From Dactylorhiza incarnata (taxonomy: Eukaryota > Streptophyta > Magnoliopsida > Asparagales > Orchidaceae): a stretch of 64,000 bases of DNA. Under the pieces are notes generated by a model, which was not told the origin of the DNA, did no database searches, and was given only the letters and a program-made list of their open reading frames with translations. Below are positions 1-64,000 of this stretch, piece after piece; within the stretch, counting starts at the first letter, position 1, and each line of letters starts with the position of its first letter. Made by a program: the position numbers and the translations under genes. Where the stretch lies: assembly GCA_033032865.1 (NCBI GenBank), contig JAWHQI010000228.1, forward strand, positions 1,426,001 through 1,490,000. The letters run 5' to 3'.

Positions 1-1
1 A

Positions 2-262
2 CAATCAGGAAGGTGGAGTCCTGTCTCAAGAGAAGTAATAACAGAATCATGGATTCAATTTGGATTCCCTCAGGAGGACTATCAGAGGGTATACCAGTCA
101 GTTGAATGGCAGAAACATCTGAAGCAGCTAGAAAGGAGGAAGAATCACAAGCTAGCATTCCCACAAGGTCCTCCTCCCTCTCCTAAGAAGATTCCCCTGC
201 CCATCAACTACTATCAGAGGCAAAGGCAGAAAACCAAAGGGGCAAGCAGCAGCAGACACTGA
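2..262 (+). pseudogene. 3' end of an extra ORF downstream of copia pol (partial)
   Basis: An open frame runs in from the left edge and ends at TGA 260-262, giving 86 codons. The peptide is rich in Gln, Lys and Pro (for example QLERRKNHKLAF and PPPSPKKIPLPINYY) and matches no pol domain. It sits about 230 bp before a polypurine tract and LTR start, the position where SIRE/Maximus copia elements carry an additional, often 'env-like' ORF; the complete Copia-2 in this window has such an ORF at 14319-15842. I infer this is the C-terminus of an equivalent ORF. No domain is recognisable and function is unknown. The start lies outside the window. Confidence 0.45.
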
Positions 263-504
263 TGGTGCACCAAATTAAAATCTTAATGATTCTGTTGGGG
301 CAAATGAATGCTAATGTTTATTCATGAACAACTAATCTATTTATATGCTTGGTATCTATTGTGAAGAACATTTAATCTATTTATGTTTAATCTATTTATG
401 TGATTGCTGCTTTATGTGTGATGTTATTATCTGAAATGATAAATCTTTTCATGAGTGGCATTTATCATTGAGGTAAGTTAGGGCATCTTCAAATAGGAGG
501 AGAT
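263..504 (+). other. 3' untranslated spacer and polypurine tract of a copia element
   Basis: AT-rich noncoding sequence ending in the purine run AGGAGGAGA (495-503) directly before TGTTGGG at 505. A purine tract touching TGTTGG is the usual plus-strand priming site of copia elements. It shows that the LTR at 505 is a 3' LTR with respect to the sequence on its left. Confidence 0.65.
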
Positions 505-740
505 TGTTGGGAACTGTGCCCATCATTGTTCCTGATTTGAAGAAGAGCTCAACTCAATGATAACTGCAAGTTTTATTTAATGTTACATCTAGTTCATGCT
601 TGCAGAGATGAGACAATATGTCCAGTACTTCAACAGCCTGCCTAAGTATAATATCGTCGAAAAAGGCTGGACATATCATTGACAAGTACAGGCACATCGT
701 TGTGATGATGAGAAAAGCAAACGCTGAGACTTGGCGAGTT

Positions 741-839
741 TGTCGAACGATGAATGAAATTTGTCGAACGAAGAATGAAGTTCGTCGAACGAAGAATGTT
801 GTTCATCGAACGCAGAATGAAGTTCGTCGAACGCAGTGA
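741..839 (+). repeat. 21-bp tandem repeat, five units, core GTCGAACG
   Basis: The core recurs at 742, 763, 784, 805 (variant ATCGAACG) and 826, exactly 21 bp apart. The near-palindrome GTTCGTCGAAC is the centre of the better units. It lies in the U3 part of the LTR, upstream of the TATA box. Confidence 0.85.
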
Positions 840-1458
840 AGACATGAAGATATCAAAGGAAGGAATGTCATCGAGAAGATGCAGTATCGTCGACATCAAC
901 AAAGTAGCCTTGTCGTCGAGAAGAACAGATATCGTCATGAAGAAGCCTTGTCGCAGAAAAGGCTAAGTAAGACTGATGCCAATGACATCGTCGTAAAGAA
1001 GGCGTGACGTCGAGAAGAATGAAGAAGGACAGCTGAAGACAAGAAGTTGCTAAAGAATAGTCTATCGACATGATATCGCTCATGTCGTCGAAAGAACAAA
1101 GTGATTACGACGACAGTCTGCAAGTAAGATGATCATGAAGACAAAGTCAGAGATTGCATATCGCTGTATATGCAGAAAAGCCAGAATATCTCATATCGTC
1201 GATATATCAATGTCAAATGCAGAAGCTAGAAGACTTGAAGATCTACCAAGGTCTAAGACATCGACAAAGTCCTGTCGTCGAGATATTATCCATATCGACG
1301 TAACAATGGAAATATCGTCGAGACAAAATTCAAATGTTGCGGATGCGCTGTCAGCATTTAATGTCGCCACCTGATTGTCCAATCAGCGCGTGCTCTTAAG
1401 GAATGGGCGTTTGACAGTAAAGGACATTATATATGACCGTTAAGCGGCTCATCCGTCC

Positions 1459-1466
1459 TATAAAAG
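1459..1466 (+). promoter_or_regulatory. Putative TATA box of Copia-1 LTR
   Basis: TATAAAAG preceded by CGTCC and followed by GGAACAATG. It is the best TATA match in the LTR and lies at a plausible U3/R position. Not tested for transcription. Confidence 0.5.
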
Positions 1467-1814
1467 GGAACAATGATGCCCTAGAAAAAGCAATCTTTGT
1501 GAGAAAGACAAGAATGAAAAAAGAATCCCGCCGTTGCTTTTCAATACAACAGTACATTCTGCGGAGAAGAAGAATAACAAGTAGAGAACAAGAATCAAGC
1601 GTTCTCAGAAGAATCAGTCATCTTCATTGACTGATAAGAAGTCGTTCCTCATCAGGATAAGAAAAGAGATTGAAGAAGAAATGTGCCTTCAAGATCTGAA
1701 TCAGAAACATCTTCTTCAACCTCAAGAAGCCGATCTCCATCAGGCTAAGTTGCCGATCTTCATCAGGCAGAAGAAACAGTTTTCGTTACTGTAAATCTTT
1801 TATTGTTGTAAAGC

Positions 1815-2215
1815 TTGAGGGCCTAAGTGTCTAGCTTGAGGGCTGGAGAGCTGTGAGGCTTGAGGGCCCGGGCAGTGGACTTATTGGTTCGATTTTGTCT
1901 AGCTTGAGGACTGGAGAGCTGTGAGGCTTGAGGTCCAGGGCAGTGGACTTACGGGTCCAACACCGTCTAGCTTGAGGGCTGTGAGGCTTGAGGGCCAGGG
2001 CAGTGGACTTGTGGGTCCGCTATCATCGAGCTTGAGGGCTTGGGTGCAATAAGCGCTTGTGGGCCTAGGCTGTAGGCACAGGACTTGCGGGTCCGTGGGC
2101 TTGAGGGCCTGAGTGTCGAGCTTGCAGGCTTGGGTGCAGTAGGGGCTTGCGGGCTTAGGCTGTAGGACTTGCGGATCTGTGTTGTAAGGCTTGAGGGCTT
2201 GAAGATTTGGCAGAG
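1815..2215 (+). repeat. Degenerate G-rich tandem repeat field in Copia-1 LTR
   Basis: Repeated phrases such as GCTTGAGGGC and GCAGTGGACTT followed by GGGTCC return at variable spacing over about 400 bp. No frame is maintained. This is a decayed minisatellite in the transcribed part of the LTR. Confidence 0.75.
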
Positions 2216-2400
2216 TTTGCCGAGCCTAGCACACTGCTAGGTATGCGTAGAGGGAAATAGGACAACTCAAGACACCCGGTCTTGAGGAACCTCTATAGAT
2301 CACTGTGTGCTTTTTTGTGTTGTGCTTTATAATTTCTAGATCTATTAATCAGAAATCAAGAACACCTAAAGGGGATAAAATAATTTGTAAAACCTATTCA

Positions 2401-2419
2401 CCCCCCCCCCCCCCCCCCC
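2401..2419 (+). repeat. C19 homopolymer near LTR end
   Basis: Nineteen consecutive C within TATTCA-C(n)-TCTAG. The corresponding run is C5 in the Copia-2 5' LTR (about 8279) and twelve or more C before TCCCC in its 3' LTR (about 17697). Confidence 0.9.
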
Positions 2420-2454
2420 TCTAGGTGATAAGTTGACACCCAATAAACAACAAG

Positions 2455-2466
2455 TGGTATCAGAGG
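2455..2466 (+). promoter_or_regulatory. Primer-binding site (initiator Met-tRNA type)
   Basis: TGGTATCAGAGG starts two bases after the LTR end and is complementary to the 3' end of plant initiator methionine tRNA, the usual primer of copia elements. Confidence 0.85.
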
Positions 2467-2533
2467 GAGGTTGTTCAAAGAAAAGCTTAACAGCTTGAAC
2501 AGATCTGCCCTTGGGTGTTCATTCATCATAGTT

Positions 2534-4084
2534 ATGGAATCAAAAATAGCAATTTGCTCTAAGGAGAACTTTGCCCTTTGGAAAGTAAGAGCAAGAATAT
2601 ACATGGAGGTTATGGACCCTAGAATGTTCCAAATTGTTCAAAAAGGGCCTTATGTCCCCAAGACTGTGTCCAAGAAAATGACAGAAGATGAGATCATCCT
2701 AGTCAACTTGGACAAGGAAGCCAAAGACATTGTAGCTGGTGCAGTTGACATCTCAACATTTCAGAAGTTGGCTCACTGCATAACATCAAAAGAGATGTGG
2801 GACTCTCTAACGGTCCTTATGGAAGGATCAAAAGAAGAAAGAAGCAAAGCAGCTAAGAAGAAAGTCAGAACATTGAGTGACAGTGACTCAAGCTGTTCAG
2901 ACTCAGAAGAGAAGACATAGTTTGGGATGACTGTCCTATCTGAGTCAGAGGAAGAAATCCAGGATGAAGTCTCACCTGAACAGGTATGCATAAGGGCTCC
3001 TCTATCTACCTCAGACTCAGAATCAGAGACAAGCTCATCTAGAAATGATGACTGTTCCAAGTCATAGAATGATCTTCTAGAAGATGTAAAGATGCTCAAG
3101 ATGCTGTGCAAGGAGCAGGATGCAAAAATCTCCTCTCTTCAAGCAAGAAATCTTGATCTCTCAGAGAAAGCAAAAAAATTAACTCTAGAGAATGCAGAGT
3201 TTTGTCAACTCAAAAAGGACTTCAAGGCAAGCTCCAACCTTGACTTGATAAGCAAATTTGGGAAAACTCTGAAGGCATTGATTGAGAGCAAGGAGCTGTG
3301 CTGCTCACTAACCAAAGAAGTGGTTCTTCTGAAGAAGGACACAATTCAACCCAAAGTCCTGAGATCTAAGAATAACAACACCAGAAGGGTGGATGATAAA
3401 CTCCCCTTTGTAGTGAAGCCTGTGGCAAGCTCCTCCAAACCAGAGACCACTCCTCCACTGGTAAATGGTTGTTGCTCCACTCAAAGAAGGGACCAGGGAT
3501 GCTTTAAGGATGACAGATCAGGCATACCCTATGGGATGAAGGCTAACATAAGGAAGGTAATCTCACCCTCCAACAAGAATGTTGGGCAATCCAATCTTGG
3601 GTATCTCAAGAATGGGAGCTCCACGGGTGGAGCAAAGAACATGCCAAAAATCTCAAGGGTACCTCATGGAAGGATGACCACAAGGAGACATGAAGTTACT
3701 GGGTCTACAGAAACAAAGAAATCATTAAAGAAGACAGACTCCAGATGGAAAGCCGTGGATGATGATTGTCAACATCATGCTCACAATCAGTACAGATCAG
3801 CATCCTTCAAATATCCTTATGTTCATACTCAAAGGACTCATGATCACACAGCTAGCCAGAGAAGGAGCTACAACAGGTTATAATGTTGGTGCTGTGGAAA
3901 TACCGGGCACTTTGTAATTGATTGTTGGTACAATCCAACTGCTCCAAGGGTAATGACTACTAAACCTACAAATTGCCTTGTTCGTTATCACAATGCATAT
4001 CCTGGAGTAGTTAAATCTAGTATGCCCGTTAAAGCTAACAATTTCCTAGGACCCAAATTTACTTGGGTAACTAAGGGTTTGTAA
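2534..4084 (+). pseudogene. gag: Copia-1 gag (three in-frame stops)
   Basis: From ATG 2534 to TAA 4082 one frame of 517 codons is kept, broken only by nonsense codons at 2918 (TAG), 3065 (TAG) and 3881 (TAA). The N-terminus (ENFALWKVRARIYMEV) is typical of the copia gag/UBN2 family. The central capsid part is short: after DSLTVLMEGSKEE the usual region is missing, suggesting an internal deletion. Acidic Ser-rich stretches and a coiled segment follow. A CCHC zinc knuckle (CWCCGNTGHFVIDC, 3884-3925) starts directly after the third stop. The product would be the capsid/nucleocapsid precursor. Decay by point nonsense changes without frameshift points to C-to-T type mutation of an element with few indels. 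Confidence 0.8.
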
Positions 4085-4259
4085 TCTCATTTTGCAGGTA
4101 GTCCAAGAGCCCACCAGAAGTAAATCTGGGCCTTGGACAAGGTGGCTGTTCTGACCCACAGGCAGAAAAACAAAGTATATTTACTAACAAACTTAGTGCA
4201 GGTCATCCTACTAAAAGGGGCCTAGGTACCCAAGTATGCCCGTAACTAATTTGCCCAAT
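4085..4259 (+). other. Decayed sequence after Copia-1 gag
   Basis: Short noncoding stretch where protease should begin. No DSG motif and no integrase or RT can be read, so Copia-1 is truncated here. Confidence 0.5.
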
Positions 4260-5030
4260 AAACAAAAGATAAGGCCCTACCTATTTGGGCTACGTTTCTT
4301 TGACATTATCATGTTATTTTCGTCCTTGATATGCACACAATCCTTAGGGAATATAAACTTAGACTAGGGGTTCCATCCTGAGACTTGTTGGTATACTCTA
4401 TATTGTAGGCTCTCAAGGTTACCATTCACGAAAACCTTCTCAAGGTCAACTGTAACCCAATCCCAAATGGGTCTCTTCTAGTCTTGAATTCCTATCCGAG
4501 CCTTGGTATTTGGTATGATGGTTGTCTCAACCTAATCATGTCATCGGTATGAGGGTTGAGTCTATGAGTCCCCTACTATTCCGCTAATAGATTGTAGACA
4601 TCAATTCTCCTTAAGGCGCCCCCCTCAATTGGGTAAAAAGTGGTAATACCACTTGATAAGTAAAGTATGGACATTTGAGTTTAAGCCTTAAGTAGTTATG
4701 CACGTGTTAAACTCTTCCTCAAGTCGCTTTGGGTATCTTAGTACCTTAACCCAATTTATAACTAAGGTCAATTTTTGACTAGGATACAATATAAATCGCC
4801 ATGGTAAGTCAAGTGTCCTAGTTGGGTTGGCCTAACTCATTGATAAAAGGACTTTATAATGTGATTTTTACACATGGGCACACCACAGCTTTCACTGCTT
4901 AGTTTGTACCCAAACTAAAGCTCGCATGGGGAGACCCAGTGTTGTGGACTTGCTTCTTCTATGATCATGGTTTGCTCTGATACCAGTTTGTAAGACCCCA
5001 TTTTTTTTTGCTTCACAACCGGGTCTTATG
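4260..5030 (-). mobile_element. Fragment of a minus-strand LTR element (leader, primer site, LTR edge)
   Basis: No reading frame over about 700 bp. At 4974-4985 GCTCTGATACCA is the reverse complement of the primer site TGGTATCAGAGC. Three bases further on, TGTAAGACCCC (from 4989) is the expected LTR edge of a minus-strand element. So 4260-4973 is probably its untranslated leader and 4989 to about 5030 the remains of its 5' LTR. Left and right borders are approximate. Confidence 0.55.
4974..4985 (-). promoter_or_regulatory. Primer-binding site on the minus strand
   Basis: Exact 12-base complement of the initiator Met-tRNA end, read on the minus strand, followed by GTT and a TGTAAG LTR edge. 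Confidence 0.7.
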
Positions 5031-5185
5031 CCCAGAACCTAGGAGGCTGGAAGCCCCTATCAAGCCGCATGCAATTCAAGATGTCGCTCAAAAGAGGAAT
5101 GAAGACTGAATCAATCAGGGAGGTCGAGGAGAAGTCATATAGGGAGTAGGAGATGGAGTGGGAGGAGCCGCATCGAGAGTGATTC

Positions 5186-5704
5186 ATGGGGGAGCTGAGC
5201 TCGGAGCCTCCCACAAGGGAAGCCTCCATCAGATCTATGACCGCAGGGTTGCCTCGACCTCGCAGGCACCGCCCCAGTTGGAGGAGATCACTTTTTTTAG
5301 AGGAGGACATGTTAGGGAATGAGAATCCCTTCCATGATTCCCTCATAATTCAAGTGGCCATGGAGCACTTCACCTTCGATCGGATCTTAGTAGATAGCGG
5401 AAGCTCTATGAATGTTATCTTCAAAAAGACGTTCGATGGGTTGGGAGTCAAGCTAGGAAGGGTCACGACATCATATGGTCCCCTCTTTGGCTTCTCAGGA
5501 GAGAGGAAAGAGGTTTCGGATGGAGTGGATCTGCTAGTAACACTCGGCGGCACCTCCATCAAGTGTCGATTCGTCATCATCGATGCCCCGAGCTGCTATA
5601 AGGCGATCTTCGGGAGGCCACACATAAATTTCTTCAAGGCCATCCCATCCTCCTACCATCAGTGCTTGAAGTACTACCAAGGGGAGGTTCAGGTGAGGAT
5701 CTAG
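5186..5704 (+). pseudogene. pol: Gypsy-1 protease region
   Basis: About 170 codons. The retropepsin motif LVDSGSSMNVIF (around residues 69-80) carries the catalytic Asp-Ser-Gly, and AIFGRPHINFFKAIPS matches the conserved C-terminal part of plant gypsy proteases. The enzyme would cleave the gag-pol polyprotein. Upstream 5031-5185 is gag/protease linker with stops. The frame ends at TAG 5702 but homologous linker sequence continues beyond it (NECYLSAVSTISW), so the stop is a mutation. Tat-2 keeps a decayed version of the same segment at about 27640-27790. Confidence 0.75.
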
Positions 5705-6619
5705 AGCGATCCAAGAGCTGCTAACGAATGCTACCTCAGTGCAGTCAGCACCATCAGTTGGATGGAGGATGCTAAGGAGATGGAGAACATGCTGGAATGG
5801 ATGGCTAGGTTGGAAGCGACAGAGTAGGTGGAGGAGATCGAGGTACTCTCCGAAGCTGGAGTACCTGGGTTGCTGAATATAGGAGGGTCTCTGAAGTCCA
5901 AAGAAAAGATCGAGATGGTATCATGTCTGCAAGAGAATGTCGACACCTTCGCCTGGAGCGCGCTGAAATGCCCGGGATTGACGCAGAGGTTGCTTGCCAT
6001 CGCCTCAATCTGGACCCCGCAGTCAAGCCCATCTGGTAGAAGAAGAGGTCAAGTGCCGTTTTGTTGGCCAGACGTATCAGGGAGGAAGTGGGGAAGCTGC
6101 TTGAGGCAGGCTTCGTGTCAGAGATTCAGTATCCATGTTGGGTCTCCAATATTGTTATGGTAAAGAAGGGCGGGGGTAAATGGCACATGTGTATAAACTT
6201 TTCCCTTCTAAATAATGCTTGCTCAAAGGATTTTTATCCCTTGCCTCGTATTGATGCGCTGGTTGATTCAGGTGTCATTTTTTTATGATGAACTTTCTTG
6301 ATGCGTTTTCAAGATACCACCAGATCCGGATGCATCCTCCCGATTGTTGCGATATTTCCTTCATCACATGTGATGGATGCTACAACTACATGATGATGCC
6401 CTTCGGGTTAAAAAATGTCGGGGCTACCTATCAGCGGATGATGGATCATATTTTAAAAGAGCAAAAGGGGTGGAAACTGAAAGTATACGTGGATGGCCTC
6501 TTGATCAAAAGCAAGAGCGTCCAGGAGCATGTTTCTGACCTGATGGAGATCTTCATGATGCTTAAAAAGTTCAAGATGATGCTCAATCCTACAAAGTGAG
6601 TGTTCGAGGTGGGAAAAGG
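5705..6619 (+). pseudogene. pol: Gypsy-1 reverse transcriptase, N-terminal and palm part
   Basis: Read in several frames. EVGKLLEAGFVSEIQYP and NIVMVKKGGGKWHMCINF (6061-6210) are the RT start. FYPLPRIDALVD and LDAFSRYHQIRMHP follow, and the Asp of LDAFS is the first catalytic residue. MMPFGLKNVGATYQRMM matches plant gypsy RT. The polymerase box reads YVDG instead of YVDD, so the third catalytic Asp is lost. A frameshift lies near 5980, a stop at 6286 and another at 6597. The frame is then cut at 6619 by Copia-2 and resumes at 17750 with KFLGHLLTSK. Confidence 0.8.
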
Positions 6620-6799
6620 TGTTGGGAAAAACACCTTGGATTTAACTTAACAAATTATCTAAAGTGATTTTAACTCTTAGGTATTAAATACTCTCTGTAT
6701 AGTGAGGGTAATTTGATCATTAGATGTCTTAGGATATCACACACAACTTGGAGTGTAAAGACCAGAGCAAGGCAAACACAAATTTGGTTGAGCTAACAA

Positions 6800-7215
6800 T
6801 TGCGTCGAATAGTATTCGAATCAACTTCAACTTCATGTCGACGTAACTTAGAATTGAAGTCCAAGCAACTCAACCTCTCTGTCGAAGTGGATCAAGTCGA
6901 CGCTACGTCTAAAAGGATATCAACGCAGATGAAATGAGCTTGTCGAAGTATCATTAAAAGTCGACGCAGCTTTGACTTCAACTCAACGCAGAAGGAAGAA
7001 TCTGTCAAAGCCATCTGAAGTCGACGCAATGTCAACTACAATTCGACACAAATGATAAAGTTCAAAGCCAACTCGACGGTTACATCTAGATGTAATCGAT
7101 GTAATGTCGACATCAGGGTTCTCTCATAGAAAGAAGGAATTCGAAGCTGCTCTTACAAGAACTCGAAGGTGCGTCGATAAGAGAGAAAGAGAAATCGACG
7201 CAACATCGAATACAG
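6800..7215 (+). repeat. Scattered TCGACGNAA motif field in Copia-2 5' LTR
   Basis: GTCGACGC, TTCGACAC and GTCGAAG variants recur at irregular spacing, each between short A/T-rich words. The same motif family appears in the 3' LTR (about 16205-16625) and twice inside the element (10108-10325, 13885-14115). Confidence 0.75.
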
Positions 7216-7885
7216 TCTGAAAAGGAACCCTTCTCAGCTGTCATTTTGGAACTCTCTCTCAAGGCCCACATTACTGAAGACCGTTCTACAATGGCTTATT
7301 TATTGCCTCAAATGGAAAGAAGCATACAAGAAGACAGGGAAAGCTTTCTTGGAATGAAATATAACAACTGGTGAACGGGTCGTGAACAAAAGTGGAAAGG
7401 AAGAGAAATAGTCCAAGTATATACCTTTTCAGGACAATCCAGAAGAGGAAAGAAATTCAAATTAATCATGGAAAATTAATTAGGAAGAGAACAGAGAGAA
7501 ATATAGAGCATTCAACACAATCTTTGGCATCTCGTCGATTAGGGCTTCCTCCTTCTTCTTTCTCATGGAACCCTAATAGACAGTTTAACAAGAACTGCTC
7601 TCTCTCAGAACAGAAAAACTGAAGGCTGCTTTTCATCAACATCATATAGCAGCCAGATTTCAATCAGAAGATAGCAGCAAGAATCTGAAGCTTATAACCC
7701 TTACAAATCATCACTATCATAAGCAAGGGTTTATCATTTATAGATCCAGAAAAGAGAAAAACTGAAGCTGAAGGCTTCAACAGAATTCTAAGAGCAGAAT
7801 TCTTCACCTTACTTCTTCCTCCTCCTTTCTCCTTTTCTTCAACTGTAAAAGAGTTTTAAGAATCCCTCTTCCGAAGTATTCAGTG

Positions 7886-8010
7886 GTTCTTGATCTCCTT
7901 GTCAAAAGATCTGTGGTTCAAGATCTCCTTATCAAAAGATCTGTGGTTCAAGATCTCCTTATCAAAAGATCTGTGGTTCAAGATCTCCTTATCAAAAGAT
8001 CTTTGGTTCT
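7886..8010 (+). repeat. 30-bp tandem repeat in Copia-2 5' LTR
   Basis: About four units containing CAAGATCTCCTTATCAAAAG. Because the unit is 30 bp, it reads as a repeating decapeptide (LLIKRSVVQD), which is not evidence for a protein. The same array is at 17300-17425 in the 3' LTR, more diverged. Confidence 0.85.
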
Positions 8011-8322
8011 AAGAGTCTCCTTATTAAAAGACTCAGGCACTGGTTGTGCTTTCCTACCAGGTGGTAGAAGAGAGGAGTACCCATATTTTGGGAAACCTCT
8101 ATGAAAATCTGCGTGTCTTTGTTCTGATTTTCTGTGCTATCCCACTTCCTTTATCAGCATTTATTTCCAGCAATATTTATCTTATTTATTCTGCCTTTGG
8201 TTTTGTTTGTGTGCATAATACCTTAGTAAGTTTTATTGTTTGCACAGTTAGGATAGAAAAATCTTTAAATTTCTATTCACCCCCTCTAGAGGATTCTCAG
8301 AGGCACACTGCGCACTTTCAAT

Positions 8323-8334
8323 TGGTATCAGAGG
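8323..8334 (+). promoter_or_regulatory. Primer-binding site of Copia-2
   Basis: TGGTATCAGAGG, two bases after the LTR end; initiator Met-tRNA type. Confidence 0.9.
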
Positions 8335-8419
8335 GAGGTTGATCATTAAAAGGTTAACACCTTGATCAAAAAGACCTCCTACTCTTATTCCTTTATTACA
8401 AAAATATTTTATAAAGAAA

Positions 8420-9840
8420 ATGAGTTCTAAGGATTATGCTTCAACAAGACCTCCAGCTTGTAACTTGAATAAGTTCACACTCTGGAAGGCCAGGAGAAAG
8501 TTTTATATGAACTCTATTGATGAAGAAATTTTTAATGTCATCCTCATACGTCCCCCAGTCCTAATAAGGAAAGATACTTGAGGAAAGGTCATACAAACCA
8601 CAGTCCCCAGAGCTGAATGGACTGATGTTGAAAACAAGGTCAATGCATGTGATGCCAAGGCCATGAACAATCTGGTCTCAGCAATGTCTAATGATATATT
8701 CCAAGAAGTTGCTGATTGCAACTCTACCAAAGAGATCTGTGAATCTCTGTCCAGACTAGTTGAAGGGAGCTCAGATGAAAGAAAAGACAGAAAGTCACTT
8801 CCCATATCCCAATATGACAACTTCAAGAAAAAGGATGAAGAAAACATAACAGAAGTGTATGACAGATTCAGCCTCATCATAAATGAGCTGAGAGGGCTTG
8901 ACAAAGAAATTTTTCTGACAGAACTTAATGACAAGTGCCTCATGTGCTTCCCAAACACATGGGACTCTAGAATCTGGGCTATTAGAGATTCTAAATGCCT
9001 CATAAAAATTTCAACTGATGCTCTGTTAGGAAAGCTCAAGTCTTATGAGCTTCTACTAAAATGCAGGGCTGAGGAAGAAGCCCAGGAGAGAATATCAACT
9101 CAAACAAAAAGGACTCTTGCATTAAAGACTATTGAAGCAGAGTCCTCCACCGCTGAAGAAGAGATGTTCAATCTCTTGGCAAAAAGATTCAAGAAGTGGG
9201 TCAGAATAGAGGACTCCAAAAGGAAAGAAAGGAGTTCTGGTAAGCCAAGGTATGACAAAATCCTAAACAGGAGATTATCTGTTTCTCTTGCAGAAAACCA
9301 GGACACTTTTCTATAGAATGTACTGAGGAAGAAAAGAACAAAAACATCAAGCCAAGGAAGGAGCACAAGAAGAAATCCTTCAGGAGGAAGGACTAGAAGA
9401 GAGGAAAAGGTTTCATTGCTGAAACCTGGAGTGATTTAGACTTTGAGTCAAGCTCCTCCTCATCTGATGATGATGAAGAAGGTGGACCAGAAGAAGCCTA
9501 CTTAATGGCTCTGTAAAACTCCACTGATGAGAAGGAGGTAACCATCTTTGATGACTTTGACTTTTCATCAAGAGATTTTAAAGAATGTTTTAAAGAATTT
9601 TGTCAAGACTATATTAACAACCAAAAGGAACTTAAAATAATAAGAACAGGACAAGAAGACCATAGGAAAGAATGTCTATTCACAGTCAACTATGCTCTGA
9701 GAGGTGAATTGTTTAGGAAAGAAAAAGAAATATACTTATTAGATATTGAAAATTCAGACCTAAAAAAAGAACTCACAAAGGCAAAAGCCTTTGAGGACTC
9801 TCTAAATGGAAGGATTCAAAAGCTTAAAGACATCTCATAA
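8420..9840 (+). pseudogene. gag: Copia-2 gag
   Basis: Starts ATG 8420 (SSKDYASTRPPACNLNKF, then LWKARRKFYMNS), the usual copia gag opening. A TGA follows at about 8579. The capsid-like middle (ENITEVYDRFSLIINELRG) is the UBN2 type region at 8663-9220. The zinc knuckle CFSCRKPGHFSIEC (around 9270-9312) lies in another frame, so there is a frameshift near 9260. An acidic Ser/Asp stretch and a coiled-coil tail (LDIENSDLKKELTKAKAF) end at TAA 9838. The product would form the capsid and bind RNA. It is long, as in SIRE-type elements. Confidence 0.8.
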
Positions 9841-10560
9841 AATCTCTCTAAGAGATTTGTTCATCATAATTAGGAATCACAACAATCCACTATCACTCAA
9901 ATCCCTAGCAAACATGCTTGGGAAAATCTTGTAGCATCATTTAGGTCTAGACCTAATAATATTTCAGAATCAAGTGAAGATCATAATGATAACAACCCTA
10001 ATAAATTCACCATATTTAATAGGGCAAACATTAGTGATCAACCAGGGATTTAGGCTAACACCCCTTAGAAAAATTGAATAAAGATAACAAAAATCTTAAG
10101 AAAAAGAGTCATACGTCGAATAGAACTTGACGTAATTTTATGAATTCGTCAAATGCAACTCGACGGGGTTCGACATTTGCTTCGACATCATTTCGAAGCA
10201 ACTATGTGGGTGTGTCGAATTACACTCACCGCAACCAATACCATGATTCGAATGACGATCGACGGGACTGTGTAGGCACATTGAATTACATTCGACGCAA
10301 CTCTAAAGATGAGTCAATTTCTTAACGCTGCATGTTTCCTACACAAAGTTACCAAACATCTAAACCTCTTTTTACCCATATTCCTAGTTGTTTTTGCTGT
10401 TCTAAACTAGGACATATTGCCAAACATTGCTGGCATAATAATGCAACACTTCTTCACCTAAGGGGGTATACTGAAAGACCATCTCATTCTTTCATAACTC
10501 CATATGATGATAGAAGAAAGAGACCCCATCATGAGAGGGTGTGTACTAATGTTTGATTCA
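9841..10560 (+). other. Gag-pol junction with TCGA motif field and second zinc knuckle
   Basis: Remnant gag C-terminus with many stops. A TCGACG/TCGAA motif field fills 10108-10325. A second CCHC knuckle, CFCCSKLGHIAKHC, is at 10389-10430. The motif field inside what should be coding sequence is unusual; its 61-codon open frame at 10140-10325 simply translates the repeats. Confidence 0.65.
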
Positions 10561-10579
10561 ATGTGCAGAGGTAAGACTG

Positions 10580-11130
10580 TTCAACCATAAACCAGCAGTG
10601 GCATCTGGACAGTGGCTGCTCCATGCATATGACTGAAGAAAAAGAATTGCTTGAGAATTTCAAGGCCAAGGAAGGGCCTAAGGTAATTTTTTGGAATTCC
10701 CACTCTGGTCAAACCAATGGATATGGTTTACTCATGATTGGGGAAGTTTCCTTTTCTAATTTAGCTTATGTTGAAGGACTTCAACATAATCTGATTAACA
10801 TTAGCCAGTTATGTGATGGGGTATACAAAGTTGTATTCACCAAGTCTCTGTGTCATATAGTTAGCTCTATGACTGATCAAATAGTGTTGACTGGTCTCAG
10901 AAAAGGTAAGGTCTATGTTGAATACTTTGAGTACACAAAGTCTGAGATCTGCTTATTTAACTCCCAATTAGAAAACAGTGAGCTGTGGCATAGGAGACTT
11001 TGCCACCTTAATCTTAAGACCATTCCCAAACTCTCCTAACCTAACCTAGTCAGGAGTTTACCAACTGGTAAATTCAATAAAGACCATCCATGTAGAGCCT
11101 GCAACTAGGAAAGCGGATCAATGCATCATT
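10580..11130 (+). pseudogene. pol: Copia-2 protease and GAG-pre-integrase region
   Basis: WHLDSGCSMHMT (Asp codon at 10608) is the retropepsin active-site motif in the copia form. GLQHNLINISQLCD closes the protease domain. ELWHRRLCHLNLKTIPKLS (around 10980-11037) is the GAG-pre-integrase motif that contains the first His of the integrase zinc finger. The open stretch 10623-11039 has no frameshift. TAA at 11037 ends it, and the zinc-finger Cys pair follows only in decayed form (CRACN at about 11094). Confidence 0.8.
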
Positions 11131-11950
11131 CAAACAGATTGGTAAGAATGATTTCGCTAGAATCCTATTTCTGTTGCATATGGACCTATTTGGTCCTATC
11201 TCCACTCAAAGCTTAGCAGGTAAGTCCTATACCTTAGTCATTGTTGATGACTTTTCTTGATTCAGCTGGGTGTTTTTTCTAAAATCTAAGTCAGACACCT
11301 TCAAGATCCTCTCAAGATTCATTAGACAGATTCAATCTGAACTCAATACACAGGTAGTTGTGATCAGAAGTGATCATGGTACTGATTTTTAGAATTAGTT
11401 AATGTGTAGATTCTGTGAGGATGAAGGTATAAGACAAAGCTTTTCAGCTCCTATAACCCCCCAACAAAATGCGATGGCTGAAAGGAAAAATAGAACCCTA
11501 ATTGAATCAGGAAGGACATTATTAGCTGAATCCAACTTGCCAAAGTCCTTTTGGGCTGAGGCAGTGTATACTGCCAATTATGTTATGAATAGAAGTCTCA
11601 TTCACAATACTATGTTGAAGACTCCATATGAGTTACTGAAGGGAAAGACACCTATAGTCACTTACTTTAGAATTTTTGAGTGTACTTGCTTTATCCTCAA
11701 CAATGGGAAATGTCATCTTGCCAAATTTGACAAGAAGGCTGATGATGGGATATTTTTGGGATATTACTCATCAAGCAAGGCCTATAGGTGCTACAATAAA
11801 ATCTCTCTCAAAATTGCGGAGTCTGTGTATGTGGTTTTTGATGAAAATAACATGTTTTACAAGGGGAAGGAAACTTCCACCAGCACTGTTCTGCGGGAAG
11901 AAGATCAGCTAGCAGAACAAGTTGAAAGACTGAGCATAATGGTCCATCCA
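11131..11950 (+). pseudogene. pol: Copia-2 integrase
   Basis: The DDE residues are all visible: Asp in LLHMDLFGPIS (about 11180), Asp in RSDHGTDF (about 11370) and Glu in PQQNAMAERKNRTL (about 11480). KSFWAEAVYTANYVMNRS and the downstream KFDKKADDGIFLGY are conserved copia integrase C-terminal signatures. Stops occur at about 11230, 11260, 11391 and 11397, all upstream of the long open stretch that begins at 11402. It would insert cDNA into the genome; this copy cannot be made whole. Confidence 0.8.
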
Positions 11951-12940
11951 TCATTGTGTCAGGACAAAGGAAAACAGATGATTGACACTGACTCAGATGA
12001 AGATTCTACAGCAGATGAAGTGGAAACAACAACACTTGAGTTGCCAGCCACAGACATCACTCAAGTGAATGAGGATGAAACTCCCACAATCACTGAGCAA
12101 GTGATTCCTCAGGAAGAAGAGAATCTCCTAGATCACTCAACAAGATCCAGGATGACTTACAAAGATCACCCTCCAACACAAGTAATAGGAGACTTGACAG
12201 TTGGAGTCAAGACAAGGAAACAACTCACAAGTGAGACAATGCTGCAATGTTTCCTGTCTCAGTATGAACCCAAGAAGTTTGAAGAAGCAGACAGTGATCC
12301 TCACTGGATATCTGCTATGCAAGAAGAACTAACACTATTTGAGAGGAACAAGGTTTGGATATTGGTTACAAGACCAAAGAACTACCAATTTATTGGCACC
12401 AAGTGGGTATTCAAAAACAAAATGGACTCAACATGAGCCATAATCAGGAATAAGGCCAGACGTGTGGCTCAAGGGTACATGCAAGAGGAGGGAATTGACT
12501 TTAAACAGACATTTGCTCTAGTAGAAAGGTTGGAGGCCATCAGAATGTTTCTGGCATAAGCTGCCGACATGAAGATCAAAGTCTACCAGATGGATGTAAA
12601 GAGTGCATTCCTCAATGGAACTCTACAAGAAGAAGTGTATGTGGAGCAGCCACCAGGTTTTGTCAATCCAACTTTTCCCTCTTCTGTGTATAGGCTAGAT
12701 AATGCACTATATTTCCTCAAGAAAGATCCAAGAGCTTGGTATGAGACCTTATCCATTATTCTTCTGGACCACTCCATTGAAAGAGTGAAAGTGGATAAAA
12801 CCCCTTTCACAAGAGCACATAAGAATCAGCTGTTACTAGTACAAATATATGTAGATGATATTATATTTGGATCAACAGATCAATCTCTCTGCAAAAGGTT
12901 TGCCTACCTAATGTAGTCAAGATTTGAAATGAGTAGCATC
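11951..12940 (+). pseudogene. pol: Copia-2 integrase-RT linker and reverse transcriptase
   Basis: An acidic linker (EEDQLAEQVERLS to NEDETPTITEQVIP) joins integrase to RT. RT begins about 12290 (WISAMQEELTLFERNKVW). [16 protein letters not shown] holds the first catalytic Asp, and [11 protein letters not shown] (about 12845) has the intact YVDD box. A TGA at 12434, a TAA at about 12557 and a TAG at about 12914 break the frame, but no frameshift is needed between 12440 and 12916. Confidence 0.85.
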
Positions 12941-13793
12941 AGGGAATTATCCTATTTTCTTGGTCTTCAAGTAAGACAAAATGCAGATGGCATTTTCATA
13001 TCCCAATCCAAATATACCTGAGAACTCATCAAGAGGTTTGAGATGGAAAATGCCTCTATTATGAAAACCCCCAAGGCTACTAATGTTGTTTTGGATAGAG
13101 ATGAAAAGGGTAAGTCCTTTGATCAAAAGAATTACAGAGCAGCCATTGGATCTCTTCTCTACCTAACAGCTAGCAGACCTGATATAATGTTTGCTACCAA
13201 TATATGTGCAAGGTTTCAGGTTGACCCAAAGGAATCACACATGAGTTCAGTCAAAAGAATACTCAGATATTTGAAGGGTACACCTGAACTTGGCTTGTGG
13301 TATCCAGTTGATTTTGGATTTGAATTAATTGGTTATTCAGAAGCAGACTACGCTGGATGCAGGCTGGATAGAAAAAGCACTTCAGAAACATGTCAGTTTA
13401 TGAGTGCTAGACTGAATTCATGGTTTAGCAAGAAGAAAACCACAATCCACTTCTACAGCTGAAGCTGAGTATATAGCTGCAGGAAGCTGCTGCTTACAAA
13501 TATTGTGGATGCAAAATCAGTTGTTGGATTACAACTTTTCCCTCGACAATTCCATAATTTATTGTGAAAACTCTAGTACTATTTCAATTACTTCCAATCC
13601 TATTCTACACAGCAGAACTGAGCACATAAAGATTAGGCACCACTTTATCAGGGATAATGTAGAGAAGGGTAAGATCAACCTTCAATACATATCCACTGAC
13701 ATTCAAATGGCTGACATCTTCACTAAGCCACTTGAAGAAAGTAAGCACAAGTTCTTCATCAATGCACTGGGTATGCTTGATGGAGCATTGTAG
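12941..13793 (+). pseudogene. pol: Copia-2 RT thumb and RNase H
   Basis: RELSYFLGLQVRQ ends RT. SLLYLTASRPDIMFATNICARFQ and LRYLKGTPELGLWYP are typical of SIRE-type copia. RNase H follows (GYSEADYAGCRLDRKSTSE, Asp conserved). At 13460 a frameshift separates KKKTTIHFYS from the next frame, which carries SIIYCENSSTISI and the pol C-terminus DIQMADIFTKPLEESKHKF, ending TAG 13791. Confidence 0.85.
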
Positions 13794-14318
13794 GTCACAC
13801 CTATTATGTATAAAGATATATTTTTATAGAAAGTTATTGCTGGGAAAATTAGTAAGAATTTTGAAAAAGGTCTTACCTATTTATTCAAAGCTGCGTCGAA
13901 TTCAAATCGACGTACCATCGACTTCCACTCGACGTCAGCTTCGAGAGCATCCCGGGACAGATTAATTGAATCGCACTCGACGTAACAGCGAATACATATC
14001 GACCCCTACATCGATATCATAATTGATGGTTATATTTTCGGAGCAACGTCAACTTCAACTCGACGTAGCGTCAACTTCAACTCGACATTCCGCCGACTAA
14101 ACAGAATGCGCGCATCGACATGTTTTGGCGCGCTGAATTTAGCTCTTTTCAATGTTGCTCTGAATATAACCCTATGTTGCGACGATTCTTCTACTCAATG
14201 CAACTTAAGCCTTCGATTTTATTGTGCTCTTTGAATTTTCTCCCTCTTGCTCTCCCTCTCTTTCCCTTCTTCGTCTCTCTCTCTCTCTCTGTTTCATGCA
14301 GGTACTTGCAGTACAGCA
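13794..14318 (+). other. Spacer between pol and extra ORF, with TCGA field and splice acceptor
   Basis: Noncoding. A TCGACGTNNC motif field occupies 13885-14115. A long CT run (14263-14300) ends in TTTCATGCAG at 14301, a textbook plant 3' splice site, 18 bases before the ATG of the extra ORF. This suggests the downstream ORF is expressed from a spliced RNA, as proposed for env-like ORFs of related elements. Confidence 0.55.
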
Positions 14319-15842
14319 ATGGCGTCTCCTCAAGACATTGTCGATGCAATTGATCAATCCCTGGAGACCCCTCTCTCACATTTCAACTCTCTATATCTGG
14401 ACTTCTCAAAGGATTGCTATCGCAAGCTCTGCACCCAACACAAAAGGTTGCATGACCTTACATATGAAATCAAGGCTCTTGATGCAGAGATTAGATCGTT
14501 AGTTGTGCCTGCCGATGTCTTTATATCTTTCCTCAGCGATATAAAGCAGGGGGAGAAGTGTATCAGCTGGCAGCCTCTCCAAGACTCAATATACACCATA
14601 GGAATTCCTATCTCCTTTGTCTCTGAAGGGGATCCAGCCATCACATCTTGGCTGCAGCTTGAAGGTTCAACAACTCAGGGGGAGTCAACCCCTCCAAGGA
14701 TCCTTCCTTCAACACAGGGGGAGTCCTCAATTCAGGGGGAGATTTCCCTATTCTCAGATGATCAGGTCTACCTAAAGACTATGCAAGTATTAAATGAAGA
14801 TACTAAGCCATCCATCCCTGATGCACTAGCATTCAAGATATCTTCTGAAGATTCTATAACAACACCTTCTCCAGTCAAGTTGGCTGATCAGAATCTTGCT
14901 CCATCTGATTCAACTCCAGCTCAGCTTTCACCTCTAGCTCATCTTTCAACTCCAGCTCAGCTTTCATCTCCATCTGCCCTAATTCAAACAGCTAAACCAA
15001 TTCTTCCAACACCTGTCTTTAGAGGAAGACCTCCATATAAAGGTAGAGGAAGAGGGAGAAAGGGAAAAGGAAGACTGCCAATTTAGGAAATGTATTCAAA
15101 AGAATAGAGGAAGGAATACAAGAAAGATAAATCCTATCACAAAAAATATGAGAGGATTGAATTCCTAGAGAATACAATGAAAACATACACTGATCCAAAG
15201 CTCTACAAAGCTTTAGAGGAGATTGTAGATAGATACAGATATGAATATGAGACAGCCCAAAAAGAGATTGAAGAACAGAAAAACAGTTTCATTGAAATTT
15301 TGAAGAGAGGAAAAGAGGTCGTTGAACAAGAGGAGTTGGCAAAAGCAATCCCAATCAAAACCTCCTTGTTTGAACCCACTGAGTATACTACAAGAAGTCC
15401 TCAAGCTAAAATGTTGGAGGAAATAGGACAACTTCACAGAAAGGGTATTGGATATAATCCAGAGGATACAGTGGAGCCACCCCAGAAGAAAAAGAAAAGA
15501 GAACAACTACCTGTGAAGAAGAAGAAGATTGTGTTCAAGATATCTTCAACCTCTAGCAAACCACAATCAACCTTTGTTGTGCCAAATCCTGATGCAGACT
15601 TCGAGACAAATGATTTTGATTTGGAAGTCATAAACATGATGACAGCAAAAGTTCTTGATCTGGGTTTCAATTTAAAAGATGTTCACCCTGAAACAGAAAT
15701 TGATCTGGAAAAGTTGTTCAAGGGTCCTAAAAGAATACAGAAGAACCCAGAGAAAGCCACTCCTGCAAACTTCAAATATGTGGAAAGGAAATTCAGAAAG
15801 GTCTATGAGGACTTATCTACTTTTCTTAATGGAAGGAAGTAG
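14319..15842 (+). pseudogene. Extra ('env-like') ORF of Copia-2
   Basis: From ATG 14319 (ASPQDIVDAIDQSLETP) one frame of 508 codons runs to TAG 15840, broken only by two in-frame TAGs at 15084 and 15105. The first part has short helices, a repeated TQGES phrase, a Pro/Ser/Thr/Ala-rich low-complexity section and an Arg/Gly/Lys tail (GRGRGRKGKGR). The second part is a charged coiled coil (EIVDRYRYEYETAQKEI, then EQKNSFIEILKRGKEVVEQ) with a Lys-rich patch (PPQKKKKREQ). I see no signal peptide or clear membrane span, so 'env-like' reflects position only. It has no catalytic motif I recognise. Confidence 0.65.
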
Positions 15843-16026
15843 ACTTTTCCCTGGGTAAGCTCTGATAAACACTTATTGATATTAATCAGATGTTTTTCTG
15901 TTTACCAGCCCATCTAGTTATTTATTATGTGTCTATGTTGTCTTATATATGTCTGATTATGTAAAAGATTGTGTAAAATCACTTTAACCAAGATTGTAAA
16001 AATTGTTAAGATAAATAGGGGGAGAT
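15843..16026 (+). other. 3' untranslated spacer and polypurine tract of Copia-2
   Basis: AT-rich noncoding sequence ending AATAGGGGGGAGAT just before TGTTGGG at 16027; the purine run 16016-16025 is the plus-strand primer. Confidence 0.8.
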
Positions 16027-17749
16027 TGTTGGGTAAAACTCTTTTGATTTAACTTAACAAATTATCTAAAGTGATTTTAACTCTTAGGTTTTAATTACCC
16101 ATTGTATAGTGAGAGTAATTTAGTCATTAAATGTCTTAGGATATCACACACAACTTGGAGTGTAAAGACTAGAGCAAGACAAGCACAAATTTGGTTGAGT
16201 TAATAATTGCGTCGAATAGTATTCGACGCAACTTCGACTTCATGTCGGCATAACTTAGACTAGAAGTCCAAGCAACTCAACCTCTCTATCAAAGTAGATC
16301 AAGTCGACGCTACGTCGAAAAAGATATCGATGTAGATGAAATGAGCATGTCGAAGTATCATTAGAAGTCGACGCAACTTTGTCTTCAACTCAACGCAGAA
16401 GGAAGAATCTGTCGAAGCCATCTGAAGTCGACGCGACGTCAACTACAATTCGACACAGATGATAAAGTTCAAAGCCAAGCCTTCAACTCGATGGTTACAT
16501 CAAGATGTAATCGACGTAACGTCGACATCAGGGATCTCTCAGAGCAAGAAGGATTTCAAAGCTGCTCTTACAAGAACTCAAAGGTGCGTCGATAAGAGAG
16601 AAAGAGAAATTGACGCAATGTCGAATACAGTCTGAAAAGGAAACCTTTTCAGCTATCATTTCTGAACTCTCTCTCAAGGCCCACAGTACTGAAGACCGTT
16701 CTACAATGACTTGTTTATTGCCTCAAATGGAAAGAAGCATACAAGAAGACAGGGAAAGCTTTCTTGAAATGAAATATAACAGTTGCTGAACGGGTCGTGA
16801 ACAAAAGAGGAAAGGAAGAGAAATTGTCCAAGTATATACCTTTTCAGGACAATCCAGAAGAGGAAAGAAATTCAAAGTAATCATGGAAAATAAATAGGAA
16901 GAGAGCAGAGAGAAATATAGAGCATTCATCACAATCTTTGGCACCTGGTTGATTAGGGCTTCCTCCTTCTTCTTCTTTCTCTTGGAACCCTAATAGACAG
17001 TATAATAAGAACTGCCCTCTCTTAGAACAGAAAAACTGAAGGCTGCTCTTCATCAACATCATATAGCAGCCAGATTTCAATCAGAAGAAAGCAGTAAGGA
17101 TCTGAAGCTTATAACCCTTGCAAATCATCACTATCATAAGCAATGGTTTATCATTTACAGATCCAGAAAAGAGAAAAACTAAAGCTGAAGGCTTGAACAG
17201 AATTCTGAGAGCAGAATTCTTCACCTTACTTCTTCCTCCTCTTTTCTCCCTTTCTTCAACTATAAAAGAGTTTTATTTATCCCTCTTCCAAAGGATTTAG
17301 TGCTTCAAGATCTCCTTATCAAAAGATCTATGGTTAAAGATCTCCTTACCAAAATATCTGTGGTTCAAGAACTCCTTATCAAAAGATCTGTAGTTCAAGA
17401 TCTCGTTATCAAAAGATCTTGGGTTCTAAGAGTCTCCTTATCAAAAGACTCAGGCACAGGTTGTGCTTTCCTACCAGGTGGTAGAAGAGGGGTGTACCCA
17501 CATTTTGGGGAACCTCTATAAAAATCTGTGTGTCTTTGCTGTGATTTTATGTATTGTCCCACTACCTTTATCAGCATTTATTTCCAGCAGTATTTATCTT
17601 ATTTATTCTGCCTTTGGTTTTGTTTGTGTGCATAATACCTTAATAAGTTTTATTGTTTGCACAGTTAGGATAGAAAAATCTTTAAATCTCTATTCACCCC
17701 CCCCCCCCCCTCCCCTAGAGGATTCTCAGAGGCACACTGTGCACTTTCA
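16027..17749 (+). repeat. Copia-2 3' LTR (1723 bp)
   Basis: Collinear with 6620-8320. Differences include a longer C-run near 17697 and more diverged 30-bp repeats at 17300-17425. Many substitutions separate the two LTRs, so the insertion is not very recent. Confidence 0.9.
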
Positions 17750-18366
17750 AGAGGAAAGTTCCTGGGACATCTCCTCACCTCGAAAGTAGTAGAGCCTAAC
17801 CCTGATAAGGTTAAGGCTATCCAAGAGATAACCTTGCAAAAGAGTACTCAAGAAGTCCTGAGGTTGATAGGAAGGATGGCTAGCCTTACTTGCTTCCTGT
17901 CAAAGGCGGGGGAGAAGTGCTCTCCATTCTTCAAGACTCCCAGAAAGAATGTCAACTTCGAGTGGTCCAAAGAGTGTGAAATGGCGTTCGAGCGGTTAAA
18001 CTAGCAGCTAACCAAGACACCCCTCATCCAAGGCTCGAAAGAAGGTGAAGACCTACTCCTTTACCTAGGAGTAGGGGTAGATGCAGTGAGCTCGGTGCTC
18101 ATCAGAGAAGAAGGAAGAAAGCAGCTACCCATCTATTACGTTAGCCGGGTGCTAAAGAAGGCGGAGTTACGATATCCGATCCAAGAGAAGCTTCCTTCTC
18201 CTTGGTGTTATCGGCGTGGAAGCTCCAGCCTTATTTTCATGCTCACTCCATCCGGTTTGTCATTGATCATCCTCTCCAAAGTATCCTGGAAGGAGCGGAG
18301 CATTAGGGAACGCTGGCGAAATGGTCGATAGAACTCTGTGAGTTTGACATTTCTTTCTCGCCCTGG
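17750..18366 (+). pseudogene. pol: Gypsy-1 RT C-terminus and first RNase H
   Basis: Continues the RT interrupted at 6619: KFLGHLLTSK and EPNPDKVKAIQEI, then KAGEKCSPFFK (about 17905). The RNase H part includes LYLGVGVDAVSSVLIRE and LPIYYVSRVLKKAELRYP, a segment of the retroelement RNase H family. Stops at about 17788 and 18001 and a frameshift after 18190 show decay. In a live element this domain removes RNA from the RNA-DNA hybrid. Confidence 0.75.
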
Positions 18367-18975
18367 GTGTCGATCAAAGCGCAAACAATGGCAGACTTCT
18401 TCGCAGACTTCTCGGGAGAAGCAGATCCATGTGAGGCACCTTCTAATCTGATTTCCTGGAATTTGATCGTAGACGGGACATTAGCCAAAAGCTTTGTGGG
18501 AGTAGGCATTGTGCTTGTCATCCCACAGGGAACTAGGATCGAGCAAGCAGTCGAGATCCTCTTCCCCATCACAAACAATCAAGCGGAGTATGAGGCAATA
18601 GTGGCGGGCTTGCGCCTTGCCAAGGAGCTAGGCATCCAGGATATTCGAGATTTCGCAGATTCCATGGTGGTCGCGTCGCAGATTCGAGGAGAAATTGAAG
18701 TGCGCGACGCCATCCTACAAAAGTACCTTTTAAAGGTGAAAGGGTTGATTGGAGGCTTCCAATCCTTCTTCGTCGAGCACGTGCCGAGAGAGGAGAACTT
18801 GATGGCCGACAGTTTGGCCAAGTATGGCGCTAGGGCCAGAGGAACGATAACCGAGTTATTTCGACCATCCATCGAAGAAGGGGAAATGATGGAGATCAAG
18901 CAGGGCCCATCCTGGATAGACCCGTTCATGGCATTCCTGACTACCGGGCAACTCCGGACAGATGACGGAGATTAA
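18367..18975 (+). pseudogene. pol: Gypsy-1 second (archaeal-type) RNase H
   Basis: About 200 codons open. LIVDGTLAKSFVGVGIVL holds the first Asp, ITNNQAEYEAIVAGLRLAKE the Glu motif, DFADSMVVASQI the next Asp, and HVPREENLMADSLAKYG the C-terminal Asp motif. This second RNase H beside the retroviral one is known from the plant Tat lineage. All four acidic positions appear present, so this is the best-kept domain of Gypsy-1. It ends at TAA 18973, where the frame should continue into integrase. Confidence 0.8.
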
Positions 18976-20094
18976 AGGAAGTTTTGGTATAAGGCGACAT
19001 ACTATCTTTTGCATAGTGGAGAGCTGTATCATAAGTCCATATTAGGCCCCTTGGCCAGATGTGTTTCAGAAGCTGAAGTACCTTGAGTTTTGGAGGACAT
19101 CCACTCGGGAGAGTGCGGAAGTCATTCGAGGACTCGCATTTTAGAGCAAATAATCCTAAGGCACGACTACTTCTGGCCAACCATCTGGAAAGATGCTGAA
19201 GCCTTCTCCAATAAGTGCCAGAAGTGCCAGCTCTTCGCCCCTCTCCATTTACAGCCGGCTCATCAGCTTGGCCAGAGGAAGTTTGTTCTCGTCATGATCG
19301 ACTACTTCTCCAAGTGGGTCGAGGGCAAACCTCTGGCCAAGACCACTTCTCAAGTTGTGAAGAACTTCATCTAGGGAGAAATAGCTTCCAGGTTTGGGAT
19401 CCCTCTCGCCATCGTCACCGACAACGGTCCCCAATTTGCCAGCTTGGAGCTGGGAGATTTCTGCAAGCATCTAGGGACAGATCTTCGATTTGCCTCAGTG
19501 CACCATCCTCAGAGCAATGAGCAAGTGGAGGCGGCCAACAAACTGATCATCATCCTCCTAAAGATGAAGTTCGAGAACCTAAGAGTGAATTAGGCAGAAC
19601 AGCTTTCTTCAGTCCTATGGGCTCTGAGAACCACTCCTAATTCAGGCACGTGAGAAACTCCTTTCAAGCTCTCTCATGATTTTGAAGCTCTTATCCCTGT
19701 GGAGTTCGAAGTCAGAAGTCCTAGAGTAGTTGAAGCAAGAGAGGGAGATGAAGAACGGCGGCTAGAGAATGAAGTGGCTCAAAGGCTATATCTCGACTAC
19801 ATCAAAGATCTCCAAGACTTTGCCTTAGCTCGGCAGGAAGAGATTAAGAGATGAATGACAAAATATTTTGACAAACACGTCCGCCTCATGCACTTCCAAG
19901 CAGGTGACCTCGTTTTAAAGAAGATGGATGCGGCAAGAAGATCAGCCGCCGTTGGGAAGCTTAATCCAAGTTGGGAAGGACCCTTCATTATCCATGAGTC
20001 ATTAGCGACTGACGAATATCGTCTGCAGAATCATGAAGGGGAGCTACTTGGGAACACCTGGAGCGGTGATGACCTGAAAAGGTTCTACCCCTAG
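18976..20094 (+). pseudogene. pol: Gypsy-1 integrase, missing its first catalytic Asp
   Basis: HSGECGSHSRTRIL and KCQKCQLFAP form the HHCC zinc finger (19100-19240). After LQPAHQL the sequence jumps to GQRKFVLVMIDYFSKWVEG: the usual WGMDI-type segment with the first catalytic Asp is absent, a deletion of roughly 20 codons near 19270. IVTDNGPQF keeps the second Asp and NEQVEAANK the Glu. The C-terminus (GDLVLKKMD, then LNPSWEGPFIIHES) ends at TAG 20092. Stops lie at 19372, 19591, 19651 and 19852. Confidence 0.8.
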
Positions 20095-21385
20095 CGGAAA
20101 TGTGTATGTCCCCCTTCTGTAAAATTATTTCACTTCAATAAATTCCTCTCCCTCTGAAACATGGGTCGCGAGAGTTATTTTTCTCTTCTAGAAGTTCTTT
20201 TCGAAGTAGGTAAAATAGATCTCCACGGCCGATTTGGGGAACAGGCCTCCGACTCGACACTCGTAAAAATCCAAGTTGGGTGGTGGGACAGCGCCTGGGG
20301 AGGGAGTTCTCCTAAGACTAAGCCTCTGCATTGACAATCGAGATCAGCTCCCCCCTTGCATGTTGGTCGAGTTACCCCCCGATTGCACTTCTCATCTGAC
20401 TGGAGAAGTTATCAGAGGAGAGTCCGGACACCAACCCCCAACTCGATGAAGATATGGCCAATTTGACCGACTAAGAGACCCTAGAATAAATGTGTCATTT
20501 ACCTTTAAATGGTTGAAAGCTCACAACAAAGCATAATATCTCTGAATTTATTTTGATCATATGAGTTGGTGTGATTAATCCCCTCTGATTGTTGAGTAAC
20601 AGAATGAAGACTCTCCGGGAACCAGGGAAAAGGAAGTAAGATGGAGGCCTCGGGATGGTGTGTTCCCATGGACCTCCTCGACTGTCATTCCCTACTCGTT
20701 GGTTCTTTCAAACAACTATCATCAAAGTAGGATGGAGGCCTTAGGATGGTGTGTCCCCTTGGACCTCCCCAACTGTCATTCCCTACTCGTCGGTTCTTTC
20801 AAACAGCTAGCAACAAAGTAGGATGGAGGCCTCAGGATAGTGTGTCCCCTTGGACATCCCTAACTATCATTCCCTACTCTTTGATTCTTTCAAACAGCTA
20901 GCAGCAAAGTAGGATGGAGGCCTCAGGATGGTGTGTCCACTCGGACCTCCCCGACTGTCATTCCCTACTTGTCAGCATCCAACATCCAAGTAGGATGGAG
21001 GCCTTGGGATGGTGTGTCCCCTAGGACCTCCCCGACTGTCATTCCCTGCTTATTCTTCTTATTCATATTCCTACTATTGTGACATCTTAAAAACTCTTAT
21101 CAGGAAAAAGTAGAAGCCTTGAGAGAGTGCGTCCTGCGGGACCCCTCGAGTGTCCTTCACAGCTTAAGCATCATCTAAAACTCTGAAGTAGGAGAGAGTG
21201 CCTATAGGCGAGTATCTACAGTGCGAGCCTGCAGGTTCAAGTATATCACAGGCTAGTAAGGTATGATCGTCGATCGCCTCAAGTACCTCCCAAGGTCGCA
21301 CTAATTGTGACGGCGATCACTCAATCTCGCTTTGAGCCTATGAGCCTAGCAAGCACTCATCGCATTCAAACCTAAGAGCCTAATC
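20095..21385 (+). other. Noncoding 3' region of Gypsy-1
   Basis: No coding frame. It holds a polyadenylation-like AATAAA at about 20137, a run of 91-bp repeats (20636-21080) and, from about 21180, short phrases rich in GCGAG/CTCGC. The same order is seen in Tat-2 at 28000-29440, which identifies the region as belonging to this element family. Confidence 0.75.
20636..21080 (+). repeat. About 91-bp tandem repeat, five units
   Basis: GTAGGATGGAGGCCT starts at 20636 (variant), 20727, 20818, 20909 and 20989, spacing 91, 91, 91 and 80. Each unit contains GGTGTGTCCCC, GACCTCCCC and GACTGTCATTCCCTACT. Related single copies lie in Tat-2 at about 28573 and 28936. Confidence 0.9.
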
Positions 21386-21548
21386 TGTTGAAACCGAAAT
21401 CTTGCGAACAAGACTTGGTCTCTGTGGAGTTCGGGGTCCCAAAAGAGGGGTGGCCTCACACCTACTTCACTCAAGCTAACAATCTAGGCACAAAACTAGG
21501 AACTCAAAGGAGGAACCCAAGGCCTCAGCGTGGAGGTCCCACCACACA
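21386..21548. repeat. 163-bp terminal direct repeat, left
   Basis: TG...CA ended; one mismatch to 23361-23523 (AGGAGGAAC here, AGGACGAAC there). Confidence 0.85.
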
Positions 21549-22212
21549 CCCGGAAGACTAACAAGCACTTCCCCTCCGAAGCCAAAGACTGAGACAAAGC
21601 ACCATTGGGGGACTCTCTTGGCCAACCAAAACATCTAAGGGGAAATCCCAAACCGAATCCCCCTCCTAAAGGTGCTCTCTTGGGTCTATTTATAGCGTTC
21701 CTCGTCCGGGCCGCCAATAGCGTAATCCCGACAAACAGTCTGACTATACGCAGCCCAAATGGGACTACCGACGGCATAACTCCGCCGTTATAAGAGTTAA
21801 TTAACTGACCCTCAAGGTCTTCCCGGTAACTTCACCTCAGGGTTCCCACGGGGCGAGTGATTCGTGAAAAACACCGCTCGCCTAAGATAAAAATATAAAG
21901 TACATAAAGGAGGCATCACAGACATCTCAATTTACAAGAGCGTAAGCTCCTTACTTCGGCACGCAGGCCGGCAAATATAAATAAACAGGCCCTTCTCGAG
22001 GCGGCACAACATTGGGCTTAAGCCCGCAACCTCCTGATTGGTACTGCGACACCTGTACGTCAACGCCTCGCCATGCGGTAGCAAACTGAACCTCGACCAA
22101 TTAAAAAAAACGGAGCTATATTGCCCACACCCCTTTCCCGAGGCGGCGACATTTTATAAATACGAGCAAATACTAAATATCTTCCACAGAGTCTTCTCCG
22201 GTGTCCCCAGAA

Positions 22213-22347
22213 CATCACCAATCTGGCCCCCACGTCCGGACGGGCTTCACACAGAAACATCACCAATCCGGTCTACACACCCGGATGGGCTTCACACAGC
22301 AACATCACCAATCCGGTCTACACACCCGGATGGGCTTCACACAGAAT
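22213..22347. repeat. 45-bp tandem repeat, three units
   Basis: CATCACCAAT begins units at 22213, 22258 and 22303. Each carries CCGGATGGGCTTCACACAG or a close variant. It lies inside the small LTR element. Confidence 0.85.
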
Positions 22348-22679
22348 GCCTAAACCCGTACTCACACTTCCGGGCGCTAATGCAGTTAATAGCGGGGATG
22401 CGCACGTCAACCCGTCGGAGAGCTCCCTCCCCCCACCCGTTGGTGGAGAGGGGCTTCCATGCAAATATGAGAATTGAAGGCTTCACCTGCCCGAGTTGAA
22501 ATTCGTTACCCTTGACGCGTGCCTTGGCGGGGTCGCAACCGAGGACCTTACACTTGACTCGACATCTAGCGGTCGTAGTGGCTTTACACGATCTGATCAG
22601 GCCTCCACTTTCATACTTTGGAGACAAGAAGAGGAGTGGAGGGAGAGAAGCCCCCGACACTCCTCGCTCCGGTCGGCCA

Positions 22680-22880
22680 TGGGAGGGGAGCTCCCGGCCG
22701 GATCTCGCCTCGGACGGCCACGGGAGAGGAGCTCCCGGCCGGATCTCGCCTCGGACGGCCACGGGAGAGGAGCTCCCGGCTGGATCTCACCTCGGACGGC
22801 CACGGGAGAGGAGCTCCCGGCCGGATCTCGCCTCGGACGGCCACGAGAGAGGAGCTCCCGGCCGGAGCGAGGATCGGCCT
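22680..22880. repeat. 41-bp GC-rich tandem repeat, five units
   Basis: CTCCCGGCC recurs at 22691, 22732, 22773, 22814 and 22855. Units read GGATCTCGCCTCGGACGGCC plus CACGGGAGAGGAG. Overlapping open frames on both strands here come from the repeat, not from a gene. Confidence 0.9.
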
Positions 22881-23360
22881 CTGCTGTTGCTGGCGGCGAA
22901 GGGGAGAGGAAGTGAGGACGGGAGAAGGGGCACTGCTCCTCCTTGATCCAGGTCGACGGCGAGAGAAGGAGTCGAGGCGGCACTTCCTTGTGCGAACGAG
23001 AGGGAGAGGAGTCGGGACGGCACTTGTGGTTGCTCGCGCGAAACCGAGAGAGAGAGAGAGGGAGCCCTTGCGGCTGCTCCCAGGAAAACCAGAGAAAAAG
23101 AGGGGGTCGGGTCTTACGGCTGGGGGAGGAGAGCTGGGAGGGTTTTCCTTCTTTTAGGTTTTATAAAAACCCTAGCCTCCAAACTGGCTATCCGCAGCCA
23201 GCTCCCTAAATGCACACCAAGACCCGCTAACCGCACCCCGAAACTCCTAATCGCAGACCACGCTACAAATTTGTTAAATACCAAAATATTGGGGGCGTTA
23301 CACTCGGGTCCTGGCTATCCGGGGAGGGTCCCATCCGACGGGTACGGGGTTGTACACATG

Positions 23361-23523
23361 TGTTGAAACCGAAATCTTGCGAACAAGACTTGGTCTCTGT
23401 GGAGTTCGGGGTCCCAAAAGAGGGGTGGCCTCACACCTACTTCACTCAAGCTAACAATCTAGGCACAAAACTAGGAACTCAAAGGACGAACCCAAGGCCT
23501 CAGCGTGGAGGTCCCACCACACA
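23361..23523. repeat. 163-bp terminal direct repeat, right
   Basis: Second copy of the terminal repeat, followed by the target duplication TAATC. Confidence 0.85.
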
Positions 23524-23528
23524 TAATC

Positions 23529-23662
23529 GATGTACAGGAAAGTATGTGAGTATAAGAAGAACAGGCGAGCAAAAAATCTCTTTCTTTCATTTGTATGATC
23601 TAAAGTATTACCTACACAAAAGTTTTACAAGTCCCTGAGCAATCAAAAAGGTGCCCTGGCGA
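23529..23662 (+). other. Gypsy-1 sequence between the small LTR element and the antisense gene
   Basis: Noncoding on both strands. It contains GGCGAGCAAAA, also present in Tat-2 at about 29358. It is the 3' flank of the antisense pseudogene. Confidence 0.5.
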
Positions 23663-25078
23663 CTAGGCTTCATCCTTGCCTCCATCATCCTTGCCATCCT
23701 CCTCTTCATCCCACCCGTCGACGTCGATGTTCTCCTCTACATCCTCATCTTCATCATCTTAATCCTCGACATCACTGGGCCCCAGGGAGGGAGCTCGCAG
23801 AGGAGAGGTATACTCCTCGATGAGTAGCGCTGGGATGACGTCCATCATAGTCAAGTTCATCGCCTCCGACACCAGTGGACTTTTGCTCGCAACCTGATCA
23901 GGACGACCTTCCCAGTTGCTTGCACGATCTCTCGGTGATTCTGCGACATCTGGTCACCATGGATTCTTATCTTCTTGCCCACCCGAGAAGGACCTGCCAT
24001 GGAAGGTTGTTGCTCGATAGGGCGAGTTTCCAGATCGGCTATCCTTATTTGGGCGGCCTCCAAGGATGTCTGAGTGTCCTCCAACTCCATCTCAAGTTGT
24101 GACATCTTCTTGGCCGACACTATCTCCTCCACTTGCAAGCAAAGTAGATGGTCATTAGCAGGATAGTCGGCAATAGGCGAGTAGCGATAAAATAAGAATA
24201 TTTCAAGACAAAGCATGAATACCTTGCACTTCTCAAGTTGGAGGCCGAGCGAGATGATAGTCTTGCCCAGTGCATTTAGTCGCTCCCTAAGTGACGAGTA
24301 AGCTCCTCGCCGTCTGATGGCTTAGCTCCATCGACCGCATGAGCGGGCGCGAGGTCTGGTGAGCCAGATACTAGGTCGAGACCTCGTGTAACGACTCGGC
24401 ATCAATGCGACCATAAAAGGGAGAACATGATGTCAAACGCCTCACCTTTATACTCCCAATCCTCTGACCAAGTAGGGAGTTTGGTGCTCAGAGTCACCTC
24501 ATGGGCGCTCTCCGCATAGGTCACCAGCAGGCGACCATAGGCATCCCACTTTGGAGGCCTTCATTGAAGTTCGAATGGCCGGAAGGATCGCCAGCCTCAG
24601 AAGGGTCCTCCTTTGCCCCATGATCTTTGCTTGCGACCTGCTTCTTCTTCCTTGAGGGCTCCTAGACCTTGCCATTACTCTTCCTCTTCTTCGAAGACCT
24701 GCCCTCCTCACCGACGACCACCGGGTCATCAGTGACCTGCGATAAATCAATAGTGGAGGTCGACAACCCCCTATCCTCACGCGACAAGATCCCCTTGCCC
24801 CCTTGAGGAGAAACTGCCTCCTTCTCCACGTGGAGAGGCTCATGCGGCAGAACACGAGTAGATGCAGAAGACAAAGATTAGTCGCCATTCAAAGATGAAG
24901 GTGTGAGTATAACGGATACTCGCTCAGTAATTTACCTTCACCCAGGAAGATCTCTGCGAGCTCATCTACTCGCCTCCACCAGAAGACCGCATCAAAGTGG
25001 TGACCTCGGAAGGAGTCAAGGAGCTTCTCCAGAGGTCCCTCCAAGAAGGGAGTCTCAAAGATATGCTCTGGTGGCTGA
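23663..25078 (-). pseudogene. Antisense Transposase_28-like gene of Gypsy-1, decayed and 5'-truncated
   Basis: Counterpart of the intact antisense gene in Tat-2. Exon 3-like sequence (about 24131 down to the TAG at 23663) reads EIVSAKKMSQLEMELEDTQ and ends acidic. Exon 2-like sequence ends at 24233 with a kept donor (AAG|GTATTC). Exon 1-like sequence (25077-24936) reads LLDSFRGHHFDAVFWWRRVD and ends GAAG|GTAAATT. The exon 2 acceptor is lost: CAT stands where AG is expected before CTACTCG. An in-frame TAA sits near 23761. The 5' part is cut by Copia-3 at 25079. Confidence 0.7.
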
Positions 25079-25124
25079 TGTTGAAAATGTTGAAGTGGAA
25101 GTTGACAGTCTGGGGAGGAGGTCG

Positions 25125-26045
25125 CGCGGTCTGGCTAACCGCGCGGTCTTGCAGTCTCCATCTGCGGTTTGATCTCTTTGGTCTCTCCGCAGGTCTATTC
25201 GGCTTGACCGCCATTCTTCTGTCCAAGGTGCCGAGGTGAGGCCGCGCGGTCTGGTTCGTGTGACCGCGTAGCGAGCCGGTTTCAACAAGGTGTGGTCGCG
25301 CGGACTGGTCGTGTGACCGCGTGGCGAGCTGTCTTCTGTAAGGTGTTACCACGCGGTCTGGTTTGTGCGTGACCACGTGGTGGGGGCAGTCCGGTCTGGT
25401 GACTGTCTGGGTTCTTGGTGGTGCGCACGGACTAAGGCTCTCTTAGTCGCGCGGTCTCCTGGTTGTGTTCGCGATCTCTGGAGGAGGTCTCGTATTTGCA
25501 AACACTGGCGGTGGGCGACATGACAGTCCGAGTTGTCATGATCGCGCGGCTTCTTGTAGGAGTGGCGATCTCCAGGTCAGGTTTGAAGTCGGCGAGCTCA
25601 CAGGCGCAGAGCGATATGCTGACCGCGCGGGTTGACCGGTCTTGGTCACACGGTCAGATGGCGGTGACTCTATCTCATTGGGTGGTGACTGGATCAGGTC
25701 GCACGCCTATAAATAGGAGTCACTATTGCAGCATAATTAATCGCATCAAGTGTAAGCTGAGCTCGCGCCTAATTCTTGCGGTCTCATTTTTGTGACCGGC
25801 CGGTTAGCTGATTGAACTTTCCTTATGCAGCTTCTGCGGATTGTGCGGGCAACGGCGGTCACCTCTTCTTTTAAGGTGTTGGGGCGGTCTCGCGGCTTGC
25901 AGTGCGGGTTGCTGGAGTTTGGGAGAATAAGTGGAGTTCGAGTGGTCGCAGAGTTCTCGGTTGGTGTTGTTCAAGTCGCCGGCAGTGTGTGTTCACGCGG
26001 TCTTGTTTTTTAGTCGCGGGAACAGCCAGACCATGCGGTCTTGCG
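25125..26045 (+). repeat. Dispersed GACCGCGCGGTC-type motif field
   Basis: Full or partial forms of the palindrome GACCGCGCGGTC (for example CGCGCGGTCT, TGACCGCG, CACGCGGTC) occur more than ten times at irregular spacing in U3 and beyond. Spacing is not tandem, so this is not a simple minisatellite. Confidence 0.7.
25708..25716 (+). promoter_or_regulatory. TATA box of Copia-3 LTR
   Basis: TATAAATAG in a GC-rich surrounding (CACGCC upstream); strong plant TATA consensus. Confidence 0.65.
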
Positions 26046-26268
26046 GTCTCAGAGTTTTAGACCGCTGGTTATCTTTCCTTCAGCATTGTAATTTCCTTTT
26101 GGTTTTGTGTACTGGTGAAATCATGTCTCGCCATGTATACCTCGCTCTGTAATGATGATTTTTGTTATCTTCAATAAAGATTGTGTTGCTTCATGTGCTT
26201 CTGGTTGATGTCTATAACTTTAAGTTGTACAATTCCAGCTCACTCCTAGATCTTCAGAAAATTTCACA

Positions 26269-26280
26269 TGGTATCAGAGG
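26269..26280 (+). promoter_or_regulatory. Primer-binding site of Copia-3
   Basis: TGGTATCAGAGG immediately after the LTR end. Confidence 0.9.
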
Positions 26281-26297
26281 CAGGTTCGAGTCGATAG

Positions 26298-26908
26298 TGT
26301 ACAACCCTCATTCTCCGAGGGTGGACCCCCCCAAGGCCACGTAGGCAGAAGTCAAAGTCAAAGAGGTCAACACGGCAGACAAGCGTAAGAGCAGAAGACA
26401 GCCTAGGCGAGTAGGGGTGCACTCGTGCGAGTAGCTCGGATACTCGCCAAAATGTGGGCGACCATAGGCGATACTCGCCCATCTGCCCGGGGAGATCGCC
26501 TCAATGTCGCTAGTCGTCGGGCAAGGGCTGGGCTATAAAACCCCCCCTACCCCTTGGTTTTCCTATAAATAGGACCCCAGGGGTACTTGGATTGGCACCT
26601 GGACTTGAGCTTTCAAAACCCTGCTCTTGCATTCTAGAACCTGTCGCACTTGGTCGCTACTCCCGGTACTAGCCAAGTCGGTGCCTTCCTCGTACCTTGC
26701 TCGGCCATTCTTTGGTCTTGGAGGGGAAGTCTCTTCGGAGCTTCTGGGTACGTGGTGGGACCTCCCTGCCGCAGCACCTGGGGTCTTGTGTGTTGCTCTT
26801 CTATCTCTTCAGTAGTCGCCAGCTTAGTCGTCTCGTTGGACTGTTGGGCGAGTAGCCTCCGGCTGCATAGGTCCGAATCTTGAGGTCGGGATTTTCCTGG
26901 CGTCAACA
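26298..26908 (+). repeat. Tat-2 5' LTR (611 bp)
   Basis: TGTACAACCC to GGCGTCAACA. Differences from the 3' LTR seen by eye: GGCAGAAG/GGAAGAAG, one A in the TATAAAA run, GTCGCC/GTCACC, GCATAGG/GCATCGG and GCGTCAA/GCTTCAA. Confidence 0.95.
26564..26572 (+). promoter_or_regulatory. TATA box of Tat-2 LTR
   Basis: TATAAATAG; a second TATAAAA is 30 bp upstream at 26534. Both are repeated in the 3' LTR. Confidence 0.6.
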
Positions 26909-26911
26909 CTT

Positions 26912-26928
26912 TGGTGCGGTGAGCGTGG
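26912..26928 (+). promoter_or_regulatory. Putative primer-binding site of Tat-2
   Basis: TGGTGCGGTGAGCGTGG begins a few bases after the LTR end. It starts with the TGG required to pair with a tRNA CCA end and differs from the Met-tRNA type used by the copia elements here. The tRNA is not identified. Confidence 0.5.
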
Positions 26929-26966
26929 ACCGTAGTCGTTGGAAGAAAGTTCAGCAAGAAGGCGAG

Positions 26967-27839
26967 ATGGTCGTAGTTGGCGACCATGAGGAGGTAGTCG
27001 GCAACTCGCCCGCAGGCGGCGAGTTCGTGACGCTAGCAGTTTTCGAAGCCTTCGCGCAGCGCATGGAGGGGATCTTGCAAGCAGCGCTTCAGCCGCGCGC
27101 CGAGGTCACGGCGACCTCGCCGCATCGCCCGGTTTTGACCAAGGGAAGGAGTCCCCTTCGGCGAGCAGGAAAGGAGCACGTGGAGGATGAGACCAAGCGA
27201 CCAAGGAGGTCGCAGTTCTACCAGCCGACCTCGCAAAGGATCCGCTTCCGCGAGACGGAGGAGCAGGCGAGATACCAAGATACTCGCCCATATGGCGAGT
27301 ATGGTGGTGATACTCGCCAGGTGAAGGATCGTCGCCGAGTAGGAGGGAGGAGCCCCTTCTACGAGGAGATCATTGCCGCATCGGTGCCAGAAGGATTCAT
27401 AGATCCCGCGATGAATTATTGCTCGGGGAGAGACGACCCTATCCGTCGAGGGAAGAGATGTAACCGGAGGAATAGCTGGAGGAGGTATAGGGATCGGGTC
27501 AGCCAAGGATGTCAAGGAAGTATCAAGGTCGGGGAGGTAGGAGTGAGTTTTGGAGAAGCGGAGCTCAGATCTTTCCGCAAAGCGAATTTCCACCAGGCCT
27601 ACCGCCAAGACTTCGCTCCAACCTCTCAAGCGCCATCCCCGCTAGAAGAAATCACTTTCTCAGAGGAGGGCATGTTAAGGGATGAGAATCCCTTCCATGA
27701 GGCCCATGTGATTGATGCGATCGTCGAAGACTTCACCGTCAACCGAATCCTGGAGTGCAACGGGGGATCTGTCCGTGTCATCTTTACGTCATTCTCACGC
27801 ACACGTTTGACGACCTGGAGATCAAGGAGAGAAGAATGA
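26967..27839 (+). pseudogene. gag: Tat-2 gag fused to decayed protease
   Basis: Open for 291 codons from ATG 26967 (VVVGDHEEVVGNSPAGGEF). The gag part is basic and Arg-rich (KRPRRSQFYQPTSQRIRFRE) and includes SVPEGFIDPAMNYCSGRDD. It jumps to the protease segment EEITFSEEGMLRDENPFHEA, where the active site reads LECNGGSVRVIF instead of LVDSGSS, so the catalytic Asp-Ser is lost. The capsid core and zinc knuckle of a complete gag are not seen. The open frame could give a truncated gag-like protein, but I class it as a deletion product. Confidence 0.65.
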
Positions 27840-28010
27840 CGATCTTGGATGACTCCCCTTTTTGATTTCTCAGGTAAGCGAAAGAAGGCGGACGCGACAG
27901 GAAAAGCAGCCGTCGTCGGGAAGCTCATTCCAAGACGGGAAGAACCCTTCATCGTGAAGAGGAGCTGTTAAGAAACACCCGGAAAGGCGATAACCTGAAA
28001 AGGCGGGAGT
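27840..28010 (+). pseudogene. pol: Tat-2 integrase C-terminal remnant
   Basis: KADATGKAAVVGKLIPR and the following EEPFIV match the last integrase codons of Gypsy-1 (about 19935-20000). RT, RNase H and the DDE core between protease and this point have been removed in a single collinear gap. Confidence 0.7.
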
Positions 28011-29440
28011 ATGTACACATCTCACCTCTGTAAATGTATTATCCATAAATAAAATAATCACCTCCCTGAAACATGGGAAATGGTGAGTCTTTTCCAGATA
28101 CGTGTTTTCACGAAAAAGAAGAAAAGCAGGCAAAGTCAATCTCCACGCTAGATTGGAAAATGAGCCTCCGACTTAACCCTCGTAAAAACTCAGAACGGAT
28201 GATGGGACAGTGCCTCGGGTGTGCGTTCCCTTAAGACCAAGCCTCTGCAATGACGGCCGAGATCAGCTCCCCCCTTGCATGTTGGCCGCGGTTCCCACCG
28301 ACTGCATTTCTCGTCCGACTGTAGAGATTACCAGGAATAAGTCTGGACGCCGACCTTCCGATTCGGCGAAGGGATGATCGATTTCACTAGCTCAGGGAAC
28401 CCTTAAAAAAAAGGCGTCGTGTACCCTCGGGAGCTAAAAAGCTCGCAGAAAAGCATTTCTTTTTTTAAATTATTGTGTTAGATCATATGAGTTATTGTGC
28501 CTAGAGTGTGCTTAACTCCCTGCTAAACTCATTGAGCAACAGGAAGCAGGTCCGATCCACATCCAGCATCCAAGTAGGATGGAGGCCTCGGGATGGTGTA
28601 TCCCCTTGGATCTCCCCGACTGCCACTCCCTGCTTGACGACGTCCTACATCCATATTCGCCGCCGCAGGTTGGAAGACGAGCCTCCGACTTGACCCTTGT
28701 AAAAACTCAGAACGGATGATGGGACAGTGCCTCGGATGTGCGTTCCCTTAAGACCAAGCCTCTGCAATGACAGCCGAGATCAGCTCCCCCCTTGCATGTT
28801 GGCCCTGGTTCCCACCGACTGCATTTCTCGTCCGGCTGTAGAGATTACCAGGATAAAGTCTGGAAGCCGATATTCCAACCTGAGAAGGGGAGCGATCGAT
28901 TCTACCGGCCAAAGGATGAAGACGTTCCGGCATCCAAGTAGGATGGAGGCCTCGGGAAGATGTGTCCCTCCAGGCCTCCCCAACTGCCCTTCCCTATCTC
29001 TTTTTCCCTTAAAAGTCCATTATTATTAAAAGAGTCTGATGAACTCTTCACCAGGTGCCAGGCAAGACCTAGAGAGCATGTGTCTCACGGTGCCCTCCAA
29101 GTAGCCTCCATTGAAGAAGGCGAGTATGTATGCGCGAGCACCTAGGCGAGTATGCAGGTGCGAGCATCTAGGCGGTGCGAGCATCTAGGCGAGTATACAT
29201 GTGCGAGCATGGATGTGCGAGTATACAGGTGCGGGCATGAAGGAGCACTCAATCTCGCCGTGACCCTAAGAGCCGAGCGAGCACTCAACCTCGCCCCGAG
29301 CCTAGGAGCCTAAGCGACATTCAAAAAAGAAAGGGATGCGAGCATCAAAGAAAAAGGCGAGCAAAATGATTATATTCATTTACTGACGTAAATACATACA
29401 CAAAAATGATTGTACAGATTTGCAAAAAGAAGACAGGCGA
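28011..29440 (+). other. Tat-2 noncoding 3' region with a duplicated block
   Basis: No gene seen. A block of about 200 bp with GAGCCTCCGACTT, AACTCAGAACGGATGATGGG and CTCCCCCCTTGCATGTTGG occurs at about 28163-28350 and again at about 28678-28865, 515 bp apart. Single units of the 91-bp Gypsy-1 repeat accompany it (28573, 28936). From 29120 to 29360 short CGAGTAT/GCGAGCA words repeat. Confidence 0.75.
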
Positions 29441-31315
29441 CTATGCATCCTCGCCACCATCATCGGCGTCGGGATCGAGATCTTCCACATCATCAACCTC
29501 GTCCTCAGAATCGTCATCGTCAGAATCGGTGGATGAGGATGGGAGATCTCGCATGGGGGAAGTGGACTCTTCGGCGAGTAATGCCGGGATGATGTCCATG
29601 ACCGTCAGATGCATTGCCTCCGGCTTCAAGAAGCCATCAGCCTTCAAGCTGCTCAGGACCACCTTCCCGGTTGCTCGAGCGATCTCCCGGCGGATATGCG
29701 CCATATCATCGCCGACTATCCGGATCTGCTTGCCCACCCTGGAGGGGCCCGCCGACGAAGGTTGTTGCTCGGCAGGCCGAGTTTCCAACTCAGCGATTCG
29801 CACTTGGGCGGCCTCCATGGTTTGCCGAGTATCCTCCAGCTCCTTCTCGGCCTGGGACAGCCTCTTTGCCGACTCCAGCTCGGCGGCCTGCAGCGAGCGA
29901 AAAGAAGAAGGTTAGTTTAAATAAGTTTGCAAGGTAGCGAGTATCCCAGAACGCGAGTAAAGTCGCATCGGTGAGTACCTCGAACTCCTTAATTCTGTTC
30001 GCCATGGCGATCATCTTCGGGCCCTGCACCTTGATCATCTGCTCATATTCGAGCAGTTTCCTCGCCGTCGCATGCCCAAGCTCGACAGCCCGCAGGTTGG
30101 CTCGCGAGCTCTGATGGGCGAGATATTCGGCCGAGACCTCTTGCAAGGATTCGGCGTCCGCGCGACCATAGAGGGCGAACGAAACGTCGAACGCCTCGCC
30201 CGCATCCTCACAATCCTCCGACCAGGCGGGGAGGTTGGTGCTCAAGGTCACTTCATGGGCTCGCTCAGCCCAGGACACCAAAGGGCGACCATAAGCATCC
30301 TCGCTGCCCCCACCTTCGCCGAAGAGAGGATGGCCGCTAGGCTCGCCCGCCTCCGATGGATCGGCCCTCGCTTTCAGATCCCTCCTGGTGACCTCCTTCT
30401 TTCTCCCAGGCTCGACGGATTTTGCCTTGGCTTTCCTCTTCTTCGAAGGCCCAGCATCATCGCCGGCAACCTCCTGATCATCGCCGCCGGGCGACAAATC
30501 AACCAAGGCAGGGGTCCCCGCCTTCGGCGCCAAGGGAAGAAGCTCGCTCGGCAAAGAGCGAGTAGCTACAACAAAATATAAAGAGAAAAACGTTAGACAC
30601 CGGGTGAAGACGAATTGGCGAGTATGACCTAATGCTCGTTTAGGCGACTACCTTCACCAGGGAACACCTCCGCGAGCTCATCTACTCGCCTCCTCCAGAA
30701 GACGACATCCAGCCGGCGACCTCGGAAGCTGTCGAGTAGCTTCTCCCGGCTTTCCTCCAGGTAAGGAGGGAAGAACGCACTCTCGGCCGGCTGGAAAGAG
30801 GAAGTCGGCACGACGCCAAAGTCGCCCTTAATGACGACTATGCGCTCCGTCCAGCGATGGTTCTTGTTCGCCGTACCGACTAGGGTGCAGACATGGCTGC
30901 ACAAAAAGACAACGCCTTCGCCAGTGGCGCCAAAGTGGAATACTCGCCGGAAGACGGAGAGATCAAAGGCGATCCCCTGATCGCGCAAGTAGCAGAGGAA
31001 CCCCACAATCATCGCCACTCCATTTGGATTGATCTGCGCCGGGACTATCCCGTGGTAGCGGAGGATCTGGCAAACCTCCGGCCACAAGGGTAGTCGCAGG
31101 CCGACTTCAAAGTGGCGGATGGGAAAGACCAACTCGGTCGCCAAGAAAGAATTCAGGCGTTCATCCTCACAAGGGAGCCTGGCGACATATCCCGGCGATA
31201 AGTACTTGGCGGAGAACTCCTTCAAGTCGCTCGGCCGAGTAATCGGCTTCTTGAAGGAATTTGCCTCGAAGTTCTTCGCGTGACTTGCACGGCGAATAGC
31301 TGCATCGTCAGCCAT
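29441..31315 (-). CDS. Antisense gene 2 of Tat-2: spliced 565-aa Transposase_28-like protein
   Basis: Proposed exons on the minus strand: 31315-30652, 30565-29979, 29887-29441. Introns start GTAGTC and GTACTC and end TTGTTGTAG and CGCTGCAG. Exon lengths 664, 587 and 447 sum to 1698 (566 codons with stop) with no internal stop. Residues about 30-130 (FPIRHFEVGLRLPLWPEV, then QILRYHGIVPAQINPNGVA) resemble the 'putative gypsy type transposon' family (Transposase_28). A basic patch PSKKRKAKAK follows at about 262-275, then a coiled coil (residues about 385-450), then a very acidic C-terminus. It probably acts in the nucleus; the biochemical role is unknown. An in-frame ATG also exists at 31372. 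The first donor could alternatively be GTGAAG at 30657, which also keeps frame. Confidence 0.75.
29888..29978 (-). other. Intron 2 of antisense gene 2 (91 nt)
   Basis: Donor GAG|GTACTC and acceptor TTCGCTCGCTGCAG, phase 0. The equivalent intron in the decayed Gypsy-1 copy is about 101 nt (donor AAG|GTATTC at 24232). Confidence 0.7.
30566..30651 (-). other. Intron 1 of antisense gene 2 (86 nt)
   Basis: Donor GAAG|GTAGTC, T-rich interior and acceptor TTTTGTTGTAG, phase 1. GAAG|GTAAATT at the same place in Gypsy-1 supports this donor. Confidence 0.7.
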
Positions 31316-31434
31316 CCAAGAGTGGAAGGATCGAAGAAGCGAGTAGCGAAGGGCGAGGAGAGGAGCAATCAAGAGATAGTCGCCAGAAGAAAGGGAAGAT
31401 CGTCAAGAGAGTAATAAATACGTATCCACCCCCC

Positions 31435-31444
31435 CTATTTATAG
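31435..31444 (-). promoter_or_regulatory. TATA box of antisense gene 2
   Basis: CTATAAATAG on the minus strand, 120 bp upstream of ATG 31315 and about 63 bp upstream of ATG 31372. It is a near-perfect plant TATA consensus and is separate from the LTR promoter. Confidence 0.65.
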
Positions 31445-31799
31445 TACTCGACAAAGCTTGGCTTCCCGCGTACGCCACCGCGAGCGCGAGTAGGAGGTGG
31501 CGCATATCGAGGAAAAGTCGCCAAAACCTGGGATGCGCGTCAAATCACTGATGTCGAACGAGCGAGCACCTGCATCGAACTTTTAGGATACTCGCAACCT
31601 CAACGCGACATCTAACAAAGACTCGCGGAAACAAAAGACAAAAAAGAAAATCAAGACATCACAGCAAACGGGAAAGACAACAAAGGCGATATTCATACTC
31701 GCCAAATACCAATTTAGTTAAAAGAAATCAAATAGTTCAGCATTACAAACATTTGCCTGAAGGCGACAAGCGACTACAAAAGGAAAAAAGGGCAGGATC
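31445..31799 (-). other. Intergenic region between the two antisense genes
   Basis: Promoter side of gene 2 and 3' side of gene 1. It contains repeated CGAGTA/TACTCG words and an A-rich stretch at 31630-31660. No coding frame seen. Confidence 0.55.
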
Positions 31800-33422
31800 C
31801 TAGGGGTTCGGTTGAGCATCGGGAAGTTGTGGTTGAAGCCCAACCCAGCCCAAACCACGAGCTCTCTTGAAATGCTCGAAGGCCACGGACATCGCATCCT
31901 CGCCTTGTCGCAGCTGTTCCTCCATCCTCGCCAGGCGACCTACGGATCCCATGCTCGCGCGCATCCCCACCAGCTCGTCATGATGCAGCTGCTGGCGATG
32001 ATCCATCCTGCCCACCCGGCGCTCCAGCTCGCCGACAGACTGAAGGCGAGATTCTACACTAGCCAGGCGAGTTTCTAACTCTTCCAGCCGTAATGCTCGG
32101 ACCTCCAGCTCGGTCAGACGACGCTGGGAGTCAGCAGCCGCCAAGAGCTCTATTCGCGCTTCAACCACGGTCAGACGCCGATGAGACTCGCTGATCGCCA
32201 GCCGCTCCAACTTCGCCTCCAAATCCAGGATGGCGCGAGTAGCCCTCTCCTGATACTCGCGAGAAGAAAGCCCGACGGCGTCGACCAGAGCCCCGATAGG
32301 GGTAGGGGCGCGAGCTGCAGGAAAAGACATGGAAGCAAAATCTTAGTGACGAGTAGCGAGAAGACTCTTCTTAGAAGATACTCGAAAAAGCAGCGACTCC
32401 ACTTACCAGGCCGATAGGCCTCACTCCGCGAATCGCGGCGAGGACTCCGAGATGGTCGGCGAGGAGAGCTCCTTCCCCGATGCGGGGACGGACTGCGATG
32501 AATGCCATCTCGCCGGTTCGAATGTGAACCGCCGATGTGCTCCCTGCTGGAGGGCACATCACCCCGACCGCGACCATCCACTGGTCGCCCTCCCCCTCTG
32601 GGAGCGAAGAAACCAGAAGATCCCGCCATCCCACCTCGACGCGAGGATCCAGCCGGATGAGCGGTAGGAGCCGAAGAAGACAGGAGGCGGCGATCATCTT
32701 GCATGTCGGCCGGAGGAGGAAACGAAGGAGGTGGAGGAAGTTGGTCCGCAGGTAGTTGCGAGCTACTCGCCACCTCAGGTCGCTGCAAAGGCGGTGGCGG
32801 CGGAAGAGGATTGCTCGCTGAAGGAGTCCTCTGCTCGCTCATCGGCCTCTTGTCTACCGAAGAGCTATGAAGGATTCGCACCGATCCGCCCTGGCGAGTT
32901 CCTCCCCCAGCCGTGTTCAGGACCATAGGCGAGGATCGTAGGGGAATGGCGCTCAGAGGCTCCTGCCGAGCATCGGCGAGAAGCGTATCTGCGAAATAAT
33001 ACAGAAAATGTCAGAGACTAGCCGACATTTGGGCGACTAATAAAAGTGGCGAGTAGGTAACTCTCACTTTGCGCAGGAGTAACTTCAACCGGATCTTGAG
33101 CCGAGATCCTCGCAGTGCTCGCCTCCGGAGCAGTATTCGGCAAAGGAAAATCAGGAGCAGGCGAGCCACCTGACTGGCCGAGACCCAAATCGGCGAGCAC
33201 CTGCTGAGTAGTGCCGACCTGGGAATCAGCGACATTCTCGGAGGCGTCGGCACTCTTCTTCTTCTTTTTCCTTTTCTCCTTCTTCTTCTCCAGGCGCTTC
33301 CTCTTCCGGGAAGAGAGGAAGTCTTCGAGCTCAACATCGCGAGCAGGCTTCCGCAACGGCGGCAGCAAACTGGCAAGCTCGGCCAAATCCGCAGCAGCTT
33401 CCTCGGCAATACTCATCGACAT
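31800..33422 (-). CDS. Antisense gene 1 of Tat-2: spliced 483-aa protein with Lys-rich, Pro-rich, RS-rich and coiled-coil parts
   Basis: Proposed exons on the minus strand: 33422-33068, 32988-32407, 32314-31800. Introns start GTGAGA and GTAAGT and end TTTCGCAG and TCCTGCAG. Exon lengths 355, 582 and 515 sum to 1452, exactly 484 codons with stop and no interruption. Residues about 39-57 are a Lys/Arg block (RKRKRLEKKKEKRKKKKK), a likely nuclear signal. A Pro-rich part follows at about 178-212, then Arg-Gly and Arg-Ser repeats (SPRRPSRSPRRDSRS, about 290-306), then a coiled coil (LEAKLERLAISESHRRL onward). No catalytic motif is seen and the function is unknown. RS repeats recall splicing-factor domains, but that is only a resemblance. 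Confidence 0.7.
32315..32406 (-). other. Intron 2 of antisense gene 1 (92 nt)
   Basis: Donor CCTG|GTAAGTGG (full consensus), acceptor TTTTCCTGCAG, phase 1. Reading through without splicing gives a stop after about 78 codons in another environment, whereas splicing joins two long frames. Confidence 0.75.
32989..33067 (-). other. Intron 1 of antisense gene 1 (79 nt)
   Basis: Donor CAAA|GTGAGAG, T-rich interior, acceptor TATTTCGCAG, phase 1. Confidence 0.7.
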
Positions 33423-33470
33423 CTTGAAGCGAGAACCAAAGAAACCTTGGCGTCAGAGACCCCTCCCCCT

Positions 33471-33480
33471 CTATATATAG
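33471..33480 (-). promoter_or_regulatory. TATA box of antisense gene 1
   Basis: CTATATATAG (self-complementary) about 49 bp upstream of ATG 33422 on the minus strand, followed by GAGGGGGAGGGG. Confidence 0.6.
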
Positions 33481-33589
33481 GGTTGGGGAGTCAAAACAGC
33501 GGGATGCCGACTACGCACTGATACTCGCCCAGAAGACAGCTCATCGAATAAGGGTTGGATGATTCTTTCCGAGCAACTACGTTACTCGC

Positions 33590-33601
33590 AAAGAGCGGGG
33601 A
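33590..33601 (+). promoter_or_regulatory. Polypurine tract of Tat-2
   Basis: AAAGAGCGGGGA, three bases before the 3' LTR. It has one pyrimidine, so it is an imperfect tract. Confidence 0.55.
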
Positions 33602-33604
33602 TTG

Positions 33605-34216
33605 TGTACAACCCTCATTCTCCGAGGGTGGACCCCCCCAAGGCCACGTAGGAAGAAGTCAAAGTCAAAGAGGTCAACACGGCAGACAAGCGTAAGAGCA
33701 GAAGACAGCCTAGGCGAGTAGGGGTGCACTCGTGCGAGTAGCTCGGATACTCGCCAAAATGTGGGCGACCATAGGCGATACTCGCCCATCTGCCCGGGGA
33801 GATCGCCTCAATGTCGCTAGTCGTCGGGCAAGGGCTGGGCTATAAAAACCCCCCCTACCCCTTGGTTTTCCTATAAATAGGACCCCAGGGGTACTTGGAT
33901 TGGCACCTGGACTTGAGCTTTCAAAACCCTGCTCTTGCATTCTAGAACCTGTCGCACTTGGTCGCTACTCCCGGTACTAGCCAAGTCGGTGCCTTCCTCG
34001 TACCTTGCTCGGCCATTCTTTGGTCTTGGAGGGGAAGTCTCTTCGGAGCTTCTGGGTACGTGGTGGGACCTCCCTGCCGCAGCACCTGGGGTCTTGTGTG
34101 TTGCTCTTCTATCTCTTCAGTAGTCACCAGCTTAGTCGTCTCGTTGGACTGTTGGGCGAGTAGCCTCCGGCTGCATCGGTCCGAATCTTGAGGTCGGGAT
34201 TTTCCTGGCTTCAACA
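33605..34216 (+). repeat. Tat-2 3' LTR (612 bp)
   Basis: Collinear with the 5' LTR, followed by the duplication GATAG (34217-34221). Confidence 0.95.
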
Positions 34217-34280
34217 GATAGAGCAGTGAAAACCTTAAAGTTGCCATCGCCTTTGTGAAGAAGGAACCAGTGGTAGAGCC

Positions 34281-34910
34281 ATGCAAGCAAGAGGTCTTGG
34301 AATTGAGATGCTCAACTCGACTAACTTTAAGAAGTGGAAGCCATGTATACAGAGTTATCTTCTGGGCGAGGACCCTTGAGAGGTTGTTGGAGGAGATAAT
34401 ACAGAGGAAGTTGTCCCAGTTGGGGATAATGGTCATGAGGTGAGGAACTGGAGTAGAATTAATGCGAAAGCAGAGTTCACTCTAAAGAGGGCAATATCAC
34501 CTAACCTATTCGATCACATCTTAGGGTGTGGATCAGCTGCCGAGATCTGGAGAGCCCTAGATGTGCTGTTTAACAAGAAGAATGTAGTGAGGCTGTAGTT
34601 TCTGGAAAATGAGCTGGTTAGGTTGGCTCAGGGTGAACATTCTATCTCTATGTTCTTCCTGAAGATGAAGAACCTGTGCGCTGAGATTTAAGCACTGGAT
34701 CCTGATGAGCCAATTTATGAGGTGAAGCTGAAGGGGCACATCATTCGTGGCTTGCGGAAGGAGTGTGTGGCATTTGTAACGTCGGTGCAGGGTTGGGCAA
34801 ATCAGCCGTCTCTGCTGGAGCTAGAGAATCTGCTTGCGTCGCAGGAGAGCCTGGCAAGGCAGATGGCGGGGGTGTCAGTGGTTGGGCAAATCAGTGGCGG
34901 TAAAGGCTGA
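34281..34910 (+). pseudogene. gag: Copia-3 gag
   Basis: ATG 34281 leads to LNSTNFKKWKPCIQSYLLGED, the usual copia gag opening. The frame is kept throughout, but TGA after GEDP, a TAG at about 34599 and a TAA at about 34689 interrupt it, and it ends TGA 34908. FDHILGCGSAAEIWRAL and HIIRGLRKECVAFVTSVQ are UBN2-type gag signatures. The zinc knuckle that should follow is absent; the frame runs directly into pol after an apparent in-frame deletion. Confidence 0.8.
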
Positions 34911-35807
34911 TGTCGTTCATGTCGGGAGAGTGCAAAAGACTTGTTCATTTTATCGACAAGTTCTTATGTTGACAAGATGAGGACCAATGATAGTGCCGTC
35001 ATATGGCACGAGAGGTTGGGGCATGTAGGGATGGATAAACTGAAGGCTATGACGATAAAAGGTCTGGTCAAGGGCCTGCCTAGTCTATCTTCCTATGGTG
35101 ATTGTCATGTTTGCGCAGGATGTCAGTTCGGCAAGCCACGTCGACTACCATTTGATAAGTCACAGACAAGGAGTAGTGTGCTGTTGGAGTGTATCCATGG
35201 TGACTTGATGGGACCAACTGCTACCGCAAGCCTCGGAGGCAGCAAGTATATGCTGGTGTTGATCGAAGATTACACCAGATATGTTTGGGTTTATTTATTG
35301 AAGGAGAAGGCAGAGGCGTTTACCAAGTTTGTGGAGTTCAAGGAGCTTGTGGAGGGTCGGCTAGGTCTGCGGGTAAAGAAGCTAAGAACTGACAACGGGG
35401 GGGGGGGGGAGTTCACCTCTGGTGAGTTCTCTAGTTTTTGCAGGAAGGCGGTCATCCAGAGGGAGCTTACTTGTGCGCATACTCCACAACAAAACAGAGT
35501 TGCAGAGCGGAAGATCTGTCATCTGACGGAGACCTGCAAGTGTTGGCTGCATGCCAAGAGTATCCCAAGGTCCTTCTGGGCGGAGGGAATGTCTTGTGCT
35601 GCCTACGTCATCAACAGGATGCCTCTCAGTCCCATCAACATGTTGACCCCGCATGAGATGATGTTTAAAGAAAAGCCAAGCGTGGTACACCTTCGGGTGT
35701 TCGGTTCCACCTGCTACGTGCACGTTCCAGATGCGCTTCAGATGAAGCTAGATGCGAAAGCAAGAAAGCTGGTCTTCGTGGGATATGATGATCGGAAGAA
35801 GTGCTAG
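34911..35807 (+). pseudogene. pol: Copia-3 GAG-pre-integrase and integrase (protease missing)
   Basis: In the same frame as gag. There is no DSG protease motif. IWHERLGHVGMDKLKAM and CHVCAGCQFGKPRRLPF give the HHCC zinc finger. DDE residues: Asp in IHGDLMGPT, Asp in LRTDNGGGG, Glu in QQNRVAERKICHL. The G-run at 35398-35409 lengthens the normal 'DNGGEF' to DNGGGGEF. RVFGSTCYVHVPDA and KLVFVGYDDRKK close the domain. The stop at 35805 is a nonsense change within the frame. Confidence 0.85.
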
Positions 35808-37079
35808 AAGTGCATGGACCCGGAGACGCGGAGATTTGTTGTATCTCGCGACGTTGTGTTTGATGAGGTGACGTATTACAAGGGAAGTTCTGGTGTTGTG
35901 TTACCAGAAAGAAGGGTGGAGGAGCCGGAGAGAGCTGCGGAAAATCTTCAGGTGGAGCTGCCTTTGTCACCAGGTGGTCCATCCATTTCTAGTTCTGAGA
36001 CGGAGGTTTCTGGATCAGGAAGAAGGGGGAGCGATGCTCCGAGTATGTCTAGAAGGGGAGCTAGGGAAGAAGTAGCTGAGGATGTTGCGAGTCAGGGGAA
36101 GGAGCTGACGATATCGAAGCGAACGATCATTTCTCCTGATCGTTATAAAGGAGGAAACATGGTGAGCTTTGTGTCATGTTTCTTTGCTGGTCCACTGGAT
36201 GAGCGGGAACCAGTTAGCTTTGAGAAGGCCAAAGGCATGAAGCAGTGGGATTCGGCTATGGAAGAAGAGATGGAAGCTCTTGAAAAGAATGAGACTTGGT
36301 CTCTGGTGCCCAGGCCCAAGGGCATCACCCCTGTGACATGCAAGTGGGTCTACAAGCTCAAGAAGAAGACAGACGATAGTATTGAGCGATACAAGGCTCT
36401 CCTTGTGGCTCGTGGATTCCCACAGCAATACGGTGAAGACTATGAAGAGACTTTCAGTCCGGTGGCAAAGATGACTTCAGTTCGGTTTGTGATCGCCTTG
36501 TAGGCATTTTGGGGTTGGGAGATTTGGCAACTCGACGTAAAGAATGCTTTCTTGTACGACGAGATTGACAAGGATATCTTCATGATCCTGCCGCCTAGCT
36601 TCGTATCTGAAGATTTTCCTGATTATGTCTGTAAGCTGAAGAAGGCCCTGTATGGGTTGAAGCAAGCGCCGAGGGCGTGGTACGAGAAGATTGCAGAATA
36701 TCTCTTATTCTGTGGATTCGATGCTTAAGACTCTGACTCATGCTTGTTTGTCAAGAAGAGCGGGGAGCTTCAAATCATCGTGCTGCTTTACGTCGACGAT
36801 ATGATCGTGATGGGGAATTCGAAGGAGGAGGCAGCAAAGCTTCGGGCTGAGCTATCTATCAGATTTGAGATGAAGGACTTGGGTGAACTTCACCATTTCC
36901 TTGGACTCAAAGTGCAGAGGAAGGAAAGTGGAGTGTTGTTGTCCCAGGCTGGATATGCGGAGCGAATCGTGGAGCGATTCGGCATGAAGGAAGGGAAGTG
37001 CATTTCTACACCTCTGGAGAAGGCCATGAAACTTTGGAAGGATGAGCGGAGGATTCTGGAAGATCCGATTGTGTTCTGA
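35808..37079 (+). pseudogene. pol: Copia-3 reverse transcriptase
   Basis: Linker to about 36230, then WDSAMEEEMEALEKNETW and GITPVTCKWVYKLKKK start [18 protein letters not shown] carries the first Asp. LLYVDDMIVMGNSKEE carries an intact YVDD. Stops at 36501 (TAG), about 36726 (TAA) and 37077 (TGA) are all in one frame, with no frameshift over 1.2 kb. Confidence 0.85.
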
Positions 37080-37737
37080 GCTCTTGTTGGGAGCTTGATT
37101 TATTTGACAATCACCAGGCCGGATATTGCGTATGCAGTTGGCAGGGTAAGCCGCTATATGGCGGAACCACGGATGCCTCATCTACTAGCGGCCAAGAATA
37201 TATTGAAGTATGTCAAGGCGACTTCGGATATGGGTCTCCTATACAGGAGGGATGCGGGCTTCGAGGTGCATGGGTACATGGATGTCGATTATGGGGGTGA
37301 TTCGGATGATCGGAAGTCGACGTCTAGATTTGTCTTCATGGCGGGCCTACGGCTATATCATGGTGCAGCAAGAAGCAGGATTCCGTGTCTGTCTCTACCA
37401 CGGAAGCGGAATACAAGGCTTCGGCCTTGGCAGCTTAAGAAGCCATTTGGCTTAGGAGGTTGGTGGGAGATGTCCATAAGGAGGTTCGGGGTCCAACTCT
37501 GCTCCGCGGTGACAATGAGAGTGCACTCAAACTGGTTACTAATCCAGTTTGTCACGCGAGGACCAAGCATATCGAGATCGAGCATCATTTCATTCGTGAG
37601 AAGTTGTTGGAGGGGTCTCTTTCGGTCGAGCATGTTCAGAGTCAGGACAACGGTTCTGACATATTCACAAAGGCGCTGGCGAAGGGGCCGTTCACTCGGC
37701 TGAGGAGTTTACTTGGTCTGTTTTCAACATACCACTT
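37080..37737 (+). pseudogene. pol: Copia-3 RNase H and pol C-terminus
   Basis: SLIYLTITRPDIAYAVGRVS leads into RNase H (GYMDVDYGGDSDDRKSTS; the usual Asp pair partly kept). A frameshift near 37350 moves the rest to another frame: DNESALKLVTNPVCHAR and KHIEIEHHFIREKLLEG, then DIFTKALAKGPF at the end. Confidence 0.8.
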
Positions 37738-37738
37738 C

Positions 37739-37747
37739 AAGGGGGAG
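37739..37747 (+). promoter_or_regulatory. Polypurine tract of Copia-3
   Basis: AAGGGGGAG directly before TGTTGAAAATG. Confidence 0.8.
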
Positions 37748-37915
37748 TGTTGAAAATGTTGAAGTGGAAGTTGGTGGTCTGGGGAGGAGGTCGCGCGGTC
37801 TTGCGATCTCCATCTGCGGTCTGATCTCTTTGGTCTAGCCGCAGGTCTATTCGGCTTGACCGCTGTTCTAAAGTCCAAGGTGCCGAGGTGAGGGCTCGCG
37901 GTCTGGTTCGTGTGT
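37748..37915 (+). repeat. Copia-3 3' LTR, truncated after 168 bp
   Basis: Matches 25079 onward, with one short internal deletion, until GGTTCGTGTG, where the 5' LTR continues ACCGCG but this copy changes to unrelated sequence. Confidence 0.85.
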
Positions 37916-38331
37916 CAGGAGGACATCTGATAGCCATTAAAGAACAGAGGAGTAAAAAAGAATCAATTAGGGCTTTGTAAAAGAACACTCACTCACAAAG
38001 GAAATACATACTACTGTTCCATTGACGTCAGCCAATAAAGCTTTCATCTTCCTGCTTCCTGAAGCTGCAAGGTGAGTGAAGATTGTTCCTCTTGATCAAC
38101 TCAAGATAGAGCAAGTTGATCCTCATCCATCATCTGAAGGAAAGGATAAGAAGAATCAGTGTTGAGGCCATTTTTCTCCTCCCTGTTTCAAGACAGCAAC
38201 ATCAGTTGTTTAGCAACAGAAGACCAAGGCTTGACCACCTCTATCTTCTGATTGTAATTATCTATTATTACTTATGTAGGAACTTAACAGTTCTGAGATT
38301 GTAGGGCATCTTTTCCTGAGGGTGTAGGGTT
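37916..38331. other. Unassigned spacer
   Basis: About 400 bp without a convincing reading frame or repeat. A CCAATAAAGC near 38030 and T-rich tail might belong to an LTR 3' end, but no partner copy is in the window. Confidence 0.3.
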
Positions 38332-40065
38332 CACTACAACAAACTGCACCTGTTGTAAGGATTGAAATATAACTAAAACACAGTTTGTTACTAATAGTTA
38401 TATTTAGTAACAAATTTTTGTTGTTGTTACAAAAAAGTACTTTCTTGTAACGAATATTCTAAATTTTGTTACAATAATAATTAATTCGTTACTATAACTG
38501 TAAGTATTTGTAACAACACTAATCTTACGTTACAAATAGAAAACTTTTCTTACAATAAGTATCAATTGTAACCACATCATGAAAATTTTTTGTGACAAAG
38601 ACATTGTCCTTACTAATAGTAATATTTTATTATTAAAGTTTTGTTACAAAAAATATATCATACTTTATTTTCAATTTTTGTACTATTTTATTATCAAAGT
38701 TTTGAATTATTATTTTTTTTGAAAAACAAATTGTATGCGCGCGACAGTACCCCGCCTCGATAGTGCTCTAACGCGACGACAGTACTCCTACAGCTCGAAA
38801 ACATCCATGCGCGGCTGTCGCAGATATGTGGTACTATTGCGAAAGGGACTTTTGCGCGTACGGGTTTTTTTTTATAAATCTTTAACTTTTTATAAAAGTT
38901 TTTCTGCCTCTCTCCCATGCAGCTCTATCTCTCTCTCACATGAATGAATAAAATATACGGATGAAAATTTCCCTCCATAAAATTTTGAACAAAACAAAAC
39001 TAAAAATTAAAAATATACTAAATGTAAAAATGAATGCAAATTAATATGACATTAATTTTTTAATATAATTTTGGAATTAAAATAAAATCACGCACGAACC
39101 CGCGTGCACACAAATGTACTCTCGCCCGCACGCATGTGCACTCTCGCGCGCACGTAAATGCACTCTTTCGCGCATGCAAATGCACTCTAGCGTGCACGCA
39201 AATGCACTCTCGTGCATGTAGTTTTCCTTTTTTTTGCTTGAGAGCTAGCGCGTATTGCATGTGTCGGGGCTCAAACACAGACACATGCACACACAAATAC
39301 ACGGACAACCAAACACACAAACATCCATTTGCGAGCTGTAGCAATGTCTTTCACATACGGCCGCCGCCGTTGTCTCCCCTCTCTTCGGCGGTCACCACCG
39401 CCGTCGCCTCTCTCTTCCACGGCCACCGCCATCGTCGTTCTCTTTCTCCGTCGTCGCCGTGAGCCGTTCTCTTCCTCTAGTTTATTAAGTTTTGTCTATT
39501 TCCTTCCCTCTCACATTAATGAAATATATAGAGGGAAATATTCCTCTATAAAATTTTGCACAAAACAAATCAAAAAAATTAAAACATATTAATATAATTT
39601 TTGAATAAAAATATAGAAAAAATTTAAGTTTAAAAAAAAAATTTGGTTATTTTTTTGTTTTATATTTTTGTATTTGATTTTTGCATATAGAAATAGAAAT
39701 CAAACAAATAAACAAAAAAAGAAATAGAGTAAATTTTGTTTTTTGTAATTTGTCTTTTAAAATTTTATTATTTTAATTTTTCAAAAATCAATTACTGGCA
39801 TAAATGCAAAAATAAGTAGTACATATAAAAGAACTTTTTTTAGTGATTTTGTTAAATTTTAAAAATACAGAAAATTGGACACTCGAGCTAGTGCCGACGC
39901 TAGCACTAGCGCAGCAAACATTACATTATTTTTTAAGATATCAAAAATTCCAACTATTGATATTAATTAAGTGTCCCAAGAGTAGTTTCATGCAGAAATT
40001 TCATAATTTTTGGAGATGTTTAGATAGGTTATAAAATGCATAAAACGATTGCGTTTATGACTGTG
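38332..40065 (+). mobile_element. CACTA end fragment (inverted relative of the right end of the main CACTA element)
   Basis: Starts CACTACAACAAACTGCACC. The first about 1.26 kb (to about 39595) is the reverse complement of about 50283-51593, including the subterminal TCGTTAC/GTAACAAA words, a GC-rich 22-bp repeat field (39100-39215) and the CCGCCGCCG-type segment near 39360. From 39600 to 40065 it is AT-rich with no counterpart I can see. There is no transposase frame. It lacks a second end here and abuts Copia-4, so it is a truncated copy. Confidence 0.7.
39098..39215 (+). repeat. 22-bp repeat field (CGCACGCAAATGCACTCT type)
   Basis: About five units; the reverse complement of the array at 50669-50825. 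Subterminal repeats are where CACTA transposases bind, so this may be a binding array. Confidence 0.75.
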
Positions 40066-41090
40066 ACTTAACCCGAGAGATCTAGGACAGCTAATTCAAG
40101 TCTTAGCAATCAAAATCTTGCATTGGGAAGAGGTTTATTGAATATGTCAGCAAGTTGGGAGTCAGTACAAATGAAACTTACTTTTCCATGATCTTTCTTA
40201 ATATGATCCCTAATGAAGTGATGACGAACATCTATGTGTTTGGATTTAGAGTGATGTACTGGATTATTTGTAAGAGATATGACACTTTTTTGTCATATTT
40301 AAAATCAATATTTTTGAGATGAAAACAAAAATCCTCTAGAGTTTGGTTCATCCATAAGGCTTGTGCACAACAACTCCCAAGAGCGATGTATTCGGCCTCC
40401 GTGGTGGAGAGTGCAATCGAAGATTGTTTTCTACTTGACCATGCAACTAATGAGGGTCCAAAGAAGTGATAAGTACCACTAGTGCTTTTTCAATCTAGTG
40501 AACATCCAGCGTAATCCGAATCGGAATAGTCGTGTAGTGTAAATGAATTATTATATGGGTACCATAATCCTAATTTAAATGACCCTGATAGATATCTAAA
40601 AATATGTTTTACCGCTTTGAAATGAGATTCTTTTGGATTGGCTTGAAAGCGAGCACATAAACATACGACAAACATTATATCTGGTCTAGATGCACTTAAG
40701 AAAAGAAGAGATCCTATCATACCTCTATAAAAGTTTGATCGATACAAATTCTAGATTCATCTTTTCCTAGTTTTAAAGAAGCACTCATAGGTGTAGAAGT
40801 TGTTTAAGATTTTCAAATCCAAATCGTTTAAGCATATCATGAACACATTTTGTTTTGCAAATAAAAATACCATCATTTCATTGTGAAATTTGAAAACCAA
40901 AAGAATAAGAAAGTTCTCCTACAAGGATCATTTCAAATTCACTTTTCATTACTAAGACTACTTCATTACACAACTCTTCAATAGTGGCTACAAAAATTAT
41001 ATCATCAACATATATTGGTAAAATAATTAAATTGTTATTATTATGCTTAATGAAGAGTGTGTTGTCGGCACTTCCCCTGACATACATGCT
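40066..41090 (-). pseudogene. pol: Copia-4 RT C-terminal part and RNase H
   Basis: [17 protein letters not shown] (about 41025) has the intact YVDD box. SLLFLSASRPDIMFVVCLCARFQ, then FRYLSGSFKLGLWYP and YSDSDYAGCSLD (40740-40490) are RT end and RNase H. The C-terminus reads HIDVRHHFIRDHIKKD and DSQLADIFNKPLPNARF (to about 40075). Stops separate these pieces. KLGLWYP suggests a SIRE-related lineage. Confidence 0.8.
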
Positions 41091-42115
41091 TTAACAAAAT
41101 CTATGTAAGTCTTTCATACCATGCACGGGGCGCTTATTTTAATCTATAAAGCGCTTTTTCTAATTTATATACATGATTAGGAATTTTTTTCATTTATAAA
41201 ATCAGGGGGTTGTTCTTTATAAACTTCTTATTTTATAAACCCGTTTAATAAAGCACTTTTAATATCCATTTGAAATAATTTTATTCTTTTAAAACTCGCA
41301 AATGGCAACAAAATTCGTATAGATTCTAAGCGAGCAATGGGTGCAAAAGTTTTTTCAAAATCTACCCCATCGATTTGAGAAAATCCTTGAGCGACTAAGC
41401 GAGCTTTATTTCTTGTAATTCTAGATTCACCATTTAATTTATTCTTTAAAAAACTATTTTACGCCAACAATGTGATGATTAGATGGACGTTCTACTAGAT
41501 TCCAAACTTTATATCTTTCATATTGATCTAGTTCTTCATTCATAGCCAAAAACCAAAATTCGTCATTTAAAGCGGTTGAAACGTTTTTAGGTTCAATTTT
41601 TGAAACAAAGCAAATATTTGAAAACGTTTCATGAAGAGAAGGTCGAGTTCTTACCCCAATAGATCGTTCCCCAATAACTAGCTCCTTTGGATGATTCTTT
41701 GAGAAGTTTAAGATGCTTGGAAGCATATATTCATCTTCCTTGGCCTCATCCTCGTCCTCTTTGGAAGGTTCCTCTTCTTCGTGCTCCAAAGATGGTAATG
41801 GTTCATCATTTGTACCTGTAGGAATTTTTTCTACCAAGGAATAAATTCATCAAATTTTACATTAATAGACTCTTCAACCTCACTCGTTCTTTTGTTAAAT
41901 ATTTTATAAGCTTTACTTGTTGAAGAGTATCCAAGAAATATTCCTTCATCACATTTTTCATCAAACTTCCCTACGACATCTTTTGTATTTAGAATAAAAC
42001 ATTTACAACCAAATACTTTAAAATATGATACGTTAGGTTTCTTTTGATAATATAGCTCACATGGTGTGAGATTTGAAGATGGACGAAGCATGACTCGATT
42101 CATTACATTGCATGA
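41091..42115 (-). pseudogene. pol: Copia-4 integrase C-terminus and RT N-terminal part
   Basis: VMNRVMLRPSSNLTPCELYY and KVFGCKCFILNTKDVVGKF (42110-41950) are integrase C-terminal signatures. The acidic linker (EEEEPSKEDEDEAKED) leads to RT start FWFLAMNEELDQYERYKVW (about 41550). A frameshift near 41834 and stops after 41454 break it. The upper edge at 42115 is the CACTA insertion point. Confidence 0.8.
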
Positions 42116-42560
42116 CACTACAACAAACTGCACTTATAGTAAGGACCTAATTCGTTACAATAAGTGTCAAAATTCGTTACAATAACTCTTTGGTAACGAA
42201 AAAAACTTTAAGTAACGGTCCTCCTCTAAAGCTCGACGCTAAAAGTTATTGTAACGAATGTATGCATTTCGTTACAAATAAAGTAATTGTAACAAATGAT
42301 ACTTTCTCACCAAAAAGAGATTCTTCCTCACAATAAATTGGTCACAATAAATATAATTTCGTTACGAATGTTATTTTTTCCTCACAAAAAAATAGTTATG
42401 ATTAAAACTATTTCGTTACAAATGTTTTATTTTTTCCTCACTAAAAATAAACTAACTTCGTTACAATAAAGTATAATAAACATTATTTCGTTACAATAGA
42501 TTAAACAATAGTAACGAAAAAATCGTTACATTTATTTTCCATTCTTCTTACTACAGCCAA
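42116..42560. repeat. Left CACTA subterminal repeat region
   Basis: TTCGTTACAATAA, TAACGAAA and variants recur about every 20-40 bp in both orientations. Such arrays bind the element's TnpA-type protein in known CACTA transposons. Confidence 0.75.
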
Positions 42561-43189
42561 TTCATTTATATATCAAAAATATTCCATTTCTATTTTTTTT
42601 GTACCTGAGATTTTATTACAAATAATAATCTTGAAAACACACATATATTTAATATTTCGTAACAAGATCAACATGTATTTATTCACACCAAAAAGTATTA
42701 CATAGAGTACAAGTTATTATCATCTCTTCTAAAATAATACAATATTACATTACAAGATCAACATGTTTCTAATAAATCTTCCGTCACTTTTCAAAAAAAG
42801 GAATTGTCCATCACTTTCTGACTAATGAATCTTTCGTCACTTGCCGGTCAATGCTCGAGCACCCTACAAATAAAAGAGAGCAGAAACACCTTCTTCCGAC
42901 TAATGCATCTTCTTCCGTCACTTTTCGTCCCAAGCTCCAACTCCCTACAAATAAAAGAGAGCATTTATTAAAGGGGGCAGCAACACTTTAAAGGGGGCAA
43001 AAAAGTAATATAAAGAGGATTCATGGGTGTGATGTGAAAATGTGTAAGCTTTACAAGGCATAAAAGTTTAAAACTAATACTTAGATGCAGTTTAATACAT
43101 AAATAGTTCATTAGATCATTACAATACATAAGCATTGAATAAGATAGCTGAATAAGCAGTTGAAGAACCCTAAACTATTTACTGTAGCT
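42561..43189. other. AT-rich CACTA interior
   Basis: No gene seen. ATCAACATGT and CTTCCGTCACTTTTC phrases are each repeated once or twice. Confidence 0.5.
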
Positions 43190-43540
43190 GCAGCAAAGAG
43201 TTTGTTGCAGCAACTGCAAACTGACTGCTATAGTTTGCTGCAGCTATAGTCTGCTGCAACAAACTGCCTGCTGCAGCATGCTGCAGCTGCTACAACAAAC
43301 TCCCTGCTGCAGCCTACTGCAGCTACTGCAGCAATCGGCCTGCTGCAGTCTGCTGCAGCAAACTGGCAGCTATAGTTTGTTGCAGTTTGCTGCAGCAAAC
43401 TTGCAGCTGCTATAGCAAACTGGCAGCTACAAGCTGCATCAAACTATAGTAGGCAGTTTGTTGCAGCTGCAGCAAACTGGCTGCTATAGTTTCCTGCAAC
43501 TGCAGCAAATTGGATACTGCAGTTTGCTGAGATGCACCCT
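43190..43540. repeat. CTGCAG-rich degenerate repeat
   Basis: Words GCTGCAGCAAACT, CTGCTATAGTTTG and TGCAGCTGC alternate for about 350 bp on both orientations, making many short inverted repeats. No fixed period. Confidence 0.8.
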
Positions 43541-43970
43541 CTTAGGCTGAGTTTGGCGCGACTTTTTTGCTCAGGTGAGTTTGGACAAAAACGACACTAT
43601 CATAGAATGCATGTTTGGCAAGACTGATTATGACGACCACCAAGAAAAGAAAACAAGTTTTGAACATAAAATAGCAAACATCAAGCTAAGGTGAAATAAG
43701 TTCAATGGTTAAGAAATGTACTCATATATATGATGCTAGTTTGATTTATAGTAAAACATAGCTTATTCTCATCCCTGGAAGTTTGTTTAATAAGATTTCA
43801 CGAATTCAACATTATTCTAAACAAAAAGCTCATATTTTCAAGGATGGCTCAAGATTTTTAACGAATAAACCCTGAAGTAAAATAATTTATGGTTTTTAGA
43901 GACACGAATTTGAAGTGAAACGAGCATGAACTCACATAAAAGCATTGTTTGGCACTCGAAGAGAGCTCAC
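43541..43970. other. AT-rich stretch downstream of the captured gene fragment
   Basis: No open frame. TTTTGCTCAGGTGAGTTTGGAC at about 43567 recurs at about 46681 in nearly the same form, marking an internal duplication in the CACTA element. Confidence 0.5.
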
Positions 43971-45384
43971 CTGCACAACTTCCAATGATAATGCACTTGT
44001 GGACACAATGTCAACCTTATCTACCTGCATCCAGAAACAAATTTAAATGCTATAGAAGTGTACGTAAGATATCAACCTAATTAGAAATCATGAAATAAAA
44101 CTGCATAAATCTATCATACAAAGCCTCTTATTTCAGATGGGAAAATTTTCCTCAAAGTTAATGGATTGTTGAATAACTCTAAAATATGTTTTGGAGAAAC
44201 AAACAAACAAATTGATACAATGAACAAAGATTATACTTAAAAAATTGAGAAATTCACCTCCATTGAATTTGTAGTATGATTATTATGTTCATTGAGTCCA
44301 TAATCAAAACTCAGATCTCCGTCATTGCTGCTGTCGGAACAAAAAGAGCCACCATAATCATCCAATGATTTCAGCCCTTTCCTAAAGAAATTCAACTGAT
44401 TTCCTAGCAGAAAATGAATAAAAATCTTTCTACAAGCTTATGTTGAAATAAAATAAACTCTTTGACAACCCAAATAGCAAAAAATCACCTGGGCTGCATG
44501 GTGTCGAGCAGCTTGAGTGAGAAGACTTCTGGATTGACCCTATTTCAACTATTTTAAGCGGAAGATGAAAAGGTTCGCATCCTCCTCATAATCTTCTCGA
44601 GCGGTTTGTAGCTGTTGTAGTGTTACTGCCTCCCCTTTAGAATTTTTTTATTTTCCTTTTACTCTAGGCGCGATTAACATCAATTTATACAACTCTCTGT
44701 AGAATGTGGCAAATTAAATTTGAGAACAAATACAAAACAATGTAAGAAAATTAGCCTAAACATACATAATTATCAACAAGATTTTGAACTTCAAATTGGG
44801 CTTTTCCTAACATCAACAATACACGACCTGCATGGATTTAAGAAAATGAAGATTGATTTTTAAAGGAAGAAGGGATGAAAACATTTCAGCCATCATATGA
44901 ACAATTTAACAGACAGATCAAGCACAAAAATAAATAACTAATATGTATTTAACTACATGAATTCAAGTGTCTTCATTATTTAAAAACATCAAGGGGCATA
45001 AGTTTCAATATAAGCAATATCTAATAAACTCAGTTAGAATTCCAGATGACGCCAAATGATTTAGTTGAAAAAGAATCCCAAACTGCAAAAGAACCCATCC
45101 AAGACAAATGTGAAATTACTTTAGGGCACATACCACTATCTTCATCATCATGCATATCAGTCTTTTCAAGTAGGCATGTGCCCATCTCACGTAGTGCTTC
45201 AGAAAATTCTGCAGCAAAATTTTACCAAAATGGTTGTTGGAAGGGAAACTTAAAATAAGATAACTGTCAAAAGTTAAAACTTTCCTATGTTTTAACCAAG
45301 AATCAATTTATCATATGCACTGTTTGCAGTGGCTGCTGCTGCTGATAGTAAACCATCATAGCAGCACTTCATGTCTTGCATGTC
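43971..45384 (-). pseudogene. Captured fragment of an At2g33490-like gene, five or six exons with introns
   Basis: Minus-strand exons by splice signals: 45384-45313 (DMQDMKCCYDGLLSAAAATA), 45208-45134 (EFSEALREMGTCLLEKT), 44827-44766 (RVLLMLGKAQFEVQNLVDNY), 44696-44489 (TLQQLQTAREDYEEDANLF, then GQSRSLLTQAARHHAAQ), 44395-44258 (FFRKGLKSLDDYGGSF) and perhaps 44024-43971. I recognise these as the N-terminal helical (BAR-like) part of the plant hydroxyproline-rich family that includes Arabidopsis At2g33490. Breaks: the donor after exon 1 reads AT not GT, exon 4 lost its first part and has stops, and the start exon is absent. Retained introns show that genomic DNA was captured. Confidence 0.8.
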
Positions 45385-46176
45385 CTGCAAAAGGAAGCAG
45401 TGCAGGTAAAGATAATGAATAGTGAGTGGTGGAATAATTTGAAACAAAGAAAAAAATAGGGTTTTCAGCTTCCCTAGCTTTGTGTTCTTCCAGTGACATT
45501 GCGGCACGGCAAAATTTGACCTGAACTTCTATGTGTCAGACCAATCCAAGCTGGGTTTTATTGCAAGAGGTTAAATGTTCGCTTTCCTCCAACCATCTAC
45601 AAATCAGTAAATAAAGCCCAAAGATCATGCATGCCAACACCCATAAATTTTTCAATAATTCACACCAGATGCTATATTATATACTGGCAATTGAAGATCT
45701 AGAAATCATAATCAAAATTAGTAGTCAAAGATTATGTGAACCTGGATGCAACCCTAGAGAAATAACTACCAAATCTCCATCGACTGCCACAGCAGAAAAA
45801 AGCACACCAAATCTATATTGAGCATAAATCAATTCAGAAAATGGTTTAGAGTTTCAACACAGAGCTTCCATGAGCACCAAAAACTATTAAGTACCCTCAA
45901 TCACAAGATAATCCTCAAACTAAGAAAATAGGAAATCGAATAAGAGCTCGAACATCATCAAAACCCTAGTACTTCTCCGTCATTTTTCTGGCTTAGTCAT
46001 ACACGTGAAGCCCCAAACCCCAAACCCCAAATCAAGACAAAAATAAGAAAATCCAATCACAATTTTCATACAAACAAACCCTAAATCCATACACACACAC
46101 ATCCATAAACAAGAAAATGCATTTTCCCTAACTAACTACACCATTGAACCATCACAAAATTGAAAAAAAAACTTAC
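45385..46176 (-). other. Upstream flank of the captured fragment
   Basis: No exon of the At2g33490-like family is recognisable here. CCCCAAACCCCAAACCCCAAAT at about 46013 is a short 7-bp repeat. A pyrimidine/A-rich stretch at 45960-46140 looks like a plant 5' region or intron. Confidence 0.4.
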
Positions 46177-46242
46177 AATGGAGAAGGGAGGACGATTGAT
46201 GGTTCCAGGGAAGATAAAGTTGAGGTTGGAGGAGGTATCCAT
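46177..46242 (-). other. Possible first exon (22 codons) with consensus donor
   Basis: ATG at 46242 opens MDTSSNLNFIFPGTINRPP and ends at T|GTAAGTTT. It is not the start of the At2g33490 family as I know it, so it could be a different captured exon or chance. Confidence 0.3.
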
Positions 46243-46370
46243 CGGCGAAATGAAGGAACCCTTCGCAAACTCTCGGGAACATGGATGCGGGAGGACGGGG
46301 AGCGGGCATGAATAAAGCAACGAAAGTCGGTGCCCTAGGGCCACCAGTAAAATGGAGTAGGTGCGCCTGG

Positions 46371-46510
46371 GAGGAGATGGAAAGCGCCGGAAGGCTTCCT
46401 GGCGGCTGGAAGTTGTGCGATCTGGAGGAGATGGAAGGAGTCGGAAAGCTTCCGTACGGCTGGAAGGCATGCTATATGGAGGAGATGGAAGGAGCGGGAG
46501 TACTCCTTTA
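46371..46510. repeat. 54-bp tandem repeat, nearly three units
   Basis: GAGGAGATGGAA starts at 46371, 46425 and 46479. Each unit contains CGGAAAGCTTCC or a close form. Open on both strands because 54 is a multiple of three. Confidence 0.85.
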
Positions 46511-46531
46511 ATTGTTTTGCCAATTAATCTT

Positions 46532-46582
46532 ATGGAGGGAAATTTCCCTCCATTAATCTGATGGAGGGAAATTTCCCTCCAT
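46532..46582. repeat. Two copies of a 22-bp perfect palindrome
   Basis: ATGGAGGGAAA followed by its exact reverse complement, at 46532-46553 and 46561-46582. Imperfect forms lie near both CACTA ends (about 38965, 39533, 49410, 50335, 50945). Confidence 0.9.
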
Positions 46583-47480
46583 ACATTTCACGGCATATAA
46601 AATATTAAAATTAATAAAATTTATTTTTTAATTAATACAACAATATCACCCAAGACTTCGTCTCCCTTTGGTGCGGCGTTTTTGCTCCGGTGAGTTTGGA
46701 CAAAAATGTCAATGCCATAAAATGTTGTTTGACATTACAACATTATGTGATAGTGTTATAGACTGTCGAGGCGGGGCGCTATCGAGGCGGGATTACTGTC
46801 GCGCGGGGAACATGGGCTTTCTGGGCACTGTCAGTTAATCGAGCGTCCAAATATTTCATTCATGTGAAATATTCAACTCATAATTTGAAATGTGGTCATT
46901 TATGCAAATTTATTACTTTATTTGATATGTTGACGTACTCAATAGTCTATATAGACTCACTTCTGTGACTCAACAATCTATATATACTCACTTCGGCGGT
47001 TCACTAATGACGGTTCATAACCACCACGTTCACGACCGCTATCGTCATGCCAAACAGAGCCTTCATCTAACCATTATTTTTAATTAATAATAAATATTCA
47101 TTTATAAAGAATTAGTTAACGTATATACATTAAATATTTTTTTCTTTCAAAGTAACTTTGTGACTCTACGATATTTATTCGTCATCTCTCGGCTCATATG
47201 CTAAACCCTAACTAAATTTTCTAATAAGATTCCTAATCAGGGAAAGGATACCAACGAAAACTTGCAACCTGGAAGGGGTTTCCAGCACAACCATGGTTAA
47301 GACAAAGCATATAACCTGAACAAAATTTCTAACAGGGATACGCTAAAGCCCCCTAAACAAAATTGGGAGATGAAGAAATACAAGACCTGGAAGCAAGATT
47401 TCCTTGCACAATATAAGATAATGCCTTCTCAGCCCCATATCCAAGCCAAATTCAGAAGAAGGCATAACCTGGAAGGAATT
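46583..47480. other. CACTA interior without gene
   Basis: Contains GTCGAGGCGGGGCGCTATCGAGGCGGG at about 46764, related to the subterminal GGCGGGGTACTGTCGC near 51165. The rest is AT-rich with no frame. Confidence 0.45.
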
Positions 47481-48251
47481 CTTAGCTTAGATATTGGGTC
47501 GTGCAAAGCATATGACCTAGACGAAATTTTCTGCACCAACATCGGATAATGCTTTCGCAACCCCACAATCGACCGAATTCAGTTAGACAAAAGAAGAAAA
47601 AGAGGAGGGGAGGAGAGGAGGAGATGGGGGAGAAGAGTTTCCTTGCCTCATTCAAACCGCGACCCGAAGGACTTGCGACAAGAAGAGGAAAAGCCGCCCG
47701 GATCCACAGCTCCGGCGACGAAACCAGCTCCGGCGACGAAAAGCCCTTCATCTCCGACGTCTCCGATGCCGCTCCACTCCGACCACGCCAAACCCTACCC
47801 CGCAGCTCTCTCTCTCTCTCTCCCGAATGGAGCCATCGGGGAAGGAAGGAATAAAAACTGCCGGCAAATCCTAAAAACAGCAGCCTATATAAGTATAGAA
47901 TAATAATAATAAACAACTTTCATATATATAAATTTTATATATAATTTATATATATTATATATGATTGCATACATGTACCCACCTGCATAAATACATGCCT
48001 AATGAAACACCACATTTTATGCATATATATATATATATCATATTTATGTTTGTATAAATCTCTATACGCCACTATACGTACAAACATATACCCTTATACA
48101 ACCTCTTGCACAATTACGAATACATATATACACTTATATATTCTTCCTAAATATAAACTTCTATATCTATAACTATATAAGCCTAATTACTTATAAACTT
48201 ACCTATATAAAAACATAACCGTACATGCGCATAAAACTTCATACATACTCT

Positions 48252-48303
<52 letters not shown>

Positions 48304-48526
48304 TTTGTAAACACCTACCCGCATGGACCTACAAACATGCATATATATACGTACACATAACATCATAAATGACTCAATCGAGGATAACTCGCCGGACGAC
48401 GACGATCACGCAACGGTAACGCCCCTACGCACCTACGCCCTGAATTAAAATCTCGCTTTAGAATAATTATTATTAATTCCATATGACTTAAATAAAATAA
48501 TTATAAGAAAAACCCGGGGCGTTACA
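47481..48526 (-). repeat. Minus-strand gypsy-type LTR fragment inside CACTA
   Basis: On the minus strand 48526 starts TGTAACGCCCCGGG, the opening of many plant gypsy LTRs. Further along, a TATATAGG box (about 47890) precedes a GC-rich, GAGAGAGA-containing leader-like sequence (47830-47560), as in LTR R regions. No internal gypsy sequence or second LTR is present, so it may be a solo or truncated LTR. The left border is not defined. A (TA)n run is at 48255-48292. Confidence 0.5.
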
Positions 48527-48952
48527 GTGTGTACCTCTGTATGTTTGTGTGTGTGTGTGTGTCTATGTATGTGTATGTGTCTGTGTTTGTGTGTGTCTGT
48601 GTGTGTGTGTCTGTGTATCTGTCTGTGTGTTTGTTTGTCTGTGTGTTTGTATGTGTTTCTGTATGTGTGACTGTATGTGTTTATATGTGTCTATATGTGT
48701 CTATATGTGTCGGTGTGTCTATCTGTGTTTTTTTGTGTCTGCCTATGTTTGTCTGTGTCTGTCTTTGTGTCTGTATCTATTTGTGTCTGTGTCAATCTGT
48801 GTATGTGTTTGTGTCAGTTTGTTTCTGTGTTTGTGTCAGTCTGTTTCTGTGTATGTGTATGTGTATGTGTCTTTGTGTTTGTGTTCGTGTCTGTGTCTGT
48901 GTGTCTGTCTGTATCTGTATCTGTGTCTATCTGTGTATGTGTATGTGTGCTG

Positions 48953-48993
<41 letters not shown>

Positions 48994-49220
48994 TGTTTGT
49001 GTGTTTGTGTGTCTGTGTGTCTGTGTGTCTGTGTGTCTGTGTGTCTGTGTGTCTCTGCGTCTGTGTGTCTGTGTGTTTGTGTGTCTGTGCGTCTGTGCAT
49101 GTGTGTCTGTCTGTGTGTCCATGTATCTATGCGTGTCTGTGTGTGTCTGTGTGTGTCTGTGTGTTTGTGTTTGTGTTTGTGTGTGTGTGTCTGTGCGTGT
49201 GTTTGTGTGTCTGTGCTTTG
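48527..49220. repeat. GT/CT-rich degenerate minisatellite (about 690 bp)
   Basis: TGTGTGTCTGTGTG and variants with almost no other sequence. All three forward frames are open for over 250 codons with only Cys, Val, Leu, Ser and Phe, which is a by-product of composition. Confidence 0.9.
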
Positions 49221-50282
49221 CAAGAAAATGCTCCCGAGCGAAAACGTGTGCGGTGGTCGCGCGTGCACACAGGAGTGTCTTTGCGTGCGTGCGGGGGCCG
49301 TGCGCGATCGTTATTTTTATTCTAAAATTATGTAATAAATTAATGTCATATTTGTATTCATTTTTAAATTTAATGTTTTTTATTTTTGGATTTTTTTTTG
49401 CAAAATTTTATGGACGAAAATTTTCCTTCATATATTTCATTTGTGTAAAAGAGAGTGGGAGAGAAGAAAAACTTTTATAAAGAAGTTTCAAAATTTTATA
49501 AAAACTTTATATAAAGATTTATAAAAACTTTATTTAAAGAAACTTTATATATCTTTAACTAATATATATAAAGAAACTTTAAAGTGATTTTTTATTAAAA
49601 TATAAATGTTTTTGAAAAAAATAATAATAAAATATTGATGTATATTTTTTACGGTCATTTTGAGTACTCATATGTATATGTTGTGGCGAAGCCCGCCGTC
49701 ACCGGCCGGGTACTGTAGAATGCAAGTGCAGCCCGCTCGAATACGGGCGTAGCCCGCTAAGAATCAGCGAGCACGGGCGAAGCTGCTCGCAAAGCTTTAT
49801 ATAAAAACTTGCACCAAGTTGAAAAATGTGCGCCCACGAGAAAATGTGTAACTAGCTAGGCTAAAACGTGCCCGGGTGAGAAAAAGCACCAGGACGAAAA
49901 AAGCGCGCCCGTAAATATGTGTTTTTGAAGAAAACGCTAGCTCCTGAGCGAATAACTTGTGCGTAAATAAAATTGTGCTCGCGAGCCAAAAAGTGTGCGC
50001 AGTCAAAAACACGTGCCCTGACAAAAATGAACTCGGGAGAGAATGAGTGATGATTCGAAAATGCGTTCTCGGGCGAAAACATGCTCCCGGGCAAAAATGC
50101 GCGCCTGTGAGACAATGCGCCCGGGCAAAAATGCATGCCGAGAAATAAAACGCGCATCCGAGTGAAAAGCTCGTGCTCGAGCGAAAAAAGGGCGCTCGAA
50201 GGGTACAATTATTTCACCGCTGCGCACAATGAAAAAATATGCGTGCATGCGGGGCCAGTGCGCGATCGTTATTTTTATTCAG
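49221..50282. other. Right CACTA interior with CGGGCGAAAA repeats
   Basis: AT-rich at 49320-49670. From 49680 to 50200 words such as CGGGCGAAAACATGC, GCGCCCGGG and GAGCGAAAA repeat roughly every 20-25 bp. TGCGCGATCGTTATTTTTATTC occurs at both 49300 and 50262. No gene seen. Confidence 0.6.
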
Positions 50283-51593
50283 AAATTATATTAATATGTT
50301 TTAAATTTTTTGATTTGTTTTGTGCAAAATTTTATGGAGGGAAATTTCTCATATATTTCATTAATGTGAGAGTGAAGGAAATAGACAAAACTTAATAAAC
50401 TAGAGGAAGAGAACGGCGCCCGGCGACGGCCGAGAAAGAGAACGACGATGGCGGCGGCCGTGGAAGAGAGAGGTGACGGCGGCGGCGACCGTCGAAGAGA
50501 GGGGAGACAACGGCGGCGGCCGTACGTGAAAGACATTGCTACAGCTCGCAAATGGATGTTTGTGTGTTTGGTTGTCCGTGTCTGTGTGTGTGCATGTGTC
50601 TGTGTTTGAGCCCCGACACATGCAATACATGCTAGCTCTCAAGCAAAAAAAGGAAAACTACACGCACGAGAGTGCATTTGCGTGCGCGCGAGAGTGCATT
50701 TGCGTGCGCGCAAGAGTGCGTTTGCGTGCGCCCGAGAGTGCATTTGCATGCGCGCGAGAGTGCATTTGCGTGCGCGTGAGAGTGCATTTACGTGCGCGCG
50801 AGAATGCATTTGCGTGCACGCGGGTTCGTGCGTGATTTTATTTTAATTCCAAAATTATATTAAAAAATTAATGTCATATTAATTTGCATTCATTTTTACA
50901 TTTAATATATTTTTAATATTTAGTTTAGTTTAGTTCAAAATTTTATGGAGAGAAATTTTCATCCGTATATTTCATTCATTCATGTGAGAGAGAGATAGAG
51001 CTGCATAGGAGAGAGGCAGAAAAACTTTCATAAAAAGTTAAAGATTTATAAAAACCCCCGTATGCGCAAAAATACATGTCGCAATAGTACCACATATCTG
51101 CGACAGCCGCGCACGAATGTTTGCGAGCTGTAGGAGTACTGTCGTCGCGTTAGAGCACTATCTAGGCGGGGTACTGTCGCACGCATACAAAATTTTTTTT
51201 TCAAAAAAATAAGAATAATTCAAAACTTTGATAATAAAATTGAACAAAAATTGAAAATAAAATTTGATATATTTTTTGTAACAAAACTTTAATAATAAAA
51301 TATTACTATTAGTAAGGACAATGTCTTTGTCACAAAAAACTTTCATGATGTGGTTACAATTGATACTTATTGTGAGAAAATTTTTCTATTTGTAACGTAA
51401 CATTAGTGTTGTTACAAATACTTATAGTTATAGTAACGAATTAATTATTATTGTAACAAAATTTAAAAAATTCGTTACCAAAAAGTTCTTTTTTGTAACA
51501 ACAAAAAAACTTTGTTACTAAATATAACTATTAGTAACAAACTGTGTTTCAGTTACATTCCAGTCCTTACAACAGGTGCAGTTTGTTGTAGTG
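50283..51593. repeat. Right CACTA subterminal region
   Basis: Reverse complement of 38332 to about 39595. It contains the 22-bp array and a dense TCGTTAC/GTAACAAA region next to the terminus. Confidence 0.8.
50669..50825. repeat. 22-bp tandem repeat, seven units
   Basis: AGTGCATTTGCGTGCGCGCG type units start near 50671, 50693, 50715, 50737, 50759, 50781 and 50803. Confidence 0.9.
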
Positions 51594-53025
51594 TGATGTG
51601 CTTACGACTTCGGCCCAAAAAAGACTTAGGTAATTTATACTCAGATAGCATAATACGTGCTAGTTCTTTAATTAACCTTTTCTTTCATTCTACAACACCA
51701 TTTTGTTGAGGTGTGCGCGGAGCAGTGAACTCATGCTTAATACCTAACATTTCGCAAAAAAATTTAACATTTTCATTATCAAATTCTCCTCCATGATCTG
51801 AGCGAATGCATTTTATTTTTAAATCTAGTTCATTTTGAATATGAGTACATAATTTTGAAAATTAGTAAAATGCTTCAGATTTGGAAGATAGAAATAAAGT
51901 CTAATAATATCTAGAGAAATCATCAATTAGAACAAATGCATATATTCTACCACCAAGACTTGCGGTGCCAACGGGGTCAAAGAGATCCATATGAATTAAT
52001 TGCAAAGGTCTTGTGGTAGAAATTTAGTTTTTGCTTTTAAAAGATGATTTTGTAGATTTTCCTTTTTGACATGGAGAACATAGTGAAGATACATTTCCAT
52101 TTAATCTACGCAATCCTCTAATCAATTCCTTTTTGGCTAGTTTTAAAATGAGCTTAGTACTAGCGTGACCTAAACATCTATGCCAAAGTTCTAACTCATC
52201 ATTTTTAGTTACAAAACATTTTATAGATAATTTGGAAAGATCATGAAATGAAACTATATATATGTTGTGAGTCCTAGGTGCAGTTAGTAAAACATCTTTT
52301 GTGTTAGGATTAAATATTTTGCAAAGAGTTTTGGATACTCAAATAAAACATCTAATCCTTTATTACACAATTAACTAATAGATATTAAGTTATGTTTTAG
52401 ACCTTTTACACAAAGAACATTAGAGATAATAAAGGATTTGTTACCCACTGTACCGACTCCCAAGATTTTTCCTTTACCATTATCTCCAAAGGTTACGATC
52501 CCTCCTTCTTTTCTAGGCTAAGTAACTTATCTTTGTTGCCCATCATGTGCATGTAGCTGCCCAAGTCCAAGTACCATACGTCCTTCGTATCCTTAGCCTT
52601 CCTGCAAATCTAGAAATAAGATGAGGGTAAAGATCCGGATACCCAAGTGGTACCACCCATAGAATAAGTGGATGTCTTAGGTACCCATATTTGTTTTAAA
52701 GATCCCTATTTTATTTTACTGTAAGAGCTAGACGTGTGTCCAAACCTATTACAGTTTGCACATGAAATAAAGGGGGTTGAGACCCTTTTCTGAAATTCTA
52801 AATTGTTCTTAATGGTTGAGGTTTGATTTTTTGAAAAAATAGAAGATTTTTTATATGAGGTGCTACCACTAGTGTTAGTGGCTAGCGCCACACGGTAGCT
52901 ATCACTTTGATATCCGAGTCCAAATTTTCTAGAACCTTTTCGTCGAGCATCCTTCTGGAAGTATTTCTGGAAAGGTGTTCCTTCTTTCCTGATTTCTAAT
53001 GAATTTTTTTAAGTTCTTGACCAGG
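51594..53025 (-). pseudogene. pol: Copia-4 gag C-terminus, protease and integrase start
   Basis: Right to left: gag tail KKFIRNQERRNTFPE, zinc knuckle CANCNRFGHTSSSY with the last Cys changed to Tyr (about 52770-52730), protease DVWYLDLGSYMHMM with DLG in place of DSG, then VLCVKGLKHNLISISQLCNK. The GAG-pre-integrase and integrase that follow have several stops. The integrase keeps TPQQNGVVERKN-type sequence at about 51705 and ends SLFWAEVVSTS at the CACTA insertion. Confidence 0.75.
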
Positions 53026-53067
53026 TGTAACGCAACTGATTTTCGTTAATTATTTAAGTGGCCGCTG

Positions 53068-53099
53068 TGACGTAATTTTGGCGTTTGGGTGTTACGTCA
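53068..53099 (+). promoter_or_regulatory. Inverted TGACGTAA ... TTACGTCA pair
   Basis: TGACGTAA at 53068-53075 and its reverse complement at 53092-53099, also at 61101-61108 and 61125-61132 in the 3' LTR. TGACGT cores are bZIP/TGA factor sites in plants, and the position in U3 fits an enhancer. Confidence 0.5.
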
Positions 53100-53255
53100 G
53101 CTTGCCAGGTTTAGTTTTGGGCCTTAGCCTAGTTAAAGTGTGTAATTTAGATTGAACGTGTAAGGTTTCGCATCATTTTGAGTTATGGGATATTATTTAT
53201 GTAATTATTGCATTCATTATAATTCCCTGGCTCTATGTTCGGCGATTTGAAGAGG

Positions 53256-53485
53256 GCCTGCGTTCGACGAACGGCAGAGGGCCTGCGTTCGACGAACGGC
53301 AGAGGGCCTCCGTTCGACGAATGACAGAGGGGCTGCGTTCAATGAATGGAAGAGGGCCTGCGTTCGACGAACGATAGAGGGGCTGCGTTCGACGAACGGC
53401 AGGGGAGCTACGTTCGACCAACGGTAGAGGAGCTGCATTCGACGAACGGTAGAGGAGCTGCGTTCGAAAAATGGCTGGCTGAGCT
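53256..53485 (+). repeat. 25-bp tandem repeat, nine units, core GTTCGACGAAC
   Basis: CGTTCGACGA or variants start at 53261, 53286, 53311, 53336, 53361, 53386, 53411, 53436 and 53461. The core is an 11-bp palindrome around a central A. The 3' LTR has the same array at about 61290-61490. Confidence 0.9.
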
Positions 53486-53954
53486 CGACGAACTCCTGGA
53501 GGCTTAATATTTATACATTAAGCGTAGGTTTTATCTTTTAATCTCCTTCCCTTTTCGGCCGACCTGAGTTCTATCAGGCGAGAGAGCGAGAACGGCGTGT
53601 CGTGGAGCTTCCGGCCGGCAATTAGAGGGCTGTAGTAGTTGGAATTGTGTTTGGAGAGTGGATTTGGAAAGCACTCGGCGAGATCTTCGTTCTAGTGGTA
53701 AGCTTTTCCCGTTTCGTGGATTTTTGGAGTTCGAGGTAGTAACCTAACCCTCTTTTCAATCCGAACAGTTTCAGGATTCGTGCTTGGGTGAGGTCATGGC
53801 TGATCCATAGCTTTTGGAGCGGAGGTCTTCGAGTTTAGCAAGGTTTAAGGCAAGTGGCTATCCCCTCCTTCTAGTTGTTTTCTTAAAGCACTATTTTTCT
53901 ATGGTTTTGTGTTCTTGCTGTGTCTTGGCTTGTTTCTCGAAAGTTTCTTGTACA

Positions 53955-54310
53955 GCATTTACTATCTCGAGAAGCTATTGATCCCTGACTTTTAATCTCT
54001 CGAGAAACCCTTGTCCCTGCTTTTGAACTCTCGAGAAACCCCTGTCCCTGCTTTCAATTTCTCGAGAAATCCCTATCCCTGCTTTTAATTTCTCGAGAAA
54101 TCCCAGACCCTGCTTTTAATCTCTCGAGAAATCCTTGATCCCTGCCTCCTAATTTCTCAAGAAATCATAGTCCCTGTTGGGGATTTCTTGAGAAATGTTT
54201 GTCCCTGCCCTTGGATCTCTGTAGAACCTCTTGTTCTTTGTCCTTGACTGCTCTAGAAACCCCTTGAATATTGCCCTTGGGTTCCCGAGAAATGCCCTCT
54301 ACTTCTTAGT
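53955..54310 (+). repeat. TCTCGAGAAA/CCCTGCTTTT repeat field in Tekay LTR
   Basis: About ten units of roughly 33-37 bp, each a TCTCGAGAAA(T/C)CC followed by TCCCTGCTTTTAA. TTCTCGAGAA is palindromic and similar to a heat-shock element (nTTCnnGAAn). It is matched at 61970-62300. Confidence 0.8.
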
Positions 54311-55614
54311 ACTTGAGTTTTGCCTCCGATTACTTCTCCTATTCGAAATCTCGTACCCGTTGTGGTTAAATAACTTATGTCTTCTCTTATGAATCGTCTT
54401 ATGTAGTGTTTACTCCATTTGTGACCATATCCTTAGGGTATCCTAGTGATTGTTTTTCTCGGGCTTCGTCCCGTGCCTAATTAAAGAAATTAATTAATAA
54501 GAATCATAGTATTTAGCCTTGCACGGTAGTCGTGTTTGGGTGATAGTGGGGGTTTGTTGTAGCCTTGCACGGTGGCCATTTTAGTGGTGAACCGCAGGCT
54601 TGGAATGTGGTCCCGTGGGCCTTGTTTGGGTGGTTGGGGATAGAAACCCCCACCCGGTTTTGGGCTATGGGTGGCGGAGGTATGTAACCGCTCCCGTTTA
54701 ATTTGAGCTGATCAGTCACTTTATATAATTTAACAAGATAAATGAACTTTACTTGTATCTCTATTTTGGTATTTTGTGCACTTGGTGCTTGCTTAGTTCT
54801 TTGTTTGGAGCTTCTCTTTCGGTAAATCTGCCTTGGGTTGGTACCCCTTATGCCTTGTTTACCTTGTTTTTTGTCACTTGTAATTCCTTGCTGAGGCGTT
54901 CCTTGTTTTATTGAATGCCTCAGGTTCAGAGCCTTAGCTGCTAGTGGTGTAGCCCGGAGTCCTCGAGAGTTTTAGTTGCTGTTTTACCCCGCTGCCGCGA
55001 GGTAGTTGTAGTTAGTTTTCTTCTTGTGTTCAGACATGCTAGTTTGGAGCTAACGAGTTAGTGTCAGGTTGTTGACGCGCGTTGTGCCCTTTTGATAATT
55101 TATAGCTTACTTGCCAGTTAAATGTTACAACTTTTTAGATCTTGTGTATCTTGCTCTCTGGGAATGATTTATGTCTAGGTGCATTATAATTATAAAAATG
55201 GCTTTTCTTTCATCCTCATTGCATACCTTTTAACTGAAATCCTTATCTTTAAAGTCGCCTAAAAGATATTTTCGATACTTATACTACGTCTAGATATGTG
55301 CATATCATTTACTTTATGTCTTGTCATCACGTGCATTTAGGACCTTAAGTGAACTAAATCAAGTACTTTCCGCTGCAATTACATATATTTTTTCAGTGGA
55401 CTAGTTAATCCACGAGCTGAGAGACACAGTTCTTATCCCAAACTCTAATAAATGAATTCAAATGGTGACCAATCATGTAAGCATGTTTTGATTAAATAAG
55501 TAATAGGTTCCCGCCTGAGCGTCTGCAGTTCTCTCCTGCATGCGTGGCATCATGACGCGTATTTTCTCTTACTCTGATATTCCTTAATTCGGAGAAAATG
55601 CGGGTTGTGCCAGT

Positions 55615-55627
55615 TGGTATCAGAGGG
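55615..55627 (+). promoter_or_regulatory. Primer-binding site of Tekay element
   Basis: TGGTATCAGAGGG, two bases after the LTR. Confidence 0.9.
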
Positions 55628-56293
55628 AGGTTGTTCGACAAGTCGGTCGAGCAACAAATTCTGATATAGTATAGTTGTTTTGGTTTCATTACATACACAC
55701 ACACCGATGTGTCATCAGTACGCCTTGGCCGAAGCTTGAACACTACACCTATAGCATGATAAAAAGTATACGGGGCATATTATGTAGTATGGGATGCATA
55801 ATATGTGTTTATATATGGATCCACCATAGGTGGCAACATGTGATGGTTATGTAGTATGGGATGCATAACCATCATCACATGGATGCCCATTAGCACGTTT
55901 TTCTTTTTGTTACATGCAATATTATGTAGTATGGGATGCATAATATTCCATGTGTACACCGCTCATAACATGCATTAAGGCCTTTATTATAATGCATAGC
56001 ACAACATACATTACATAGCGTTGCATAAGCACGTGTGCAAAGCTAAAGACTTATATGATGACACACGTACACCTATGATTTCAAAATGAACAGAAAATTC
56101 ATGCATTTATGACACTTGCACATAAGTCTGGAGGGGTGATGTAGTATCATCCCCAAATTTAGTATAGCATCATGAAAATCCCAGAGCAAGGTGGTAGCAA
56201 TGGCAAGTATCTGTACATGTATGGTCTGAACCAAGCAGTGTAGTTCTAGTGTAAGGTTTAGTTTTAATTATAGGTTTATGCATATTAGCAGAG
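55628..56293 (+). other. Untranslated leader of Tekay element
   Basis: Noncoding, 666 bp. It holds three stem-loops with the same 12-base loop (55776-55805, 55841-55874, 55918-55947); the remainder is AT-rich with CATA-type words. Confidence 0.8.
55776..55947 (+). other. Three covarying hairpins with identical loop TAGTATGGGATG
   Basis: Hairpin 1: arms 55776-55784 and 55797-55805 (9 bp). Hairpin 2: arms 55841-55851 and 55864-55874 (11 bp, TGATGGTTATG). Hairpin 3: arms 55918-55926 and 55939-55947 (9 bp). The loop is identical in all three, while the stems differ on both sides in matching ways (ATATTATG/CATAATAT against GGTTATG/CATAACC). Confidence 0.75.
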
Positions 56294-57589
56294 ATGGCGC
56301 GCAAGCGAGTCGCGACTAGGTCGACTCCTCAGTCGGAGGGCGAGTCAGGTGGAGCGCAAAGTGAAGCTTTGATTGAGAGTCTGCGTCAGAGCAATGAGGC
56401 TCTGACTACGCAGATGGTTGCGATGCAATCGCTAGTTGAGGCGTTGTTGTCTGCTGGTGCTAGGTAGCAACCCGCGGTGCAGGTCCCCGTGGTAGGACAG
56501 ACAGTACCTACTCCTCCTGCTCCCTTGGTACCCCTAGTAGTGATACCTCCGAAAATGAATTTCATTTCGCACTTTCAAAGGTTGGGTCCTCCATCGTATG
56601 ACGGTCGAGCCGACTTCGTGGCCTTAGACGATTGGCTTATAGCCATAGAAGAGATGTTCTCGTATTCAGGAATCACCGTGGATCAGAAGGTGATGGTCGC
56701 CGCGTACCAGCTTAAGGGTCTCGCAAAGAGTTGGTGGTTAAGGGAGAAGGAAGACCTTTCTGAAGGATGTTCGTGGGAAACATTCAAAGGAATGTTGTTA
56801 GGAAAGTTTCTGCCGTCGGTAGAGCAAGACCGATTGATGAATGATTTCCTGCATCTGAAGCAGAGACAACTCTCGGTGAGGGAGTATGAGATTGAATTTT
56901 TCAAGTTGAGCAGGTTTGCTCTGGCCCTGGTAGCCTCGGAAGAAGGAAGAGTGGGTGGTCTCCGCAGTGACATCCAGCATCTGGCAGTGCGTACAGGTCG
57001 GAGAAGTACGCCGAGGTAGTTGAGGCAGCGCTGAAGGTTGAGGCAATAGATAATGCCAAGAACCGAGGATCAATGATGAAGAAGGGAAAGAGAAAGGCTT
57101 GAGAAGAAGGAAATTCTGGTGCGCCTGCCTCGGTCTTGAAGAAAGTAGATGGTGAGGTCTGCTGTTTCTGTGGCCGCTCTGGCCATCCGTTTGAAAGGTG
57201 TTTCAAGAGGAAAGGAGTTCAGAAGCAGCAGCGAGTGCTGGCAATCCAGGGTGCTCCGAAGGGTGAGGTGCTCTGCCAGTTGTGCAAGCAGAAGGGGCAC
57301 GATGTGGCCCAATGTTGAACCAAGAAGAAAGTCTGCTTCCAGTGCGGACAGAAAGGGCACATGAAGTTTCAATGACCACGAGTTCAAGCCCTGTTGCAGC
57401 CAGTTCCTCCTCGAGCCTTGCCGCTGCCGCAGCATCAGGATAAAGGAAGAGGAAAGTTGAACGTGTTATCCCAGGAGCAAGCGCAGTCTTCGACCCAAGT
57501 GATCGCAGGTTAGACCTTAAGCCAACTATTAAGTTTTGATTTCTTTTTCATTGTATTAGACTAGTTTCTTTTTCGCGCTTATAGGGAGA
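56294..57589 (+). pseudogene. gag: Tekay gag
   Basis: ATG 56294 (ARKRVATRSTPQSEGES), with TAG at 56465 and then the capsid region: FISHFQRLGPPSYDGRADF, WLIAIEEMFSYSGI, KSWWLREKEDL, KFLPSVEQDRLMNDFLHLKQ, the retrotransposon gag family. A frameshift near 56985 moves KYAEVVEAALKVEAIDNAK to another frame; a TGA follows at about 57099. Zinc knuckles: CCFCGRSGHPFERC (57160-57201), CQLCKQKGHDVAQC (about 57272-57315) and CFQCGQKGHMKFQ, where the last Cys has become TGA (57374). Confidence 0.85.
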
Positions 57590-58205
57590 TTTAAGGTAAA
57601 GAATCATTGGGCGCGTGTTCTGTTCGATTCTGGTGCTACCCATTCATTCGTAGCAAGGGCTTTCATTGAGCATCACCGTTTGACCCCTGAGCTGGGTAAC
57701 GATTCGTTCCTCGTTAAGTTCCCTTCTGGTGATTTGGTATCCTTGAACCAGTGCGTTTGAAGTTGCCCCATTCTCATAGAAGATTTCTTGGCTCTTGCTG
57801 ATCTCAAGGTGTTGGACTTAGAAGACTTTGACGTGGTATTGGGTATGGACTGGTTGTCCAGTTATGATGTGGTCATCCGATGCAAGAAAAAACGTCTGGA
57901 CTTTGTGATGGACAACGGTCATCCCATGAGCATTTTTGGGTCTCCGTGCCAGTGTTCCCCGATAATTTTTGCGGTATGTGTTCGGAAACTGTTAATTTCT
58001 GGTTGTTTGGCTTACCTTGTTTCTGTAGTAGAAACTATTATTGGTTCGCCGTGTATTGAGGGTGTTCCGGTGGTGCGAGAGTTTCCCGATGTCTTCCCTG
58101 TCAGTCTTCTTAGTCTTTCGTCTGATAGAGAAGTGGAGTTCGTTATTGACCTTGTGCCTGGTACTCGTCTTATCGCTAAGGCACTTTACCATATGGCCCC
58201 ACGCG
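57590..58205 (+). pseudogene. pol: Tekay protease and protease-RT linker
   Basis: RVLFDSGATHSFVARAF (about 57618) is the retropepsin active site with Asp-Ser-Gly intact. DVVLGMDWLSSYDVVIRC is the conserved protease C-terminal part. A TGA sits at about 57759. The linker EFPDVFPVSLLSLSSDREV leads to RT. Confidence 0.8.
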
Positions 58206-58940
58206 AGTTAGAAGAGTTGTGAACTCAGTTAGATGAGCTGTTGCAGTGTGGATTTATTAGGCCAAGTTCTTCTCCCTGGGGTGCTCCAGTGTTGTTTGTG
58301 AAAAAGAAGGACGGTTCCATGAGGTTGTGCACAGATTATTGAGAGTTAAACAAAGTGACCATCAAGAACAGGTATCCATTGCCGAGGATAGATGATCTGT
58401 TTGATCAGTTGCGTGGTAGAACGGTGTTTTCGAAGATTAACCTTCGATCAGGCTACCATCAGTTGAGGATCCGTGAGTCGGACGTTCCCCGGACTGCCTT
58501 TCATTCCCGTTATGGCCATTTTGAGTTTCTGGTTATGTCTTTTGGTTTGACGAATGCACCCTCTGTGTTTATGGACATGATGAACCGCCTGTTCAAGGAT
58601 TTTCTGGATCATTTTGTAGTGGTATTCATCGATGAAGTGTTGGTTTATTCCAGAAGTGCTGAGGAGCATGTTGCGCATTTGCGCTTACATAGTATTGTCT
58701 ACTCTTAGAGAGCACAAGTTGTATGCGAAGCTGAGTAAGTGTGAGTTCTGGCTTTCTCAGGTATCCTTTCTGGGTCATGTGGTGAACAAGGATGGAATTA
58801 CTGTAGACCCCGCTAAGATTTCTGCTGTGTTGGATTGGAAGACGCCTTCAATGCCTAAGGAGATAAAGAGTTTCCTTGGGTTGGCTGGGTACTACAGAAG
58901 ATTTGTTCAAGGATTCTCAGTGCTGTCGACACCTTTAACT
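58206..58940 (+). pseudogene. pol: Tekay reverse transcriptase
   Basis: [20 protein letters not shown] and [13 protein letters not shown] open RT; the next codon is TGA instead of the usual Arg. [17 protein letters not shown] has Asn where the first catalytic Asp of 'KIDLRSGYHQ' is expected. [18 protein letters not shown] reads IDEV for IDDI, so one Asp of the box is changed to Glu. [20 protein letters not shown] and [16 protein letters not shown] follow after a frameshift near 58690. Confidence 0.85.
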
Positions 58941-59579
58941 AAGTTTACCCAGAAGAATACCGCTTTTGTTTTGAGCGATAAGTGCGAAGAAGCCTTTCAA
59001 GAATTAAAGAGGCATTTGTGCAGTGCTCCTGTGTTGGCCTTGCCGATCGAAGGAATACAGTATGCTGTTTATGTGGACACATCTCACATTGGACTAGGGT
59101 GTGTTTTGATGGAAGAAGGAAAAGTGATTGTTTATGGGTTTAGACAGTTGAATGTTCATGAAAAGAATTACCCTACGCTTGACTTAGAATTTGCGGCAGT
59201 GATTTATGATTTAAAGCTTTGGAGACACCTTCTTTATGGAGCGTCATGCAAGATTTATACGGATCACAAGAGTCTGAAGTATGTCTACACCCAGAAAGAG
59301 CTGAATTTGCGCAAGCCTAGAGGGTTGGAGTATGTTGCGGATTATGAGGTTGACATCCTGTACCATCTGGGCAAGGCTAATGTGGTGGCCGATGCCCTGA
59401 GTAGAAAGACCGCGCATATCTTCAACCTTTCTGTGCAATCCTTGGTAGAGGAGTTTATGTTGATGGATATCTCGGTCGGTAATTGTACCGCGCATTCGAA
59501 CTTTGAGGCCAAAGAGCCTTCTTGGATTACCCTTACGAAATCGCATCAGAAGAAAGATCCTGACTTGCAGCATCTTTGA
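58941..59579 (+). pseudogene. pol: Tekay RNase H
   Basis: [20 protein letters not shown] leads to [20 protein letters not shown] and [19 protein letters not shown] (Glu motif), [17 protein letters not shown] (Asp motif) and [13 protein letters not shown] (Asp motif). All motifs are present and the frame is open over more than 300 codons, ending TGA 59577. Confidence 0.85.
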
Positions 59580-60560
59580 AGCAGGACTGAGAAAGGAGAA
59601 TTACCAGATTTTTCGATCGATGATAAAGATACTCTGAAGTACCGAGGTAGGTATTGTATCCCCCCGTTGGATAATATTCGGGCAAAGATCTGTAGTGAAG
59701 TGCATGACTCTAGTGTTTCCTATCATCCTGGTTCCACGAAAATGTACAAAGACCTGAAGCAGATTGTTTGGTGGTCAGGTATGAAGAATGATATAGCCAG
59801 ATATGTTTTTGAATGTTTAACTTGTCCGCTCGTGAAGGCGAATCATAAGAGGCCTGGAGGTAAATTGAACCCGTTGGATGTTCCAAGATGGAAGTGGGAG
59901 AGTATTTTGATGGATTTCATTACCAGTTTACCGAGATCTCCCGGAGGAAACGATTCGGTATGGGTCATAGTTGACAGATTAATAAAGTGTGCTCACTTTG
60001 TGCCTTTTAAGATCGGTTACTCTATGGAGAAAATAGCAGAACTTTATTTGAATGAAGTCATCAGATTGCATGGTGTGCCCGTGAGCATTGTGTCGGACCG
60101 AGCTTCAAGGTATATGTCACTACAACAAATTGCACCTGTTTGCAAGGAGCTTTGGGCACTGACCTTAGATACTCTACCGCTTACTATCCTCAGACCATTA
60201 GTCAAACAGAGAGAGTGAATCAAATTTTGGAGGATATGCTAAGGTGCTATATTCTAGATCATGATGGAGCTTGGGATAAGTGTCTTGGATTGATGGAATT
60301 TTCCTACAATAATAGTTATCAGGAGAGTTTGCAAATGGCCCCCTTTGAGGCTCTGTATGGGAGGCGTTGCCGAACTCCCTTGTTTTGGGCCGAGGTTGGT
60401 CAGAGCCCGTTGTTAGTCTCAGAGGTTTTGGAAGAGATGAGCGTTGCTGTGACTCATATCCGCGAGAAGCTTCGTATCGCTCAGGAGCGGTATGAGAAGT
60501 ATGCCAATCGGAGAAGGGTGGATCTCGAGTTTGTCGTCGGAGACTTGGTGTTCTAGAAAG
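59580..60560 (+). pseudogene. pol: Tekay integrase, with a 21-bp CACTA-end relic
   Basis: HDSSVSYHPGSTKMYKDLK and CLTCPLVKANHKRPGG form the zinc finger; the first His is changed (normally H-S-x-x-H-PG). ILMDFITSLPRSPGGNDS has the first Asp and VSIVSDRASRYMS the second. At 60118-60138 the coding sequence is replaced by a 21-bp match to the CACTA terminus, shifting the frame. After it LQGALGTDLRYSTAYYPQTI and QTERVNQILEDMLRCYILDH resume, with the Glu in TERVN. LFWAEVGQSPLLVSEVLEE and RVDLEFVVGDLVF end the domain; TAG at 60554. Confidence 0.85.
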
Positions 60561-60952
60561 TTTCTCTGATGGCGGGCGTTAAGAGATTTTGAAGGTACCA
60601 CAAGTTGGACCCCCGGTATGTGGGACCTTTACAGATTGTTGAGCGCATCGGAGTGTCAACTTGTAGATTGGATTTGCCCGCTTCCTTCCCAAATGTTCAC
60701 GATGTGTTTCATGTGAGCCAGCTGAGGAAGTGTCTGCGTAGTGATCGGCTTGTTCTTGATTCAGTGCCCGTATTGCAGCCCAATATTTCGTATGTTGAAG
60801 AGCCTCTCCGAATCTTGGAGACTCAGGAGCGTGTGTTGTGGAGGAAGATGATCCTGATGGTTAAGGTTCTTTGGAAGAATCAGGGTGTCGAAAGGGCAAC
60901 ATGAGAGCTGGAGTCTGCCGTGAGAGAGACTCATCCTACCCTCTTCTCTTAG
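60561..60952 (+). pseudogene. pol: Tekay integrase C-terminus and chromodomain
   Basis: YVGPLQIVERIGVSTCRLDL and PNVHDVFHVSQLRKCL are the gypsy integrase tail. YVEEPLRILETQERVLWRKM (about 60790) starts a chromodomain, then LMVKVLWKNQGVERAT. The next Trp codon is TGA (60902), after which ELESAVRETHPTLFS runs to TAG 60950. Chromodomains of this class target integration to heterochromatin. Confidence 0.85.
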
Positions 60953-61058
60953 ATTTCGGTTAAATTTTCTGTCAGGTAACCTTTGGATTTGATTCGGTAT
61001 CTTTCTTGATCTTTGGATTTCAAGTTTCGGGACAAAACTTCTTTTTAGGGGGAGTGAC
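60953..61058 (+). other. 3' spacer and polypurine tract of Tekay element
   Basis: Short noncoding stretch ending AGGGGGAGTG (61047-61056), just before the LTR start TGTAACGCC at 61059. Confidence 0.8.
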
Positions 61059-63630
61059 TGTAACGCCCCGGATTTTTGTTAATTATTTACGTGGCCGATG
61101 TGACGTAATTTTGGCGTTTGGGCGTTACGTCAGCTCGTCAGGTTTAGTTTTGGGTCTTAGCCTAGTTAAAGTGTGTAATTTAGATCGAGCGTGTAAGGTT
61201 TCACACCATTTTCAGTTATGGGAGATTATTTATATAATTATTGCATTTATTATAATTCCATGGATCTGTGTTTGGCGATCTAAAGAGGGCCTGCGTTCGA
61301 CGAATGGCAGAGGGCCTGCGTTTGACGAACGACAGAGGGGCTGCGTTCGATGAACGGCAGAGGGGCTACGTTCGATGAACGACATAGGGGCTGCATTCGA
61401 CGAACGGCAGGGGAGCTGCATTCGACGAACGGCAGAGGAGCTGCGTTCGACGAATGACAGAGGAGCTGCGTTCGACGAACGGCTGGCTGAGTTCGACAAA
61501 CTCCTGGAGGCTTAATATATATATATTAAGCTTAGGTTTTATCTTTTCATCTCCTTCCCTTTTCGGGCGACCAGAGTTCTATCGGGCGAGAAAGCGAGAG
61601 CGGCATGTCGTGGAGCTACCCGCCGGCGATTCGAGGGCTGTAGTAGTCGGAATCGTGTTTGGAGAGTGGATTTGGAAAGCTCTCGGCGAGATCTTCGTTC
61701 TAGTGGTAAGCTTTTCCCGTTTCGTGGTTTTTTAGAGTTTGAGGTAGTAACCTAACCCCTCTTTTCGATCCGAGCAATTTCAGGATTCGTGCTTGCGTGA
61801 GTTCTTGGCCGATCCATAGCTTTTGGAGCGGTTGTCTTCGAGTTTAGCAAGGTTTAAGGCAAGTCGCTATCCCATCCTTCTAGTTGTTTTCTTAAAGCAC
61901 TATTTTTCTATGATTTTGTGTTCTTGCTGTGTCTTGGCTTGTTTCTCGAAAGCTTCCTGTACAGCCTTTACTATCTCGAGAAGCTATTGATCCCTGACTT
62001 TTAATCTCTCGAGAAATCCCTGTCCCTGCTTTTGTACTCTTGAGAAACCCCTGTCCCTGCTTTCAATTTCTCGAGAAATCCCTGTCCCTACTTTTAATTT
62101 CTCGAGAAATCCCAGACCCTGCTTTTAATCTCTCAAGAAATCCTTGATCCCTGCCTTCTAATTTCTCGAGAAATCATAGACCCTGCTGGGGATTTCTCAA
62201 GAAATGTTTATCCCTGCCCTTGGATCTCTATAGAACCTCTTTTTCTCTGTCCTTGACTTCTCTAGAAACCCCTTGTATATTGCCCTAGGGTTCCCGAGAA
62301 ATGCCCTCTACTTCTTAGTACTTGAGTTATGCCTCTGATTACTTCTTCTCTTCGAAATCGCGTACCCGTTGTGGTTAAATAACTTACGTCTTCTCTTACG
62401 AATCATCTTATGCAGTGTTTACTCCATTTGTTACCCTATCCTTAGGGTATCCTGGTGATTGTTTTTCTCGGGCTTCGTCCCGTGCCTAACTATAGAAATT
62501 AATTAATAAGAACCATTGTCTTTAGCCTTGCATGGTAGTCTTGTTTGGGGGACAGTGGGTGTTTGTTGTAGCCTTGAACGGTGGCCATTTTAGTGGTGAA
62601 CCGCAGGCTTGGCCTGTGGTCCCGTGGGCCGTGTTTGGGTGGTTGGGGATAGAAACCCCCACCCAGTTTTGGGCTTTGGGTGGAGGAGGTAAGTAACCAC
62701 TCCCATTTAATTTGAGCTGATCAGTCTCTTTAAATAATTTAACAAGATAAATGAACTTTACTTGTATCTCTATTTTGGTATTTTGGTGCACTCGATGCTT
62801 GCTTAGTTTTTGTTTGGAGCTTCTCTTTCGGTAAATCTGGCTTGGGTTGGTACCCCTTATGACTTATTTACCTTGTTTTCCTTATTTTCTGCCATTTGTA
62901 ATTCCTTGCTGAGGCGTTCCTTGTTTTATTGAATGCCTCAGGTTCAGAGCCTTAGTTGCTAGTGGTGTAGCCCGGAGTCTTCGGGAGTTTTAGTTGCTGT
63001 TTTACCCCGCTGCTGCGAGGTAGTTGTAGTTAGTTTTCTTCTTGCGTTCAGACATGCTAGTTTGGAGCCAACGGGTTAGTGTCAGGTTGTTGACGCCCGT
63101 TGTGCCCCTTTGATACTTTATAGCTTACTTGCCAGTTAAATGCTACTACTTTTTAGATCTTATGTATCTTGCTCTCTTGGAATGATTTATGTCTAGGTGC
63201 ATTATAGTTATAAAATGGCTTTTCTTTCATCCTCATTGCATACCTTTTAACTGAAATCTTTATCTTTAAAGTCCCCTAAAAGATATTTTCTATACTTATA
63301 CTACGCCTAGATATGTGCATATCATTTACTTTATGTCCTATCATCACGTGCATTTAGGACCTTAAGTGAACTAAATCAAGTACTTTCCGCTGTAATTACA
63401 TATATTTTCTCGGTGGACTAGTTGATCCACGAGCTGAGAGAAACAGTTCTTACCCCAAACTCTAATAAATTATTTCAAATGGTGACCAATCATGTAAACA
63501 TGTTTTGATTAAATAAGTAATAGGTTCCAGCCTGAGCGTCTGCAGTTGTCTCCTGCATGACGTGGCATCATGACGCGTATTTTCTCATACTCTGATATTT
63601 CTAAATTCGAAGAAAATGCAGGTTGTGACA
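61059..63630 (+). repeat. Tekay 3' LTR (2572 bp)
   Basis: Collinear with the 5' LTR, including the 25-bp array (about 61290-61490) and the TCTCGAGAAA field (61970-62300). Scattered substitutions and small indels separate the two. Confidence 0.9.
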
Positions 63631-63635
63631 CTAGG

Positions 63636-64000
63636 AGACCTTCTTCATCTTCATCATAATCTTTTATGCTCTCCTTCTTTGACTTGAGTGCCAGCGCTTT
63701 TTTCTTTGGTTCCTTGTTGTATTCATCGTGTTGAATCTGGAGTTATACCTCATGGGTTTTGAGGTTCCCACTGATGTTGTCGATCTGGAGTGTTCTTAAG
63801 TTGTGTGACTTTGAGATGGCCGACATTTGGATTGAACCTTGGAGGTAGAGAGCGAAGAATCTTTCTGACCAAGTCACCATCGGAGTTTATCTTTCTAAGA
63901 GATTTTGAAGCATTGACAATCTTGGTGAAGCGTGTGTACATCGAGTTGATGTCTTCTTTAGCATCCATCCTGAACTTTTCATATTCCGATTCCAGTTGGA
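63636..64000 (-). pseudogene. gag: Copia-4 gag, partial
   Basis: Minus strand: DINSMYTRFTKIVNASKSLRK and GDLVRKILRSLPPRFNPNVG match the central UBN2 part of copia gag. The acidic stretch DYDEDEEGL follows and meets the Tekay insertion, beyond which the frame continues at 53025. The start lies outside the window. Confidence 0.8.

Follow-up and report, generated by a model that had tools for sequence, protein, structure and literature searches.

The closest described systems are found in the Tat clade, whose members are recognized by a second, archaeal-type RNase H located between the RNase H and the integrase (PMC6317226). Antisense open reading frames (ORFs) encoding TRP28 are a published hallmark of Retand, present in 61 of 63 recently active clusters, and non-autonomous members have also been reported (PMC11963269); the antisense ORFs of Retand, RIRE2, and maize Grande (gene23) are further examples (PMC7264820). 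The clusters of the Retand survey were collected by their intact reverse transcriptase (RT) and their ORFs were obtained with ORF Finder; the available text of this survey describes no introns and names no gene like the gene B reported below, and several of its clusters list a second antisense ORF under the labels Smc, DNA polymerase III gamma/tau, and others (PMC11963269). The use of host splicing by a Tat-clade element is known from Ogre, in which an intron of sense orientation, lying between gag-prot and RT, is removed from part of the transcripts (PMC6317226, PMC12786077). A more distant parallel is HBZ of HTLV-1: this accessory gene of a retroelement lies in antisense orientation, is spliced, and encodes a nuclear protein (PMC11963269). 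A review from 2020 calls for the examination of antisense and spliced transcripts (PMC7264820).

Our study analyzed a window of 64,000 nucleotides from Dactylorhiza incarnata (GCA_033032865.1, contig JAWHQI010000228.1, positions 1,426,001 to 1,490,000), in which an earlier note had described two intron-containing genes on the antisense strand of a gypsy-type retrotransposon, within 29441..33480. The element extends past this interval (Table 1) and is flanked by the target site duplication (TSD) GATAG at 26293-26297 and 34217-34221; a count by eye on the alignment of its two LTRs gave four mismatches and one gap. A 29-residue integrase remnant is all that is left of its RT-RNase H-integrase region, and part of gag is also gone (no Pfam family matched the gag/protease remnant), so that this copy does not have the complete gag and pol of an autonomous element.

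Table 1. Features of the element and its antisense genes, in positions of the window.
Feature	Position	Strand	Evidence
Pol-less LTR retrotransposon copy, 7,919 bp	26298..34216	+	LTRs with TG..CA ends, 5-bp TSD
5' LTR, 611 bp	26298..26908	+	
gag/protease remnant	26909..27839	+	About 1.0 kb of gag absent compared with L051/L009
Integrase C-terminus remnant, 29 residues	27882..27968	+	tblastn 48% identity, E=4e-4
Gene A exon 3 with stop	29441..29887	-	omega 0.27
Gene A intron 2, GT..AG, 91 nt	29888..29978	-	GT..AG in 21/21 family-1 rows, 7/7 family-2
Gene A exon 2	29979..30565	-	omega 0.24
Gene A intron 1, GT..AG, 86 nt	30566..30651	-	GT..AG in 21/21 family-1 rows, 6/7 family-2
Gene A exon 1 (TRP28 domain)	30652..31315	-	omega 0.09 against L034
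TATA-like box CTATAAATAG of gene A (putative promoter)	31435..31444	-	19/19 distinct copies
Gene B exon 3 (coiled-coil-like) with stop	31800..32314	-	omega 0.12-0.15
Gene B intron 2, GT..AG, 92 nt	32315..32406	-	GT..AG in 20/20 rows covering the intron
Gene B exon 2 (RGG/RS-rich)	32407..32988	-	omega 0.28
Gene B intron 1, GT..AG, 79 nt	32989..33067	-	GT..AG in 21/21 rows; 6/6 family-2 copies with gene B
Gene B exon 1	33068..33422	-	omega 0.39-0.53 vs family 2, codons 1-118
TATA-like box CTATATATAG of gene B (putative promoter)	33471..33480	-	TATATATAG in 19/19 distinct copies
3' LTR, 612 bp	33605..34216	+	

The genes were compared among close copies of the element (family 1), which are 97-99% identical over the gene region, and with a second subfamily (family 2) about 67% identical to the first, from which seven copies were compared, six of them with gene B. 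Intactness and splice sites were counted over 21 aligned family-1 rows, TATA conservation over 19 distinct copies, and pol status over 20 fetched copies. L033 was left out because it has no match in the gene region, L014 and L020 were left out of the variant counts as identical to L013 over 4,102 compared positions, and L036 was left out of the gene B comparisons. L020 carries a one-base insertion in gene A.

Both genes have three exons and no internal stop, gene A with 664+587+447 = 1698 nt (565 aa) and gene B with 355+582+515 = 1452 nt (483 aa); the coordinates, arithmetic, and stop-free frames of the earlier note proved exact, and the introns, of 86, 91, 79, and 92 nt, are all GT..AG. The earlier note's claim that each gene has its own TATA box also held, since the box TATATATAG that precedes B and the box CTATAAATAG that precedes A show no change across the 19 distinct copies; the leading C of TATATATAG falls on the border of the extracted sequence and is absent in one row. 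Family 2 has retained both genes and the positions of their introns. Its gene A introns differ from those of family 1 by 1 and 2 nt in length, and its gene B intron 2 measures 88 nt with GT..AG in 6/6 copies, the donor having been placed by hand where the alignment is gapped. In L031, a family-2 copy, intron 1 of gene A ends in AA.

The Transposase_28 domain attributed to such antisense ORFs was found in gene A: Transposase_28/TRP28 (PF04195) matches with E=1.5e-10 and scores 43.6 bits in the exon 1 frame and 41.6 bits in the spliced protein, above the curated cut-off of 26.2. Protein A is acidic (pI 5.0); its TRP28 domain is joined by a basic stretch of KKRK type and a segment resembling a coiled coil, and its tail is acidic. 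Three Platanthera zijinensis proteins (P0001-P0003) have the same order of parts and match it with 49% identity over 93-94% of its length, aligned across both junctions; they differ in an 8-residue insert exactly at junction 2 and in their C-termini, and they are annotated models only. A profile search returned only these same three orchid proteins among the 7,991 candidates scored (those sharing most words), an absence of others that carries little weight. No solved structure matched exon 1 of gene A, and its predicted fold, made from four sequences, had a mean pLDDT of 42.4, for which reason no fold search was made. Protein B is basic (pI 10.35), Lys/Arg-rich at first, then RGG- and RS-rich, and finally coiled-coil-like. 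It reached no Pfam family, the best score being 11.8 bits (E=0.35) where the cut-off is 40, and none of the 7,994 candidates scored, again those sharing most words, was a homologue at E 0.001, which is likewise a weak absence.

The sense-strand pol frames had been regarded as dead or missing, which is accurate for the window copy and not for its family, given that RNase H-integrase is preserved upstream of the genes in 14 (12 distinct) of the 20 copies fetched. Sibling copies carry gag, RT, dual RNase H, and integrase: RT and RNase H were found in L051, and RVT_3 followed by H2C2 and rve in L011. The dual RNase H is present in siblings only, the whole stretch being absent from the window copy, which itself shows the LTRs, the 5-bp TSD, and an interval of about 5.6 kb between the integrase remnant and the 3' LTR that contains antisense TRP28, compared with 2.9-6.6 kb and an antisense TRP28 ORF in the published layout. 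This family is thus a Tat-clade, Retand-like Ty3/gypsy element, in line with the Tat type suggested in the earlier note, and the window copy is a pol-less deletion derivative; the probable assignment to Retand instead of Ogre follows TRP28 and the layout. The likeness to the Retand clusters comprises the antisense TRP28 between pol and the 3' LTR, the 5-bp TSD, and, in the siblings, the dual RNase H pol; unlike the surveyed clusters, the window copy has neither RT nor either RNase H and has lost nearly all of the integrase, and its antisense genes contain introns. These introns also distinguish the genes from Ogre, whose intron is in sense orientation. With HBZ, which is one gene starting in the 3' LTR, the likeness is an analogy with no claim of sequence kinship; here there are two genes, probably starting at internal TATA boxes. 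Antisense TRP28 ORFs of Retand were already known. In the literature available to us we met neither the introns nor the RGG/RS-rich gene B nor selection at the codon level, and no paper was found that deals with introns in these antisense genes; Gomez-Orte 2013 or Steinbauerova 2011 may hold a description of them.

Purifying selection on both genes, as previously proposed, is borne out between the subfamilies, where dS is above 1 for both and dN/dS is 0.17-0.20 for A and 0.23-0.25 for B. In the frame test, which covered exons 1-3 of A and exons 2 and 3 of B, the frame of the splice model was the sole one that was stop-free with low omega (0.09-0.28) in 5/5 exons, and the constrained frame changes at the introns as the model predicts. 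One sense-strand frame per exon has omega 0.26-0.45 but is interrupted by 2-11 stops, and it reflects the codon positions of the antisense strand; these frames were rejected as real genes. Relative to family 1, exon 1 of gene A has equal length in 7/7 family-2 copies, exon 2 is longer by 48 in 7/7, and exon 3 by 21, 27, or 39 in 6/7, the seventh (L032) being frameshifted. The introns of gene A give omega from 0.00 to 1.26 across the six frames; with lengths of 86 and 91 nt they offer too little sequence for a reading. It is important to consider that raw identity alone is no coding marker here, because the intergenic stretch (63-65%) is as similar between the subfamilies as exon 2 of gene A (65-66%).

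Among the close copies, gene A is intact in 18/21 rows and gene B in 13/21 (broken in 8/21), which says little because these copies are so similar. Their dN/dS is 0.18 for A and 0.45 for B, against 0.77-2.09 in shifted frames, and a context-matched null reached the observed synonymous count in 0/5000 shuffles for either gene. Measured in the same 12 copies, the values are 0.31 for RNase H-integrase, 0.37 for A, and 0.62 for B; A is about as constrained as these enzymes, from which the finding draws part of its weight, and B is less so. The combination of dN/dS near 1 and frequent stops in siblings, named beforehand as evidence against selection, is not seen in gene A, nor overall in gene B; for B, however, variants common to at least two close copies (15 synonymous, 23 nonsynonymous, P=0.20) show no significant constraint.

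We consider it likely that this POL-to-3'LTR interval is a long Tat-clade accessory region with two antisense, spliced, and translated genes, eukaryotic and ordinary in appearance, for proteins that aid the element. Each gene would most likely be transcribed from its own TATA promoter, the host spliceosome would remove the two short introns from each transcript, and translation would follow. The composition of A and B, together with published guesses, suggests nuclear, nucleic-acid-binding accessory proteins that may raise the element's success, for instance through effects on its chromatin, RNA, or cDNA. The introns would be retained because what is packaged is the sense RNA, in which only their complement is present; the companion rule that no sense intron passes through an RNA intermediate has exceptions among plant LTR elements, Ogre and EVADE (PMC12786077). 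Being pol-less, the window copy would have to move in trans by means of pol-bearing relatives, and the preservation of intact genes in an element without copying enzymes of its own suggests that accessory proteins matter to such elements. Our study provides exact exon models and four predicted junctions, which can be used for testing what accessory proteins do; since an intron-blind ORF finder would fragment such genes, other plants may hold pairs of this kind that have escaped notice.

The prospects are evenly balanced for an account in which the genes are passengers in pol-less copies, selection acting in pol-bearing sources from which they arrive by recombination or recent descent. In the gene-region tree the pol-less copies are not united in a single clade: L024 groups with pol-bearing copies (0.983) and L010 and L012 with the pol-bearing L027 (0.874), the window copy having no firm placement. 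In addition, the subfamilies agree at 89-99% in their 5' internal region versus about 67% in the genes, a contrast that points to exchange, and constraint on gene B is not significant in the four pol-less copies of family 1 (15 synonymous, 25 nonsynonymous, P=0.25). Gene A argues against mere passage, with 19 synonymous and 9 nonsynonymous variants among the same four copies versus 9.8 and 17.3 expected (0/5000), and with omega 0.49 (0/5000) among seven family-2 copies, where shared variants are 9 synonymous and 2 nonsynonymous (15/5000); the lack of pol was read directly in two of these seven and judged from spacing in the others. The presence of the genes in pol-less copies makes cis action of the proteins a question that can be asked, and we tentatively raise, as the less probable reading, that the spliced pair is a self-serving module, selected even without gag and pol, whose proteins favor the encoding element in cis; if true, a non-autonomous retrotransposon would live by a pair of antisense genes with introns, in place of the customary sense genes.

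Compared with these protein-based readings, it is improbable that the antisense RNA itself is what counts, for instance by supplying double-stranded RNA that tunes the element, with the proteins incidental; such a role has been proposed for these regions (PMC7264820), but codon-level constraint, exon indels in threes, and the switch of frame at introns are unexpected for a non-coding RNA. More improbable still is a recent transduction of captured host genes, which the introns and TATA-like boxes would resemble, because both genes are shared by two subfamilies between which dS exceeds 1, the sole homologues found for A are orchid TRP28 proteins annotated as gypsy-type, and TRP28 is reported, in the available text, only from elements (PMC11963269). 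Finally, chance open frames in young copies, which the near identity of family 1 might have suggested, are refuted by the frame test, and the dN/dS between subfamilies also speaks against them.

Genes A and B, which the earlier note had described as intact, intron-containing genes antisense to a retrotransposon, are genuine: both are intron-bearing and kept by purifying selection, their splicing being predicted from the models. Recomputation of both models, their phase closure and their splice sites gave what had been claimed: the exons (664+587+447 nt in gene A, 355+582+515 nt in gene B) close exactly with no internal stop, and the four introns, of 86, 91, 79 and 92 nt, all run from GT to AG. 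Since none of these lengths is divisible by three, unspliced read-through would cause a frameshift. GT..AG is kept at each intron in every one of the 21 family-1 rows (the window and close copies of its element) that covers it, and the TATA-like box claimed for each gene is identical in 19 of 19 distinct copies, apart from a leading base that in one row falls off the edge of the extracted sequence. The window was also compared, exon by exon and in six frames, with L034, one copy of a second subfamily (family 2), using exons 1-3 of gene A and exons 2-3 of gene B. Low omega with zero internal stops always fell in the frame of the splice model (five of five exons tested), and the remaining antisense frames gave 0.85-2.05; short of RNA, this frame test is the strongest evidence for the introns. 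Three annotated protein models of Platanthera zijinensis match gene A (49% over 93-94%), gapless at junction 1 and with 8 residues inserted precisely at junction 2; no homologues of gene B were found among the candidates scored.

Coordinates of features in the window, with the frame test of individual exons
Feature	Position	Strand	Detail
Gene A	31315-29441	-	1698 nt, 565 aa
A exon 1		-	offset 0, omega 0.09
A exon 2		-	offset 2, omega 0.24
A exon 3		-	offset 0, omega 0.27
Gene B	33422-31800	-	1452 nt, 483 aa
B exon 2		-	offset 2, omega 0.28
B exon 3		-	offset 2, omega 0.15
LTR element holding genes A/B	26298-34216		7,919 bp
Copia pol sequence	34911-35807		
210-nt unit, twice	28150-28359, 28667-28876		93% identical
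~91-nt units, older element	20621-21069		tandem
~91-nt units, window element	28559-29017		twice
Older RNase H-integrase	18394-20019	+	protein 73% identical to L011
Decayed gene A relative	23795-25101	-	antisense
GC-rich tandem array	22622-22877		41-nt unit
Long open frames at array	22597-23160	both	
Simple-repeat stretch	48496-49480		long open frames, Val- and Cys-rich

A gene A search of the 3.27-Gb genome gave 4,311 first-look candidates; the 40 of them that were scored, the window among these, are either full-length or a single base shorter, with identities of 99-100%. The family-1 sample (the window plus 20 copies from the 39 scored besides it) was picked by gene A similarity, and a second sample of 12 loci, including the window and six copies already sampled, by gene B similarity. 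In these samples, both biased toward good copies, gene A is intact in 18/21 rows and gene B in 13/21 of the first, while in the second gene B is intact in 11/12 (4/5 of the new loci) and exon 1 of gene A is open in 12/12. Nei-Gojobori dN/dS over the 19 distinct copies is 0.18 for gene A (shifted frames, 1.60 and 2.09) and 0.45 for gene B (0.77 and 1.18). Gene A has 62 synonymous, 43 nonsynonymous and 2 stop variants where a context-matched null expects 37.6, 65.7 and 3.7, and gene B has 82, 90 and 7 where it expects 57.7, 113.7 and 7.6; the observed synonymous count was matched in 0/5000 shuffles for either gene, and stop variants by themselves are not depleted against this null among the 19 copies. 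The earlier claim of selection is borne out for gene A, where variants common to at least two copies (16 synonymous, 4 nonsynonymous) indicate strong constraint; for gene B it stands overall, while such common variants show no significant constraint (15 and 23, P=0.20). Over the same 12 pol-bearing copies, omega is 0.31 for RNase H-integrase, 0.37 for gene A and 0.62 for gene B.

The host element has LTRs of 611 and 612 bp with TG..CA ends, whose alignment contains four mismatches and a single gap, and a 5-bp target duplication (GATAG). Copia pol sequence follows it and its left flank would resemble a copia primer-binding region, which makes insertion into a copia element probable. Two kinds of repeat unit (210 nt and ~91 nt) occur in the POL-3'LTR stretch. 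Compared with the L009 copy, the window element is missing ~1.0 kb in gag and a protease-to-integrase stretch of ~3.4 kb, with a 29-residue scrap of integrase left. That sense pol is dead or missing is correct for the window copy and wrong for the family: 14 of the 20 fetched copies (12 distinct) have RNase H-integrase upstream. Three (L010, L012, L024) share the window's pol-less form, and three without an RNase H-integrase match among the 20 (L015, L017, L026) were left out of both classes; the match of L015 to the window nevertheless reaches as far back as 27844 and so spans the pol-less junction. The copy L011 carries RVT_3 (4e-20), Integrase_H2C2 (5e-10) and rve (4e-15), and directly upstream of L009 a sense frame, open for at least 1,268 codons, carries Retrotrans_gag (9e-8), RVT_1 (1e-27) and RT_RNaseH (2e-17). 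The order RNase H, archaeal-type RNase H, integrase, given for Ogre and Retand in the available text of PMC6317226, is the same in the sibling copies, and the TRP28 domain points to Retand as the probable lineage. Three copies on contig C1514 of this genome (G000), L013, L014 and L020, are spaced ~9.23 kb apart with zero mismatches over 4,102 gene-region positions compared, L020 having a one-base insertion in gene A; they are probably a recent tandem duplication.

Family 2 came from a search with the 5' region 26950-27850, genes excluded; 40 copies were scored and a gene-sized stretch was fetched from 8, of which L033 lacks a gene-region match, leaving seven. Identity with the window over their antisense half is ~67%, or 54% in L036, where gene A is present and gene B absent, with 65-77% in A exons, 49-56% in A introns and 63-65% in the intergenic stretch (48% in L036). 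The gene A frame and splice sites are intact in four of the seven (L029, L030, L034, L035); the acceptor is broken in L031, a single stop interrupts L036, and L032 has a frameshift and stops. Gene B, present in six, is open in L029, L034 and L035 and interrupted in L030, L031 and L032; L035 alone has its start inside the fetched stretch, with a product of 474 aa. Against the window, dN/dS is 0.17-0.20 for gene A (four copies, dS 1.2-1.3) and 0.23-0.25 for gene B (three copies, dS ~1.03; 0.12-0.13 in codons 312-483, 0.39-0.53 in codons 1-118), values that are approximate because dS is near or above 1, close to saturation.

Constraint extends to copies without pol. Direct reading of two family-2 copies shows them to be colinear with window positions 26298-29366 and to have no pol; the status of the other five was deduced from spacing. 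Gene A is constrained in the seven, with 86 synonymous, 83 nonsynonymous and 3 stop variants (omega 0.49; 0/5000), and likewise among shared variants, with 9 synonymous and 2 nonsynonymous (15/5000). Gene B is constrained in six copies (0.53; 1/5000) and not significantly so in the five without L029 (0.65; 248/5000). In the four pol-less family-1 copies gene A is constrained (0.26; 0/5000), gene B not significantly (0.77, P=0.25). This constraint could be the result of exchange with pol-bearing copies, as pol-bearing and pol-less copies are intermixed in the tree and identity between subfamilies is graded, at 89-99% in the 5' internal region up to ~28.8 kb, then 74-83%, and ~67% in the genes.

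As for the role of genes A and B, the composition of their proteins (pI 5.0 and 10.35) suggests that they may be nuclear nucleic-acid-binding partners, with basic stretches that we read as nuclear signals, and HTLV-1 HBZ would be their best functional analogue. An element with antisense genes is an already published kind. In the accessible part of PMC11963269, antisense ORFs, found by ORF Finder and of unknown function according to that survey, occur in all representative clusters, and TRP28 in 61 of 63. The text at hand of PMC7264820 gives antisense transcription from a promoter of its own, and nuclear location, for Grande gene23 and urges study of antisense and spliced transcripts, and that of PMC12786077 ascribes functional introns in sense orientation to Ogre and EVADE; the available portions of PMC11728184, PMC10606437, PMC9289625 and PMC3091746 contain nothing on introns in such antisense genes. 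Three things are new: that the antisense genes have introns, gene B itself, and the survival of the pair in a pol-less derivative.

Elsewhere in the window, an RNase H-integrase with a decayed gene A relative downstream is, judged on its sequence, an older element with the layout of the window element family. The simple-repeat stretch is most likely low-complexity, non-coding DNA, and long open frames on both strands also accompany the GC-rich array.
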